The translations under genes were made by a program, and so were the position numbers. Below are positions 1 to 46,776 of a DNA stretch of 46,776 nt, one piece after another. The stretch covers positions 1 through 46,776 of the forward strand of contig JAFGLG010000012.1 of NCBI GenBank assembly GCA_016928155.1. Direction: 5' to 3'. The number at the start of each line of letters is the position of its first letter. Position 1 is the first letter of the stretch. This stretch comes from Candidatus Woesearchaeota archaeon. GTDB taxonomy: Archaea; Nanobdellota; Nanobdellia; Woesearchaeales; JAFGLG01. The notes beneath the pieces were generated by a model. That model had not been told where the DNA came from. It searched no databases and was given only the letters and a program-made list of their open reading frames with translations.

Positions 1-16
1 CTATCTTTGGTAGTTC

Positions 17-67
17 GTTGGGCTTTATGCCCAACTTGATCCAAGATGCGAGCTGGATTCACAGCTC
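17..67. other. Two perfect hairpins, possible end of an RNA gene
   Basis: A 7-bp perfect hairpin (GTTGGGC/GCCCAAC, 17-35) is followed by a 6-bp perfect hairpin (GAGCTG/CAGCTC, 50-67). No reading frame with coding character covers them. They could be the 3' part of a structured RNA cut by the window edge, or the terminator/3' UTR of an upstream gene. An ACA at 79-81 would fit an archaeal H/ACA guide RNA, but no guide pocket was demonstrated. The strand is not determined. Confidence 0.3.
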
Positions 68-101
68 CGAGATTCCGGACAGAGCCTTTTATCCCGAAAC
101 C

Positions 102-109
102 TTTTTAAA
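102..109 (+). promoter_or_regulatory. TATA box for the gene at 131
   Basis: TTTTTAAA centred about 26 bp before the first possible start codon, the usual archaeal TATA-to-start distance. It implies a leaderless or nearly leaderless transcript. The same spacing recurs before the genes at 7514, 8130, 15688, 22582, 23088 and 35168. Confidence 0.6.
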
Positions 110-130
110 CTGATTCTCAAAGGTATTGGT

Positions 131-817
131 GTGGTTTTTATGGGGATTTTCAGCAGGAAGAAGCAGGAAAGAGAACCAGGGAAAAGCGAAGATGAGGATG
201 CTGATTCCGGAAAGAGGGAAGAGAAGAAGAAAGCTGTAGATATCAGTGAGAAGGTTGATGAAGGCTATCTCCATGTCAGGGTCATTGTTGAGATGGCAGG
301 TGCCCCTAAGGACCATCTTGAACAGGTCATTGATGCGCTGTCGAAGAGGATCAAGGCTGATTTCGAGGTTGTCGATTTTTTTGTCGAGGATCTTGAGGAG
401 AAAGGCAAGCTCTTCCACACATTCATGGAGATTGAGCTGCTTTTCAGGAACACTGATGAGCTGATAGGGTTCTGCTTTGATTATATGCCTTCTAATGTTG
501 AAGTCCTTGCACCGGCAAAGTTTGTCCTGGATTCAGCAAGGTTCTCGAATTTGGTGAATGATCTTTTGGGCAAGCTCCACCACATGGATGATGTCCTTAA
601 GGAGATACAGGCTGACAACAGGCTTCTCAGGATGAATTCGACCACTCTTTTCAAGAATATGGTTCTTGTTGCATTGGCTCCTGGTGAGAAGGATCTCGAG
701 AAGCTGATAAAGCTCACCGGTTTCAAGAAGGAGTCTCTCGAGCCCTTGCTTGCCAAGATGGTCGAGGAGAAGCTTATCAGTAAAGATGATGCGGTTTATT
801 CATTGGTCAAGAGATGA
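131..817 (+). CDS. Conserved archaeal protein, ferredoxin-like N-terminal and helical C-terminal part
   Basis: 228 residues (225 if ATG 140 is used instead of GTG 131). A charged low-complexity N-terminus (about 1-38) precedes an alpha/beta stretch (about 45-125) ending in a motif around GFCFDYMPSNVEVLAP. A short coiled segment follows (about 140-165), then a C-terminal region (about 175-228) patterned like a winged helix. I recognise no named family. It lies 24 bp upstream of scpB on the same strand and probably shares its transcript, so a chromosome-organisation role is possible but only suggested by position. It does not show the hallmarks of the kleisin ScpA. The gene is certain; the function is unknown. 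Confidence 0.8.
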   Translation: MVFMGIFSRKKQEREPGKSEDEDADSGKREEKKKAVDISEKVDEGYLHVRVIVEMAGAPKDHLEQVIDALSKRIKADFEVVDFFVEDLEEKGKLFHTFMEIELLFRNTDELIGFCFDYMPSNVEVLAPAKFVLDSARFSNLVNDLLGKLHHMDDVLKEIQADNRLLRMNSTTLFKNMVLVALAPGEKDLEKLIKLTGFKKESLEPLLAKMVEEKLISKDDAVYSLVKR

Positions 818-841
818 ATTTGGCGGATATGCAGGTGTGTT

Positions 842-1909
842 ATGGCTGAAGATCTGAAGAAAGAGGTTAAGGCACTGCTTTTCTCTTCTGGCAAGCCTCT
901 GGATCCTGAGTATATAGGCCAGCTTGTCAAGGCATCCAAGGCTGATGTCGAGAAGGTCATAGAGGAGCTCACGCAGGATCTTGATTCTGTCAAGGATCCC
1001 ATGATCATTGTCAAGGATGGGCTGGGCTATAAGATGACTGTGCGCGAGAGGTATCTTGATCTTGTCAGGCATATAGTTCCCGAGACTGAGCTGAGCAAGA
1101 CTGTGATGGAGACTCTTGCGGTTGTTGTCTGGAAGCAGCCTGTGCTGCAGTCAGAGATAATCAGGATAAGGACCAACAAGGCATATGATCACATGGATCA
1201 GCTTGAAGCTTCTGGTTTCATCACAAAGACCAAGCACGGCAGGACTTATCTGATACGGGGCACCCAGAAGCTGTATGATTATTTTGATGTCCCGAATGCT
1301 GAGGCCATGAAGCATTTCTTCGAGGGGTTCAAGGATGTAGATCCTGAGAAGAGGAAGCTTAAGCAGCTCGGCAATCTTGCTGTCTATGAGGTGCCGAAGC
1401 AGGAGCATCCGAAGGCGCCGCTTGTGCCTGTTCCTGTCGACAAGGATCATATTGGTGTGTTGGAAGTGTATGAGGGGTCACAGGAGAAGGCTGAGCCTTC
1501 TGAAGCGGAGAAGGAAGTATCAGCAGAGGTTGGGGGAAGGTCAGGGCCTGCCGAGGAGGAGCTTGAGGCTCCTGTTGATGTTCAGGATTCTGAGCTGTTC
1601 GCCTCTGAGGAGATTGACAAGGAGGCAGAGAAGAGGGCTGCTGAGCTGTTAGGGGCCCGGCCTGAGAAGTATGCTGAGGAGGATGAGCCGGAGAGTACTG
1701 AGACCCACGATGAGGCTCCTGAGGGTTTTGAGCCTGCCGGATCTTCGGGGGAAGAAGGGCAGGAATCTGGGGATAAGGGTGTCGGGAAGGATAAGAAGGC
1801 GAAGAGGTCTAAGAAGGATGATGATCGCGAGCTCAATCCCAAGCTTGAGAGTATGATTGATGATGTTGCGCCGGAGGAGAAGGATGATGATGAGATTGAC
1901 CTGTCCTAA
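842..1909 (+). CDS. scpB: Segregation and condensation protein B (ScpB)
   Basis: 355 residues. The first 175 match ScpB: two tandem winged-helix domains, with the characteristic stretch TVMETLAVVVWKQPV and then a recognition helix followed by GRTYLIRGTQKLYDYF. ScpB dimers bind the kleisin ScpA in SMC complexes that compact and segregate chromosomes in the cytoplasm. Residues from about 190 to 355 form an extra tail, strongly acidic and rich in Glu, Asp, Ala and Lys, roughly doubling the usual bacterial length (about 190-200 aa). The tail is probably disordered. No ScpA or SMC gene is visible here. The start ATG 842 follows an AGGTGT-like site. The last bases overlap the next small gene. Confidence 0.88.
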   Translation: MAEDLKKEVKALLFSSGKPLDPEYIGQLVKASKADVEKVIEELTQDLDSVKDPMIIVKDGLGYKMTVRERYLDLVRHIVPETELSKTVMETLAVVVWKQPVLQSEIIRIRTNKAYDHMDQLEASGFITKTKHGRTYLIRGTQKLYDYFDVPNAEAMKHFFEGFKDVDPEKRKLKQLGNLAVYEVPKQEHPKAPLVPVPVDKDHIGVLEVYEGSQEKAEPSEAEKEVSAEVGGRSGPAEEELEAPVDVQDSELFASEEIDKEAEKRAAELLGARPEKYAEEDEPESTETHDEAPEGFEPAGSSGEEGQESGDKGVGKDKKAKRSKKDDDRELNPKLESMIDDVAPEEKDDDEIDLS

Positions 1910-2030
1910 ATGCAATAACAGGATGCTTTATCAGCCGAGGGGACCTGTTGCCTATGGCAAGTCCAAGAAGTGTGTCTATTGCGGAAAAACATTTAAAGTT
2001 ACAGGGAATATTGCAAGTGTCCAAAAATGA
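1884..2030 (+). CDS. Tiny zinc-ribbon protein
   Basis: A 46-48 residue frame containing two knuckles, CPKC near the start and CVYC in the middle, separated by about 22 residues and rich in Lys/Arg. This is the pattern of a four-Cys zinc ribbon. Three consecutive ATG codons (1884, 1887, 1890) follow a strong GGAGGAGAAGG site at 1873-1883, which sits inside the scpB tail. The stop overlaps the next start by four bases (ATGA at 2027). Strong ribosome binding site, translational coupling and intact Cys pairs argue that it is real despite its size. Target (nucleic acid or protein) unknown. Confidence 0.75.
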   Translation: MMMRLTCPKCNNRMLYQPRGPVAYGKSKKCVYCGKTFKVTGNIASVQK

Positions 2031-2749
2031 GGGATATTGACAGGTATCTGGAACAGCATCTGATGCATTACATACGGGAAGAGCTGAACTCCGGCTATTC
2101 TTTGGATTCTATCGAGAAGGTCCTGCTGGGCCACGGCCATCATCCCAATCTCATCCGCAAGGTCATTGCTGATCTTAGCCGTCATGGCTTCAGGCCTTTC
2201 CGGCAGCGTGAGTATGTGGAGGGTCTTGAGGCTGAGCTTTATTCCAAGATAATGCATGCCATCTATGATTACATCGTGTCCCAGAAGAGGAAAGGGTTTT
2301 CGGTCAGTGAGATAAAGAGGGTGTTGCTTGATTATGGCCATTCATCTGAGATGATTGAGGAGGCTGTCAATGTCGTTCTGAATGAGGAGCCTGAGCTCGA
2401 GAAATCTCCAAAAAAGAAGGGCAAGAAGGGATCTTATGCTCTGCTTGTCTCATCCCTGATAATTCTTTTTTTTATCCTTTTCACAGCAATCAGCGCAAAT
2501 GTCAGCCTGATGACTGTTTTTCTGGCTTATGCCCCGATGGTCATCACACTTTTGTGTCTGGAATTTTTCAGCCCGAGGGTCTCTGCAAGAGGCCAGCTTC
2601 TGGTCATCCCTGTTGCTGTTGTGGTGATATTCTATGTCCTTGCTGTCCAGCTTCAGCTTGGTAATTTCCAGAGTATGGAGATGAGGAACATCCTGGCACT
2701 GGATTTCATTGTATCCCTCTTCATTTCTGTTCTGTATCTTTTTAAGTGA
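2027..2749 (+). CDS. Membrane protein with duplicated N-terminal helical module
   Basis: 240 residues. Two related cytosolic segments (about 3-48 and 66-115) each read as YI-x-basic followed by GYS/GFS-x-x-I-x-VLL-x-x-GH, an internal duplication. A basic linker follows, then four hydrophobic segments (about 140-160, 165-185, 193-212, 222-240). The fold family is not recognised. It is coupled to the zinc-ribbon gene by an ATGA overlap and ends the scpB transcript. The gene at 9889 (a short helical N-terminus before several membrane spans, beside a MinD-like ATPase) has a similar layout, so these may be related membrane adaptors. That is inference. Confidence 0.75.
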   Translation: MRDIDRYLEQHLMHYIREELNSGYSLDSIEKVLLGHGHHPNLIRKVIADLSRHGFRPFRQREYVEGLEAELYSKIMHAIYDYIVSQKRKGFSVSEIKRVLLDYGHSSEMIEEAVNVVLNEEPELEKSPKKKGKKGSYALLVSSLIILFFILFTAISANVSLMTVFLAYAPMVITLLCLEFFSPRVSARGQLLVIPVAVVVIFYVLAVQLQLGNFQSMEMRNILALDFIVSLFISVLYLFK

Positions 2750-2838
2750 GCAGTCTCCTGTCGCCATTTTCTGAAGCTGGCTTAAAACTCAGAATTCAGC
2801 TTCCTCAGCCCGTATAAACACATTATAAAACCAAAAAG

Positions 2839-2847
2839 TTTTTAAAT
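2839..2847 (+). promoter_or_regulatory. TATA box of gyrA
   Basis: TTTTTAAAT about 43 bp before the gyrA start codon, predicting transcription from about 2868 and a leader of roughly 20 nt. The 137-bp gap 2750-2886 contains nothing else recognisable. Confidence 0.55.
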
Positions 2848-2886
2848 TAAGTCCTAATTTTATGGACATCGAAAAGGCGTTTTAAA

Positions 2887-5361
2887 ATGGCTGAAACCCC
2901 AGAAAACAATGAGGAGAGCCCTTCTGGCAGGAAGGCACCAGAAGAGCAGTACGGTACGATTCTCCCGACCGTTATTGAGGATGAGATGAAGTCTTCTTAT
3001 CTAGACTATGCCATGTCTGTCATTGTCAGCCGTGCCCTGCCTGATGTGCGTGATGGCCTGAAGCCAGTTCATAGGAGGATACTTTTTGCGATGAATGAGC
3101 TTGGCATGTTCCATAACAGGCCTTCCAAGAAATGCGCGAGGATTGTCGGAGAGGTTCTTGGTAAGTATCATCCTCACGGAGACTCTGCTGTCTATGACAC
3201 TCTTGTCAGGATGGCCCAGGATTTCTCTTTGAGATACACCCTGATACAGGGTCAGGGCAATTTCGGTTCTGTTGATGGGGACAGGGCCGCTGCAATGAGG
3301 TACACTGAAGCGAGATTGACCAAGATTGCTGATGAGATGCTGACTGACATCGACAGGGAGACTGTCGATTTCCAGGATAATTTTGACGGCTCCCTTAAGG
3401 AGCCTGTTGTGCTTCCGTCTCGGATCCCTAATCTCCTGATCAATGGCACATCCGGCATTGCTGTGGGGATGGCCACGAATATCCCGCCCCATAATGTTTC
3501 TGAGATATGCAGGGCCGCGATAATGCTTATTGATAATAAAGAATCCGTGATCAATGACCTTATGGCAGTTGTCAGGGGCCCTGATTTCCCGACTGGCGGC
3601 ATCATCCAGGGAAGCCAGGGGATCCAGTATGCTTACAAGACTGGCAGGGGAAAGATCAAGGTGAAGGCGAGGACAGGGATCGAGCAGAAGCTCGGCAGGA
3701 AGAGGATCATTGTCAGTGAGATCCCTTATATGGTCAACAAGGCCGCTCTTGTGGCAGAGATTGCGGATCTTGTCAGGGACAAGAAGATTATCGGGATATC
3801 TGACCTGAGGGATGAGTCTGACAAGAGGGGGATGAGGATTGTTGTCGAGCTCAAGAAGGATGCGAATGAGGAGGTTGTTCTGAATCAGCTCTTCAAGCAT
3901 ACCCGCATGCTGACAACTTTCGGCATCAATATGCTTGCTCTTGTCAATAATGAGCCCAAGGTGCTGAATCTCAAGGAGCTCCTAGAGAACTATATCCTGC
4001 ACAGGAAGGAAGTCACTGTCAGGAGGACCAGGTTCGATCTCAGGAAGGCAGAGGAGAAGGCCCACATCTTGGAGGGTCTGATAATCGCTCTTGATGATAT
4101 TGATGCTGTTATTGCTAAGATTAAGGGGTCGAAGGATGTTGAGTCTGCGGCGAATGTGCTCATGTCCGATTACACATTGACTGAGATTCAGGCAAAGGCT
4201 ATTCTTGATATGAAGCTGCAGAGGCTTGCCTCTCTTGAGCAGGAGAAGATAAGGATTGAGCATAAGGGGTTGCTGGAGCTGATAGAGAGGCTGAAGTTCA
4301 TCCTGGGTAATGAGACTGAGGTCTTTAAGATAATCAAGCAGGACCTCGAGGTCATAATCAGGGAGTACGGCGACGCAAGGAAGACCGAGATTGAGGCCGG
4401 CGAGGTGGAGGATTTTGAGGTCGAGGATCTGATCAAGGAAGAGGACATGGTTGTCACAATAACGAATTCAGGTTATGTCAAGAGGCTGCCCCTGAACACC
4501 TACAGGCAGCAGAACCGCGGCGGCAGGGGTATCATCGCTGCTGAGACAGGTGATGGGGATTTTATTGAGCATCTGTTTGTGGCATCCACCCATTCTTACA
4601 TATTGTTCTTCACAAATAGGGGCATTGTGCATTGGATGAAGGTGTATAAGATTCCTGAGGCATCCAGGCAGGCCCGTGGCAAGGCTGTTGTCAATCTTCT
4701 GGAGATGCCTGCTGGTGAGCGTATCTCTGCATTTGTCCGGGTCACGCAGTTTGATGATAGGCATTATCTGCTCCTTTCCACAAAGAAGGGCATTGTGAAG
4801 AAGACGAATCTCATGGATTATTCAAGGCCGAGGCAGGGTGGCATAATCGGTATCACATTGGATCCTGATGACGAGCTCATCGAGGCAAAGCTGACAGACG
4901 GCAACAGCCAGGTAATCCTTGCCACTAAGGAGGGTATGGCTGTCCGTTTTGATGAGAAGGATGCGAGGCCTATCGGCAGGACATCGAGGGGCGTCAGGGG
5001 CATAACGCTGAAAGGTGATGACCTGGTCGTCGGCATGGTGATTGCTGATGAGAAAGAGACATTGCTGAGCGTCACTGAGAACGGTTATGGGAAGCGTACT
5101 GCGATATCAGATTATAGGCTGATAAATCGCGGAGGCTCTGGTGTTATCAATATACAGACCTCAGATAGGAATGGCAAGGTCTCTGACATCAAGAGCGTGA
5201 CTGATGATGATGAGGTCATGCTCATATCGAAGAACGGTATAATCATCCGCACAGCCTGCAAAGGCATCTCTGTCATCGGCAGGAACACCCAGGGTGTCCG
5301 TCTGATGAACCTTGATGACGGAGACAGGCTGATGAAGGCTGCCAAGGTTGTCAGGGAATGA
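2887..5361 (+). CDS. gyrA: DNA gyrase subunit A
   Basis: 824 residues, a full-length bacterial-type GyrA. It cuts and rejoins DNA and, with GyrB, introduces negative supercoils using ATP. The breakage-reunion domain fills about 25-510. The catalytic Tyr is about residue 139 in [12 protein letters not shown]. The quinolone-pocket region [11 protein letters not shown] keeps the Ser and Asp equivalents (about 100 and 104). The C-terminal beta-pinwheel contains a GyrA box variant, QQNRGGRG near 540, which supports DNA wrapping. gyrB is not in the window. Gyrase genes in archaea are generally regarded as acquired from bacteria. Codon usage here looks like that of its neighbours, so any transfer is old. 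Confidence 0.96.
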
Positions 5362-5407
5362 TTTTGGAGTGGTTCTTCCTGCTTCTTTCCCTTCTAATTC
5401 TTGTTGC

Positions 5408-5476
5408 AGGAAATTTTCTTGGTTATTCTCATGTCGAATCAAATTCGCAGGGCGGATTTGTCAGGCCCCAGAAAAT
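5408..5476. repeat. Palindromic repeat, copy 1
   Basis: Lies between the convergent ends of gyrA and the THUMP methyltransferase. Core CAAATTCGC (5440-5448), 3-base loop AGG, GCGGATTTG (5452-5460), with one wobble in nine pairs. Flanking AT-rich arms (GGAAATTTTC on the left, GAAAATTTTA on the right) are imperfectly inverted. Same design as the elements near 18831, 22466 and 37550. A 44-codon frame starting in the gyrA stop (5358) runs through it but has no independent support. Confidence 0.6.
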
Positions 5477-5534
5477 TTTATTGGTTGGATGATCAGGGCA
5501 GGGGATTAGGCGGACAACCTGCAAAAAATACGGA

Positions 5535-6659
5535 TTATACTTTTTTCAGCACGACGATATTCTCTTCATCTTTCCCCATCATCACTCTGTGGGCCTCGGT
5601 TATCCTGAAGCCGCGTCTCTCTGCTGACTCATTGAGGTATTCTGTGCTTTTCACCATTACTGTGATGTTCCCATTCTTCTTGAGGATCAGCTTTGCCTGG
5701 TAGAATAGCTCGTCATATGATTTCTTTAGGGCAGCTTCATTGAATTTTGTGATTATCGGCAATCTTGATACGATGTGGTCCACTTCATTCTCCTTGAACT
5801 TAAGCTCTACCCATTCTGTGTCAACCCGGGTTATCTTCAGCTGCTTGTGTATACCTGCTATCTTCGCGTTCTTCTGGCTTGCCTTGACGTCTTTGAGCAT
5901 CGGCGCGAAGCCGTAGATCTCTGATTTCTTGTCTGATGCCTTTGCATCTGTTTCCGCAAATATCTTCTGCGCATCTATGCCGTCGAATGCCTTGTTGTGC
6001 GCGAACCTGAACGCGCTCTTGTCAAAGTAATGCACTGGGAATCCTGTGTCATGGATGCATCCCTCTATCACTATCTCTCCTGAGTTGCAGAACGGATCGA
6101 GCAGCACTTCTCCCTTCTTGAAGCCTGACATCTTCACGATGCCGTATGCTATGGGTCCTTTGAGAGATACTGGGCTGTTGAATATCTTGTACTGCCTTTT
6201 CCCAAGTTCAAATCCTGCAGCGTCGATGCCGAGATAGAGCCTGTCCCCATTCACATAAGCGACAAAGAGCACGTCAGGATTCTCCAGGCTCACTCTTTTC
6301 GAGAGCCCGAATTTCTTGTCTATCTGTCTTGCCACTTCCTGCTCTGCATCTGAGCTTGAGAAATTATGTTCTCCTCTCCTTACACATCTCACTGCGATCT
6401 TGCCGTCTTTCTTGAGGAAATCTTCAAGTCTGAAATCGAGTTTGAGCTTCAGGTCATCTGGATTCCTGATTTTTGTCTTTTCCAGCAATATCAGTATCCT
6501 TTCAAAGCTCTGTCCTTCATAGCATATCTTCACTATGTCCTTTTTTTCAGCTTGGAATATTATTGCGCTCTCTTCTGTCTTTCCCCTGATCCCGAACTCT
6601 TTCAGTTCCCGGATTCCTACATTTTCAAGTCCATTTGGCACTATGGCTAGATATTCCAT
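5535..6659 (-). CDS. THUMP-domain class I methyltransferase (Trm-G10/Trm14-like)
   Basis: 374 residues from the ATG at 6659, directly before MEYLAIVPNGLE. An in-frame extension to 6719 is AT-rich promoter DNA and is rejected. Residues about 1-155 form the ferredoxin-like plus THUMP RNA-binding module; about 165-374 is a Rossmann methyltransferase with motif I/X as DPFCNSGEIVIEG. The family methylates N2 of guanosine in tRNA (G10 or G6) from S-adenosylmethionine. The motif IV position, normally (N/D)PPY, here reads SRLPI, so catalytic competence or target may differ. Its 3' end converges on gyrA. It is divergent from the small membrane gene at 6755, sharing the promoter region. Confidence 0.82.
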   Translation of the reverse strand: MEYLAIVPNGLENVGIRELKEFGIRGKTEESAIIFQAEKKDIVKICYEGQSFERILILLEKTKIRNPDDLKLKLDFRLEDFLKKDGKIAVRCVRRGEHNFSSSDAEQEVARQIDKKFGLSKRVSLENPDVLFVAYVNGDRLYLGIDAAGFELGKRQYKIFNSPVSLKGPIAYGIVKMSGFKKGEVLLDPFCNSGEIVIEGCIHDTGFPVHYFDKSAFRFAHNKAFDGIDAQKIFAETDAKASDKKSEIYGFAPMLKDVKASQKNAKIAGIHKQLKITRVDTEWVELKFKENEVDHIVSRLPIITKFNEAALKKSYDELFYQAKLILKKNGNITVMVKSTEYLNESAERRGFRITEAHRVMMGKDEENIVVLKKV

Positions 6660-6689
6660 TTTTATTCTATCCTCTGATACTTTGAAAAC

Positions 6690-6716
6690 CTTTTTAAATA
6701 TGATGTTATTTATATA
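6690..6716. promoter_or_regulatory. Divergent promoter region
   Basis: TTTTTAAAT (6691-6699) can serve the plus-strand gene at 6755, with a leader of about 30 nt and an AGAGGTG site before its ATG. On the minus strand the same box or TATATAAATAA (6707-6716) can serve the methyltransferase. The exact assignment is not settled. Confidence 0.45.
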
Positions 6717-6754
6717 CAATTATATCCGCAATTATATTCAAAGAGGTGAAATAA

Positions 6755-7066
6755 ATGCCGAAACACTATATCATAAAGAGTCATAGGAGCCATAAGTGGC
6801 TGCTTAACCTTACATTGTTGTTCTTGATTGTCGGTGCGATTGTCATTGCAATGACCTATAATCAGGGCCTGTTGGATTTCATTTCAGATGATCCCCAGCT
6901 CTTGACAAATGCCCTGCTCTTCATACTGAATGTCAATATAATCATCCTTGCTCTTGTGCTCTCATTCTTCTTCATTGAGCTGAAGGATGCTTTCATCCAG
7001 GAAGAGGAAGAGGTTATCAGGGAAGAGAAGGAGCTCCTCAGGAAAATTGGCAAAAGCAAGAAGTGA
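6755..7066 (+). CDS. Small two-span membrane protein
   Basis: 103 residues. A basic N-terminus (HYIIKSHRSHK) precedes a first membrane helix (about 15-35). A short acidic loop is followed by a second helix (about 50-72) and a charged coiled tail (EEEEVIREEKELLRK). No named family recognised. AGAGGTGAA lies before the ATG. The stop is followed within 60 bp by the RNase P RNA promoter. It is clearly a gene by ribosome binding site, composition and topology; its role is unknown. Confidence 0.75.
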   Translation: MPKHYIIKSHRSHKWLLNLTLLFLIVGAIVIAMTYNQGLLDFISDDPQLLTNALLFILNVNIIILALVLSFFFIELKDAFIQEEEEVIREEKELLRKIGKSKK

Positions 7067-7086
7067 AGCTCCTGAGGAAACTAAAG

Positions 7087-7096
7087 CTTTTTAAAC
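7087..7096 (+). promoter_or_regulatory. TATA box of the RNase P RNA gene
   Basis: CTTTTTAAAC placed about 29 bp before the 5' strand of the P1 helix at 7121, consistent with transcription starting at or just before the mature 5' end. Confidence 0.6.
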
Positions 7097-7120
7097 TTCT
7101 ATTTCTCTTTTTTATTTGCA

Positions 7121-7465
7121 GGGTTGGAACTTGACCTACGGGAAACTGAGGAAAGTCTGCCCACTATTCAAAGGCCACTCGTGAGAGCTCCAGAAATGGA
7201 GGGCTCCATCTCAGAAACGGCATGCCCTGGGCTAAGGATGAGGCTCGCGACACTTCCGGCGACGGAAGCAAGTTCCCAAGGAAATCTGCGATTTCCTGGG
7301 CGCAGAAATTGCTTGCAATTTCTTGCGAACCAGCTGACATTCCCCAAGGAGACATTGAAACGGATAGTCCTGGCCAGTGCAACTCCGTGTGGAGGCTAAG
7401 TTAAATGTCAAGGCAGACCATCCCTTTAAAAAGGGGGTCTGACAGAAGGCAGCTTATTCCAGCCC
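7121..7465 (+). ncRNA. rnpB: RNase P RNA
   Basis: Catalytic RNA that removes tRNA 5' leaders. Conserved region I is visible as GAGGAAAGTCTGCCC (about 7146-7160), and conserved region V as ACAGAAGGCAGCTTA near the 3' end (7442-7456). The P1 helix fixes the ends: GGGTTGGAA (7121-7129) pairs with TTCCAGCCC (7457-7465), nine pairs with one G-U. About 345 nt, normal for the archaeal type. Several shorter open frames across it are accidental. Its presence matters because some DPANN archaea (Nanoarchaeum) lack RNase P. Confidence 0.94.
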
Positions 7466-7513
7466 TGCATCTTATCCAAAATCTTTAAAAACCACCCCAC
7501 TTCTCAGGATTCC

Positions 7514-7690
7514 ATGTCACGGGATAACCGAGTTTCTATGCCCCAGAGCATGGGAGGGCTTGTAAGATACTTTGATGAGTATAAGTCAAAGATTGAGATA
7601 AAGCCCCAGCATGTGATTGTGCTTTGCGTAGTGGTGAGTTTGTTGATTATCCTGCTGCATGCTTTTGGCGGATCATGGTTTGCTGTTTAA
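7514..7690 (+). CDS. Preprotein translocase subunit Sec61-beta (SecG homologue)
   Basis: 58 residues. The layout matches archaeal Sec61-beta: a polar N-terminus with MPQSMGGLVRYFDE, then KIEIKPQHVIV leading into a single C-terminal membrane helix ending in LLHAFGG. It is the small peripheral subunit of the SecYE-beta channel in the cytoplasmic membrane. TATA-like CTTTAAAAACC (7483-7491) about 26 bp upstream makes the message leaderless. NAC follows 14 bp downstream, putting two co-translational protein-handling factors in one unit. Confidence 0.92.
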   Translation: MSRDNRVSMPQSMGGLVRYFDEYKSKIEIKPQHVIVLCVVVSLLIILLHAFGGSWFAV

Positions 7691-7704
7691 TTTCTAGGTG
7701 ATTG

Positions 7705-8049
7705 ATGATGCTTCCCGGAGTGAATCCTAGGCAGATGCAGAAGATGATGAAGAGGATGGGTATCCAGCAGCTGGAGCTCGACGCTGAAGAGGTCATCATC
7801 AGGCTCGCTGACAAGGACATAATAATCAGGAATCCTAATGTTTCTAAGGTCAACATGATGGGCCAGCAGACCTATCAGGTTGTTGGTGAAGAGCATATTG
7901 TGGAGCGTTCCACAGCGCCCGACATCTCTGATGAGGATATCAGGACTGTTATGCAGCAGGCCAATGTTGGCAAAGAGAAGGCCCTGGAAGCCATAAAGAA
8001 CCACAAGGGTGACTTGGCAGAAGCGATTTTGGAGCTTCAGAGCGAATAA
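7705..8049 (+). CDS. nac: Nascent polypeptide-associated complex protein
   Basis: About 114 residues. Archaeal NAC is a homodimer at the ribosome exit tunnel that shields emerging chains. The N-terminal helix PGVNPRQMQKMMKRMGI is the family signature. The NAC beta-barrel covers about 20-70 (VIIRLADKDIIIRNPNVSKV and following). A UBA domain covers about 75-113 (DEDIRTVMQQANVGKEKALEA and following). Start ATG 7705 or 7708 follows AGGTGA at 7696. Full length for the archaeal family. Confidence 0.94.
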   Translation: MMLPGVNPRQMQKMMKRMGIQQLELDAEEVIIRLADKDIIIRNPNVSKVNMMGQQTYQVVGEEHIVERSTAPDISDEDIRTVMQQANVGKEKALEAIKNHKGDLAEAILELQSE

Positions 8050-8129
8050 GAAGGGTTTTTCTTGCTTTTCTTGCATAAAAAAAGGGTTTTCACAATATTT
8101 TTAAATATGGAATCCTAATATATATAAAT

Positions 8130-8639
8130 ATGGAGTCTTACCAGGTTTTGAGAGACGAGGCTAAGAAGAGGCTTAGCACTGCGGATCATATGCTCACCCA
8201 GACCTATCCCATGGTCAATGATCCTAAGATTTTGATTGCTGTGCTTCAGAACCTGCATTCATCCCTTGATAAGGCCCTTTGTTCCATTCTGGAGCATGAG
8301 AGGCATTTCAAGCGTATCCCACCCTATCATAATAGCTTTACATCCCGGCTTAATTTGCTTAGGACCAAGTTTGCGGTGCAGTATGGTCTTGAGGATCTTG
8401 TCAAGCTTATGGACAATGTCGATTCAAAATTGGCCCAGCATAAGGATAGTCCGATCGAGTTTGCCAGGAAAGGCCAGTTCGTGATCTGCGACAAGAGGTA
8501 TAATGTGCAGACCCTTTCAGTGCCCGAGCTGAAGCAGTCCATTAAGATTGCGAAATCAGTTATGAACAGGATTGAGGATTTGACTTCAAAAAATGAACGA
8601 ATACTTGAACGACTCAAAGCAGGAAATAAACCGGGCTGA
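8130..8639 (+). CDS. Unknown helical protein, overlaps the next gene
   Basis: 169 residues, predicted almost all alpha-helical, with a coiled-coil-like end (ELKQSIKIAKSVMNRIEDLTSKNERILERL). The first half (LHSSLDKALCSILEHERHFKRI) is HEPN-like in feel but lacks a clear R-x4-6-H site. A TATA box (8098-8107) about 27 bp upstream makes it leaderless and the first gene of a unit. Its last 47 bases overlap the 5' end of the following gene in another frame, indicating tight coupling. The operon continues into a MinD-like ATPase. Confidence 0.7.
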   Translation: MESYQVLRDEAKKRLSTADHMLTQTYPMVNDPKILIAVLQNLHSSLDKALCSILEHERHFKRIPPYHNSFTSRLNLLRTKFAVQYGLEDLVKLMDNVDSKLAQHKDSPIEFARKGQFVICDKRYNVQTLSVPELKQSIKIAKSVMNRIEDLTSKNERILERLKAGNKPG

Positions 8640-9060
8640 TCATCTTATCTATGTTAGCTTGAAGTACACGAGGACTGTTGATGTCATCAAGAGCATCATC
8701 GAGCGTATCATAAACGCTTATGATTTCCTGATAGAGGGGATTCTTCAGCAGGCCCTTGATGAGGAGAGGATTTCTGAGAAGCCTGTTGCAGCGATCCAGA
8801 AGGCCGAGAAGGTCCGGGAGCTTTATTCTTCAGACGAGTCGATCATATCGAATATGGATTTCTACCTGAATCTCAGGAAGATAAACAGGGCCAAGTTCAC
8901 GCGCTTCCAGGAGTTCAGGCGCCATGTGACCATGACTGCGATTTTCGATGACAATTCCAAGCAGGAGGTCAACATAGATATAATTATGGAATACTATGGG
9001 CGGACTAAGGAGTTCTTCTCGCATGTTTCATCTTTGCTCAAGGAGGGTGAGCCGGCTTGA
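8593..9060 (+). CDS. Unknown helical protein, paired with MinD-like ATPase
   Basis: 155 residues, helical, with SLKYTRTVDVIKSIIERIINAYDFLIEGIL at the start and a structured C-terminal half (FRRHVTMTAIFDDNSKQEVNIDIIMEYY). Begins at ATG 8593 inside the preceding gene. Its TGA overlaps the TTG start of the ATPase gene, with GGAGGGTGAG just before that. The SLKYTRTVDVI pattern and length recall HEPN-type or four-helix proteins, but I cannot name the family. Both unknown genes and the ATPase look like one translationally coupled module. Confidence 0.7.
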   Translation: MNEYLNDSKQEINRADHLIYVSLKYTRTVDVIKSIIERIINAYDFLIEGILQQALDEERISEKPVAAIQKAEKVRELYSSDESIISNMDFYLNLRKINRAKFTRFQEFRRHVTMTAIFDDNSKQEVNIDIIMEYYGRTKEFFSHVSSLLKEGEPA

Positions 9061-9836
9061 CCAAGTTCATAGTGGTTGCATCCGGCAAGGGCGGTGTCGG
9101 CAAGACATCAACAGCCATAAATCTGGGAACTGCATTGGCCTCTTTCGGCAAGAAAGTCCTTGTTGTCGATGCCAATCTATCTAATCCTCATCTCAGCATT
9201 CTGTTGGGCTCTCCGACTTTGCCCATCACTTTGCATGATGTCCTCCAGGGCAGGAAGCATATCACCGAGGCTGCTTATGTCCATCCTTCAGGCCTGAAGA
9301 TAATCCCATCATGTATCTCACCGGAGAGGTTTGATCCTGCCAGGCTGCCTGAAGTGCTTGTCGACCTGCATGGCGCCACTGATCTCGTCATTGTCGACAG
9401 TTCTGCAGGCTTTTCCGCAGAGTCTGTCGCTGCCTTGCGTTCTGCTGATGAGGTGATAGTTGTCACGAGCCCGGATCTCCCTTCTGTGACTTCTGCTTTC
9501 AAGACAATAAGGCTGGCAGAGGAGGAAGGTGTCCAGGTGCTGGGTGTTGTTGTCAATAGGGTTACCGGCGATCATTTTGATATGGCTCTTGAGAATATCC
9601 ACACCCTGCTTGAGAAGCCTATTCTTGCTGTGATCCCTGAGGATCCCAATATGAGAAAGTCAGTCTATCTCAAGCACCCTATTGTGTATACCCATCCTGA
9701 TTCGCAGGCCTCAACCCATTTCAAGTATCTTGCTGCCAAGGTCCTGGGAGAGCGCTATGTTGAGACAATGGAGAAGCAGCAGAAGGACAATAAGTTCCAT
9801 CAGATGCTGAAGAAGATTGGGCTCGAGCGGCCTTGA
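9057..9836 (+). CDS. MinD/ParA-family ATPase
   Basis: 259 residues. Deviant Walker A near the N-terminus (GKGGVGKTSTAINLG), a second motif VLVVDANLSNPH and the switch segment LVIVDSSAGFSAES place it in the MinD/ParA/Mrp SIMIBI class. These ATP-driven dimers position proteins on membranes or DNA. A C-terminal amphipathic stretch (about 240-259, FHQMLKKIGLERP) could be a MinD-like membrane-targeting helix. TTG start with RBS AGGAGGGTGAG (9041-9051), overlapping the previous stop by four bases. No MinE or ParB partner is seen, so the two coupled helical proteins are the candidate partners. Confidence 0.88.
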   Translation: MTKFIVVASGKGGVGKTSTAINLGTALASFGKKVLVVDANLSNPHLSILLGSPTLPITLHDVLQGRKHITEAAYVHPSGLKIIPSCISPERFDPARLPEVLVDLHGATDLVIVDSSAGFSAESVAALRSADEVIVVTSPDLPSVTSAFKTIRLAEEEGVQVLGVVVNRVTGDHFDMALENIHTLLEKPILAVIPEDPNMRKSVYLKHPIVYTHPDSQASTHFKYLAAKVLGERYVETMEKQQKDNKFHQMLKKIGLERP

Positions 9837-9888
9837 ACCGCAAAACTTATATTGCGGCCTTTATTGATATCCCAAAAAGGGTGATAGT

Positions 9889-10458
9889 TTGTCTGAAAGG
9901 CTGAAGCAGAGATTGAGGTCAAGGGGCTGGTCAGAGGATGAGATTACTAAGATCCATAGCACACTCTATTCTGAGGCTAATCATATAAAGCATGAAAAGT
10001 TTCATCATCATTCCAGCAAGATGCTCTATTGGATAACCCTGCTTGTTCTGCTCATATGCAATTTTGCTGTCTCCCTGTTCATTGTCCCATTCCTGCTCGT
10101 GCTTAGCACTTTCTTCCTGTATGCAGTCCTTGCTGCTCTTGGTCTGGTCTTTGGTTTCCTTTTCAATCTTCTGATAACTGATATAGAGCACCTTGAGCGT
10201 CGTCATCATCTCTTTGCTGCCATCTTCATGCCTGTGGTGAGCATTGTGAATGTTTTTGTCATGATCCATATCTCGAATGTGATTGCGGGATTCTTCAAGG
10301 TCTTCATTGTTCATGATCCGTTCACTCTCAGCATTGTGTATGTTGCTGCTTTCCTTGCGCCTTATCTCACAGTCAATTATGAGATCCTGCTTGTTAGGAA
10401 GTTTGGCATAGGCACAGAGCAGGAGAAGGAGAAGATTCTTGAGCAGGGTTATCAGTAG
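9889..10458 (+). CDS. Membrane protein near the MinD-like ATPase
   Basis: 189 residues. A cytosolic N-terminus (LKQRLRSRGWSEDEITKIHSTLYSE), resembling short SAP/UBA-like helical modules, is followed by four hydrophobic segments (about 44-62, 65-90, 104-128, 140-165) and a charged tail. TTG start with AAAGGGTGAT upstream. It lies 52 bp after the ATPase on the same strand. A possible TATA (CTTATATTG near 9845) could give it its own transcript. Function unknown; membrane anchor for the MinD-like module is a guess. Confidence 0.7.
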   Translation: MSERLKQRLRSRGWSEDEITKIHSTLYSEANHIKHEKFHHHSSKMLYWITLLVLLICNFAVSLFIVPFLLVLSTFFLYAVLAALGLVFGFLFNLLITDIEHLERRHHLFAAIFMPVVSIVNVFVMIHISNVIAGFFKVFIVHDPFTLSIVYVAAFLAPYLTVNYEILLVRKFGIGTEQEKEKILEQGYQ

Positions 10459-10468
10459 GACAAGTTTT

Positions 10469-10498
10469 CTTTATAAATACCCACTATCTTTATAAATA
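10469..10498 (+). promoter_or_regulatory. Duplicated TATA box before tRNA-His
   Basis: CTTTATAAATA occurs twice, at 10469-10479 and 10488-10498, 19 bp apart. The second is correctly placed (about 27 bp) before the tRNA 5' end. The first would start transcription about 19 bp earlier or act as an auxiliary site. Confidence 0.6.
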
Positions 10499-10521
10499 AG
10501 AATCTTTCTCAAAGAATCTAT

Positions 10522-10638
10522 GGCGGCTATGGTGTAGCCTGGCAGCACACCAGACTGTGGATCTGGGAGGTTGGGTTCAAATATTGGCGCCCGGATAATA
10601 TCCATTCGAACGCCAGTGTGAAAGTCCCGATAGCCGCC
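10522..10638 (+). tRNA. tRNA-His (GTG) with a T-loop intron
   Basis: G-1 at 10522 and discriminator C73 at 10638 give the His identity pair. The acceptor GCGGCTA pairs with TAGCCGC. D stem GTGT/GCAC. Anticodon stem CCAGA/TCTGG around loop CTGTGGA with anticodon GTG. The T stem TTGGG pairs with CCCGA only after removing 43 nt (10582-10624), restoring the loop TTCAAAT. Intron position is 59/60. A helix TTCA/TGAA lies between two bulges, AA|T and AG|T, cut after the second base as in archaeal bulge-helix-bulge splicing. CCA is not encoded. Confidence 0.93.
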
Positions 10639-10710
10639 CTTCCCTTTTTCTTTATAGCTGATAATTTTCTGTTAAGGATTAGGATATATCCAACATTCCT
10701 TAAATGCCGA

Positions 10711-10750
10711 AATATGTTCAGATATACTCAGATATACTCAAATATATCCA
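10711..10750. repeat. Four tandem 10-bp repeats
   Basis: Units are AATATGTTCA, GATATACTCA, GATATACTCA and AATATATCCA, about one DNA turn each, ending 34 bp before the TATA box of the ribosomal operon. A related palindromic GGATATATCC lies at 10682-10691. The position fits an upstream activator or a curved-DNA element, but no factor is known. Confidence 0.6.
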
Positions 10751-10783
10751 AAAGAGCATATATGAAAATAAATAAAAAGTAAT

Positions 10784-10793
10784 CTTTTTAAAC
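10784..10793 (+). promoter_or_regulatory. TATA box of the ribosomal protein operon
   Basis: CTTTTTAAAC predicts initiation near 10818 and a leader of about 107 nt, unusually long for this window, where most first genes are leaderless. Confidence 0.6.
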
Positions 10794-10853
10794 CACCACA
10801 CTAAATCATCAAAATTGACAATAAGCCCGAGTTCAGATGGACTGAGCGATTCT

Positions 10854-10880
10854 AGGGCTCTAAAGCGATTTTAGAGTTCT
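10854..10880 (+). promoter_or_regulatory. Leader hairpin upstream of uS13
   Basis: AGGGCTCTAAA (10854-10864) pairs with TTTAGAGTTCT (10870-10880), eleven pairs including two G-U, loop GCGAT. In bacteria the alpha operon is autoregulated by S4 binding its leader. A similar role here is only an inference from gene order and leader structure. Confidence 0.4.
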
Positions 10881-10924
10881 ATTTTGCTCATAAGGGCCAT
10901 AAAAAACAGAGAATTGATTCAAAA

Positions 10925-11401
10925 ATGGCAGAACAAGCGAATTACAAGCACCTTGTAAGGATTGCAAATACTGATTTGGATGGTTCTAAAGCTATTAGCA
11001 TCGCGCTCACAAAGATCAAAGGGGTCGGCAAGATGTATGCCAACATGGTATGCATTGTTGCTAAGGTTCCGAAGACAGAGAAGGCCGGTGTCATTGCTGA
11101 TGAGAAGGTGCGCCTCATGGAAGAGGTCATCCAGAATCCTGCCAAGTTCAAGGTCCCTTCGTGGATGATGAACAGGAGGAGAGATATCTATGATGGTGCA
11201 GACAAGCACCTGATAACTTCTGATCTCACATTCCAGAAAGATAATGATATCAAGACCCTGAAGAAGATAAGATGTTACAGGGGGGTTAGGCATATGGATA
11301 ACCTGCCTGTCAGGGGTCAGAGGACAAAATCGAATTTCAGGCGTAACAAGGGGAAAGTGCAGGGCGTCAAGAAGAATAAAGATGCCAAGGCAGGGAAGTG
11401 A
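10925..11401 (+). CDS. rps13: Ribosomal protein uS13
   Basis: 158 residues, normal for archaeal/eukaryotic S13. Carries the helix-two-turn-helix region (IALTKIKGVGKMYANMVC) and the C-terminal signature of the 30S head (RHMDNLPVRGQRTKSNFRR). It contacts the P-site tRNA and the 50S subunit. First gene of the archaeal operon uS13-uS4-uS11-Rpo3. Start ATG 10925 has no strong ribosome binding site. uS4 follows after 4 bases. Confidence 0.97.
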   Translation: MAEQANYKHLVRIANTDLDGSKAISIALTKIKGVGKMYANMVCIVAKVPKTEKAGVIADEKVRLMEEVIQNPAKFKVPSWMMNRRRDIYDGADKHLITSDLTFQKDNDIKTLKKIRCYRGVRHMDNLPVRGQRTKSNFRRNKGKVQGVKKNKDAKAGK

Positions 11402-11405
11402 TTGA

Positions 11406-12176
11406 ATGGGTGACCCTAGAAAACACAGGAAGAAGTATGCTTCTCCGAGTCATCCTTGGCAGAAAGAGAGGATTGTCGAAGAGCAGGCGTTGTGCAAGGA
11501 GTATGGTATTGTAACTAAGAAAGAGATCTGGAAGGCCAACTCGATACTGAGGGATATTGCCCATCAGTCCAAGAAACTTATCGCTGCAAGGGGTGTTCAG
11601 GCTGATAGGGAGAAGGCACAGCTCATCAAGAGGGCCTCAAGACTTGGTTTTGTCTCAGAGAACGCTACCCTGGATGACCTGCTGGGTCTGACGCTTAAGA
11701 ATATTCTTGACAGGCGATTGCAGACGATTGTCTTTAGGAAAGGCATCGCAAAATCTGCTAAGCAGGCGCGCCAGTTCATCACTCATAATCATATAAAAGT
11801 CGGTGATAATGTAGTTACATCGCCTGGCAGTATTGTCCCTAAAGGCTTCGAGCCACTTGTCAGGGTGAGAGAGAATTCTGTCCTTGCTGATGAGAACCAC
11901 CCGGAGAGGGCTGTTGCCCCTTCTGCTGAGTCTGTCGCCGAGGATGCCAAGAAGAAGGATGCAGAGAAGGCACAATCAGGGAAGGCTGAGAAGAAAGTGG
12001 ATGAAAAGCACAGGGATGGCAAGAAGCGGGATGAGAAGAAAGCGAGAGAGAAGAGAAGTAGTGAGAAGAGCGGCAGTGAGATGAAAGGCAGTGAGAAGAG
12101 CGGCAGTGAGACGAAATCTGAAGAAGGGAAGAAAGATGAGATTCATGATTCTGAGAAAAAGGCTGGTGATGAATGA
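11406..12176 (+). CDS. rps4: Ribosomal protein uS4 with long charged tail
   Basis: 256 residues. The family core is about 1-165: [11 protein letters not shown] opening and an S4 RNA-binding domain ([30 protein letters not shown]). It nucleates 30S body assembly. Residues about 170-256 form a Lys/Glu/Ser-rich extension with repeated EKSGSE units. At DNA level an 18-bp unit GAGAAGAGCGGCAGTGAG occurs twice (12063-12080 and 12093-12110), so the tail grew by slippage or duplication. Archaeal S4 is usually about 170-190 aa. The stop overlaps the uS11 start by four bases. Confidence 0.95.
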
Positions 12177-12646
12177 TGCCGGATGACAGGTCAAGACCTA
12201 GGGGACGGTTTGTCAAGAGGACAGGTCCTGATGAGAAGACCATAGAGAGGAAATTTGGTCCTGTGAGATGGGGCATCGCGCATATTTATTCATCTTATAA
12301 TAATACCATAATCCACATTACTGATATAACAGGCACTGAGACCATTTCAAAAGCTTCTGGAGGGATGGTAGTGAAGTCTGACAGGATGGAATCTTCGCCT
12401 ACAGCAGCGATGATTGCAGCGAAGAAAGCTGCTGAAGGTGCAAGGGAGAAAGGCATCACAGGCATCCATGTAAGGATCAAAGCACCTGGAGGGCATAATG
12501 GCCCTAACAATCCTGGTCCTGGTGCTCAGGCTGCTGTCAGGGCTCTTTCCAGGATGGGCCTGAGGATCGGTGTCATTGACGACGTCACTGCTGTGCCGCA
12601 TGACGGCTGCAGGAAGAAAGGCGGTAAAAGAGGCAGAAGGGTTTAA
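12173..12646 (+). CDS. rps11: Ribosomal protein uS11
   Basis: 157 residues. The platform protein of the 30S subunit, near the mRNA exit. Typical strings are [37 protein letters not shown] and the C-terminal GGKRGRRV. The start may be ATG 12173 (overlapping the uS4 stop) or 12176; the N-terminal RPRGRF extension is an archaeal feature. Rpo3 starts one base after the stop. Confidence 0.97.
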
Positions 12647-12647
12647 T

Positions 12648-13415
12648 ATGGATATCAAGCTTATAGACAAGGAGAATGGGAGGATTACGTTTGCTGTTAC
12701 AGGGACCTCGCCTGCTTTTGTCAACATGATGAGGCGTGCCATCATTGAGGAAGTCCCCACAATGGCCATGGAAGATATCGAGATAAGGCAGAACTCATCT
12801 GCGCTTTATGATGAGATGGTTGCCTTGAGATTGGGCCTCATCCCTATGAAGACTGATCTGGATACGTATAACGTCAGGGATCAGTGCACGTGCAGCAATG
12901 AAGGTTGTGCGAAGTGCCAGGTCAAGATCACGCTTAAGGCAGAGGGTCCGGGAACGGTGTATGCATCTGATTTGCAGTCAAAGGACCCGGCCATTGTTCC
13001 TGTTTTCCCGAAGACCCCGATATTGAAGCTGATCAAGGAGCAGTCCATCGAGCTCGAGGCAACTGCAGTTTTGGGGAGAGGGAAGGATCATGTCAAATGG
13101 GCGCCTGCTCTTGCCTACTATAGGAATTATCCTGTTGTCGACATAAAGGGCGCCGAGAAATGCGTCAAGGCGAAAGAGGTTTGTCCGGCTGATGTCTTTG
13201 ATGTTAAGTCAGGCAAGCTTTCAGTGAAGAATCCTGAAGCCTGCATACTCTGCGGCGCTTGCGTTGATGAATGCGATGGCATAAAGCTGAACATGGATAA
13301 TAAGGATTTCATTTTTACGATCGAGCCTTGGGGTCAGTTGCCTTGTGATGTGATTGTTCAGAAGGCATCTGAGATTGTCAACCAGCAGTTTGATGAGTTT
13401 GTCAAGCTCCTCTGA
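12648..13415 (+). CDS. rpoD: RNA polymerase subunit Rpo3 (D) with Fe-S domain
   Basis: 255 residues from ATG 12648; the frame is open further upstream, but that overlaps uS11. The alpha-like assembly subunit pairs with Rpo11, Rpo10 and Rpo12 to start polymerase assembly. Dimerisation segment NMMRRAIIEEVPTMA, then a four-Cys set (80, 82, 87, 90) in the insert. A ferredoxin-like domain has Cys 179, 199, 202 and 205 placed like the single 4Fe-4S cluster ligands of Sulfolobus Rpo3. Cys 172 and 209 are additional. Cluster retention suggests a redox-sensitive or structural role in polymerase assembly. Confidence 0.96.
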   Translation: MDIKLIDKENGRITFAVTGTSPAFVNMMRRAIIEEVPTMAMEDIEIRQNSSALYDEMVALRLGLIPMKTDLDTYNVRDQCTCSNEGCAKCQVKITLKAEGPGTVYASDLQSKDPAIVPVFPKTPILKLIKEQSIELEATAVLGRGKDHVKWAPALAYYRNYPVVDIKGAEKCVKAKEVCPADVFDVKSGKLSVKNPEACILCGACVDECDGIKLNMDNKDFIFTIEPWGQLPCDVIVQKASEIVNQQFDEFVKLL

Positions 13416-13518
13416 TGCGGGAGGCGAAGCAGTTTTCGCTTTCGTGATTAAATGAGTCAGCGGGGCTGAAGCAAAGCGCGAGTCCCGCTTGAGCGCGGTG
13501 TCGGCTGACGCTTCAATT
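13416..13518. other. Structured gap between rpoD and tRNA-Leu
   Basis: No coding frame. A small hairpin GCGAA/TTCGC (13424-13439) may end the rpoD message. A larger fold follows: GCGGGGCT (13460-13467) pairs with AGTCCCGC (13481-13488), eight pairs with one G-U. It is enclosed by GTCA (13456-13459) and TGAC (13506-13509). It ends ten bases before the tRNA 5' end. It could be a small RNA or a leader processed with the tRNA; no C/D or H/ACA boxes were convincingly found. Confidence 0.4.
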
Positions 13519-13632
13519 GCGGGGGTAGCAAAGTCTGGTCAAATGCGCAAGGTTGAGGGCCTTGTCCCTTAGTGGGTTCCTGGGTTCGAAGCACAATCCC
13601 TCCGGGGTTGTGGGAAAGTCCCAGCTCCCGCA
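13519..13632 (+). tRNA. tRNA-Leu (GAG) with a T-loop intron
   Basis: Class II tRNA. Acceptor GCGGGGG pairs with CTCCCGC (one G-U), discriminator A. D stem GCA/TGC. Anticodon stem CAAGG/CCTTG around TTGAGGG (anticodon GAG at 13555-13557). Long variable arm with a CCC/GGG stem. The T stem CTGGG/CCCAG closes only if 28 nt (13591-13618) are removed, giving loop TTCGAAT. The intron at 59/60 forms a 9-bp hairpin (CACAATCCC/GGGGTTGTG). TTC/GAA separates bulges AA|G and AG|T. The position before eL18 matches haloarchaeal gene order. CCA is not encoded. Confidence 0.93.
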
Positions 13633-13713
13633 TGAACTCCCGCATCAATATACCTAAGGAGAATATGCATAAGGAGAGTCAAGGAAGATCAAGAAGGATA
13701 TAAGGAAGAGAGC

Positions 13714-14073
13714 ATGAGAAGGACAGGACCGATGAATCGGAATGCGAAGAGTCTGATTGATTCGCTTAGGAAGCTCTCTATCGAGCAGAAGGTCAATATC
13801 TGGAAGAGGATTGCTTCTGATCTTGAGAAGCCTTCACGCCAGAGGAGGATTGTGAATCTTTCTAAGATAGACCAGTATGCTAAGGAGAACGAGACTGTCA
13901 TTGTCCCTGGCAAGGTCCTCGGTAATGGCGAGCTCTCTAAGAGTGTCACAGTTGCTGCCTTCTCTTTTTCAGAGCAGGCTAAGGACAAGATTTCGAAGAA
14001 GGGATCATTTTTATCTATCAATGAGCTGGCCCAGAAGAATCCGAAGGGCTCAAGAGTGAGGATTTTAGGATGA
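13714..14073 (+). CDS. rpl18e: Ribosomal protein eL18
   Basis: 119 residues, the usual archaeal length. Strings such as RTGPMNRNAKSLIDSLRKLS and the conserved VIVPGKVLGNGELSKSVTVAA identify it. A 50S protein absent from bacteria. The gap from tRNA-Leu (13633-13713) is purine-rich with AAGGA-type motifs but no clear TATA box, so co-transcription with the tRNA is likely. Overlaps uL13 by four bases (ATGA). Confidence 0.95.
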   Translation: MRRTGPMNRNAKSLIDSLRKLSIEQKVNIWKRIASDLEKPSRQRRIVNLSKIDQYAKENETVIVPGKVLGNGELSKSVTVAAFSFSEQAKDKISKKGSFLSINELAQKNPKGSRVRILG

Positions 14074-14486
14074 TTGTCGACGCAACTGACCTGATTGTCG
14101 GAAGGATGGCGACTAGGATTGCCAAGATGGCTTTGTTAGGCGAGAAAGTGGATGTCGTCAACTGCGAGAAGGCCATAATCACTGGAAGCAGGAGGCAGAT
14201 CCTTGCGAGGTATTTCCAGAAGAGGAATTTCGGCGAGCCTTTGAAGGGCCCTGTCCAGTTCAGGATGCCTGACAGGTTTGTCAGGAGGATAATCAGGGGA
14301 ATGCTGCCTCACAAGAAGGAGAAAGGAAAGGTCGCTTTCAAGAGGATCATGTGCTATATTGGTGTTCCTGATGAGTTCAAGGACCAGAAGCTCGAGACTT
14401 TTGAGGACGCAAATGTCAGGAAGATCAAGAACACTAGATTTACTACCATACTGGATATATCAAGGGAGATAGGTGCTAAGATATGA
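14070..14486 (+). CDS. rpl13: Ribosomal protein uL13
   Basis: 138 residues. Starts MIVDATDLIVGRMATRIAK; contains VNCEKAIITGSRRQ and RRIIRGMLPHKKEKG, the family signature. An early-assembly 50S protein. ATGA overlaps on both sides couple it to eL18 and uS9. Confidence 0.96.
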   Translation: MIVDATDLIVGRMATRIAKMALLGEKVDVVNCEKAIITGSRRQILARYFQKRNFGEPLKGPVQFRMPDRFVRRIIRGMLPHKKEKGKVAFKRIMCYIGVPDEFKDQKLETFEDANVRKIKNTRFTTILDISREIGAKI

Positions 14487-14881
14487 AAGTCGTTCATGTT
14501 GCTGGTAAGAGGAAGAGGGCTATCGCTAGGGCCACTGCTCGTGAGGGCAATGGTGTCATCAGGATGAACAGGCAGCTGATTGATACCATCGAGCCTGAGA
14601 TGTACAGGCTCAGGTTGAGGGAGCCTCTGCTCTTGGCAGGTGATCTGGCTGGGAAGGTTGATATCTCTGTCAATGTTATCGGCGGCGGAGCTTCAGGCCA
14701 GGTAGAGGCTGCTCGTCTTGCAATCGCAAGGGCTCTTGTGGAGTTCTCTGGCAAGGATGTTCTTAAGAATAAGTTCTTGGAGTATGACAGGAACCTGCTT
14801 GTCGCTGATGTGCGAAGGAAAGAGACCAGGAAGCCTAACGATTCCAAAGCAAGGGCCAAGCGCCAGAAGTCATACAGGTGA
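14483..14881 (+). CDS. rps9: Ribosomal protein uS9
   Basis: 132 residues. VAGKRKRAIARATAREGNG opening, GGGASGQVEAARLAIARAL in the middle, and the C-terminal tail KARAKRQKSYR that reaches the P-site tRNA anticodon in the 30S head. Typical archaeal length. Followed after four bases by Rpo10. Confidence 0.96.
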   Translation: MKVVHVAGKRKRAIARATAREGNGVIRMNRQLIDTIEPEMYRLRLREPLLLAGDLAGKVDISVNVIGGGASGQVEAARLAIARALVEFSGKDVLKNKFLEYDRNLLVADVRRKETRKPNDSKARAKRQKSYR

Positions 14882-14885
14882 TCTG

Positions 14886-15083
14886 ATGATAATTCCGATA
14901 AGATGCTGGAGTTGCGGAAAGCCGGTCGCTCATCTCTGGGATGAGTATGAAGAAAGGGTCAAGAAAGGCGAGGAGATCAAGAAGGTCCTTGATGACCTTG
15001 GTCTCGAGAGATATTGCTGCAGGCAGACTTTCATGGGTCAGGTCAACCTGATTGACATGGCTGCCAACTTCAAGAAGTTCTGA
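14886..15083 (+). CDS. rpoN: RNA polymerase subunit Rpo10 (N)
   Basis: 65 residues from ATG 14886; the frame is open upstream through uS9, but MIIPIRCWSCGKPVAHLW is the exact family N-terminus. Zinc is bound by Cys 7, 10, 44 and 45 (CWSC and CC). Part of the Rpo3-Rpo11-Rpo10-Rpo12 assembly platform, which explains its place in this operon. Last gene of the block. Confidence 0.96.
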   Translation: MIIPIRCWSCGKPVAHLWDEYEERVKKGEEIKKVLDDLGLERYCCRQTFMGQVNLIDMAANFKKF

Positions 15084-15092
15084 TTGAGGATT

Positions 15093-15190
15093 TTGTTTTT
15101 TTCGGATCTTCTTCGCTTTTTGTTTATCTTTATGGTATTTCTCTCGTCAGTACCGGATTTTTTGTAGTTTCTCTTTTATTTTTTCGTCTT
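15093..15190 (+). terminator. T-rich terminator of the ribosomal operon
   Basis: Several runs of 5-7 T (TTTTGTTTTTTTC, CTTTTTG, GATTTTTTG, ATTTTTTC) lie in 100 bp downstream of rpoN with no strong hairpin. Archaeal polymerase stops at such T-tracts. No gene is visible here. Confidence 0.55.
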
Positions 15191-15233
15191 TTTCCTGCAA
15201 ACTTTCTTTAATAGCCTAATTATTGATTAGGTC

Positions 15234-15602
15234 ATGTCCTTTTTGAAGTATCTGGCTGTTGTTGTATCAGGTTTTTCCTTAGCTGCGTGTCTTTGTCAGG
15301 AACCAAAGCAATACTTTGATCTCATGGAAATTTATGATGATAGACATCTTGAAAGCATCGGAAGAGGTTGCGGCTGCATTGATCGCATCGAAGGCACAAT
15401 TGCCCATCTCATTACAGAAGATTATTATTCAGTCTTCTTTGACTTCAGGGTTGTCAGGCTTGACAGGTATTATAGGGAAGGTGACTGTCTTGATATGGTT
15501 TGTTCTCCTGAAGGCATCCGGCTTTTTTATGATGAGAAGAAAACCATGAGTCTGAAGAGTGATATTGAACACTTGATTGATAAGCTTAAGGCTAGAGAGT
15601 GA
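15234..15602 (+). CDS. Small putative lipoprotein
   Basis: 122 residues. An N-terminal hydrophobic segment (FLKYLAVVVSGFSLAAC) ends in a lipobox-like LAAC, so the mature protein may start at Cys 19 on the outer face of the membrane. The rest has CGC and two more Cys (DCLDMVC), mixed alpha/beta. No family recognised. A TATA-like CTTTAATAG (about 15207) 25 bp upstream gives a leaderless message. Confidence 0.65.
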   Translation: MSFLKYLAVVVSGFSLAACLCQEPKQYFDLMEIYDDRHLESIGRGCGCIDRIEGTIAHLITEDYYSVFFDFRVVRLDRYYREGDCLDMVCSPEGIRLFYDEKKTMSLKSDIEHLIDKLKARE

Positions 15603-15687
15603 TTAACTGATCTGCACTGGTGCTTTCAGCACAGATGGTTGTTTACCTAGATAACCTTTATAAATTATCTGTCGTTTCTTTTCTCTT

Positions 15688-18504
15688 ATGGATTCCAGTT
15701 CAATCGAATCAAAATGGAAGAAGAGGTGGGATGAAGCCAAGCTGTTTGAGGCAGAGGCTCATCCTGGCCAGCCTAAGTTCTTCTTGACCTTTCCTTATCC
15801 TTACATGAATGGCTTCATGCATCTCGGTCATTTCTATACCCTGATGCGTGTTGAGGCCTTTGCTAGATTTAAGAGGATGAAAGGCTTCAATGTTCTTTTC
15901 CCTCAGGGCTGGCACTGCACTGGTTCTCCTATTGAGTCTGCTGCAAAGAGGGTCCAGGAGAATGAGCCTAAGCAGATAAAGATACTCAAAGACATGGGTT
16001 TCAATGATCAGGACATCAAGAAATTTGCTGATCCTGAGCACTGGGTCAATTTCTTCCCAAAGGAAGCGATGGAAGACTACAAGAGTGTAGGCATGTCTGT
16101 GGATTTCAGGAGGTCTTTCATAACCACTTCCTTGAATCCTCATTATGATAAGTTCATCAGGTGGCAGTTCAACAAGCTCAAGGAGAAGAACTACGTCGTG
16201 AAAGGGAAGCACCCTGTTGTGTGGTGCCCTAAGTGCAATGGGCCTGTCCCTGATCATTCCAGGATGGAAGGTGAAGGGGAGACTCCGCAGGAATATCTCT
16301 TGTTCAGGCATAAGCTTGACGACGGCAGATATCTCATCAGCGCAACTCTGAGGCCGGATACGGTTCTTGGTGTCACGAATCTCTATGTGAATCCTGATGC
16401 TGATTACATCGAGGCTGATGTCAATGGCGAGACCTGGATTTTAGGTGAGCCTGCAGCAGAGAGGCTCAAGGACCAGGAATACAAGGTCACTGTCAAAAAG
16501 AAGGTTAGGGGCCTGGAATTCATCGGCAAGAAGACAGAGGAATTCGGCAGCATCAAGGTTCCGATCCTTCCAGCAGCATTTCTCGATCCAAAGTTCGGCA
16601 CTGGATTGGTCCACAGCGTGCCTTCTGACAGCGCCGACGATCTCATTGCATTGTGGGATCTGCAGAAAGATGATGCCACAATAAAGAGATACAATCTGAA
16701 CCCAGAAGAAATCAGAGCCATCAGGCCCATCCCTATACTCAACACTCCAGGATTTGGTGACATTGCAGCAGAAGCAATGCTGAAGAAGTACAATATCACT
16801 TCCCAGAACCAGAGATCTGAGCTGGAAAAGATCAAGAAGGAGCTTTACAAGCTCTCTCACTTCACTGCAACTCTCAACAGCAGGTACAAGACTGGTTTCA
16901 GGAAGGATCTTGAGGGCTTGAAGGTCGAGGAAGCAAAGGAGATAATCACCGAGGAGCTCATCGAGAAGGGTTATGCCTCAAAGTATTATGAACTTACAGG
17001 GAAAGTAATCTGCAGATGCCTTACTCCTGCTATCGTCAAGATCGTCAGTGATCAATGGTTCCTTGATTATGCTGATCCGGGATGGAAGAAGCAAGTGCAT
17101 GGTGCTTTCAGGGATATCAAGCTCTATCCTGATAAGTCTAGGCCTCAGTTTGAGTATGTTATTGATTGGCTTGCCCCTTGGGCCTGCACAAGGGAGTTCG
17201 GCTTGGGCACAAGGTTACCTTGGGATGACAAGTGGGTCATAGAATCTCTTTCAGACTCAACAATCTACATGGCATATTACACAATATCCCACATATTGAA
17301 GGACATCCCGATAGATAAGATCAATGACAAGGTCTTTGATTACATCTTCCTTGACAAGGGCCATAAGCCTGATGTCGATAATATAGAGATGATGAAGTCT
17401 GAATTCCAGTACTGGTATCCTCTTGATTTCAGGAACTCAGGCAAGGATCTGATTCAGAATCACCTGACCTTCTTTGTCTTCAACCACACTGCAATCTTCG
17501 ATAAGAAATATTGGCCGGGCGGCATCGGAACTAATGGCTGGGTCACTGTTGATGGCCAGAAGATGTCCAAGTCTTTGGGCAATTTCATCCTCTTGAGGGA
17601 TCTTCCTAAGAAGTTTGGTGTTGATGCATCAAGGATAACTGTCCTGAGCGGCGGCGAAGGCCTTGACGACGCGAATTTTGATTCTGAGATGGCATTTTCA
17701 GTCAAGTCTAAGCTTGAGAACCTGTTCAATTTCCTTGCAGAGAATTATGATAAAGGAAGAGATGAGACCTTGAGTGTTGATTTCTGGTTTGAGTCCACGA
17801 TCAGCAGGATAATCAGGGACTCTGAGCTTTTGATGGATGAGACCTTGTTTCGCTCTGCTCTGCAGAAGATATTCTTTGAGATGCCTAATATCTTGAAGTG
17901 GTATCAGAGAAGGTCAAAAGAGCCGAACAGGCGCTTGATGAATAGGTATATTGAATCCCAGCTCATGATGCTTGCTCCTTTTGCCCCTTTCTTCTGCGAG
18001 GAAGTGTGGGAGAAGATTGGCAGGAAGCCTTTCATCTCAGTTGCTGAGTGGCCTAAGCCAGGTAGTGTTGATGATTCCTTGGATCACATGGAATCTATGA
18101 TCGAGACCACTCTTGCTGACATCAGGCAGGTGCAGAAGCTTGCTAAGATTGACCAGCCAAAAAGGATTCAGCTTTTCATCTCTGCAGCTTGGAAGTATGA
18201 TCTGTTCTTGTTAGTCAAGAAGAATCTCAGCGACACCAAGAATCCAAAGGATATCATTGGTGCTGTGATGCAGACTGAGCTTAAGAGGTACAGCAAGGAT
18301 ATCATGAAGATCATTCCAAAGCTCATCCAGAAAGCTCCGGAGCATGTCTTCAGCCAGGATGAAGAGTTGAAATATCTGCAGTCATCAGCTGATTTCTTCA
18401 AGGAAGAGTTTGGCGCCGAAGTGTCTATCATAAAAGCAGAAGATTCCAAAGAGAACAAAGCAGCTCAAGCCTCTCCTGGAAAACCTGCGATATTAATCGA
18501 ATAA
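15688..18504 (+). CDS. leuS: Leucyl-tRNA synthetase, archaeal type
   Basis: 938 residues, archaeal/eukaryotic length. Class Ia synthetase charging tRNA-Leu, one of whose genes lies 2 kb upstream. HIGH motif as HLGH (45-48), KMSKS at about 625-629 (VDGQKMSKSLGNF). The CP1 editing domain lies between (about 200-480) with the expected LRPDTVLGVTN stretch. A CPKCNGPVPDHS zinc-like knuckle is near 175. Then an anticodon-binding helical domain, and a C-terminal extension that contacts the long variable arm. A short Ala/Lys-rich end follows. TATA CTTTATAAATTA (15656-15667) precedes the start by 26 bp: leaderless. Confidence 0.97.
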   Translation: MDSSSIESKWKKRWDEAKLFEAEAHPGQPKFFLTFPYPYMNGFMHLGHFYTLMRVEAFARFKRMKGFNVLFPQGWHCTGSPIESAAKRVQENEPKQIKILKDMGFNDQDIKKFADPEHWVNFFPKEAMEDYKSVGMSVDFRRSFITTSLNPHYDKFIRWQFNKLKEKNYVVKGKHPVVWCPKCNGPVPDHSRMEGEGETPQEYLLFRHKLDDGRYLISATLRPDTVLGVTNLYVNPDADYIEADVNGETWILGEPAAERLKDQEYKVTVKKKVRGLEFIGKKTEEFGSIKVPILPAAFLDPKFGTGLVHSVPSDSADDLIALWDLQKDDATIKRYNLNPEEIRAIRPIPILNTPGFGDIAAEAMLKKYNITSQNQRSELEKIKKELYKLSHFTATLNSRYKTGFRKDLEGLKVEEAKEIITEELIEKGYASKYYELTGKVICRCLTPAIVKIVSDQWFLDYADPGWKKQVHGAFRDIKLYPDKSRPQFEYVIDWLAPWACTREFGLGTRLPWDDKWVIESLSDSTIYMAYYTISHILKDIPIDKINDKVFDYIFLDKGHKPDVDNIEMMKSEFQYWYPLDFRNSGKDLIQNHLTFFVFNHTAIFDKKYWPGGIGTNGWVTVDGQKMSKSLGNFILLRDLPKKFGVDASRITVLSGGEGLDDANFDSEMAFSVKSKLENLFNFLAENYDKGRDETLSVDFWFESTISRIIRDSELLMDETLFRSALQKIFFEMPNILKWYQRRSKEPNRRLMNRYIESQLMMLAPFAPFFCEEVWEKIGRKPFISVAEWPKPGSVDDSLDHMESMIETTLADIRQVQKLAKIDQPKRIQLFISAAWKYDLFLLVKKNLSDTKNPKDIIGAVMQTELKRYSKDIMKIIPKLIQKAPEHVFSQDEELKYLQSSADFFKEEFGAEVSIIKAEDSKENKAAQASPGKPAILIE

Positions 18505-18557
18505 TTTTATATTTTTCTGGACAAGGGTTTATTAACTATTAGTTTTTTAGATAGCTT

Positions 18558-18762
18558 ATGGACTATTATTTTGATATATCAATATGGGTTGATTTGTTGG
18601 AGAAGCGAGACAAAAGAGGAGAATATTCTCTTAGATTATTGAAGAAGCTATTTTGCACTAGCCTTGAGTCTCGGTTGCAGTCTTTGGTCTGAGGACAAGA
18701 AATTGAAGCAGCAGGATTTCATCAATGTCTTATCAACAGAGGAATTGAAGGATATGTTGTAG
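18558..18762 (+). pseudogene. Relic of a PIN-domain (VapC-like) gene
   Basis: ATG 18558 opens a frame reading MDYYFDISIWVDLLEKRDKR, the N-terminal beta strand and first acidic residue pattern of PIN-domain ribonucleases (D-x-S/T-x-W-x-D). It stops at TGA 18690 after 44 codons. The +1 frame then continues with KKLKQQDFINVLSTEELKDML to a stop at 18762, so one frameshift plus loss of the middle of the gene is likely. No antitoxin gene is adjacent. PIN domains are normally about 130 residues, so the product cannot be functional. Confidence 0.6.
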
Positions 18763-18799
18763 TTCTCCGAATCCTTTGCCCACCATCCTCAATCGGCAA

Positions 18800-18861
18800 G
18801 AAAATTTCATGTGATGACTCCAAATTCGCCATGCGAATTTGTTCACTTTTTGGAATTTTTC
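18800..18861. repeat. Palindromic repeat, copy 2
   Basis: Core CAAATTCGC (18821-18829), loop CAT, GCGAATTTG (18833-18841): nine perfect pairs. Outer arms GAAAATTTCA (18800-18809) and TGGAATTTTTC (18851-18861) are imperfectly inverted. It follows the PIN relic. The remaining sequence to 18973 is AT-rich with a TATA-like TTTATATATG near 18933. Confidence 0.7.
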
Positions 18862-18973
18862 TACATATCAACCTTAGGATGGATCCAGCTTAAGTATTAG
18901 TATTTTTTCATATATAATTATATTAAAACAATATTTATATATGTTTATCATTCTCCTTTCTGAAGGTGCTAAG

Positions 18974-19162
18974 ATGTATTTTTATCCACTAGATTTGCCA
19001 TCGTACGGATTTGATTTTGGTAATTTTGCGCCAGCTGTTGCTGTCAGGAATCCTGTGCCGCCATCTCCGCTTGAGCAAAGAATGGTTTTTCAGCTTGAGA
19101 ACGAATTGGTGAATATTGCAGCCTACCATCAGCCATTGAAGAAGCTTCATGAGATTGCTTAG
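18974..19162 (+). CDS. Hypothetical small protein
   Basis: 62 residues from ATG 18974, chosen because GAAGGTG lies 5 bases upstream; an ATG at 18941 in the same frame is possible. Sequence rich in Pro, Tyr and Phe at the start (YFYPLDLPSYGFDFGNF) and helical at the end. No family or motif recognised. It ends 26 bp from the 3' end of the convergent SRP RNA gene. Confidence 0.45.
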   Translation: MYFYPLDLPSYGFDFGNFAPAVAVRNPVPPSPLEQRMVFQLENELVNIAAYHQPLKKLHEIA

Positions 19163-19188
19163 TTCTATAAATTTGGTTTTTAAGTAAA

Positions 19189-19457
19189 GGGCACGCCTGA
19201 GGATGGACTTAGCACAGACCTACTGGTTGACCCTGATATTTTCTCCTTTCCGCTACCCCGCAGACATCAGCCCTGAAGGTTAACGCTGCTGCATTCCTGC
19301 CCTGACGTGGTTCCCATCAGGACCGACCCTGCGGGACAGAAATTCATTGTCCGTACCAGGACCAATAAGCCTATCCTATGCCGCTCCTCAGGCTTCGACC
19401 CTGCCGTAAGTCCGGTTGCAGTTGCAGGGAGGGACTGGCTCCCCGGTCTAGCCCGTC
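19189..19457 (-). ncRNA. ffs: Signal recognition particle 7S RNA
   Basis: Read on the minus strand. The helix 8 core reads GTCAGGGCAGGAATGCAGCAG (plus 19286-19306), with the conserved asymmetric loop and GGAA tetraloop region that bind SRP54. 5' GGGCTAGACCGGGG and 3' GTGCCC allow the terminal GGGC/GCCC pairing. About 265 nt, a little shorter than the usual 300. With SRP54/SRP19 it targets nascent membrane and secreted proteins to SecYE-beta. Ends are inferred from pairing and the promoter. Confidence 0.9.
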
Positions 19458-19474
19458 TATTGGCAGATATGCAC

Positions 19475-19485
19475 ATTTTTAAAGG
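19475..19485 (-). promoter_or_regulatory. TATA box of the SRP RNA gene
   Basis: On the minus strand CCTTTAAAAAT, about 25 bp before the inferred 5' end near 19457. The box for the MBL gene on the plus strand (about 19497-19504) lies just beyond, so the two promoters are back to back. Confidence 0.55.
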
Positions 19486-19527
19486 TATCTGTAAAGATTT
19501 ATTAACTTCCCGGATAATATGCCTTTT

Positions 19528-20325
19528 ATGTCAAGCATCATTTTTCTTGGAACCGGCACCGGTCCTGAGCTTGTCGGCAAGGGCAGTCTGACTTCTGCCG
19601 GCATTGTGATAAAGACCCAGAAGGCTCAGTTCCACATTGATCCGGGCATCGGCACCCTGCTTCAGGCCTCGAAGTACAATGTGAATGTTCGCGAGACAAC
19701 AGGGATTCTTGTTTCTCATTGTCATCTGAATCATTCCAATGATCTCAATGCCTTGATATATGCAATGACACAGGATGGGTTGGATTCTACTGGCATTCTT
19801 GCTGCCCCTGTCTCTGTCCTGGGTTCTGAGGATAATTTGCCTGTGCTGCACCCCCACATGAAGAATCATATTGAGAAGATCTTCACCATGGAGCCTGGCA
19901 AGAGGATTGCCGTCGAGGATACTGAGATTGTTGCGTTGAAGGCAAGGCACTCGGATCCCTTTGCTGTCGGTTACCGTCTCATCACGCCTGATTTCAATGT
20001 TGTCTGCACAGGTGATACAGAATACTTTGGCGAGCTTGCAGAGCAGTATGCAGGCGCAGACATCATAATCGCTAACATGCCTTGCCAGAAATCATCGGAG
20101 AATAATCTCTGTCCTGATGATCTGATCAAGATCCTGGATAAGGTCAAGCCGAAGCTTCTGATTCTGACTCATTTCTCAAAGGAACTGTATCAGGCTGGCC
20201 CGATAAATTTTGCCAGGGAGATAAGGCAGGCAACAGGTGTCCAGACAATTGTTGCAAATGATGGCATATCGATTGTGCCAAGCACTTATTCTGATCTCAG
20301 CCAGAAGACACTCGGAAAATTCTGA
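19528..20325 (+). CDS. MBL-fold metallo-hydrolase
   Basis: 265 residues from ATG 19528; ATG 19519 adds three residues, and the TATA-like TTTATTA near 19500 fits 19528 as leaderless. Opens SSIIFLGTGTGPE, typical of small archaeal MBL proteins. The metal motif HxHxDH appears as HCHLNH, with Asn replacing the usual Asp. Further ligands are plausible: His in ARHSDPFAVGY, Asp in CTGDTEYF, His in ILTHFS. Related proteins include RNase Z-type and UlaG-like hydrolases. The substrate cannot be told. The D-to-N change may leave only one metal site. Confidence 0.82.
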   Translation: MSSIIFLGTGTGPELVGKGSLTSAGIVIKTQKAQFHIDPGIGTLLQASKYNVNVRETTGILVSHCHLNHSNDLNALIYAMTQDGLDSTGILAAPVSVLGSEDNLPVLHPHMKNHIEKIFTMEPGKRIAVEDTEIVALKARHSDPFAVGYRLITPDFNVVCTGDTEYFGELAEQYAGADIIIANMPCQKSSENNLCPDDLIKILDKVKPKLLILTHFSKELYQAGPINFAREIRQATGVQTIVANDGISIVPSTYSDLSQKTLGKF

Positions 20326-20446
20326 ATGCATATCCGGTTTTCTGTATTTCAGACAATCCATGTATGCAGATTGCAGACTTTTTATTTACCATATAGAAAA
20401 ATAATTATCGCATAATTTTTTATATCTGACTTGAAATTTATTACAT

Positions 20447-20950
20447 ATGATATCAAGCAGATTATTGAAGAATTTAGGCATATCCTTGGCAGTTATTGGA
20501 GTTCCGGTTTTCTTGTCAGGTTTTATGGTAGAGGAAGGTGATATCCGGAGATATCTAATCTTTTATGCAGGCGGGATGATTTCACTTTGGGGCCTTATTA
20601 TCTATTATTGGGCTCCAAGGTTAGATGAGGAGGATATATTGGGGTATTCTAAGGATGAAAAATCAGTCGGAAGACTGCTTGACAAAATCCATTATCAAAA
20701 TTTAATCTTCAATCCTTCTGATAAGCCCATCAAGAAGAAGGACTTCATGCTTCATAGGGACAGGTACATGAAGAGATTATTCTTCAATGATGTGAAGAGA
20801 AGATATTTGTTTGTGATTGGTCTTGTTTGTTGTTTATCTGCATCGCTATTAGTCCGTATTGTGGGGCCTGTATATAATAGGGATCATCTGTTATCATTAG
20901 CTCTTTTTTTGCTTGGGATATTTTTGATACATCAAAGCATGAAAGAGTAG
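20447..20950 (+). CDS. Four-span membrane protein
   Basis: 167 residues. Two hydrophobic helices (about 8-28 and 37-55), a long cytosolic loop rich in Lys, Asp and Arg (56-122), then two more helices (about 124-142 and 147-163). No named family. A TATA-like TTTTTTATATC (about 20415) lies 30 bp upstream. Its 3' end overlaps the convergent presenilin-type gene by 19 bp, which may allow antisense interference. Confidence 0.65.
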   Translation: MISSRLLKNLGISLAVIGVPVFLSGFMVEEGDIRRYLIFYAGGMISLWGLIIYYWAPRLDEEDILGYSKDEKSVGRLLDKIHYQNLIFNPSDKPIKKKDFMLHRDRYMKRLFFNDVKRRYLFVIGLVCCLSASLLVRIVGPVYNRDHLLSLALFLLGIFLIHQSMKE

Positions 20951-21855
20951 ATCATCATGACTAGCCACATCACGCCATATCCTGCAAAGCAGCCCGCAGA
21001 TAAGAAAGGCATTGCTGGATAGAACTTGTCTTTCTGGCTGAATATCAACAGGAGCAGCAGAGACAGCGCAGCAACAACAGAAATGATCAGAGCATACCAT
21101 ATCCCGAAAGATTTCATCACAACGCCTGTGAACAATAGGGGGAATGCGATGTCTCCTCCGCCGAGCACAGCTGTCCTGACACCTTCCATCTTCATCACAC
21201 CTTCCTTGTGATGTTTCCTCGCATCTTTTGGTTTCTTCAGAGAATAGGGTATCGAAAGCCCCGCGAATACTTTTGACTTGACCTGGAATTTGGCAAGTGT
21301 CACCATATGTTTGCTTTTCCACACTGCATACATGTCATAGACGCTGATGCCGAGCAGGAGCATCACTGCTGCAAACATGTTCATCAATGGCACGAATATT
21401 GCCGCAAGCCCGCCATAGATGAACATCTCTGTAAGATTATGCACATAGATATTCGGGCGGTAGATTTTCCAGAGCGCAAGGCCTAATGCCAATATCACTG
21501 ACCCGAGAAGCCCGTAGCTCACCTCGAATCTTCTTGCAAATGCATAGATTGATATCACCAGTGTTATCCAGACTGAGGCGAAGAACCACATTCTCCATAT
21601 CCCGAACTTGCCGAATTTTATCAGCAACAGCACTAATCCGGTCCCGATGAGCACTGCAAAGAGTATGTACAGGAAGCTTGTGCTCTCTTCGACTTCCGGC
21701 CTTTCTACTCCGCCTGGCAGTGTGTACCATGTCAGGTTGCCGGTCTCTTCTGTTGTCTCGGCATCGATATACTGGCTCGTTATGAACAAACCCATGGCTT
21801 GCGACACAAGGAATATGCTCACCATTATCAGTGTTATTATCATGCTGTGCTTCAT
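20932..21855 (-). CDS. Presenilin/signal-peptide-peptidase family intramembrane protease
   Basis: 307 residues, about nine membrane helices. The three hallmarks are present: YD in helix 6 (SVYDMYAVW, Asp 174), GxGD as GGGDIAFP (Asp 235), and PAL as PAMP (280-283). A basic cytosolic loop of about 45 residues separates the two catalytic helices. GxGD proteases cut membrane-spanning segments of substrates within the lipid bilayer. Archaeal members (PSH type) are of similar length. An extracellular stretch (about 31-58) has NLTW, a possible N-glycosylation site. Start ATG at 21855, with a TATA-like TTAATAAAG about 25 bp before it. Confidence 0.9.
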   Translation of the reverse strand: MKHSMIITLIMVSIFLVSQAMGLFITSQYIDAETTEETGNLTWYTLPGGVERPEVEESTSFLYILFAVLIGTGLVLLLIKFGKFGIWRMWFFASVWITLVISIYAFARRFEVSYGLLGSVILALGLALWKIYRPNIYVHNLTEMFIYGGLAAIFVPLMNMFAAVMLLLGISVYDMYAVWKSKHMVTLAKFQVKSKVFAGLSIPYSLKKPKDARKHHKEGVMKMEGVRTAVLGGGDIAFPLLFTGVVMKSFGIWYALIISVVAALSLLLLLIFSQKDKFYPAMPFLSAGCFAGYGVMWLVMMIYSFML

Positions 21856-21899
21856 GGCACGAAAAGAATCCTTACTCTTTATTAAGTTGTTGGTGGATT

Positions 21900-22106
21900 T
21901 CAGGCTGGAAAGACCTTCTTTTTCCTAAGCTCTGTCAGAAGTTGCGGGTTTCTTTCTTTGATGAACAACAGTTCTATTCCCACTAATCTCCCCTCTTTGT
22001 TGAAATCCAATATAGTGTTCTTGTCAAGTTCCTCAGTAGATTGTATGGGGCTCTCTATGATGCTTATGTACATTGCATCTGCTTCTGTGTCATATCTGAT
22101 TTTCAT
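21900..22106 (-). CDS. DUF2283 protein, putative antitoxin
   Basis: 68 residues. MKIRYDTEADAMYISI and NTILDFNKEGRLVGIELL are the DUF2283 pattern. The family is commonly found next to DUF4258 genes in toxin-antitoxin-like pairs, and this copy overlaps its partner by four bases (ATGA on the minus strand). The pair lies 45 bp upstream of the protease gene. Confidence 0.85.
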   Translation of the reverse strand: MKIRYDTEADAMYISIIESPIQSTEELDKNTILDFNKEGRLVGIELLFIKERNPQLLTELRKKKVFPA

Positions 22107-22315
22107 TTTATGAAATAGGTGGTTATAATCTTTATATATTTTTTCCTTGTATAGACCACTTTCAGGGTTTTTCCATTGAGTTGTTTTATTGCATAGAATT
22201 TGTGATCTTCTCTCGCCATTTCATTAGGGTATTTGATTGTCTCAATGATCCAGATTTTATGGATTCCTCTTTTGATGATCTGTCTGATAGCATGTTTTGT
22301 ATATGCATATCTCAT
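22103..22315 (-). CDS. DUF4258 protein, putative toxin
   Basis: 70 residues. YTKHAIRQIIKRGI near the N-terminus and VVYTRKKYIKIITTYF at the end match DUF4258, a RelE/BrnT-like fold family in which the early His-Arg region is conserved. First gene of the two-gene unit with DUF2283; toxin-first order is common for this pair. Biochemistry of the family is poorly defined, so toxin is a context-based label. An element of the palindromic repeat family lies in its upstream region. Confidence 0.8.
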   Translation of the reverse strand: MRYAYTKHAIRQIIKRGIHKIWIIETIKYPNEMAREDHKFYAIKQLNGKTLKVVYTRKKYIKIITTYFIK

Positions 22316-22435
22316 TATCTTTTCTTGATCATGCAGATTATTATGTATTTATCAGGAATTTTCGGATGTTTTTCAGATAGACTGGAGTGCTTTCTGATTC
22401 TTCTCCTTATTCTTCGCCATTTGGGTTATTTTCAG

Positions 22436-22504
22436 AAAAATTTCATGGATCAGGACCAATTTGCAGAGCAAATTGGATATATTCTGTTTTATCCATGAAA
22501 TTTT
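22436..22504. repeat. Palindromic repeat, copy 3
   Basis: The best preserved copy. Outer arms AAAATTTCATGGAT (22437-22450) and ATCCATGAAATTTT (22491-22504) are a perfect 14-bp inverted repeat. Core CCAATTTGC (22456-22464), loop AGA, GCAAATTGG (22468-22476) is nine perfect pairs. It sits between the divergent DUF4258 gene and the exosome-linked gene at 22582. Confidence 0.75.
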
Positions 22505-22581
22505 CCATTAGAAATAAGCAGAAAGGCAGATCATCAGGCGAACCAGTAAAACTTAAAAACTATTAGGGCTTTCAATATCGA

Positions 22582-23046
22582 ATGAAGCTTGCGCATAATG
22601 TTGAGGTGTCTGTTTTCATCAAGCCAGAGGATGATGGCCAGAAGACTGTTGATAAGCTGTGTTCCTTGTTCCCTTTTGATATCAAGGACGAAAAGCTAAA
22701 GAAGTCTGAGCTTTTCTACGATATCTCTTCTGTCAAGAGCTTTGGAGACAGGACAATCCAGATCCATAAGGTCGTCATCAGGAAATCAAGTCTCCTTAAT
22801 CAGTTCCTCAAGCATCTGATGCACAGCCTTAGCCAGGAACAGAAAGAATTGATCGCTCGCCAGCTTGATTCAAGGGTTGATGATAACGGGAATTTTTTCA
22901 TGAGATTGGATATTGAGAAGATTCTTCAGGACCAGTTCTGGATTTGTGATGAAGGCTCTTGTTTCCATATCCGCATCAATCTTGCCTCTTTCCCTAAGAC
23001 AAAGGAGAGGGCTTTAGAGGTTGCCAGGCAGGTCCTTGCCTTGTAG
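22582..23046 (+). CDS. Predicted exosome-associated RNA-binding protein (COG1325)
   Basis: 154 residues. NVEVSVFIKPEDD at the start, HKVVIRKSSLLNQFLKHLMHSL in the middle and CFHIRINLASFPKTKERALEVA at the end match the archaeal DUF54/COG1325 family, described as a predicted exosome subunit of the ribosomal protein L5-like fold. Probably an RNA-binding factor in RNA decay or ribosome biogenesis. TATA-like ACTTAAAAAC (22551-22560) about 27 bp upstream: leaderless. Confidence 0.8.
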   Translation: MKLAHNVEVSVFIKPEDDGQKTVDKLCSLFPFDIKDEKLKKSELFYDISSVKSFGDRTIQIHKVVIRKSSLLNQFLKHLMHSLSQEQKELIARQLDSRVDDNGNFFMRLDIEKILQDQFWICDEGSCFHIRINLASFPKTKERALEVARQVLAL

Positions 23047-23087
23047 CAAGAAAACCTTTTTAAATACAATATATTCTTTATAAATCC

Positions 23088-24197
23088 ATGGCTGGCGATT
23101 TTGAAGTGACCCCTTGGGAAGTCAAGGGTGATATTGATTATGGGAAGCTGATTAAGGAGTTTGGCATAAAGCCTCTGAAAGGTCTGCCTGGTGAGTTCAA
23201 TGAGAACATACTTTTCAGGAGGAGCACCATCTTTGCTCACAGGGATTTCAATAATATACTTGAAGCCAGGAACTCAGGCAAGCCTTTTGTCATGATGACA
23301 GGTCTGATGCCCACTGGAAAGTTCCACATCGGTCACATGCTTCTTGCCCAGCAGATGGTTTTCTATCAGGGCCTCGGCGCCAGGATTTACATCGCTGTCG
23401 CAGATATCGAGGCATATAATGCAAGGGCCCAGTCTTTGGAAGAATCAAGGAAGATTGCTGAAGAGGAATACATCTCTAATTACATAGCTCTCGGCCTGAA
23501 GCCGAAGAACTGCAGGATCTATTATCAGTCGAATCGCTCAAACGATCAGAGGAGGGCCAATGCTTATTATCGTCTCCAGAACATCCTGGCGCGTCATGCC
23601 ACTTTCAATGAGTTCCGCGCTGTGTATGGTGAGATCTCCCCTGGAAAGATGGTCTCAGCTCTGCTCCAGGCTGCTGATATGCTCCATCCTCAGCTCGAGG
23701 AATTTGAGGGTCCTGTCCCTGTTGTTGTTCCTGTCGGCGTGGATCAGGATCCGCATCTCAGGTTAGCGAGGGATATCAGCAAGCGTGCTCCTTTTAAGTT
23801 CATCCAGCTCTCCTCCACTTATCACAAGTTCATGCCTGGCTTGTCAGGCGGCAAGATGTCTGCATCTGACCCGAATTCATTCATTGCTCTTTCAGATCCA
23901 CCGAAGATGATCAGGAGCAAGATAAACAAGTATGCCTTCTCTGGCGGCCAGTCGACAATAGAGGAGCACAGGGCAAAAGGAGGGAATCCTGATGTTGATG
24001 TTTCATTCCAGTATCTCAGCATGTTCTTTGAGCCTGACGACAGGAAGCTAAGGCAGATCCATGATGATTACAGGTCAGGCAAGCTCTTGACAGGTGAGCT
24101 GAAGGCTCATCTGATTGACAGGATGACAGGATTCTTGGATGGTTATCAGGATAAGCTGGTCAGGGCCAGGGATCAGATTGATAAATATATTGATTGA
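23088..24197 (+). CDS. trpS: Tryptophanyl-tRNA synthetase
   Basis: 369 residues, archaeal/eukaryotic TrpRS type. HIGH motif at 80-83 (GKFHIGHMLL), KMSKS as KMSAS near 257 (GGKMSASDPNSF). The tryptophan pocket region includes VGVDQDPHLRLARD. The N-terminal extension DFEVTPWEVKGDIDYGKLI is typical of the archaeal group. CTTTTTAAATA (23056-23066) lies 26 bp before the ATG: leaderless. Confidence 0.97.
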   Translation: MAGDFEVTPWEVKGDIDYGKLIKEFGIKPLKGLPGEFNENILFRRSTIFAHRDFNNILEARNSGKPFVMMTGLMPTGKFHIGHMLLAQQMVFYQGLGARIYIAVADIEAYNARAQSLEESRKIAEEEYISNYIALGLKPKNCRIYYQSNRSNDQRRANAYYRLQNILARHATFNEFRAVYGEISPGKMVSALLQAADMLHPQLEEFEGPVPVVVPVGVDQDPHLRLARDISKRAPFKFIQLSSTYHKFMPGLSGGKMSASDPNSFIALSDPPKMIRSKINKYAFSGGQSTIEEHRAKGGNPDVDVSFQYLSMFFEPDDRKLRQIHDDYRSGKLLTGELKAHLIDRMTGFLDGYQDKLVRARDQIDKYID

Positions 24198-24206
24198 GGT
24201 GGTAGT

Positions 24207-24629
24207 ATGGGAAGGAGATTTGCGCCATTGAGCGGGACTTTTATGATTGCGTCCATTATTGGTTTTTTCATTTCAGTGTTCATCTTGTGGAGGATAGAGG
24301 GCTGCGCGAGCTGTCCTACATGGGCATTCACTTTCGCGATCCTGTTTGCAGTGATGTTCCTGGCTTCCATTGTCTCCATGACCCACGCACCTTCTGAGGC
24401 GGAATTGATGCTTGACGAGGAGGCTAAGAGGATCTGGCGTGAGATAAAGAAAGAGGATTTGCATAAGGATATTAAGCCTGCAGAGGCGAAACCCGGGCCC
24501 TCGAAGAAACTGAAGGCAAAGCCAGGTAAGACTGATGTCAGGAAGGCTGAAGCCAGGAAAGCTAGATCCGGGAAAGCCAGATCCAGGAAGGCGAAGGCCG
24601 GAAAATCATCTTCGAAAAAGAAGAAGTGA
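24207..24629 (+). CDS. Two-span membrane protein with basic tail
   Basis: 140 residues. Membrane helices at about 10-28 and 38-58 are joined by a short CASCPT loop. A Lys/Ala/Arg-rich tail (about 90-140) is built from repeats of the type R/K-KA-x-x-GKA. GAGGTGGTAGT before ATG 24207. It lies 9 bp after trpS and 12 bp before gpsA, so probably one operon. The tail could bind nucleic acid or acidic lipids. Function unknown. Confidence 0.7.
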   Translation: MGRRFAPLSGTFMIASIIGFFISVFILWRIEGCASCPTWAFTFAILFAVMFLASIVSMTHAPSEAELMLDEEAKRIWREIKKEDLHKDIKPAEAKPGPSKKLKAKPGKTDVRKAEARKARSGKARSRKAKAGKSSSKKKK

Positions 24630-24641
24630 AAGAAGAATTAG

Positions 24642-25664
24642 ATGGATAAGGTCGCAGTCCTCGGATCCGGCATATTCGGTTTTGTGCTTGCCAGGCATAT
24701 CTCTCTTCTTCATCCAGGGACAGATGTCTTCATGTATGATGTTGTCGATAAGATAATAGACCACCTTAAGCAGCACAGGTCTCATCCTGTCCATCTGAAG
24801 AGGATAAGGCTTCCGGATAACATCCATCCGACCTCTGATCTGAAAGAGGCTGTCGATGGGGCAAGTCTGATTGTTGCAGCTGTTCCTGCCCAGTTCATGA
24901 GGTCTGCCTGCAGGGATTTTGGCCCCCACATAACCCGGGATGTGATCATACTTAATGTCGCCAAGGCCTTGGAGTTGAAATCCCATAAGCGCATGTCTGA
25001 GGTGTTTTCTGAGGAGCTGAAGGATGTCCCTCACATGGTCCATTTTGCGATGCTGTCCGGAGGGATGATAGCTCAGGAGGTTGCCATGGATTGTCCCCTG
25101 TTCGCTGAGGTTGCCTGCGAAGAGATAGGTGTGGCAGAGCAGCTTCAGCATTTCCTTTCCAGTCCCACCCTGAGGCTTTATACTAACACTGATCTGATCG
25201 GTGTGGAGCTTGCAGGCGCTTTCAAGAATGTCGTCTCTATCCTTGCAGGCATCTCAGACGGTCTTGGCTATGCTGCAGGCACAAAGGCTGCTCTGAAGGC
25301 CATCGCTTCCGGCGAGATTGAGATCCTTGCCGGGAAGATGGGTGCAAAGCCGCATACCTTCTCTAACAAGACTCTTGCCTGGGAGGCTGACCTCTCGACT
25401 TGTGTTTTTGGAGATTCGCGGAATCGTTATTTCGGCAAGCTCATAGGCTCAGGTTTCTCTGTGAAGGACGCTCTTGAGGAGTTGGAGCAGGAATCAAAGA
25501 GGGCTGAGGGCTATGCGACATCAAAGGTCATCCATGAGGTCATGTCAGAGCATGGTCTTGATCTCCCTCTGCTCGATAGCATATATGCTGTGCTTTATGA
25601 AGGTAAGAGCCCAAGTGTTGCTATCAGCGAACTTATGACAAGGGAGTATGAGTCAATTGGATAA
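24642..25664 (+). CDS. gpsA: Glycerol-3-phosphate dehydrogenase, GpsA type
   Basis: 340 residues. NAD(P)-dependent reduction of dihydroxyacetone phosphate to sn-glycerol-3-phosphate. GSGIFGFVLA is the dinucleotide-binding loop. NVAKALE and LSGGMIAQEV match the family motifs. GVELAGAFKNVVSILAGISDG holds the catalytic Lys. FGDSRNRYFGKLIG is the substrate-phosphate region. This is the bacterial stereochemistry; typical archaea use EgsA to make sn-glycerol-1-phosphate. Some substitutions in classic motifs (SKGIE to AKALE) suggest divergence. It overlaps the next gene by 17 bp. Confidence 0.9.
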   Translation: MDKVAVLGSGIFGFVLARHISLLHPGTDVFMYDVVDKIIDHLKQHRSHPVHLKRIRLPDNIHPTSDLKEAVDGASLIVAAVPAQFMRSACRDFGPHITRDVIILNVAKALELKSHKRMSEVFSEELKDVPHMVHFAMLSGGMIAQEVAMDCPLFAEVACEEIGVAEQLQHFLSSPTLRLYTNTDLIGVELAGAFKNVVSILAGISDGLGYAAGTKAALKAIASGEIEILAGKMGAKPHTFSNKTLAWEADLSTCVFGDSRNRYFGKLIGSGFSVKDALEELEQESKRAEGYATSKVIHEVMSEHGLDLPLLDSIYAVLYEGKSPSVAISELMTREYESIG

Positions 25665-26109
25665 TCTGGAATCCAGGCTTGTCTTTGCCGGACCTTCTCT
25701 TTCTTCTGTCAGTTTTGAGGATGATTATTTCAGGGCAGATTATCATTGGATAAGTTCTGGGGCAAAGAGGGTCTTGCAGAGCATGAATCCTAGGAATACG
25801 ATGCGTCGTCTGTTCTGGAAAGCCAAGGAGCTGTATGGCTGGAGGGTCAGGCAGAGGAAGACCTTATCTATGGAGTGTAGTCTGGAGAAGGTGGTCGCTT
25901 ATGGGAAATCGATTGGTACACCCAAATCCGACGAGGGTGCCCTGTCATACTCTGAGCCAAAGATGGATGAGCGCACAAGGTCCTATGCGAGGGTGACCCA
26001 GAAGATTCTCTCTGCCAAGAGGATGAGCAAGAAGATAGCATCCTTGACTGCAATGTACCTCAATGAATACATTAAGAGAAGCAAGTATGCGAAGTCAAGG
26101 GATTACTGA
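25648..26109 (+). CDS. Hypothetical basic protein after gpsA
   Basis: 153 residues. N-terminal part SRLVFAGPSLSSVSFEDDYF, central basic helical part RRLFWKAKELYGWRVRQRK, C-terminal helix MSKKIASLTAMYLNEYIKR. No family recognised. Start ATG 25648 lies inside gpsA (17-bp overlap), suggesting coupled translation, with TTATGACAAGGGAG upstream as a possible site. Overlaps the convergent PhoU-type gene by 7 bp. Confidence 0.6.
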   Translation: MSQLDNLESRLVFAGPSLSSVSFEDDYFRADYHWISSGAKRVLQSMNPRNTMRRLFWKAKELYGWRVRQRKTLSMECSLEKVVAYGKSIGTPKSDEGALSYSEPKMDERTRSYARVTQKILSAKRMSKKIASLTAMYLNEYIKRSKYAKSRDY

Positions 26110-27023
26110 CCGGCCTTTCCGCTCGTCGATATGGCTATCATGTCATATGTGGCAAGGTGCATTATCCTGCATATCTCTGTCATGTAGGACAGTATCACTG
26201 ATGCTGCTCCGCGAGTTTCTGCCATCATGTCCTGCAGTTCCATGTAGAGCTTGTATCTGATCTCATTATGCACCTTCTCCAGTTGTGGTATGTTCTCTGC
26301 CAGGAAGGATGTGTGCATTTCTGCATACTCTCTCTTGATCTGCCTGAATCCCTGCATGATCTGCTTTGATATCTTCGGTTTGTGCTTGTCAAGATTCCGG
26401 TATAGGTAGAGCACGCTTGTCTGGATGGCATTCAGCATGAAATAAAGCTCCCAGTAATAGTTGACTCTCTCTTCTGTGAACCTTTTTTTTGAGATGTTCC
26501 TTCTGAGGAAGTTGGTGTATTGTGTCATCTTCTCATCCCATTGCTCGAAGTGTTTTGTCTTTTCATATCTTGCTTCTTCAATGTCCTCTTCGGTCTGGTC
26601 AAGGCTTTCCATTGTTATCTGGAACATCCTTTTCAGAATCGTCTGCTGCTTGTCTTCGCTGGGCTCTGTCACACTTTCGATTACTGTTTTCTTTTCGCTT
26701 GTCTCTGTGATCTCGAAACCTAGGAGGTATCTGCTGATGATCTTTTTTATCTGGCTGTGGTGTTCTTTCTGGTGATGGATTGTTATCCTGTCATATCCGA
26801 AATTGTAGAGCGTGTGTATCCTTATCCTGATGAGCGGGAATGTGTCATCCTCTAGCTTGAGTTCGCATTCCTTCTTGCCTCCTCCTTTTGCAGATATCAC
26901 TAGCTTGCTTCCTGATTGGTCTAATTCAATCTCATCTCCCTGTTCCAGCCCTCTCTGCTCTACCCATTTCTTTGGCAGGGTTATTGTGAAGCTGTCTTTT
27001 TGCTTGATGAGGCTTCTTTTCAT
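26103..27023 (-). CDS. AbrB-PhoU domain regulator
   Basis: 306 residues. Residues 1-50 form an AbrB/SpoVT-like swapped-hairpin DNA-binding domain (SFTITLPKKWVEQRGLEQGDEIEL). From about 110 to 300 it is a PhoU-like helical bundle. This archaeal architecture is annotated as phosphate uptake regulator and is thought to couple metal or phosphate sensing to transcription. No Pst transporter genes are in the window, so its target is open. Upstream (27024-27140) is very AT-rich. Confidence 0.85.
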   Translation of the reverse strand: MKRSLIKQKDSFTITLPKKWVEQRGLEQGDEIELDQSGSKLVISAKGGGKKECELKLEDDTFPLIRIRIHTLYNFGYDRITIHHQKEHHSQIKKIISRYLLGFEITETSEKKTVIESVTEPSEDKQQTILKRMFQITMESLDQTEEDIEEARYEKTKHFEQWDEKMTQYTNFLRRNISKKRFTEERVNYYWELYFMLNAIQTSVLYLYRNLDKHKPKISKQIMQGFRQIKREYAEMHTSFLAENIPQLEKVHNEIRYKLYMELQDMMAETRGAASVILSYMTEICRIMHLATYDMIAISTSGKAGQ

Positions 27024-27139
27024 GGATTCCGGGATATGTCTAGTGTATTTAAATTTTATGAAAAAACATATGTGGAATATGAAATATACGGGTTACATAT
27101 ATTAATATTATATTTATCTACTGTAGAGAAATAAAAATT

Positions 27140-27176
27140 CCCAAAGCTTTGTTACTCTGGGTAACAACAATTTTGG
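27140..27176 (+). promoter_or_regulatory. Compound hairpin before the small-gene operon
   Basis: TTGTTAC (27149-27155) pairs perfectly with GTAACAA (27161-27167). An outer CCCAAA (27140-27145) pairs with TTTGGG (27171-27176). It lies 24 bp before the first gene (27200), downstream of AT-rich promoter-like DNA. It could be an operator palindrome or a structured 5' leader controlling the operon. Confidence 0.5.
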
Positions 27177-27199
27177 GCAGGCGAAATGGGTGTGGGGAT

Positions 27200-27406
27200 A
27201 TGGATATAAAAGAATCCGGGCATGATTGCATAGGACAGAAGAGATATGACCTTCCCTTGATTTTAGTAGGATTGGTCTGTGCTTATTCTTTGGCTGTCGG
27301 TTATTGTATGGATCCAGATGATACTATCGATAAGAGACCTGTAGCTGTTCAGGCATCTCCTACTATTGACGATGCTGTGCAGGATGATTATCAGGTGATG
27401 AGATGA
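27200..27406 (+). CDS. Small operon gene 1, single-span membrane protein
   Basis: 68 residues from ATG 27200, preceded by GTGTGGGGAT. One hydrophobic helix (about 17-38, LPLILVGLVCAYSLAVGYC) and an acidic extracellular or cytosolic tail with DPDD. No family recognised. Its stop overlaps the next start (ATGA, 27403). It opens a chain of seven genes that all overlap. Confidence 0.6.
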   Translation: MDIKESGHDCIGQKRYDLPLILVGLVCAYSLAVGYCMDPDDTIDKRPVAVQASPTIDDAVQDDYQVMR

Positions 27407-27684
27407 ACCCATTAGGCGATAGCCCGATGAGATACCAGCCATGCGGTGATGATACCGGCAGGATCGGTTACAAGGAAGCCAAGTTGCAGTATGAACGGAA
27501 ATATCACACTGCCAGGATAGTCAACTGGTTGATTGTACCTGCCTTGATAGTGGGCGGCATTGCAGGTTATTATCTGCGCGGCTGCATTGATGACAGGGTA
27601 CAGGAGCAGTCTCAAATATTCCTGCAAGAAGAATCTCAGAGCCATCAGGTGCCAATCATGGAATACAAAGGTGATGCAGAGTGA
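27403..27684 (+). CDS. Small operon gene 2, single-span membrane protein
   Basis: 93 residues. A polar N-terminal part contains GRIGYKEAKLQYE, resembling the GKIGYSMLMSV and HSIGYAELISY segments of operon genes 6 and 5. A membrane helix (about 42-60, WLIVPALIVGGIAGYYL) and a Gln/Glu-rich tail follow. Its stop overlaps the GTG start of gene 3 by four bases. Confidence 0.6.
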   Translation: MNPLGDSPMRYQPCGDDTGRIGYKEAKLQYERKYHTARIVNWLIVPALIVGGIAGYYLRGCIDDRVQEQSQIFLQEESQSHQVPIMEYKGDAE

Positions 27685-27893
27685 GACTGGGATATGTGAG
27701 GCCTGAGCTGAGGAAAGTTATCGGTCAGCGTGACATGACACTTCCGGCTGACCTTGATGAGATTTTCCTCATGTGTGTGGACAGCGGGTTGCCAATTAAT
27801 TCCTACAAAAAGAATCAGGTTTTGTATAAACCTCATGCAGGACATGTCCCAGAAGGATATGTCTCAGGATATGATCAGGGTGTTTTGAAATGA
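27681..27893 (+). CDS. Small operon gene 3, partial member of the operon's protein family
   Basis: 70 residues, GTG start overlapping the previous stop (GTGA). The middle (LMCVDSGLPINSYKKNQVLY, then AGHVP) follows the spacing C-x4-5-I-S-x-Y-x5-L-x5-GH-L-P seen in genes 4-6, so it looks like the C-terminal half of the same domain. No membrane segment. Overlaps gene 4 by four bases (ATGA). Confidence 0.55.
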   Translation: MRLGYVRPELRKVIGQRDMTLPADLDEIFLMCVDSGLPINSYKKNQVLYKPHAGHVPEGYVSGYDQGVLK

Positions 27894-28219
27894 TGAGGCG
27901 CCCGATCCCTAGATGGTATGAGTCTGCATACAATAAGGGCCGTGTCAGTGTGGATTATGAGCATTTGATTGATGCGCTCAGTGGAGCATTGGAGAGGCCT
28001 GGATCAAAGGATCGTGTGAAGATGATCTGCAATCAGGTTGGTCTGAAAGACAGGGGTATTTATCTGCTCTTGGATCATGCTCGCATTCACAGGCACCTTC
28101 CTGATATGCCAGAGCTGAGGGAGCTCTCTTTGGAATACACTGTCTTGGACACCATGAGGGGTTCATGCGATAGGAGGGATTATTTTCCTGATCTGAGGTT
28201 TTGGGATGGAAGCTCCTGA
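27890..28219 (+). CDS. Small operon gene 4, operon-specific family
   Basis: 109 residues, soluble, predicted helical. Starts with RWYESAYNKGRVSVDYEHLI, then DRVKMICNQVGLKDRGIYLL and HARIHRHLPDMPEL. This aligns by eye with genes 5 and 6 across about 65 residues. Its stop lies 14 bp inside gene 5. Function unknown. Confidence 0.6.
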   Translation: MMRRPIPRWYESAYNKGRVSVDYEHLIDALSGALERPGSKDRVKMICNQVGLKDRGIYLLLDHARIHRHLPDMPELRELSLEYTVLDTMRGSCDRRDYFPDLRFWDGSS

Positions 28220-28496
28220 AGGTTACAATCATTCTATAGGGTATGCTGAATTGATCAGTTATCTCTCTGCTGCTGATAAGATATACCGGAGCGGCGGATT
28301 GAAGTGGACCACCAAGGTTTGCTCTTTCTGCAACGTTCATGGCATATCATATGATGATTTGGGTGACATAGTGTCTCATGCTGTCAGGAATGGCCATCTG
28401 GACAACTCAGAAGGCCTTAATGGGATTTTGCTTGCGAGGCAGCAGAGGATGTCATCTGCCGAGACAACCAGATTGAGGAGATCAGAATGGATATGA
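28206..28496 (+). CDS. Small operon gene 5, operon-specific family
   Basis: 96 residues. Contains YNHSIGYAELISYLS, TKVCSFCNVHGISYDDLGDI and HAVRNGHLDNSEGL, the clearest version of the shared pattern with gene 6. Two Cys (CSFC) and His residues could bind a metal but are not conserved in gene 6 as a pair. Overlaps gene 6 by 10 bp. Confidence 0.6.
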   Translation: MEAPEGYNHSIGYAELISYLSAADKIYRSGGLKWTTKVCSFCNVHGISYDDLGDIVSHAVRNGHLDNSEGLNGILLARQQRMSSAETTRLRRSEWI

Positions 28497-28801
28497 TGGA
28501 TATGGTTCAAAGACCGTCATGGTATGACGGGAAGATAGGTTATTCAATGCTGATGTCTGTCATGAAGTTTGCAGTGATGCCTGACAGGAAACTGACTGTG
28601 GATGAGAAGGTTGCTGCATTCAGCTCGATCTGCGACCAGGCCAGGATAAGTTTTTATGATGGGCTTGATCTTCTGGTCTTCGCTCAGGAGCGTGGCCATC
28701 TGCCCGCAGATGAGGAGACTCATGATTTTATCAATGCTTGTCTTGATCCTACCGGTCTTTTGTATCCCTCAGCATCTTATCCCAAAGTCAGGTATGGATG
28801 A
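28487..28801 (+). CDS. Small operon gene 6, operon-specific family
   Basis: 104 residues. WYDGKIGYSMLMSVMKF, EKVAAFSSICDQARISFYDG and FAQERGHLPADEET line up with gene 5. Helical, soluble, slightly acidic. Its stop lies 8 bp inside a final 23-codon frame. Confidence 0.6.
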   Translation: MDMMDMVQRPSWYDGKIGYSMLMSVMKFAVMPDRKLTVDEKVAAFSSICDQARISFYDGLDLLVFAQERGHLPADEETHDFINACLDPTGLLYPSASYPKVRYG

Positions 28802-28865
28802 GAAATATCTGATGTTCCTCGCCGCTCTCCTTGCTGGAGTTGCGATGGTCCGGCGGGCATTTTGA
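28794..28865 (+). CDS. Small operon gene 7, 23-residue membrane peptide
   Basis: MDEKYLMFLAALLAGVAMVR followed by RAF: one short hydrophobic helix with a basic end. Overlaps gene 6 by 8 bp and ends 3 bp before the convergent GNAT gene. Overlap and hydrophobic character support it, but at this length it could be chance. Confidence 0.4.
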   Translation: MDEKYLMFLAALLAGVAMVRRAF

Positions 28866-28868
28866 TTG

Positions 28869-29354
28869 TCAGTCAGAACTTGTTTTTCCTTGTTTTGTGA
28901 GCATCACTATATACTCTCTGAATCCGTATCTCTTGTATAGGCTTGCGGCTTCTGTGTTGAAATGGTAGTGCATTATCATGAGATCCCTGATTCCTTTTTC
29001 CTTGAACCATCTCAGGCATGCTTCTGTCAGCTTCTGCCCCACGCCTTTTCTCCTGTATTGTCTGTCGACATAAAGGTTGAACATGTGCCCTCTTTTATCA
29101 TGCACGCACCATGCAGGGTTCTTCTGTATCTCTGCTGCTGCATACCCTATCGCTTTTCCTTCTGCTTCTGCCATGAAGAATGCTTTGTCCTTCTGCCTCA
29201 TCATCTTTGCTAGTGTCGGCCCGAGATGTCTCACATAGGCTTTTTTTATCCTCCTGTCTCTCTCAGCTTCCCATAGGTAGAACTCTGTCCTTATCTGCTT
29301 CAGCTCTTCATAATCCCTTATGCCTGCTTTCCTTATGTCCACTCTTTCTGTCAT
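28869..29354 (-). CDS. GNAT-family acetyltransferase
   Basis: 161 residues. The acetyl-CoA binding motif A is HMFNLYVDRQYRRKGVGQKL (R-x-x-G-x-G), followed by ACLRWFKEKGI and the motif B region NTEAASLYKRYGFRE. GNAT enzymes transfer acetyl to amines of proteins, tRNA or small molecules. The substrate is unknown. It is 3 bp downstream of the small gene at 29358-29651, likely the same transcript. Confidence 0.88.
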   Translation of the reverse strand: MTERVDIRKAGIRDYEELKQIRTEFYLWEAERDRRIKKAYVRHLGPTLAKMMRQKDKAFFMAEAEGKAIGYAAAEIQKNPAWCVHDKRGHMFNLYVDRQYRRKGVGQKLTEACLRWFKEKGIRDLMIMHYHFNTEAASLYKRYGFREYIVMLTKQGKTSSD

Positions 29355-29357
29355 CTC

Positions 29358-29651
29358 TCAGCCCTTGTCAAATTTCTCCCTGCACTTCTCTTCCTTGTAG
29401 AACACTGTGTGTGATGCCCGTTTGTCGAAGAGCAGGCCCGCGATCGGGATCGCATCTTCCTGTTCTTTTTCCATCCCCCTCTCTTTCATTATCTTCTCTG
29501 CATCATCAAGGCATTGCTTCATCATCGCATAATGCACTTGCGTCGCCTTCCTTTCTATTTCCCTCTCTTCCTCATCAGAAAGTGTTATCTCGACCCATTT
29601 AGGGTAAGAGCTTCCCTCTGTTGTCTTGGGGAAAGATTTCACGAATACCAT
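29358..29651 (-). CDS. Hypothetical acidic protein
   Basis: 97 residues. Begins MVFVKSFPKTTEGSSYPKWVEI with a mixed segment, then a long charged helix (DEEEREIERKATQVHYAMMK) and ends CREKFDKG. No named family. It lies between the HerA-like ATPase gene (26 bp upstream) and the GNAT gene, with GGGGGTGAAAAC before its ATG as ribosome binding site. Confidence 0.65.
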   Translation of the reverse strand: MVFVKSFPKTTEGSSYPKWVEITLSDEEEREIERKATQVHYAMMKQCLDDAEKIMKERGMEKEQEDAIPIAGLLFDKRASHTVFYKEEKCREKFDKG

Positions 29652-29677
29652 GTTTTCACCCCCTGGAATGTGAGATT

Positions 29678-32284
29678 CTATTTCTTGACTTCGTCTTCAA
29701 AAAGTGTCTTTGATTTCTTGACTGCCATCGGAGCCTCGCCGCCGTGCCATGTGAACCTCGGCCTGACTCTCATGGCATACATCTTCTCGTTTGTGTCATC
29801 GAATATGATTGCTGCTCCTTTGACGCGCGGCAGGTTGTCGAGCAGGATTGTGAGGCCTTCCCTCATGTAGGACTGCATCAGCATTCCGAGCGCCTCGACA
29901 TCCAGTTTTGCAGTTATCCTGTGCGCTATGACTGTGTCGCTTTGTGTCATGACATCTGTATGGATCTTTCCTGGCTGCTGTGATGCCAGTATCAGCGAGA
30001 TTCCTGGCTGCCTTCCTTCCCTCAGTATCGTGACAAGGGCGTCTGTTGCTGCAGTCTTTCCTGTTACTGGCAGGAACTCGTGCGCCTCATCGATGACCAG
30101 CCATACCATGGGCATCTCCTGCGCCTTCTTGCTGATGTCCTCTTCGCCGAAGTAGTGCATTGTGGTGTGGATCTGGTCGAACTCCTCTTTCTTCCTTGCG
30201 ACCATCCTTTCTATGAATAGTTTCTTTGAGATTATCCCGAGCACGAGCGCCTTGATGCTCCACCCTCCTGGCATTGTGGCATAGCATGACAGGTCAAGCA
30301 CTGTCACTTGTCCTCCTCGCGCAAGATCCTTTATCGGTGTTCCTTTCTCTGAGAACACTCCCCAGTTCATTGTCCCCAGCAGTAGGTTTTCAAGGGCATC
30401 CTTTGTTTGCTTCTCTCCTCTCTCGTCTCTCATCACTGCATCGATTATGTCCTGTATCGAGAAATCACCCTTGTCTTTCTTGAGCTGGAGCACATGCCTT
30501 GTCAGCAATACTCCAATCGGGTCTATGTTTGTAAGCCCGAATGTCATGAGCCAGTCATCTATGTCAAGGTCTGATGGTTTTATTGAGAAAGGGAAGTCTG
30601 TCGGTATGCCTTCATCCTTGTATTGATAATAGTATTGGTCTGGTGTGAATATTATCGGGTTGAGCCCCACTGGCTTCTTGTTCCATTCCCTCAACAGGTC
30701 CTCATCTTTCTTGTTGGGATACTTCATTGTCCAGTAGACGCCCATTGTGTCTAGGAGGATGATGGAGATGTTCTGCCTGACTTCCTCTGGCATGTCTGAT
30801 AATCCTTCAGCGATGACGCCCATGGTGTACGAGTTGTGGATTATTATGTCATTTGCCACAAAATTGTGCGCTTCTGGCACTGATATGTCATATACCTTGA
30901 ATTCCCCCATCATCTCTTCTACAGAAGCTATCTCATCCCAGTAGATGTCTGATTCTGCCATCCTCTGGATGAATTCGTTTCCATCAAGCTCTGCGATCTG
31001 CAGCAGCTTCTGCCTAGAGGGAGCATATTCTATGGAGCTCCTTAAGGCTTTTGGTGTCGAGTATCCAATCACTTTTCCTATTGCAGCCCAGTTCTCTGGC
31101 CTGTACCTGTCCCATATCTCTTTTGGTATTGTGTCAAGGTTGGGATTCCTTGTCTTGCACTCCAGAAGTGCCTTTTCCTGTATCCTTCCTTTTCTTCCAA
31201 AGAATCCTATATCTTGCAGGAACTTGCTTACATTCTGTCCCTTGATCTCGATCTCATAGCTGATGAAATTCTTGTTATTCTTATCCCTGATCCTGTTTAG
31301 AACACCGAATCTCAGGAGCAGATGATGCACCTGCTTGATTATTCTTTCTGATGCGCTCGAATAAGAGATCCTGTAGTCATCTGATTTGTATATTGATCCA
31401 TCGCAGGAGAATAGCCTGTTCAGGAATAGGCTGACCTTGTTCTTTGGCGCTGTGAAGATATCCTCTGGGATGAATTTTGTCCTTGAGTCTTTTTCATATA
31501 ATCCTGCTCTCTCTATCCACTTCCTCATGCTTGATTTGGAGTCGAAGCATGAACCGGCCATGAATTTTCCTTTCTCATCCCTTTTTGCTTTGCATTTCCT
31601 TTTTTCATATCCGACGATGCGGTAATTATTCTCTCCATGGCTCTTTATCTCGAGTGATGGGTCAAGATCATGCACTGCCCTCTTGAAGTCATCCACGATC
31701 TCCGGATCCTTGTTTGAGAAGAGCACGAATCCATTCCCTAGGTGCCCTTCTGCTATGAGATATGCCAGTAGTTTTGCTTGATGCTCGCTGATGTCTTTTT
31801 CACCGAATACATCCATCCCTCTTGGGGTTGCAATCCTTGATCCCGCACCCAGGTCTTTTGCCTCTGTCCATCCGTTGATTGTCAGCAGCGGGTGCTCTGG
31901 CGTGAGTTTTATCTCCTTGCCTGTCCTGAGCCTTATTTTTAGGATCTTATTGACTGTCCTTTCGAAGAATTCATCTTTTGCTTTCTTTGTTATCTTGAGA
32001 TCCTCATTTAATGCAAGGATTTCGTTATCATTATTCTTGAGCTCGTGGATGGGGACTGTCCTTCCGTCATTCAGTGTCACTAGAGTGTCCCCTGTCACGC
32101 ACTTTCCCCCGCCCCTTTTTCCGCAGATGAACACGACATGCGTTCTCGAGATGTCCATGTATATCTTGTTTGAGAGCGATGTTGTCTGGCCCATCTTGAC
32201 ATAATGCTTTGCTATCAGGATAGTGCCTTTCATCCCGTATTTTTCCCTGTCAGAAGCATTCCTGCCGATGATTATGTCAAACAT
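29678..32284 (-). CDS. HerA/FtsK-like ATPase precursor containing an intein
   Basis: 868 residues as translated; 445 after removal of a 423-residue intein. The mature protein is a HerA-type hexameric motor. Walker A GKRGGGKS is rebuilt by splicing between Lys 61 and Ser 485. Walker B is VWLVIDEAHEF. A later REGRQPGISLILASQQPG is the sensor/arginine region of the family. HerA proteins usually act with NurA nuclease in DNA end processing, but no NurA, Mre11 or Rad50 is nearby. The N-terminal part (1-50) is a short barrel-like lead. Start ATG 32284. A minus-strand TATA-like CATTAAAAAGC lies about 40 bp upstream. Confidence 0.9.
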   Translation of the reverse strand: MFDIIIGRNASDREKYGMKGTILIAKHYVKMGQTTSLSNKIYMDISRTHVVFICGKRGGGKCVTGDTLVTLNDGRTVPIHELKNNDNEILALNEDLKITKKAKDEFFERTVNKILKIRLRTGKEIKLTPEHPLLTINGWTEAKDLGAGSRIATPRGMDVFGEKDISEHQAKLLAYLIAEGHLGNGFVLFSNKDPEIVDDFKRAVHDLDPSLEIKSHGENNYRIVGYEKRKCKAKRDEKGKFMAGSCFDSKSSMRKWIERAGLYEKDSRTKFIPEDIFTAPKNKVSLFLNRLFSCDGSIYKSDDYRISYSSASERIIKQVHHLLLRFGVLNRIRDKNNKNFISYEIEIKGQNVSKFLQDIGFFGRKGRIQEKALLECKTRNPNLDTIPKEIWDRYRPENWAAIGKVIGYSTPKALRSSIEYAPSRQKLLQIAELDGNEFIQRMAESDIYWDEIASVEEMMGEFKVYDISVPEAHNFVANDIIIHNSYTMGVIAEGLSDMPEEVRQNISIILLDTMGVYWTMKYPNKKDEDLLREWNKKPVGLNPIIFTPDQYYYQYKDEGIPTDFPFSIKPSDLDIDDWLMTFGLTNIDPIGVLLTRHVLQLKKDKGDFSIQDIIDAVMRDERGEKQTKDALENLLLGTMNWGVFSEKGTPIKDLARGGQVTVLDLSCYATMPGGWSIKALVLGIISKKLFIERMVARKKEEFDQIHTTMHYFGEEDISKKAQEMPMVWLVIDEAHEFLPVTGKTAATDALVTILREGRQPGISLILASQQPGKIHTDVMTQSDTVIAHRITAKLDVEALGMLMQSYMREGLTILLDNLPRVKGAAIIFDDTNEKMYAMRVRPRFTWHGGEAPMAVKKSKTLFEDEVKK
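30833..32101 (-). mobile_element. Intein in the Walker A loop of the HerA-like ATPase
   Basis: 423 residues, class 1. Block A begins CVTGDTLVTLNDG (Cys 1). Block B has LTPEHPLLTINGW with the TxxH. Two LAGLIDADG-type motifs, LLAYLIAEGHLG and FLNRLFSCDGSIY, mark a homing endonuclease. Block F/G ends VPEAHNFVANDIIIHN, followed by Ser +1. Insertion is exactly between the Lys and Ser of GKS, so unspliced protein cannot bind ATP. No frameshifts, so splicing and endonuclease may both be active. Confidence 0.95.
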
Positions 32285-32580
32285 GATATTCCTTAACCTG
32301 TGAGATTCATTTAAAGCTTTTTAATGACTCAGGAGTAATCCCCAAACCTTATCATTTATAAATCAAGTTGATTTCAAGGCCTGATGCAATCCATTTAATG
32401 TTATTATATGTATCTAGCTTCCACAACCTTTATTAATGGCCCATAATACCAAATTCAGACTTTATAATATAAGGGAGTTTTTCCCTGCTGTTTTTCCAAA
32501 AAGAGCTGATTTAAGCCTTTTGAGATAGATAAAACCTTTTTTCAGCCTTTAATTAACCCAGCTCATAAAGGGGGGATATT
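32285..32580. other. Divergent promoter region without genes
   Basis: AT-rich. Holds the minus-strand promoter of the HerA-like gene (about 32315-32330) and several TATA-like stretches on the plus strand (CATTTATAAAT near 32355, CTTTATTAATG near 32430, CTTTATAATATAAG near 32461). GGGAGTTTTTCCC (32474-32486) is a weak hairpin. The leader of the parvulin gene could be up to about 100 nt. No coding frame is supported. Confidence 0.5.
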
Positions 32581-34320
32581 GTGGAAAATCAAGAGAAATT
32601 GCCTCAGAAAGCATACAAGGAGACTTATATCTTTCCTGAGGATTCGCCATTGAAAAAAGTTCAGCCTGAGCCAAAACCAGAGGTTCAGCCTGAGCCGGAG
32701 ATTGAGGAGATCAAAATCGAAGATAAGAAAACCGAGGATAAGAAAAGGGATGATAGGAAAACCGACGATAAGAAGGCTCCAAAGAAGGCCGGCAGGAGGA
32801 TGCATAAGGCAGAGTCGCATGGTCCTGAGAAGACAGGGAAGAAGGAAGAGAAGGATTATACTCTCTATTATGCCTTGGGTGCTCTTGCGCTGATTGCCGT
32901 TGTTGTTCTCCTATATTTTTTCGCGTCACCCTCTGATCCAGGCACACTGGAGATGTGGGATGGCCGTGTGATCGCTGTCGTCAATGGCGAGGAGATCACA
33001 ATTGATGATTTCAACACGCAGGTTTCGAAGATTCCTGTGTCATATAGGCTGTTTGTGACAAAGGATATGATACTTAACCAGACAATTATGGAGGCATTGC
33101 TTATTCAGGATGCTCATAAGAATGGCCTGACTGTTGATCAGGACCGGCTTGACAATCTGACAGCTGTCTGGGAAGCCAATCTTAAGTCTGCCATGTCAGA
33201 GGAGGAGCTTTATTCCACTTTGGACAGCCTGGGCATGACTTATGATGAATTCAGGCAGAAGAGCATAAGCCTTATCAGTGACCAGCTTCTGATATCAGAC
33301 CTTTTCAACAAGACCGTCGTAAGCAAGCTGGAATTATCAGAGGATGATTTGAAAGGATATTATGATGAGAACAAGGGGACTTACTTTGTCGATGAATCCC
33401 TTGAGGTATCTCATATCCTTGTGTTGGGCGGTCCTCAGATGAATAAGACTGATGATGAGGCCAGGGAGATAATACTCGGGGTCGAGAAGAGGATCGCTGA
33501 TGGCGATGACTTCTTCGGTCTTGTCAGGGAATACAGCGAGGATCCGGGAAGCAAGGATAATGATGGTAAGTATAATATCACAAGGGGCATGACTGTCAAG
33601 GAGTTTGAGGATGCTGCTTTTGCCCTTGATGTCGGTATGGTTTCGCCTATTGTCAAGACTCAGTTCGGTTATCACATAATAAAGCTGCTTGGCAGGACAG
33701 AGGCTCGTCAGATGGAGTTTGATGAGGTCAGGGATGAGATTAGGGAGCAAATGTTGTATGAGGCTCAGAAGACTGGGATCCCATTGTACATTGCAGGTCT
33801 CATGGATAAGGCGAAGATAGAATTATTTGCCTTCAACTCAGGGATACCCTCAATGGACATAACCACCTTCCAGCAGGTTGATCCGTCTGTCTGCACTGAT
33901 GAGGATAACAGGACCATTGTCAGGCTTTACACTGTCTCTTATCAGGAGGCTTCTCAGTTCGCCGAAGCTGCTTTCAGGCAGGCTCTTGAGAGGTTTGACA
34001 GGTCTGGGGAGCTTTCAGCTTATGTCTGGCAGGTTGATACGAATGATGATGTCATGACCCCGGAGCTTGAATCAGCCATCCCGCAGGAGGAGCTTGATCT
34101 TTTCAGGAAGTATAATCCGGGCAATTCAGTGCCTGCTTACCTGATCGGCTGCAAGTACTTGAGGATTGGCAACGGCCATTGGGAGAATAAGGACATGGCT
34201 TCTGAGACTCTCGAGATTGAGGCTATGTTTGATGAGATCATCTTTGAGCTGGAGAATGCCGAGGCTTTCGCTGAAGCATCTCAGGACAATCCGTATATTA
34301 TCCAGCCTGAAGCGCAATAA
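32581..34320 (+). CDS. Membrane-anchored parvulin-type peptidyl-prolyl isomerase
   Basis: 579 residues, GTG start after a strong GGGGGGAT site. Order: charged cytosolic N-terminus with DKK/TDDKK repeats (about 35-65). One membrane helix follows (about 97-119). A SurA/PrsA-like N-domain covers about 125-255. A parvulin domain (about 262-365) runs from EVSHILVLGG to TQFGYHIIKLLGRTE. A C-terminal domain (about 400-560) ends with SVPAYLIGCKYLRIGNG, which resembles a thioredoxin-like fold. It would help fold secreted proteins outside the membrane. Parvulins are uncommon in archaea, and this domain combination is unusual. Confidence 0.85.
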   Translation: MENQEKLPQKAYKETYIFPEDSPLKKVQPEPKPEVQPEPEIEEIKIEDKKTEDKKRDDRKTDDKKAPKKAGRRMHKAESHGPEKTGKKEEKDYTLYYALGALALIAVVVLLYFFASPSDPGTLEMWDGRVIAVVNGEEITIDDFNTQVSKIPVSYRLFVTKDMILNQTIMEALLIQDAHKNGLTVDQDRLDNLTAVWEANLKSAMSEEELYSTLDSLGMTYDEFRQKSISLISDQLLISDLFNKTVVSKLELSEDDLKGYYDENKGTYFVDESLEVSHILVLGGPQMNKTDDEAREIILGVEKRIADGDDFFGLVREYSEDPGSKDNDGKYNITRGMTVKEFEDAAFALDVGMVSPIVKTQFGYHIIKLLGRTEARQMEFDEVRDEIREQMLYEAQKTGIPLYIAGLMDKAKIELFAFNSGIPSMDITTFQQVDPSVCTDEDNRTIVRLYTVSYQEASQFAEAAFRQALERFDRSGELSAYVWQVDTNDDVMTPELESAIPQEELDLFRKYNPGNSVPAYLIGCKYLRIGNGHWENKDMASETLEIEAMFDEIIFELENAEAFAEASQDNPYIIQPEAQ

Positions 34321-34383
34321 TTAAATATTTCTTATTCTTTTTATATATGGATATAGTAAGAATGCAGTAAAAAAGGTGGTGGC

Positions 34384-34602
34384 ATGTCAACTGTCTCAAG
34401 ACTGAATAAGGAATTGGATATTCTCAATAAGCAGCTTTCTGCAGGTATCATAACAAGATATGAGCATAAGCGGATCACTTTCCGTATCCAGAAGAAGATC
34501 AGGGCTATTGCTCCGAAACATAGGAAAAAGGCAATCAGGAGAAAGCCGATAAAGAGAAAGGTTCATGGCAGGAAGATCCGGGTTGTAAAGAAGAGGAAAT
34601 GA
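34384..34602 (+). CDS. Small very basic protein
   Basis: 72 residues, about a third Lys/Arg. A helical N-terminal half (VSRLNKELDILNKQLSAGII) precedes a basic tail (AIRRKPIKRKVHGRKIRVVK). Strong AAAGGTGGTGGC before ATG 34384. Its stop overlaps the next gene by four bases. Probably nucleic-acid or ribosome binding by composition. No family recognised. Confidence 0.65.
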   Translation: MSTVSRLNKELDILNKQLSAGIITRYEHKRITFRIQKKIRAIAPKHRKKAIRRKPIKRKVHGRKIRVVKKRK

Positions 34603-35048
34603 TGATGGTCAGGAAGAAAGAGGAGAATGGGAAAAAAGGAGACAAAGGGGAGATGCCTTGGTTCGGCACTCTTGGTATGGTTTTGGTGCTTTTGGTTATC
34701 ATAGGCCTGATTGTCTATTTTGGCAGGAGTGAGCCTTTTGTCCTGCCAGAGCAGGTCACTGATCCTTATGTCATTGTCGTGAAGTGCGAGGGCTGTGATA
34801 CATCCACTATCACAAAATTTGCCAAGGAGCTTTTCCCTGATGTTTTTGTCTATGAGCTGCAGCATCCTTCTGATGATGCTGATCAGATCCTGGATGAGCT
34901 CGGTATTGATGTCCTTCCCGCATATGTTTTCAGCAGGTCGATCGCAGATCAGGAGAAGTTTCCTTCGATCCAGGATTCTTTTGCTGTGAGAGGGGGTTAT
35001 TATGTCTTGAAGCCTGGCTCCAGCGGTGCAGTTTATTCTATAGGATGA
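34599..35048 (+). CDS. Membrane-anchored thioredoxin-like protein
   Basis: 149 residues. Three ATG codons at 34599-34605 give alternative starts. A basic N-terminus, then a membrane helix (about 23-42), then an extracytoplasmic domain. That domain has VIVVKCEGCDTSTITKFAKE and LGIDVLPAYVFSR, a strand-CxxC-helix and a cis-Pro-like LPAY, both typical of thioredoxin folds. The Cys pair (CEGC) is present, so redox activity is possible. With the parvulin upstream it suggests an exported-protein folding unit. Confidence 0.75.
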   Translation: MMMVRKKEENGKKGDKGEMPWFGTLGMVLVLLVIIGLIVYFGRSEPFVLPEQVTDPYVIVVKCEGCDTSTITKFAKELFPDVFVYELQHPSDDADQILDELGIDVLPAYVFSRSIADQEKFPSIQDSFAVRGGYYVLKPGSSGAVYSIG

Positions 35049-35167
35049 CTATGACGCCGCACGGGTTGATTTGATGATTTTCAGGCTTCTGCACATTGTC
35101 CACATAGGTTTATTGCTGCCTGCTTCAGCCGTCAATTATTTAAAGGATGCTTCTCATTCTTGGCCTT

Positions 35168-36283
35168 ATGAAGGATCAGGTTTCATATCTGGAATTAGGA
35201 TATATTGTCAGGGAGCTTCAGTTCTTGGTAGGTGGCAAGATAGACAAGATTTATCATCCGGATAAGTCTGAACTGCTTTTCCAGTTCCATGTTCCCTCAA
35301 AGGGCAAGAGCATTCTGAGGGTTCTGATACCTAAGGTCATTTATCTCACTTCTTTTAAGCCACATACAGATTCCCCTTCTGGCTTCTGCATGGCCTTGAG
35401 GAAGCATCTCAATGGCGCGAGGGTCAGGGAGATTGTCCAGAAGGGCTCTGAGCGTATTGTTGAGATCCTCTTTGAGAGGCCGGAGCGTTTGAGGGTTATC
35501 ATTGAGCTTTTTGCAAAAGGTAATCTTGTGCTGTGCAGGGATGATTATTCCATAGTCAATCTGCTGAACAGGGATGGTGTGAAGACCGGCCAGAAGTATG
35601 AATTCCCCAAATACCAGGATTTCTCTGGATTGTCCAAGGATGAGTTCATCATTCTTTTGGGCTCTGAAGAGCTTGTCAGGGCTCTTGCCAATAATCTTTC
35701 TCTTGGTGGTATTTTTGCTGAGGAGATATGCTTGCTTGCCGGCGTCGACAAGAAGAAGGATGTCAGGGATCTCTCTAAGAAGGAGCTGGATGCTATTTTC
35801 AGCAGTTATGTGGATATGATCTCTTCTGTCCAGTCTGCTAATGTTGTTTTCAAGGATGATCTGCCTCTTCATGTGCTTCCTTTTCATCTCAGGTCTTTTG
35901 ATTCATCTGTGAAGAAGGATTTTGCTTCATTCAATGAGGCCATTGATGAGGTCTTCACACAGAAGATAGAGTCTGCTTCTGTCAAGGAGGCTGTGAGATT
36001 GAAGTCTGCTGCGCTCGGCAAGATTGAGAGGACCATAAATATACAGAGGAAGCAGCTGGGTTCTTTGAAGGCAAGTGCCAGGAATGATCAGAGGGCAGGC
36101 GAGATGATCTATGAGAATTATCAGGAGATCGATTCTCTTCTGAAGGCGATAAGGGCTGACAAGAAGAAGCTTTCCTGGCCTGAGATGAAAGAGAAGTATG
36201 TTTCAGGCAAGGTCAGGGGCATTGACGAGAAGACAGGGAAGGTTGTCCTGGAGATTGAGGATGAGGGGCTGAAGGATGAATAG
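35168..36283 (+). CDS. Rqc2/NEMF-family protein lacking the NFACT-R domain
   Basis: 371 residues from ATG 35168, leaderless behind TATTTAAAG (about 35138-35145); an ATG at 35147 would overlap the promoter. The NFACT-N domain (about 1-190: SYLELGYIVRELQFLVGGKI, then GFCMALRKHLNGARVREI) is followed by a coiled-coil (about 270-340). Rqc2 homologues bind 50S subunits with stalled peptidyl-tRNA. The usual C-terminal NFACT-R domain is absent; the protein ends KVRGIDEKTGKVVLEIED, short of the normal 600-700 aa. Loss or relocation of NFACT-R is inferred. Confidence 0.85.
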   Translation: MKDQVSYLELGYIVRELQFLVGGKIDKIYHPDKSELLFQFHVPSKGKSILRVLIPKVIYLTSFKPHTDSPSGFCMALRKHLNGARVREIVQKGSERIVEILFERPERLRVIIELFAKGNLVLCRDDYSIVNLLNRDGVKTGQKYEFPKYQDFSGLSKDEFIILLGSEELVRALANNLSLGGIFAEEICLLAGVDKKKDVRDLSKKELDAIFSSYVDMISSVQSANVVFKDDLPLHVLPFHLRSFDSSVKKDFASFNEAIDEVFTQKIESASVKEAVRLKSAALGKIERTINIQRKQLGSLKASARNDQRAGEMIYENYQEIDSLLKAIRADKKKLSWPEMKEKYVSGKVRGIDEKTGKVVLEIEDEGLKDE

Positions 36284-37166
36284 GTCTTTTTTTCTGAAGA
36301 GGTACAGGGAATTGGCAGGTGAGGATGCCGATAAGATAACAACTCTGCCTCAGTCGATCAGGATCAATACATTGCGCATCTCTGAGAAGGAGCTTGTTCC
36401 CAGATTGAAGTCAAATGGTATCCTGCTCGAGAAAGTCCCTTTCCTTAGGCATGGTTTTGTGGTGAAGAAGGCGAGGTTCTCTCCTGGTGCTTCTCCTGAG
36501 TATCTTCTGGGCTATTATTATCTGCAGGAGCTCGCTTCCCAGATCCCTGTTGAGCATATGGAGCTGAAACCGTCGCATACTGTTCTTGACATGGCTGCTG
36601 CTCCTGGCTCCAAGACGACTCAGCTCGCTCAGGAGATGCAGGATAAGGGTGTTCTTGTTGCCCTGGAATCCAATCAGTCGCGCATCCAGTCATTGAAGAA
36701 TAATCTTGAGCGCTGTTTCATCTCAAACACGATTGTTTTCAGGAAGGATGCCAGGTTCGCTTTTGATCTCGGCATCGAGTTTGATCGCATTTTGCTTGAT
36801 GCCCCCTGTTCTGGCAATTTTGCCAATGACAAGGATTGGTTCTCTAATAAGTCGCAGGAGTCTGTGAATGAGAGGGCGAGGACTCAGAAAGAGCTCCTCA
36901 AGGCTGCCCTGAAATGCCTTAAGCCTAAGGGCATATTGATGTATTCCACCTGTTCTCTTGAGCCTGAGGAGAATGAGCTGAATATCGGCTGGCTGCTGAA
37001 CAAATATGATGATATCAAGCTTGAGAATATCAGCACGATCGGTGATCCCGGCCTCACAAGTGTTTTCGGCAGGGAATTGGATCCGGAAGTCAGCAGGTGC
37101 AGGAGGTTATGGCCTCACAGGACTGGCACGCAGGGCTTTTTTCTGGCCAAGGTCAGAAAAAAATGA
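36276..37166 (+). CDS. tRNA/rRNA cytosine-C5 methyltransferase (NSUN/RsmB type)
   Basis: 296 residues. PGSKTTQLAQEM is the SAM-binding motif I. DAPCSGNF (motif IV) and YSTCSLEPEENE (motif VI) carry the two catalytic Cys. HRTGTQGFFLAKVRK is the conserved C-terminus. No separate PUA domain is present; the N-terminal RRM-like part (SIRINTLRISEKEL) binds RNA. Overlaps the Rqc2-like gene by 8 bp, so probably translated from the same message. Confidence 0.93.
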   Translation: MNRSFFLKRYRELAGEDADKITTLPQSIRINTLRISEKELVPRLKSNGILLEKVPFLRHGFVVKKARFSPGASPEYLLGYYYLQELASQIPVEHMELKPSHTVLDMAAAPGSKTTQLAQEMQDKGVLVALESNQSRIQSLKNNLERCFISNTIVFRKDARFAFDLGIEFDRILLDAPCSGNFANDKDWFSNKSQESVNERARTQKELLKAALKCLKPKGILMYSTCSLEPEENELNIGWLLNKYDDIKLENISTIGDPGLTSVFGRELDPEVSRCRRLWPHRTGTQGFFLAKVRKK

Positions 37167-37199
37167 GAAGACATTGTTTCTGCATTCCTGGTGAAGGCT

Positions 37200-37430
37200 T
37201 CAGTGATTCTCTTTGTAGTCTTCAAGGCACTGTTCTGAGCAGAACCACATTATCTTGCCGTCGATCTCTGTCTCGACTGTGTTCTTCTCGTCAAGCTTTG
37301 CTCCGCAGTTCCTGCACTTTGCGCTTTCGCCGTCCATCTCTGCCCCTTTCATGAATCCTTCTTCCTCTGGGCTTATCTCGTCATCATCGACGAGCTCTTC
37401 CCTTTCCTCTTCATCATATATGTCTGCCAT
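37200..37430 (-). CDS. Small zinc-finger protein (TRASH/MYM-like)
   Basis: 76 residues. Acidic N-terminal half (DEEEREELVDDDEISPEEEG), then CRNCGAKLDEKNTV followed by MWFCSEQCLEDYKEN. C-x2-C plus C-x3-C with the trailing aromatic matches treble-clef TRASH/YHS-type metal-binding knuckles. Possibly a metal sensor or chaperone. Convergent with the methyltransferase gene. Confidence 0.75.
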   Translation of the reverse strand: MADIYDEEEREELVDDDEISPEEEGFMKGAEMDGESAKCRNCGAKLDEKNTVETEIDGKIMWFCSEQCLEDYKENH

Positions 37431-37487
37431 TTTCGATGGCTTATGTATCTGCCATATATAAATCTTTTCTGGTTCGCCTTATCCCAT

Positions 37488-37603
37488 GCCTTGCTTATCA
37501 ACATGCATGAAAATTTCAAGGGATATACTTGGTTATATCCAGATTCGCATGGCGAATCTGGCCCTGACCCTTTGAAATTTTTTCTCTGATCAATGAGCAA
37601 GGC
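37488..37603. repeat. Palindromic repeat, copy 4 (longest)
   Basis: Nested inverted repeats. Outermost GCCTTGCTTATCA (37488-37500) against TGATCAATGAGCAAGGC (37587-37603). Middle GAAAATTTCAAGGG (37509-37522) against CCCTTTGAAATTTTTTC (37568-37584). A side hairpin GGATAT/ATATCC (37521-37540). Core CAGATTCGC (37540-37548), loop ATG, GCGAATCTG (37552-37560), nine perfect pairs. It sits between divergent genes; the rest of 37431-37773 shows only promoter-like AT tracts. Confidence 0.75.
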
Positions 37604-37773
37604 AACGGATTCACAGGACTCCCGGAAGATTTTTTCATTTATGGTCTGTTTTCATAAGATATTTTTCAGATCCGGAAGTGATTCAGAATTCGGGAATTTC
37701 TTTCCAATTTCTTTGCCAAACTCTCTTTAAGCATTGATCGATATCATATCCCATCAACCATTGAGGTGGTAAT

Positions 37774-37962
37774 ATGAAATCGAAACTAGGAAGCAAGCGT
37801 GTTGAGCAGCTGAAGAAGATGCCGATCATCCAGAACAGGGTGTTCAAGTCACAGGATGGCAGGTTTCTTGTTCATACCACAAGCATCACGCACATAAAGC
37901 CTGTAGAGTATTATGAGAAGGTGCTCGATTCTGAGCCTGATGAGGCAGAGGATTTTTTTTAG
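37774..37962 (+). CDS. Hypothetical small protein
   Basis: 62 residues. TTGAGGTGGTAAT before ATG 37774 is a strong ribosome binding site. Basic N-terminus (KLGSKRVEQLKKM), then a beta-like part (QDGRFLVHTTSITHIKPVEYYE) and an acidic end (EPDEAEDFF). No family recognised. Followed 1 bp later by another small gene. Confidence 0.6.
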   Translation: MKSKLGSKRVEQLKKMPIIQNRVFKSQDGRFLVHTTSITHIKPVEYYEKVLDSEPDEAEDFF

Positions 37963-37963
37963 T

Positions 37964-38119
37964 ATGTCTTCTCTGAGATGGGAAGTATCCATATGTGAAC
38001 TGCACAATGATGGGGTGTTTTTCAAGGTGACAAGACAGATTCCTGATCTGGGAGTTTCTGAGACTAGATTATTCAATGTGAAGGATGATGCCCTTAAGCA
38101 GTTCTATGAATGGCTATAA
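37964..38119 (+). CDS. Hypothetical small protein
   Basis: 51 residues from ATG 37964, one base after the previous stop. Reads as beta strands and a C-terminal helix (VSICELHNDGVFFKVTRQI, then DDALKQFYEWL). Possibly a small subunit coupled to the preceding gene. Weak support: size only, plausible composition and tight spacing. Overlaps the convergent phosphatase gene by 6 bp. Confidence 0.5.
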   Translation: MSSLRWEVSICELHNDGVFFKVTRQIPDLGVSETRLFNVKDDALKQFYEWL

Positions 38120-38410
38120 TGATTTTTCTTTTAATATTTTTATCAGTTCAGGCTGGTTATGATGATATATGTCAGGAATATCCAGCGAGATGATTTTTTT
38201 CTTGAGATATATTTTTGGGAATCTTTTTCCTATCTCTTCCCTTTGATGGTCTTCCATGACAGCTATCATGTCAGCCCATTCAAGCTCTTCTTTGCTCACT
38301 GGATTATTGTTGAACAGTCCTGCACTCTTGGTGGAATATTTTTTCCTGAGCACTTCTTCAGCTGTCTTGCTCCTGTTCTCATTCTGGTTGCAGATGAATA
38401 ATACTTTCAT
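38114..38410 (-). CDS. Low-molecular-weight protein tyrosine phosphatase-like protein
   Basis: 98 residues. The signature C-x5-R-S appears as CNQNENRS (Cys 7, Arg 13) immediately after the first strand, as in LMW-PTP and arsenate reductase folds. A later DIPDIY provides the general-acid Asp. Short for the classic family (about 140-150 aa), but matching the short predicted phosphatase group (COG4551). Substrate unknown. Confidence 0.8.
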   Translation of the reverse strand: MKVLFICNQNENRSKTAEEVLRKKYSTKSAGLFNNNPVSKEELEWADMIAVMEDHQREEIGKRFPKIYLKKKIISLDIPDIYHHNQPELIKILKEKSL

Positions 38411-38518
38411 TGTTTGTTCATTTGATAGATAATATTTAATTTTAAGCCCTATTTATTATTTACAATATTGAAATTAATTAATAAGAACTTAAAATGCTTC
38501 TTTTCACATGATAAGAAA

Positions 38519-38636
38519 AGGTGGACAGCGATCCATGGTTCCCGTTCAGAGAACAGTACCACATGAAACGTGGGCTTGCTTGACTTTGGTGTTCGAAATG
38601 AGTACCAGTAGAACCAAGCCGCTATGGCCGTCCAGC
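38519..38636 (-). rRNA. rrf: 5S ribosomal RNA
   Basis: Minus strand. TGGACGGCCATAGCGGC at the 5' end and GCTGTCCA at the 3' end form helix I (eight pairs, one G-U). The loop strings ATTTCGAACACCAAAGTCAAGC and AAGCCCACG match archaeal 5S. About 116-118 nt. No 16S or 23S gene is near, so it is unlinked and has its own promoter. The palindromic CTTTATAAAG at 38656-38665 is 27 bp upstream of the 5' end. Confidence 0.93.
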
Positions 38637-38716
38637 ACTTATTGGGAAATAGCTCCTTTATAAAGATTGTTGAAAATAATTAGCTTTTTATCTTTTAATA
38701 TGAAAGATAAATGAAA

Positions 38717-39733
38717 TCATTTCAAGAGTGATGTGATGCACGGCTTGTCTGGATAGGCGATTCTTGTCGCCTGGCAACCCCCTTGGCAGAGCCTTTCGTA
38801 TTCACAGGAAACGCAAGCCCCTCCTTTTTGATAGGAGTTCTGCAGGAGACTTGTATTTATGACAAGCCCTCTACCTTTCTCATATATACCGATCTTCCTG
38901 TCAAGCATAAGGGTGCAAGGATACACATCGCCTGAAGTATCAAGTACAAAGAATTTTTCTCCTGCACTGCAATACATCCCTCCCGATGTCGCAATTGCTT
39001 CATCTCTTCCAGCAAAATAGTCAACTATGTGTGATCCGAAGAAATTTGGGCCGCAGTTTCCGAAGAAGTTGAGCTTTATGTCTCTGCCATCTCTCAATCC
39101 TATTATGGTTTGTATGGCCTCTCTTCTCTGGCTCTCATCCAATTCAAGATATTGTCTGTTGGATATCCCCCTTCCAATTGGGATGAAGAACAGGAAGTTG
39201 GCCTGTGAAACACCATTCTGCTCAGCAAGAGCCACGATTTTCGGTATCTTCTGATAATTTAGGAGGGTCAGTGTTGTTTCGGTCTCCACTTCAAATTCCT
39301 GTCTTGCCATCGCAAGAGCCCTGATTGTCCTGTCAAAAATCTTTATATTGAAGTATCTATTCTGTGTCTCTGCATCAGGACCGTGAAGGCTTATCCTGAC
39401 CTTGGTTATTCCGACATCCTTAAGCTTATGTGCGACATCTGGAAAATTTATCCCGCTCGTGATGATATCCTTCTTGCCAATCACCTTGTAGAAGTCGAGT
39501 ATCCTTGTGTCCAGGGTCTGTTCGCCACCTGCCGCCTTGAATTTAAAATCCTTCAGGTCCTCTATGGCAGAATAGAAAAGCTCTTCATTGAACCCTGGTC
39601 TGTTTCGGCCAGCCATACAGTAGCAAGCAAGGCATTTCGAGACACATTGGTATGTTGTGAAGAAGAGCACAATAGGTTTCTTCTTTGCTTCTACCTCATC
39701 CCTTTTCTTGATAAGTGTATCTAGTTTTGGCAT
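38717..39733 (-). CDS. Radical SAM/SPASM enzyme
   Basis: 338 residues from ATG 39733; an ATG at 39742 directly abuts the GGAGG and is less likely. CVSKCLAC (Cys 30, 34, 37) binds the SAM-cleaving 4Fe-4S cluster. The C-terminal SPASM region has YCSAGEKFFVLDTSGDVYPC, then CVSCEYERLCQGGCQATR, for auxiliary clusters. Such enzymes mature peptides or act on sugars and cofactors. No precursor peptide is evident. TATA-like GTATATAATAT (plus 39873-39883) implies a leader of about 120 nt. Confidence 0.9.
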   Translation of the reverse strand: MPKLDTLIKKRDEVEAKKKPIVLFFTTYQCVSKCLACYCMAGRNRPGFNEELFYSAIEDLKDFKFKAAGGEQTLDTRILDFYKVIGKKDIITSGINFPDVAHKLKDVGITKVRISLHGPDAETQNRYFNIKIFDRTIRALAMARQEFEVETETTLTLLNYQKIPKIVALAEQNGVSQANFLFFIPIGRGISNRQYLELDESQRREAIQTIIGLRDGRDIKLNFFGNCGPNFFGSHIVDYFAGRDEAIATSGGMYCSAGEKFFVLDTSGDVYPCTLMLDRKIGIYEKGRGLVINTSLLQNSYQKGGACVSCEYERLCQGGCQATRIAYPDKPCITSLLK

Positions 39734-39756
39734 TTTTATCATCCTCCATATGATTC

Positions 39757-39796
39757 AGAAGTTTTTATCGAATCAGCATCTCAAGGAGAAACTTCT
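39757..39796 (-). promoter_or_regulatory. Leader hairpin before the radical SAM gene
   Basis: AGAAGTTT and AAACTTCT (plus 39757-39764 and 39789-39796) form a perfect 8-bp stem in the untranslated leader, ending about 10 bases before the GGAGG of the gene. It could control translation initiation. No known riboswitch class is recognised. Confidence 0.45.
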
Positions 39797-39894
39797 AGAT
39801 GAAGAAAAGACAATGAGATGCAACTACCGCATATGCCAGAATACAAATGTGGGTGGGTATGTAGTTGTCATGATATTATATACGCATTCATAAT

Positions 39895-40267
39895 ATAAAA
39901 AACTTTTGGTCAGCTTGGCTATGTCAAATTGATATGTCAGAAATATACCACTGGTCTATCTGACCAGTGGACAAAGTCCTCACTCAGTTTTTGCAATGCG
40001 GCATATTTTTAGTATGATTCTGAGCATGATCAAGAACCGCAGGAATCTGTCCTGCTCCAGCATGCCACCGGTCTGTGACCTGTGGTTCTTGATAAAAAAG
40101 AATTTTAGTTTATGTTGTCACACCATAACTCATTGCTATTGCATCCTTCATGAGTTTGTGTATTTGTTTGCTGTTATGATTTCATCTATGGTCCTGCTGA
40201 GGAGCATGTAGAATCCTATTGTACAGCGGACTGTTACCATGCCAAGAACATGCAGCAGAATAGCTGA
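39895..40267. other. Gene-free region with two strong hairpins
   Basis: CCACTGGTC/GACCAGTGG (39948-39970) is a perfect 9-bp stem with loop TATCT. ATCAAGAACCGCAGG/CCTGTGGTTCTTGAT (40029-40093) has 14 of 15 pairs around a 35-nt centre. No frame in either direction has coding character. A minus-strand frame ending near 40152 looks like a decayed gene end, but has no recognisable homology. Could be an RNA gene or remnant of a small inverted-repeat element. Confidence 0.5.
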
Positions 40268-41218
40268 TTATCTGTTGGATCTATACCACTCCACAAACTT
40301 CTTCATACCTTCAGCAAAAGAAGTGGTGGGTTTATAACCCAACAATTTCCCTGCCTTTGATACATCTGCATAGGTCATTGAGACATCCCCTGGCTGCATC
40401 GGCATCTTTTTTATGATGGCTTTCTTGCCGACCAGGTTTTCAACAATAGAGATGAACTCCTTGAGAGAAACAGGATTGTTATTGCCCAGATTTATTATCT
40501 CATAGTCAAATTGTTTGTCGATGCAGGCAACTACGCCAGAAACAATGTCAGCAATATAGGTATAATCTCTTTTCGTGCTTCCATCCCCGAACATTGTAAG
40601 CTCTTTGCCCTCTGTTACCCATTGGACAAATTTGTATGGTGCCATGTCTGGCCTTCCGCGGGGGCCATAGACAGTGAAGAAGCGGAGGCATGTGCACTTT
40701 ATTCCATAGAGATGATGGTATGTATAGCACATTAATTCTCCTGTCCTTTTTGTTGCTGCATATGGTGATATCGGATGCTCCACATTGTCTGTTTCAGAGA
40801 AAGGCACCTTGTCCCTATCCCCATACACTGAAGATGATGATGCGAACACGAAATGCTTCACAGAGAACTCACGTGCACACTCAAGAAGGTTCAATGTCCC
40901 TTTCACATTAACTTCTTCATATAGCAGCGGCTGTTCAATGGAAGGTCTTACCCCGGCGCGCGCGCCAAGGTGACAGATGACATCTATCTTGTGCTCGACA
41001 AATATGCCTCGCAGAAGATCATGTTCTGTGAAATCCCCTTTCACAAGCACAAAATTCTTCTTGCCGATATTGTGCTGGATATTCTCATGTTTGAAAGAGG
41101 GGTCATAATAATCATTGAAGTTATCGATACACACAACCTTATCTCCTCTGGAGATGAGCGCATCGCATACATGGCTTCCTATGAATCCAGCTCCGCCTGT
41201 TACTAGTATTGTTTTCAT
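40268..41218 (-). CDS. NAD-dependent UDP-sugar epimerase, UDP-glucuronate 4-epimerase type
   Basis: 316 residues, extended SDR. NAD loop GGAGFIGSHV. Catalytic Ser region ASSSSVYG and YAATK (Tyr-x3-Lys). FNDYYDPSFK and RFFTVYGPRGRPDMAPYKF are characteristic of UDP-glucuronate 4-epimerases rather than GalE. With ugd upstream in the same operon this predicts UDP-glucuronate to UDP-galacturonate. The start overlaps the stop of the nucleotidyltransferase gene by four bases. Last gene of the operon. Confidence 0.9.
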   Translation of the reverse strand: MKTILVTGGAGFIGSHVCDALISRGDKVVCIDNFNDYYDPSFKHENIQHNIGKKNFVLVKGDFTEHDLLRGIFVEHKIDVICHLGARAGVRPSIEQPLLYEEVNVKGTLNLLECAREFSVKHFVFASSSSVYGDRDKVPFSETDNVEHPISPYAATKRTGELMCYTYHHLYGIKCTCLRFFTVYGPRGRPDMAPYKFVQWVTEGKELTMFGDGSTKRDYTYIADIVSGVVACIDKQFDYEIINLGNNNPVSLKEFISIVENLVGKKAIIKKMPMQPGDVSMTYADVSKAGKLLGYKPTTSFAEGMKKFVEWYRSNR

Positions 41219-41979
41219 CTTACCCTGATATAGTCTTGGATATTCCCTAGGTCTATCCTGACCTCTTCCATCGGTTTGTTGATATGATAACAGAACACAC
41301 TCCTGCCATTGTCAATCAGCCAAGGTATGATCTGGCCGATATTTTCCCTGTTAGGAAGATCATATCCTCTTAGTACAGGTACATCTTGTCTTGAGACAAA
41401 ATATACTGGCAGCACAGCATTGGTTGACTCAGGATTTGCAGGTTTCTCGGCAAATTTTATGATTCTGCCAGATGCATCAAGCACTGCCATGCCCCGTCTG
41501 TGCATCTCTGACTCTTGTTCATTATAGCTGACAGAGCATGTTCCATGCTCTTCAAAGAACCTGTACACATCCCTGAAATCGAATCTGAATATGCTGTCTG
41601 ATGCGCAGATTACAACATCATCCTGCGGATCTGCCTGTTCCAGCGCAGACAGGAGTGATTCTATGGCTCCTTTGTCTTTGAGATAAGTATTATTTCCATC
41701 GCTATACACCTTTACTGGCTTACCTTTTCCCCATTCCTCAAAATCTCGCTTGAAGAATTCATTTGTTATGACATATACCTCATCAACTTGTGGTATTGTT
41801 CTTATTGATTCATAGACATGGTCCATGACAGGTCTTCCATCCACTTGTAAGAATGCTTTCTGCTTCCTGTCAACTTCAGGTCTCAACCTTTCATACAGGT
41901 CAGGGTCTGCGCTTTCAAGCTGATGGAGCGTGCTCTGCATCCTTTTTCCGTAGCCTGCTGCCAGGATTATTGCTTTCAT
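41215..41979 (-). CDS. Sugar-1-phosphate nucleotidyltransferase
   Basis: 254 residues from ATG 41979, starting MKAIILAAGYGKRM, the nucleotide-binding motif of the GalU/RmlA-like family. The longer frame upstream lies in ugd and is not used. KQKAFLQVDGRPVMDHVYES and FAEKPANPES are the later family motifs. Operon context suggests it makes UDP-glucose (or a related UDP-sugar) for Ugd. Overlaps ugd by four bases (ATGA on the minus strand). Confidence 0.88.
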   Translation of the reverse strand: MKAIILAAGYGKRMQSTLHQLESADPDLYERLRPEVDRKQKAFLQVDGRPVMDHVYESIRTIPQVDEVYVITNEFFKRDFEEWGKGKPVKVYSDGNNTYLKDKGAIESLLSALEQADPQDDVVICASDSIFRFDFRDVYRFFEEHGTCSVSYNEQESEMHRRGMAVLDASGRIIKFAEKPANPESTNAVLPVYFVSRQDVPVLRGYDLPNRENIGQIIPWLIDNGRSVFCYHINKPMEEVRIDLGNIQDYIRVR

Positions 41980-44630
41980 CTGCCGACACCTATGTAATTG
42001 AATCCTTCCATGTCTGATGGGTTGTATATGTTCCTTCCGTCGACAATATTTGCCTTTCTCACACTTTTCCTGATTTTCTCGAAATCTAGTTCCCTGAACA
42101 CATCCCACTCTGTCAGAAGGATTATGCAGTCTGTATCTTCAGCTGCAGAATAAGGGTCATTATGATATTTTATTTCAGGCATTATCTGTTTTGCATTATC
42201 ATTCGCAACCGGATCAAATGCATGCACTTCAGCCCCTTCAGAACTCAATTGCTTGATTATCTCTATTGACGGTGCCATCCTCATGTCATCTGTCCTTGGC
42301 TTGAAGGCCAGGCCCCATATCGCGATCTTTTTCCCTTTGAGATTGCCGACGAGCTTCTTGACTTTTGGTACTATGCTTTTTTTCTGTCTTTCATTTGTTG
42401 AGTGCACTGCCTCTATTATGCTTGCGTCGCATCCATGCTTTTCGAGTGTATGTTTTAATTCAAGCACGTCTTTTGGGAAGCAATTGTGGATCAATAAACC
42501 GGAAGATACAACCAAATGAGAATTTGAAGTTTCTACACTGTAAACATCACCGAAATAATCTTCTTTTTCAATCTTACTGACAGGTACAAGTGCATAATTC
42601 GGTTTAAGTTTGTGCCCACTAGGTCTGATATTTCTTTGATATTCTTTTGCAATCTTTTTGTATTTATCCCATTTTTGTCCAAAAAAGGGACCGAGCTTAT
42701 TTATGTTGTTTATCCCGTTTATTCTGACTATATAAGCTGGAACTGTGGATTTATTCATATACTTATTTTGAATTGAGGCCATGAATCCGCAAATTTGTAG
42801 CAAGACAACAAAAGAATGCCCCAATTTTCTGCTTACAGTTGCATACTCTATATTGAGGTTTTTGCCCTTGTTTAATCGTGTAATGCTTCCATCTCCTCTT
42901 AACAGTCCTTTTATGAATTCTAATTGCAGTTCTTTCGGCAATCGGAAAATATGGGGGGGTATTTGTTTTTCATAACAATTGCTGCCGCATTGTAAGACCT
43001 CTTGAAAAAGATATGCAAGGATATTGGATGAAACAATTATTGAATGGCTATTTCCAGAAATCCTGTCAAGATTTTTTATTTTAAGTCTTGTCAGGATAGT
43101 TTTCACATCTTTTATATATTCTGTTTCATGGGATCCAAATGCGAATCCAATGCGTTTTCTGATCTTGTCATATCTGCCATTATCTATGCTGATCCATCCT
43201 TCAGCCAGATAGTAGCCGATAAGTCTCGCAAAATCGTGGTCAATGCTGATTATCGATGGAATGGCAGTTGCTTTGTTTCTGACCGTGAAAAGTCTGTTGT
43301 TTTTGTATTTGTAGATCTCTTTTAGGTGGATTGCATCCCTGAGTCTTATGGTGCCGTTCTTTTTGATATCATGGGGATATTTGTTGGAAAGATGCTTTTT
43401 TAGTATACCAAATTCATTTTTTGTCAATTCCTTGTTGTTCAGCCATGTTTGATTAAGGAGAATTTTGTTTTTCTTCAGCTCATTGAACATATCAATCTGT
43501 ATTTTTTCCCCTTTTATTTGACCAAAAGGGCATATCAAAATATCCTTCTTGGCAAGGTTCTTTGATAATTTGATCTTTATTCTGCCATTTTCCCAGACTG
43601 GGATTGGATGATCATCAGTTATTCTTGTTTTTCTGCCCATGTTAGTGCATATATGGATCATTTTTCCCTTGTAAGATCTTATTGTAAGGGCATTGACTTG
43701 TTTCAAACAGATACCATGCTCGTCAGCAGTTAATATTTTACATTCATCAATTCCTTTCTTCTCTGAAATCTCATAGAATTCTTTAATTGTTAAGCATTTT
43801 AATTCATTTTCTGATTTTACATAAATAAATTCATCTGGATGAAAGCAACTTCCACCGTATCCGACTCCTGCCTGCAGGAACCTTGGTCCGATCCTGTTGT
43901 CAAGCCCGAGTCCTTTGCCGACTTGCTTGATGTCTCCGCCGAGCTTCTCTGTGAGCTGCGAGAGCATGTTCATGAAGCTGATCCTTGTTGCGAGCATGGC
44001 ATTTGATGCGTATTTTATGAGCTCTGCGCTCTTGATGTCTGTATAGACAATCGGTTTTCCTGTCCTTTCAAGTGATCTGTACAGTTTGCCGATCCTCTCC
44101 TGAGCCCGTTCACTCTCGACCCCGATTATTATCCTGTCTGGGTTCTGGAAATCCTTGACTGATGCTCCTTCTCTAAGGAATTCCGGATTTGAGACTATAT
44201 CGAATTCGATCTCTTTGCTGAGATTTTTCTTGATTATCTTCTTGATCTCATCTCCCGTCCCTACAGGCACTGTGCTTTTTGTGACAATTATCTTGTAAGT
44301 GTTCATGCATTTGCCGATTGTTTCTGCGACCTTGTGCACATACTGCATGTCTGCTTCTCCGTTTTCTTTGGGGGGTGTTCCTACACAGATGAATATTATG
44401 TCTGCTGATTTTATCGCAAGGTCTGCATCTGTTGTGAAGCTCAGTCTGTTGTGCGCTACATTCAATTTTACAATGTCAGATAGTCCTGGTTCATAGATTG
44501 GTATCTCACCATTTTTCAGTCTGGCAATCTTGGAAGCATCAATATCAACGCAGATCACATCATTTCCAAGGTCTGCTAAGCAAGCTCCTTGCACAAGTCC
44601 CACATATCCTGTTCCTATAACTGCTATCAT
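41976..44630 (-). CDS. ugd: UDP-glucose 6-dehydrogenase precursor containing an intein
   Basis: 884 residues as translated; 429 after splicing, the usual size. Oxidises UDP-glucose twice with NAD to UDP-glucuronate. N-terminal NAD domain (VIGTGYVGLVQGACLADLG), catalytic Lys in SAELIKYASNAM, and GYGGS-CFPKD holding the nucleophilic Cys. The C-terminal UDP-binding domain carries WGLAFKPRTDDMR. The intein separates GGS from CFPKD. Start ATG 44630; short intergenic region shared with the divergent flippase. First gene of the nucleotide-sugar operon. Confidence 0.96.
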   Translation of the reverse strand: MIAVIGTGYVGLVQGACLADLGNDVICVDIDASKIARLKNGEIPIYEPGLSDIVKLNVAHNRLSFTTDADLAIKSADIIFICVGTPPKENGEADMQYVHKVAETIGKCMNTYKIIVTKSTVPVGTGDEIKKIIKKNLSKEIEFDIVSNPEFLREGASVKDFQNPDRIIIGVESERAQERIGKLYRSLERTGKPIVYTDIKSAELIKYASNAMLATRISFMNMLSQLTEKLGGDIKQVGKGLGLDNRIGPRFLQAGVGYGGSCFHPDEFIYVKSENELKCLTIKEFYEISEKKGIDECKILTADEHGICLKQVNALTIRSYKGKMIHICTNMGRKTRITDDHPIPVWENGRIKIKLSKNLAKKDILICPFGQIKGEKIQIDMFNELKKNKILLNQTWLNNKELTKNEFGILKKHLSNKYPHDIKKNGTIRLRDAIHLKEIYKYKNNRLFTVRNKATAIPSIISIDHDFARLIGYYLAEGWISIDNGRYDKIRKRIGFAFGSHETEYIKDVKTILTRLKIKNLDRISGNSHSIIVSSNILAYLFQEVLQCGSNCYEKQIPPHIFRLPKELQLEFIKGLLRGDGSITRLNKGKNLNIEYATVSRKLGHSFVVLLQICGFMASIQNKYMNKSTVPAYIVRINGINNINKLGPFFGQKWDKYKKIAKEYQRNIRPSGHKLKPNYALVPVSKIEKEDYFGDVYSVETSNSHLVVSSGLLIHNCFPKDVLELKHTLEKHGCDASIIEAVHSTNERQKKSIVPKVKKLVGNLKGKKIAIWGLAFKPRTDDMRMAPSIEIIKQLSSEGAEVHAFDPVANDNAKQIMPEIKYHNDPYSAAEDTDCIILLTEWDVFRELDFEKIRKSVRKANIVDGRNIYNPSDMEGFNYIGVGR
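42483..43847 (-). mobile_element. Intein at the catalytic Cys of UDP-glucose dehydrogenase
   Basis: 455 residues. Starts CFHPDEFIYVKSENELK, ends NSHLVVSSGLLIHN, then extein Cys +1, which is the catalytic Cys. Block B has TDDHPIPVW. LAGLIDADG-type motifs are LIGYYLAEGWIS and FIKGLLRGDGSIT. Base composition is clearly more AT-rich than the flanking ugd exteins, pointing to later acquisition. A UDP-glucose dehydrogenase intein is known from Methanocaldococcus, so the site is a recognised target. Confidence 0.95.
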
Positions 44631-44830
44631 GCCCTTTCGGATTTAAAGTAGGTTTATAAAGATTATTGACCAAGTATTTAAATGGAAATATTGATTTTTT
44701 CTATATAGAAAATTATAATCCAAAAATTACAAATCATTTTATACCCATATTTCTGCCTGACTCTACTAAAGAGTACTACCATGAGACCTGCTCCATGCAT
44801 TGGGATGATCATTTCTTGCCTGAGGTAACT

Positions 44831-46348
44831 ATGAAAGACTATCTGAAGCAGGGTATCAGGGGCAGCATGTTTGTTCTCGCTGCTTCTATCGGTGCGAATG
44901 TCTTGGGTTATTTCACAAGGATGTTCCTTGCAAGGAACCTCTCTCTTGAGGATTTCGGCCTCTTTTACTCCCTTCTGACCTTCTTCATGTTCATCCAGCT
45001 GTTTGCTGATTTCGGTTATGGATTGACCCTGGCAAAGTATGTGCCTGATTTCCTTGCGAGGAAGAAGAAGCGTCTTTCTGATTCCTCCTTCTTCCATGTC
45101 TTCATGATCAAGATGGTCCTCTCCTTGTGCTTTGCTGCAGTTTTATACCTATTCAGTGATTGGCTGGCATTGGAGTACTTCGGCATCAGGATAGTCAAGA
45201 GGATGATTGTGCTTTTTATCATGATACTGTTTGCGAACAACATCCTGGAATTCATTTTTCAGGTATACATCTCTCTGCAGGACATGTTCAAGTACAGCAT
45301 CAACTATCTGGCGAGCAAGGCCCTGTTCCTCATTTTCATAATCGCTTTCTTTGATGCTGGTTTCAATGCTGATGCCCTGCTTCCGACTTATGCTTATCTC
45401 ATGTCCTTGTGCCTTGTCCTTGCAGGCACTGTGATCCCGATGTATGTTTCCATTAATCCTTCCAGGATCCTGTTCTCATTTGACAGGATCCTTTTCAGGA
45501 GATTGACAAGATTTGCCTTCCCCACTATGCTGTCTTCCATGGGTGGCATGATTATCGGCTATATTGATGTCATCATCCTCACTTTCTTTGTGACTTTGGA
45601 TCAGGTCGGCATCTATAACACAGTCCTTCCCACGATATTGATGATCGGCTACCTGAACGGGGCCATTGTCACTGTCTTCCTGCCTATGGTTTCTGAGATG
45701 TGGGCAAAGAAGGATGTGGCAAAGATAAGGAAGGGCTTGTCCCTGATATACAAGTATTCGATACTGTTCACTGTTCCTTGTTCTATCCTTTCTTTCTTCT
45801 ATGCTGATGTTATACTTGACCTGCTTTTCGGTCCTGAGTACATTGCCGGCGCCTTGGCAATGAAGATACTTTCATTCGGGGTCTGTCTTCTGGGTCTTTC
45901 TCTTGTAAATTTCTCTGTGCTTTCAGGCATCGGCAGGCCTGAAAAGGTCACAGTCATCAATCTTACTACAGCAGGCATCAACGCGGTTCTGAACATATTA
46001 TTGATTCCATTTTATGGGATTGAAGGTGCTGCTTTGACTACAACACTGAGCTATCTTATAATGTTCTTATGGTCATATAATTCTGTTAAAAATTATCTAA
46101 ATTTCAAGATATACCCAAATTTTGTCCTTAAGCTGTTTGGCATTTCTATAATTTTTGCTATATTGATTCTCTTTTGTCGGTCTTTTGGTCAAAATAAGGT
46201 ATATACCATTATAGGGTTATTTGTTTCATGTATTATTTTTATTATTAGTTTGATAATTACAAAAACTGTCAAGTTACAGGAAATAACTTTTTTTCTCTCA
46301 TCTTTTCTAAGTGGTTTTTGGAAATACTTTGCATTCTTGCTAAAATGA
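44831..46348 (+). CDS. Polysaccharide/oligosaccharide flippase (Wzx/MOP family)
   Basis: 505 residues from ATG 44831, chosen for GAGGT just upstream and the family-like start DYLKQGIRGSMFVLAASIGANVLG. An in-frame ATG at 44666 would add 55 unlike residues. About 14 membrane helices, with FTRMFLARNLSLEDFGLFYS, the typical N-terminal signature of Wzx-like exporters. Flips lipid-linked sugar chains across the membrane. Divergent from the ugd operon, which makes its substrates. The last 80 residues are more AT-rich. Confidence 0.88.
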   Translation: MKDYLKQGIRGSMFVLAASIGANVLGYFTRMFLARNLSLEDFGLFYSLLTFFMFIQLFADFGYGLTLAKYVPDFLARKKKRLSDSSFFHVFMIKMVLSLCFAAVLYLFSDWLALEYFGIRIVKRMIVLFIMILFANNILEFIFQVYISLQDMFKYSINYLASKALFLIFIIAFFDAGFNADALLPTYAYLMSLCLVLAGTVIPMYVSINPSRILFSFDRILFRRLTRFAFPTMLSSMGGMIIGYIDVIILTFFVTLDQVGIYNTVLPTILMIGYLNGAIVTVFLPMVSEMWAKKDVAKIRKGLSLIYKYSILFTVPCSILSFFYADVILDLLFGPEYIAGALAMKILSFGVCLLGLSLVNFSVLSGIGRPEKVTVINLTTAGINAVLNILLIPFYGIEGAALTTTLSYLIMFLWSYNSVKNYLNFKIYPNFVLKLFGISIIFAILILFCRSFGQNKVYTIIGLFVSCIIFIISLIITKTVKLQEITFFLSSFLSGFWKYFAFLLK

Positions 46349-46634
46349 ATGGTGTATCAACTCCTTTTCAGATTCTCTTACAACCTATGATTTACTAGTT
46401 TTATACCTCTGTTTAGATTTTGTTCTTCCATATATTTTTTCAATCTTTGGTAATGCAAAATATTGTTAAGAACCCAATCCATTTATTTGTAGACTAACCT
46501 TCAGTTAAGCACCACTTATTAGATAATATCTCCAGTATATAAATCGGTTCAAGAAACTAGATGATAAATAACAAGATTTATATAAAATTGTTATTAAATA
46601 ATATTAAAATATTTTTTCAAAAAGGGGTGGTGTA
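46349..46634 (+). other. AT-rich intergenic region
   Basis: No gene seen. Contains TATA-like TTTATATAAAAT near 46576 that fits the next gene with a leader of about 30 nt, and AT-rich runs before it. No hairpin worth naming. Confidence 0.5.
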
Positions 46635-46776
46635 TTGGAAAGCGTATATATAAATCAAGAATTTGGATTTTATCCTGAATTAGAGGTAGTTAGGTTTGTT
46701 GCTAGGAATTTTTATGGTGTTTCTGATAGGAAGTGTGTTAGGATTCTTGATTTGGGTTGTGGTACTGGTGCTAATA
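46635..46776 (+). CDS. SAM-dependent methyltransferase, cut by the window end
   Basis: 47 codons visible. TTG start with GGGGTGG 4 bases upstream. EFGFYPELEVVRFVARNFYG is followed by RILDLGCGTGAN, the motif I of class I methyltransferases. The protein continues outside the window; target unknown. Its position after the flippase suggests a glycan-locus enzyme. Confidence 0.75.
   Translation, partial: MESVYINQEFGFYPELEVVRFVARNFYGVSDRKCVRILDLGCGTGAN

Follow-up and report, generated by a model that had tools for sequence, protein, structure and literature searches.

An orphan operon of six overlapping small genes with tandem paralogues in a Candidatus Woesearchaeota archaeon

The window analysed here, 46,776 nucleotides long, is the entire contig C12 (JAFGLG010000012.1) of a Candidatus Woesearchaeota archaeon, whose genome (1.48 Mb, 99.7% complete) contains an archaeal 16S rRNA. 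A run of small open reading frames lies head to tail within it, preceded by a TATA-like box and a dyad (Table 1). From g1 to g7, successive frames overlap by 4, 4, 4, 14, 10, and 8 bases, which exactly reproduces the coordinates of the initial annotation of this DNA and its statement that every gene overlaps the next by 4–14 bases.

Table 1 Features of the orphan operon and its upstream region (positions in the window)
Feature	Position	Strand	Description
TATA-like box TTATATTTAT	27108–27117	+	Putative operon promoter, read from sequence
Dyad CCCAAAGCTTTGTTAC-TCTGG-GTAACAACAATTTTGG	27140–27176		Probable operator
g1	27200–27406	+	68 aa; one hydrophobic span (residues 18–36); acidic tail
g2	27403–27684	+	93 aa; one hydrophobic span (residues 39–57); N-terminal motif P-x-x-Y-x8-R-I-G-Y, also in g4–g6
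g3	27681–27893	+	70 aa; GTG start; C-x3-G-L...G-H-V-P and PEGY resemble g4–g6
g4	27890–28219	+	109 aa; probable paralogue of g5/g6
g5	28206–28496	+	96 aa; paralogue of g6
g6	28487–28801	+	104 aa; paralogue of g5
g7	28794–28865	+	Hydrophobic ORF of 23 codons; doubtful gene

Seven genes had been proposed, and six of them are borne out. When a codon model derived from 88 long ORFs in this genome was applied, the proposed frames of g1 to g6 were each the best of six and scored above 91–99% of wrong-frame stretches. The total coding score of the cluster was low because of its unusual amino-acid composition. The sequence ahead of the start codon pairs with the 16S tail of this genome strongly in g2, g3, and g6 (within the top 3–5% of all ATG/GTG in the window) and fairly well in g1, g4, and g5. 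The genes g1 to g6 are a genuine overlapping operon, spanning 27200–28801. Meanwhile, g7 is doubtful as a gene, since its frame was not the best of six under the codon model and the same pairing analysis detected no ribosome-binding site.

The dyad contains a perfect core, TTGTTAC-N5-GTAACAA at 27149–27167, located some 25 bases downstream of the TATA-like box. This spacing agrees with that of archaeal promoters, so that the transcription start would fall at the dyad, in the position of a repressor site. The element had originally been described as a compound hairpin that may act as a control site. The dyad itself exists and is operator-like, while control through an RNA hairpin was rejected: as RNA, the sequence folds no better than its shuffles (z −0.77), and it has no match in Rfam. 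The core occurs exactly twice in the genome, where the reversed-pattern control gave no copies and where 0.001 (Markov model) or about 0.02 copies (reversed control) are expected. No copy turned up in 334 further genomes of the order, in which the reversed control had about 8 matches, and allowing one mismatch gave no excess. The second copy (C2:134694–134712; L037:1501–1519) lies in the promoter region shared by two divergent genes, one for a coiled-coil orphan (P0001) and one for a NIP7-like PUA RNA-binding protein. The dyad is more probably a palindromic operator in the DNA than an RNA hairpin. Its place just downstream of a TATA-like box is reminiscent of archaeal operators that overlap the transcription start, although here the binding protein is only a candidate. 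Next to the operator, a divergently oriented gene on the reverse strand (26103–27023) encodes a fusion of a MazE/AbrB-like DNA-binding domain and a PhoU-like region; its product is a candidate regulator by position only.

Serial duplication had been proposed for genes 4, 5, and 6 from an alignment over about 65 residues. The similarity between g5 and g6 lies 10.7 SD above shuffles and extends over ~65 residues, and that between g4 and g5 lies 4.2 SD above shuffles (p 0.004); both signals arise only in the proposed frames. Taken directly, g4 and g6 are not significantly similar, remaining at the shuffle background, and are linked only through g5. A profile comparison, named at the outset as a check, did not refute the relatedness of the three: hhalign matched the g5+g6 profile to g4 with an E-value of 3.4e-5, at a probability of only 72%. 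Run through hmmsearch against about 1,100 test sequences, the same profile ranked g4 fourth, with one decoy ahead of it, and for this reason we consider g4 a probable rather than a certain member. Leave-one-out profile searches were strong for g5 (2e-6) and g6 (4e-5). Judging from sequence, g5 and g6 are certainly paralogues and g4 is probably a third, their in-frame similarity beyond shuffles being that of one paralogous family with g4 as its probable member. Between g5 and g6, codon-position identities of 0.33, 0.52, and 0.45 display no clear low third position, as would be expected if these positions were saturated, yet they give no sign of purifying selection.

The likeness may extend, in short motifs, to g2 and g3. 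Neither was retrieved by any profile, and the earlier proposal, in which gene 2 keeps the first half of the aligned region and gene 3 the second, holds for motifs and finds no support as homology. The motif near the start of g2 had a shuffle p of 0.002, and the N-terminal motif common to g2, g4, g5, and g6 had a single match when control ORFs totalling about 100,000 aa were scanned. In g3, the corresponding values were 0.0001 for C-x3-G-L...GHVP and 0.003 for PEGYVSGY. As the motifs of both proteins were chosen after inspection, this likeness is only suggestive.

Two or three single-span membrane proteins had also been predicted. Hydropathy gives one clear hydrophobic span each in g1 and g2; the third, g7, is hydrophobic and perhaps not a gene. 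For the soluble paralogues, AlphaFold2 was supplied with an alignment of g4–g6 only and predicted all-helical proteins, with four helices in g6 (pLDDT 72.4, pTM 0.64) and five in g4 (pLDDT 75.7 overall and mostly 77–93 across the first 80 residues, pTM 0.67). Foldseek found no PDB fold match for either model at E < 0.001 or TM-score > 0.5. Among the predicted viral structures of BFVD, the nearest were two uncharacterised Caudovirales proteins, A0A6J5PD43 (E 0.086, the best match) and A0A6J5MC25 (E 0.57). They resemble the models in length (about 90 aa) and, loosely, in fold, but compared by structure alone they reach a TM-score of about 0.4, which is not significant.

We looked for relatives with the g4–g6 profile and with g1–g3 in 352 further genomes of the order, and with the g4–g6 profile in a phylum-wide sample of about 370 genomes; no homologue was found in either set, so that no conserved gene order speaks for a complex. 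Likewise, there was no homologue in GTDB contigs, IMG/VR, phages, plasmids, or elsewhere in the same genome, the pattern-based contig scans being sensitive to close relatives only. No other member of the archaeon's own family came up in these searches, and a narrow spread below the family level would be invisible here. The view that no known family is recognisable was confirmed, with only insignificant best matches in the curated families of Pfam, NCBIfam, PHROGs, and PADLOC, and none of significance in PDB. Two groups of apparent relatives were rejected. All eight IMG/VR loci retrieved with the g4–g6 profile represent a single chance stretch (CSFCNQHGIS...) that runs antisense to the apparent genes. 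The weak matches among genomes of the order and of the phylum (E 2e-4 to 0.05) are chance hits to proteins that, named by eye, are radical-SAM-like, UDP-sugar dehydrogenase-like, or hydrolase-like, or to non-coding frames. The operon is an orphan, found in a single genome among those searched.

An orphan cluster of this kind might be the remnant or cargo of a virus or plasmid integrated into this archaeon. It is a tight group of small orphan genes with a low total coding score and unusual amino-acid composition, and its best viral structure match is a phage protein. However, synonymous codon usage in g4–g6 (0.107–0.116) is native when set against the genome mean of 0.111 and lends no support to recent import, while the same measure gives a clearly foreign −0.061 for the intein of the nearby HerA gene. 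The neighbours are housekeeping or otherwise ordinary chromosomal genes. We found no hallmark virus genes, no convincing flanking direct repeats, and no tRNA within 13 kb, and the viral and plasmid collections searched above yielded no match. The HerA, PhoU-like, and GNAT matches in relatives are not adjacent there, so no "empty site" is readable. Given the native codon usage, the ordinary neighbours, and the lack of convincing repeats or a nearby tRNA, we do not favour a recent origin from a virus or plasmid and consider a mobile-element source unlikely; the locus reads as an orphan cluster that is resident, not newly imported.

What the operon might do can be approached through its layout. 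Tentatively, at somewhat less than an even chance, we postulate a resident, lineage-restricted operon with an operator-bearing promoter and coupled translation, in which a helical assembly of g4–g6 is tethered by g2 and g1. The TATA promoter near 27108–27117 would be controlled by a dimeric DNA-binding protein on the palindrome at the transcription start, and coupled translation would supply the subunits jointly. The positive-inside rule would place the N-terminus of g2, which carries the P-x-x-Y...I-G-Y segment of the soluble g4–g6, in the cytoplasm. In the simplest model, these three soluble proteins and a diverged g3 would build a single helical assembly in the cytosol, or compete for a place in it, with g2 and g1 as its membrane tether. 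The initial annotation had suggested a multi-subunit envelope complex. The overlapping operon, the duplication, and the two single-span proteins were borne out, and a membrane-linked multi-subunit complex is plausible; a location in the envelope found no support. We think it quite improbable that g4–g6 define a new small helical fold or family and form, with single-span anchors, a novel, lineage-unique membrane-associated complex, possibly one that serves in contacting host or partner cells.

The proteins could instead act independently, as co-regulated small products that evolve fast or arose newly, with their overlaps reflecting ordinary genome compaction and no complex being formed. This reading, which is rather doubtful and still a serious contender, agrees with the lack of homologues even within the order. 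Lineage-specific and de novo genes of archaea typically encode small, membrane-rich orphan proteins (PMC9258230), and other nearby genes also overlap or nearly touch (24642–25664, 25648–26109). Conversely, the side-by-side triplication of one domain and the recurrence of a motif in a membrane protein point to a partner in common. The second of those nearby genes (25648–26109, forward strand) encodes a 153-aa protein without any family match and overlaps the end of a glycerol-3-phosphate dehydrogenase gene.

Serial duplication and tiny membrane proteins are also compatible with a small conflict or toxin-immunity operon, made up of secreted or membrane peptides and several immunity-like paralogues. 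We regard this as very unlikely, as the PADLOC search returned only an insignificant Cas8a fragment (E 0.013), Pfam and NCBIfam contained no matching toxin family, and no clear secretion signal was visible by eye.

Archaeal lineage-specific hypothetical families are short, unannotated, and rich in membrane spans, and each is confined to one lineage and widespread therein (Meheust et al. 2022, PMC9258230). The products of the operon share their shortness, lack of annotation, membrane spans, and lineage restriction, but differ in that g1–g6 were found in one genome only and include a tandem triplication in one operon. Nothing shows the operon to be a new kind of system; it is a real orphan with a triplicated family. 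Most lineage-specific proteins of small-genome archaea have no assigned role. The operon offers a clean case of a tandem-duplicated orphan protein and membrane partners in one operon of such an archaeon. The three paralogues and their common N-terminal motif provide concrete interaction tests, which are rare for orphan genes.

Downstream of the operon, the HerA-type ATPase gene (29678–32284, reverse strand) contains its intein, of LAGLIDADG type, at about 30830–32101, inserted inside the P-loop between the residues GKRGGGK and S.
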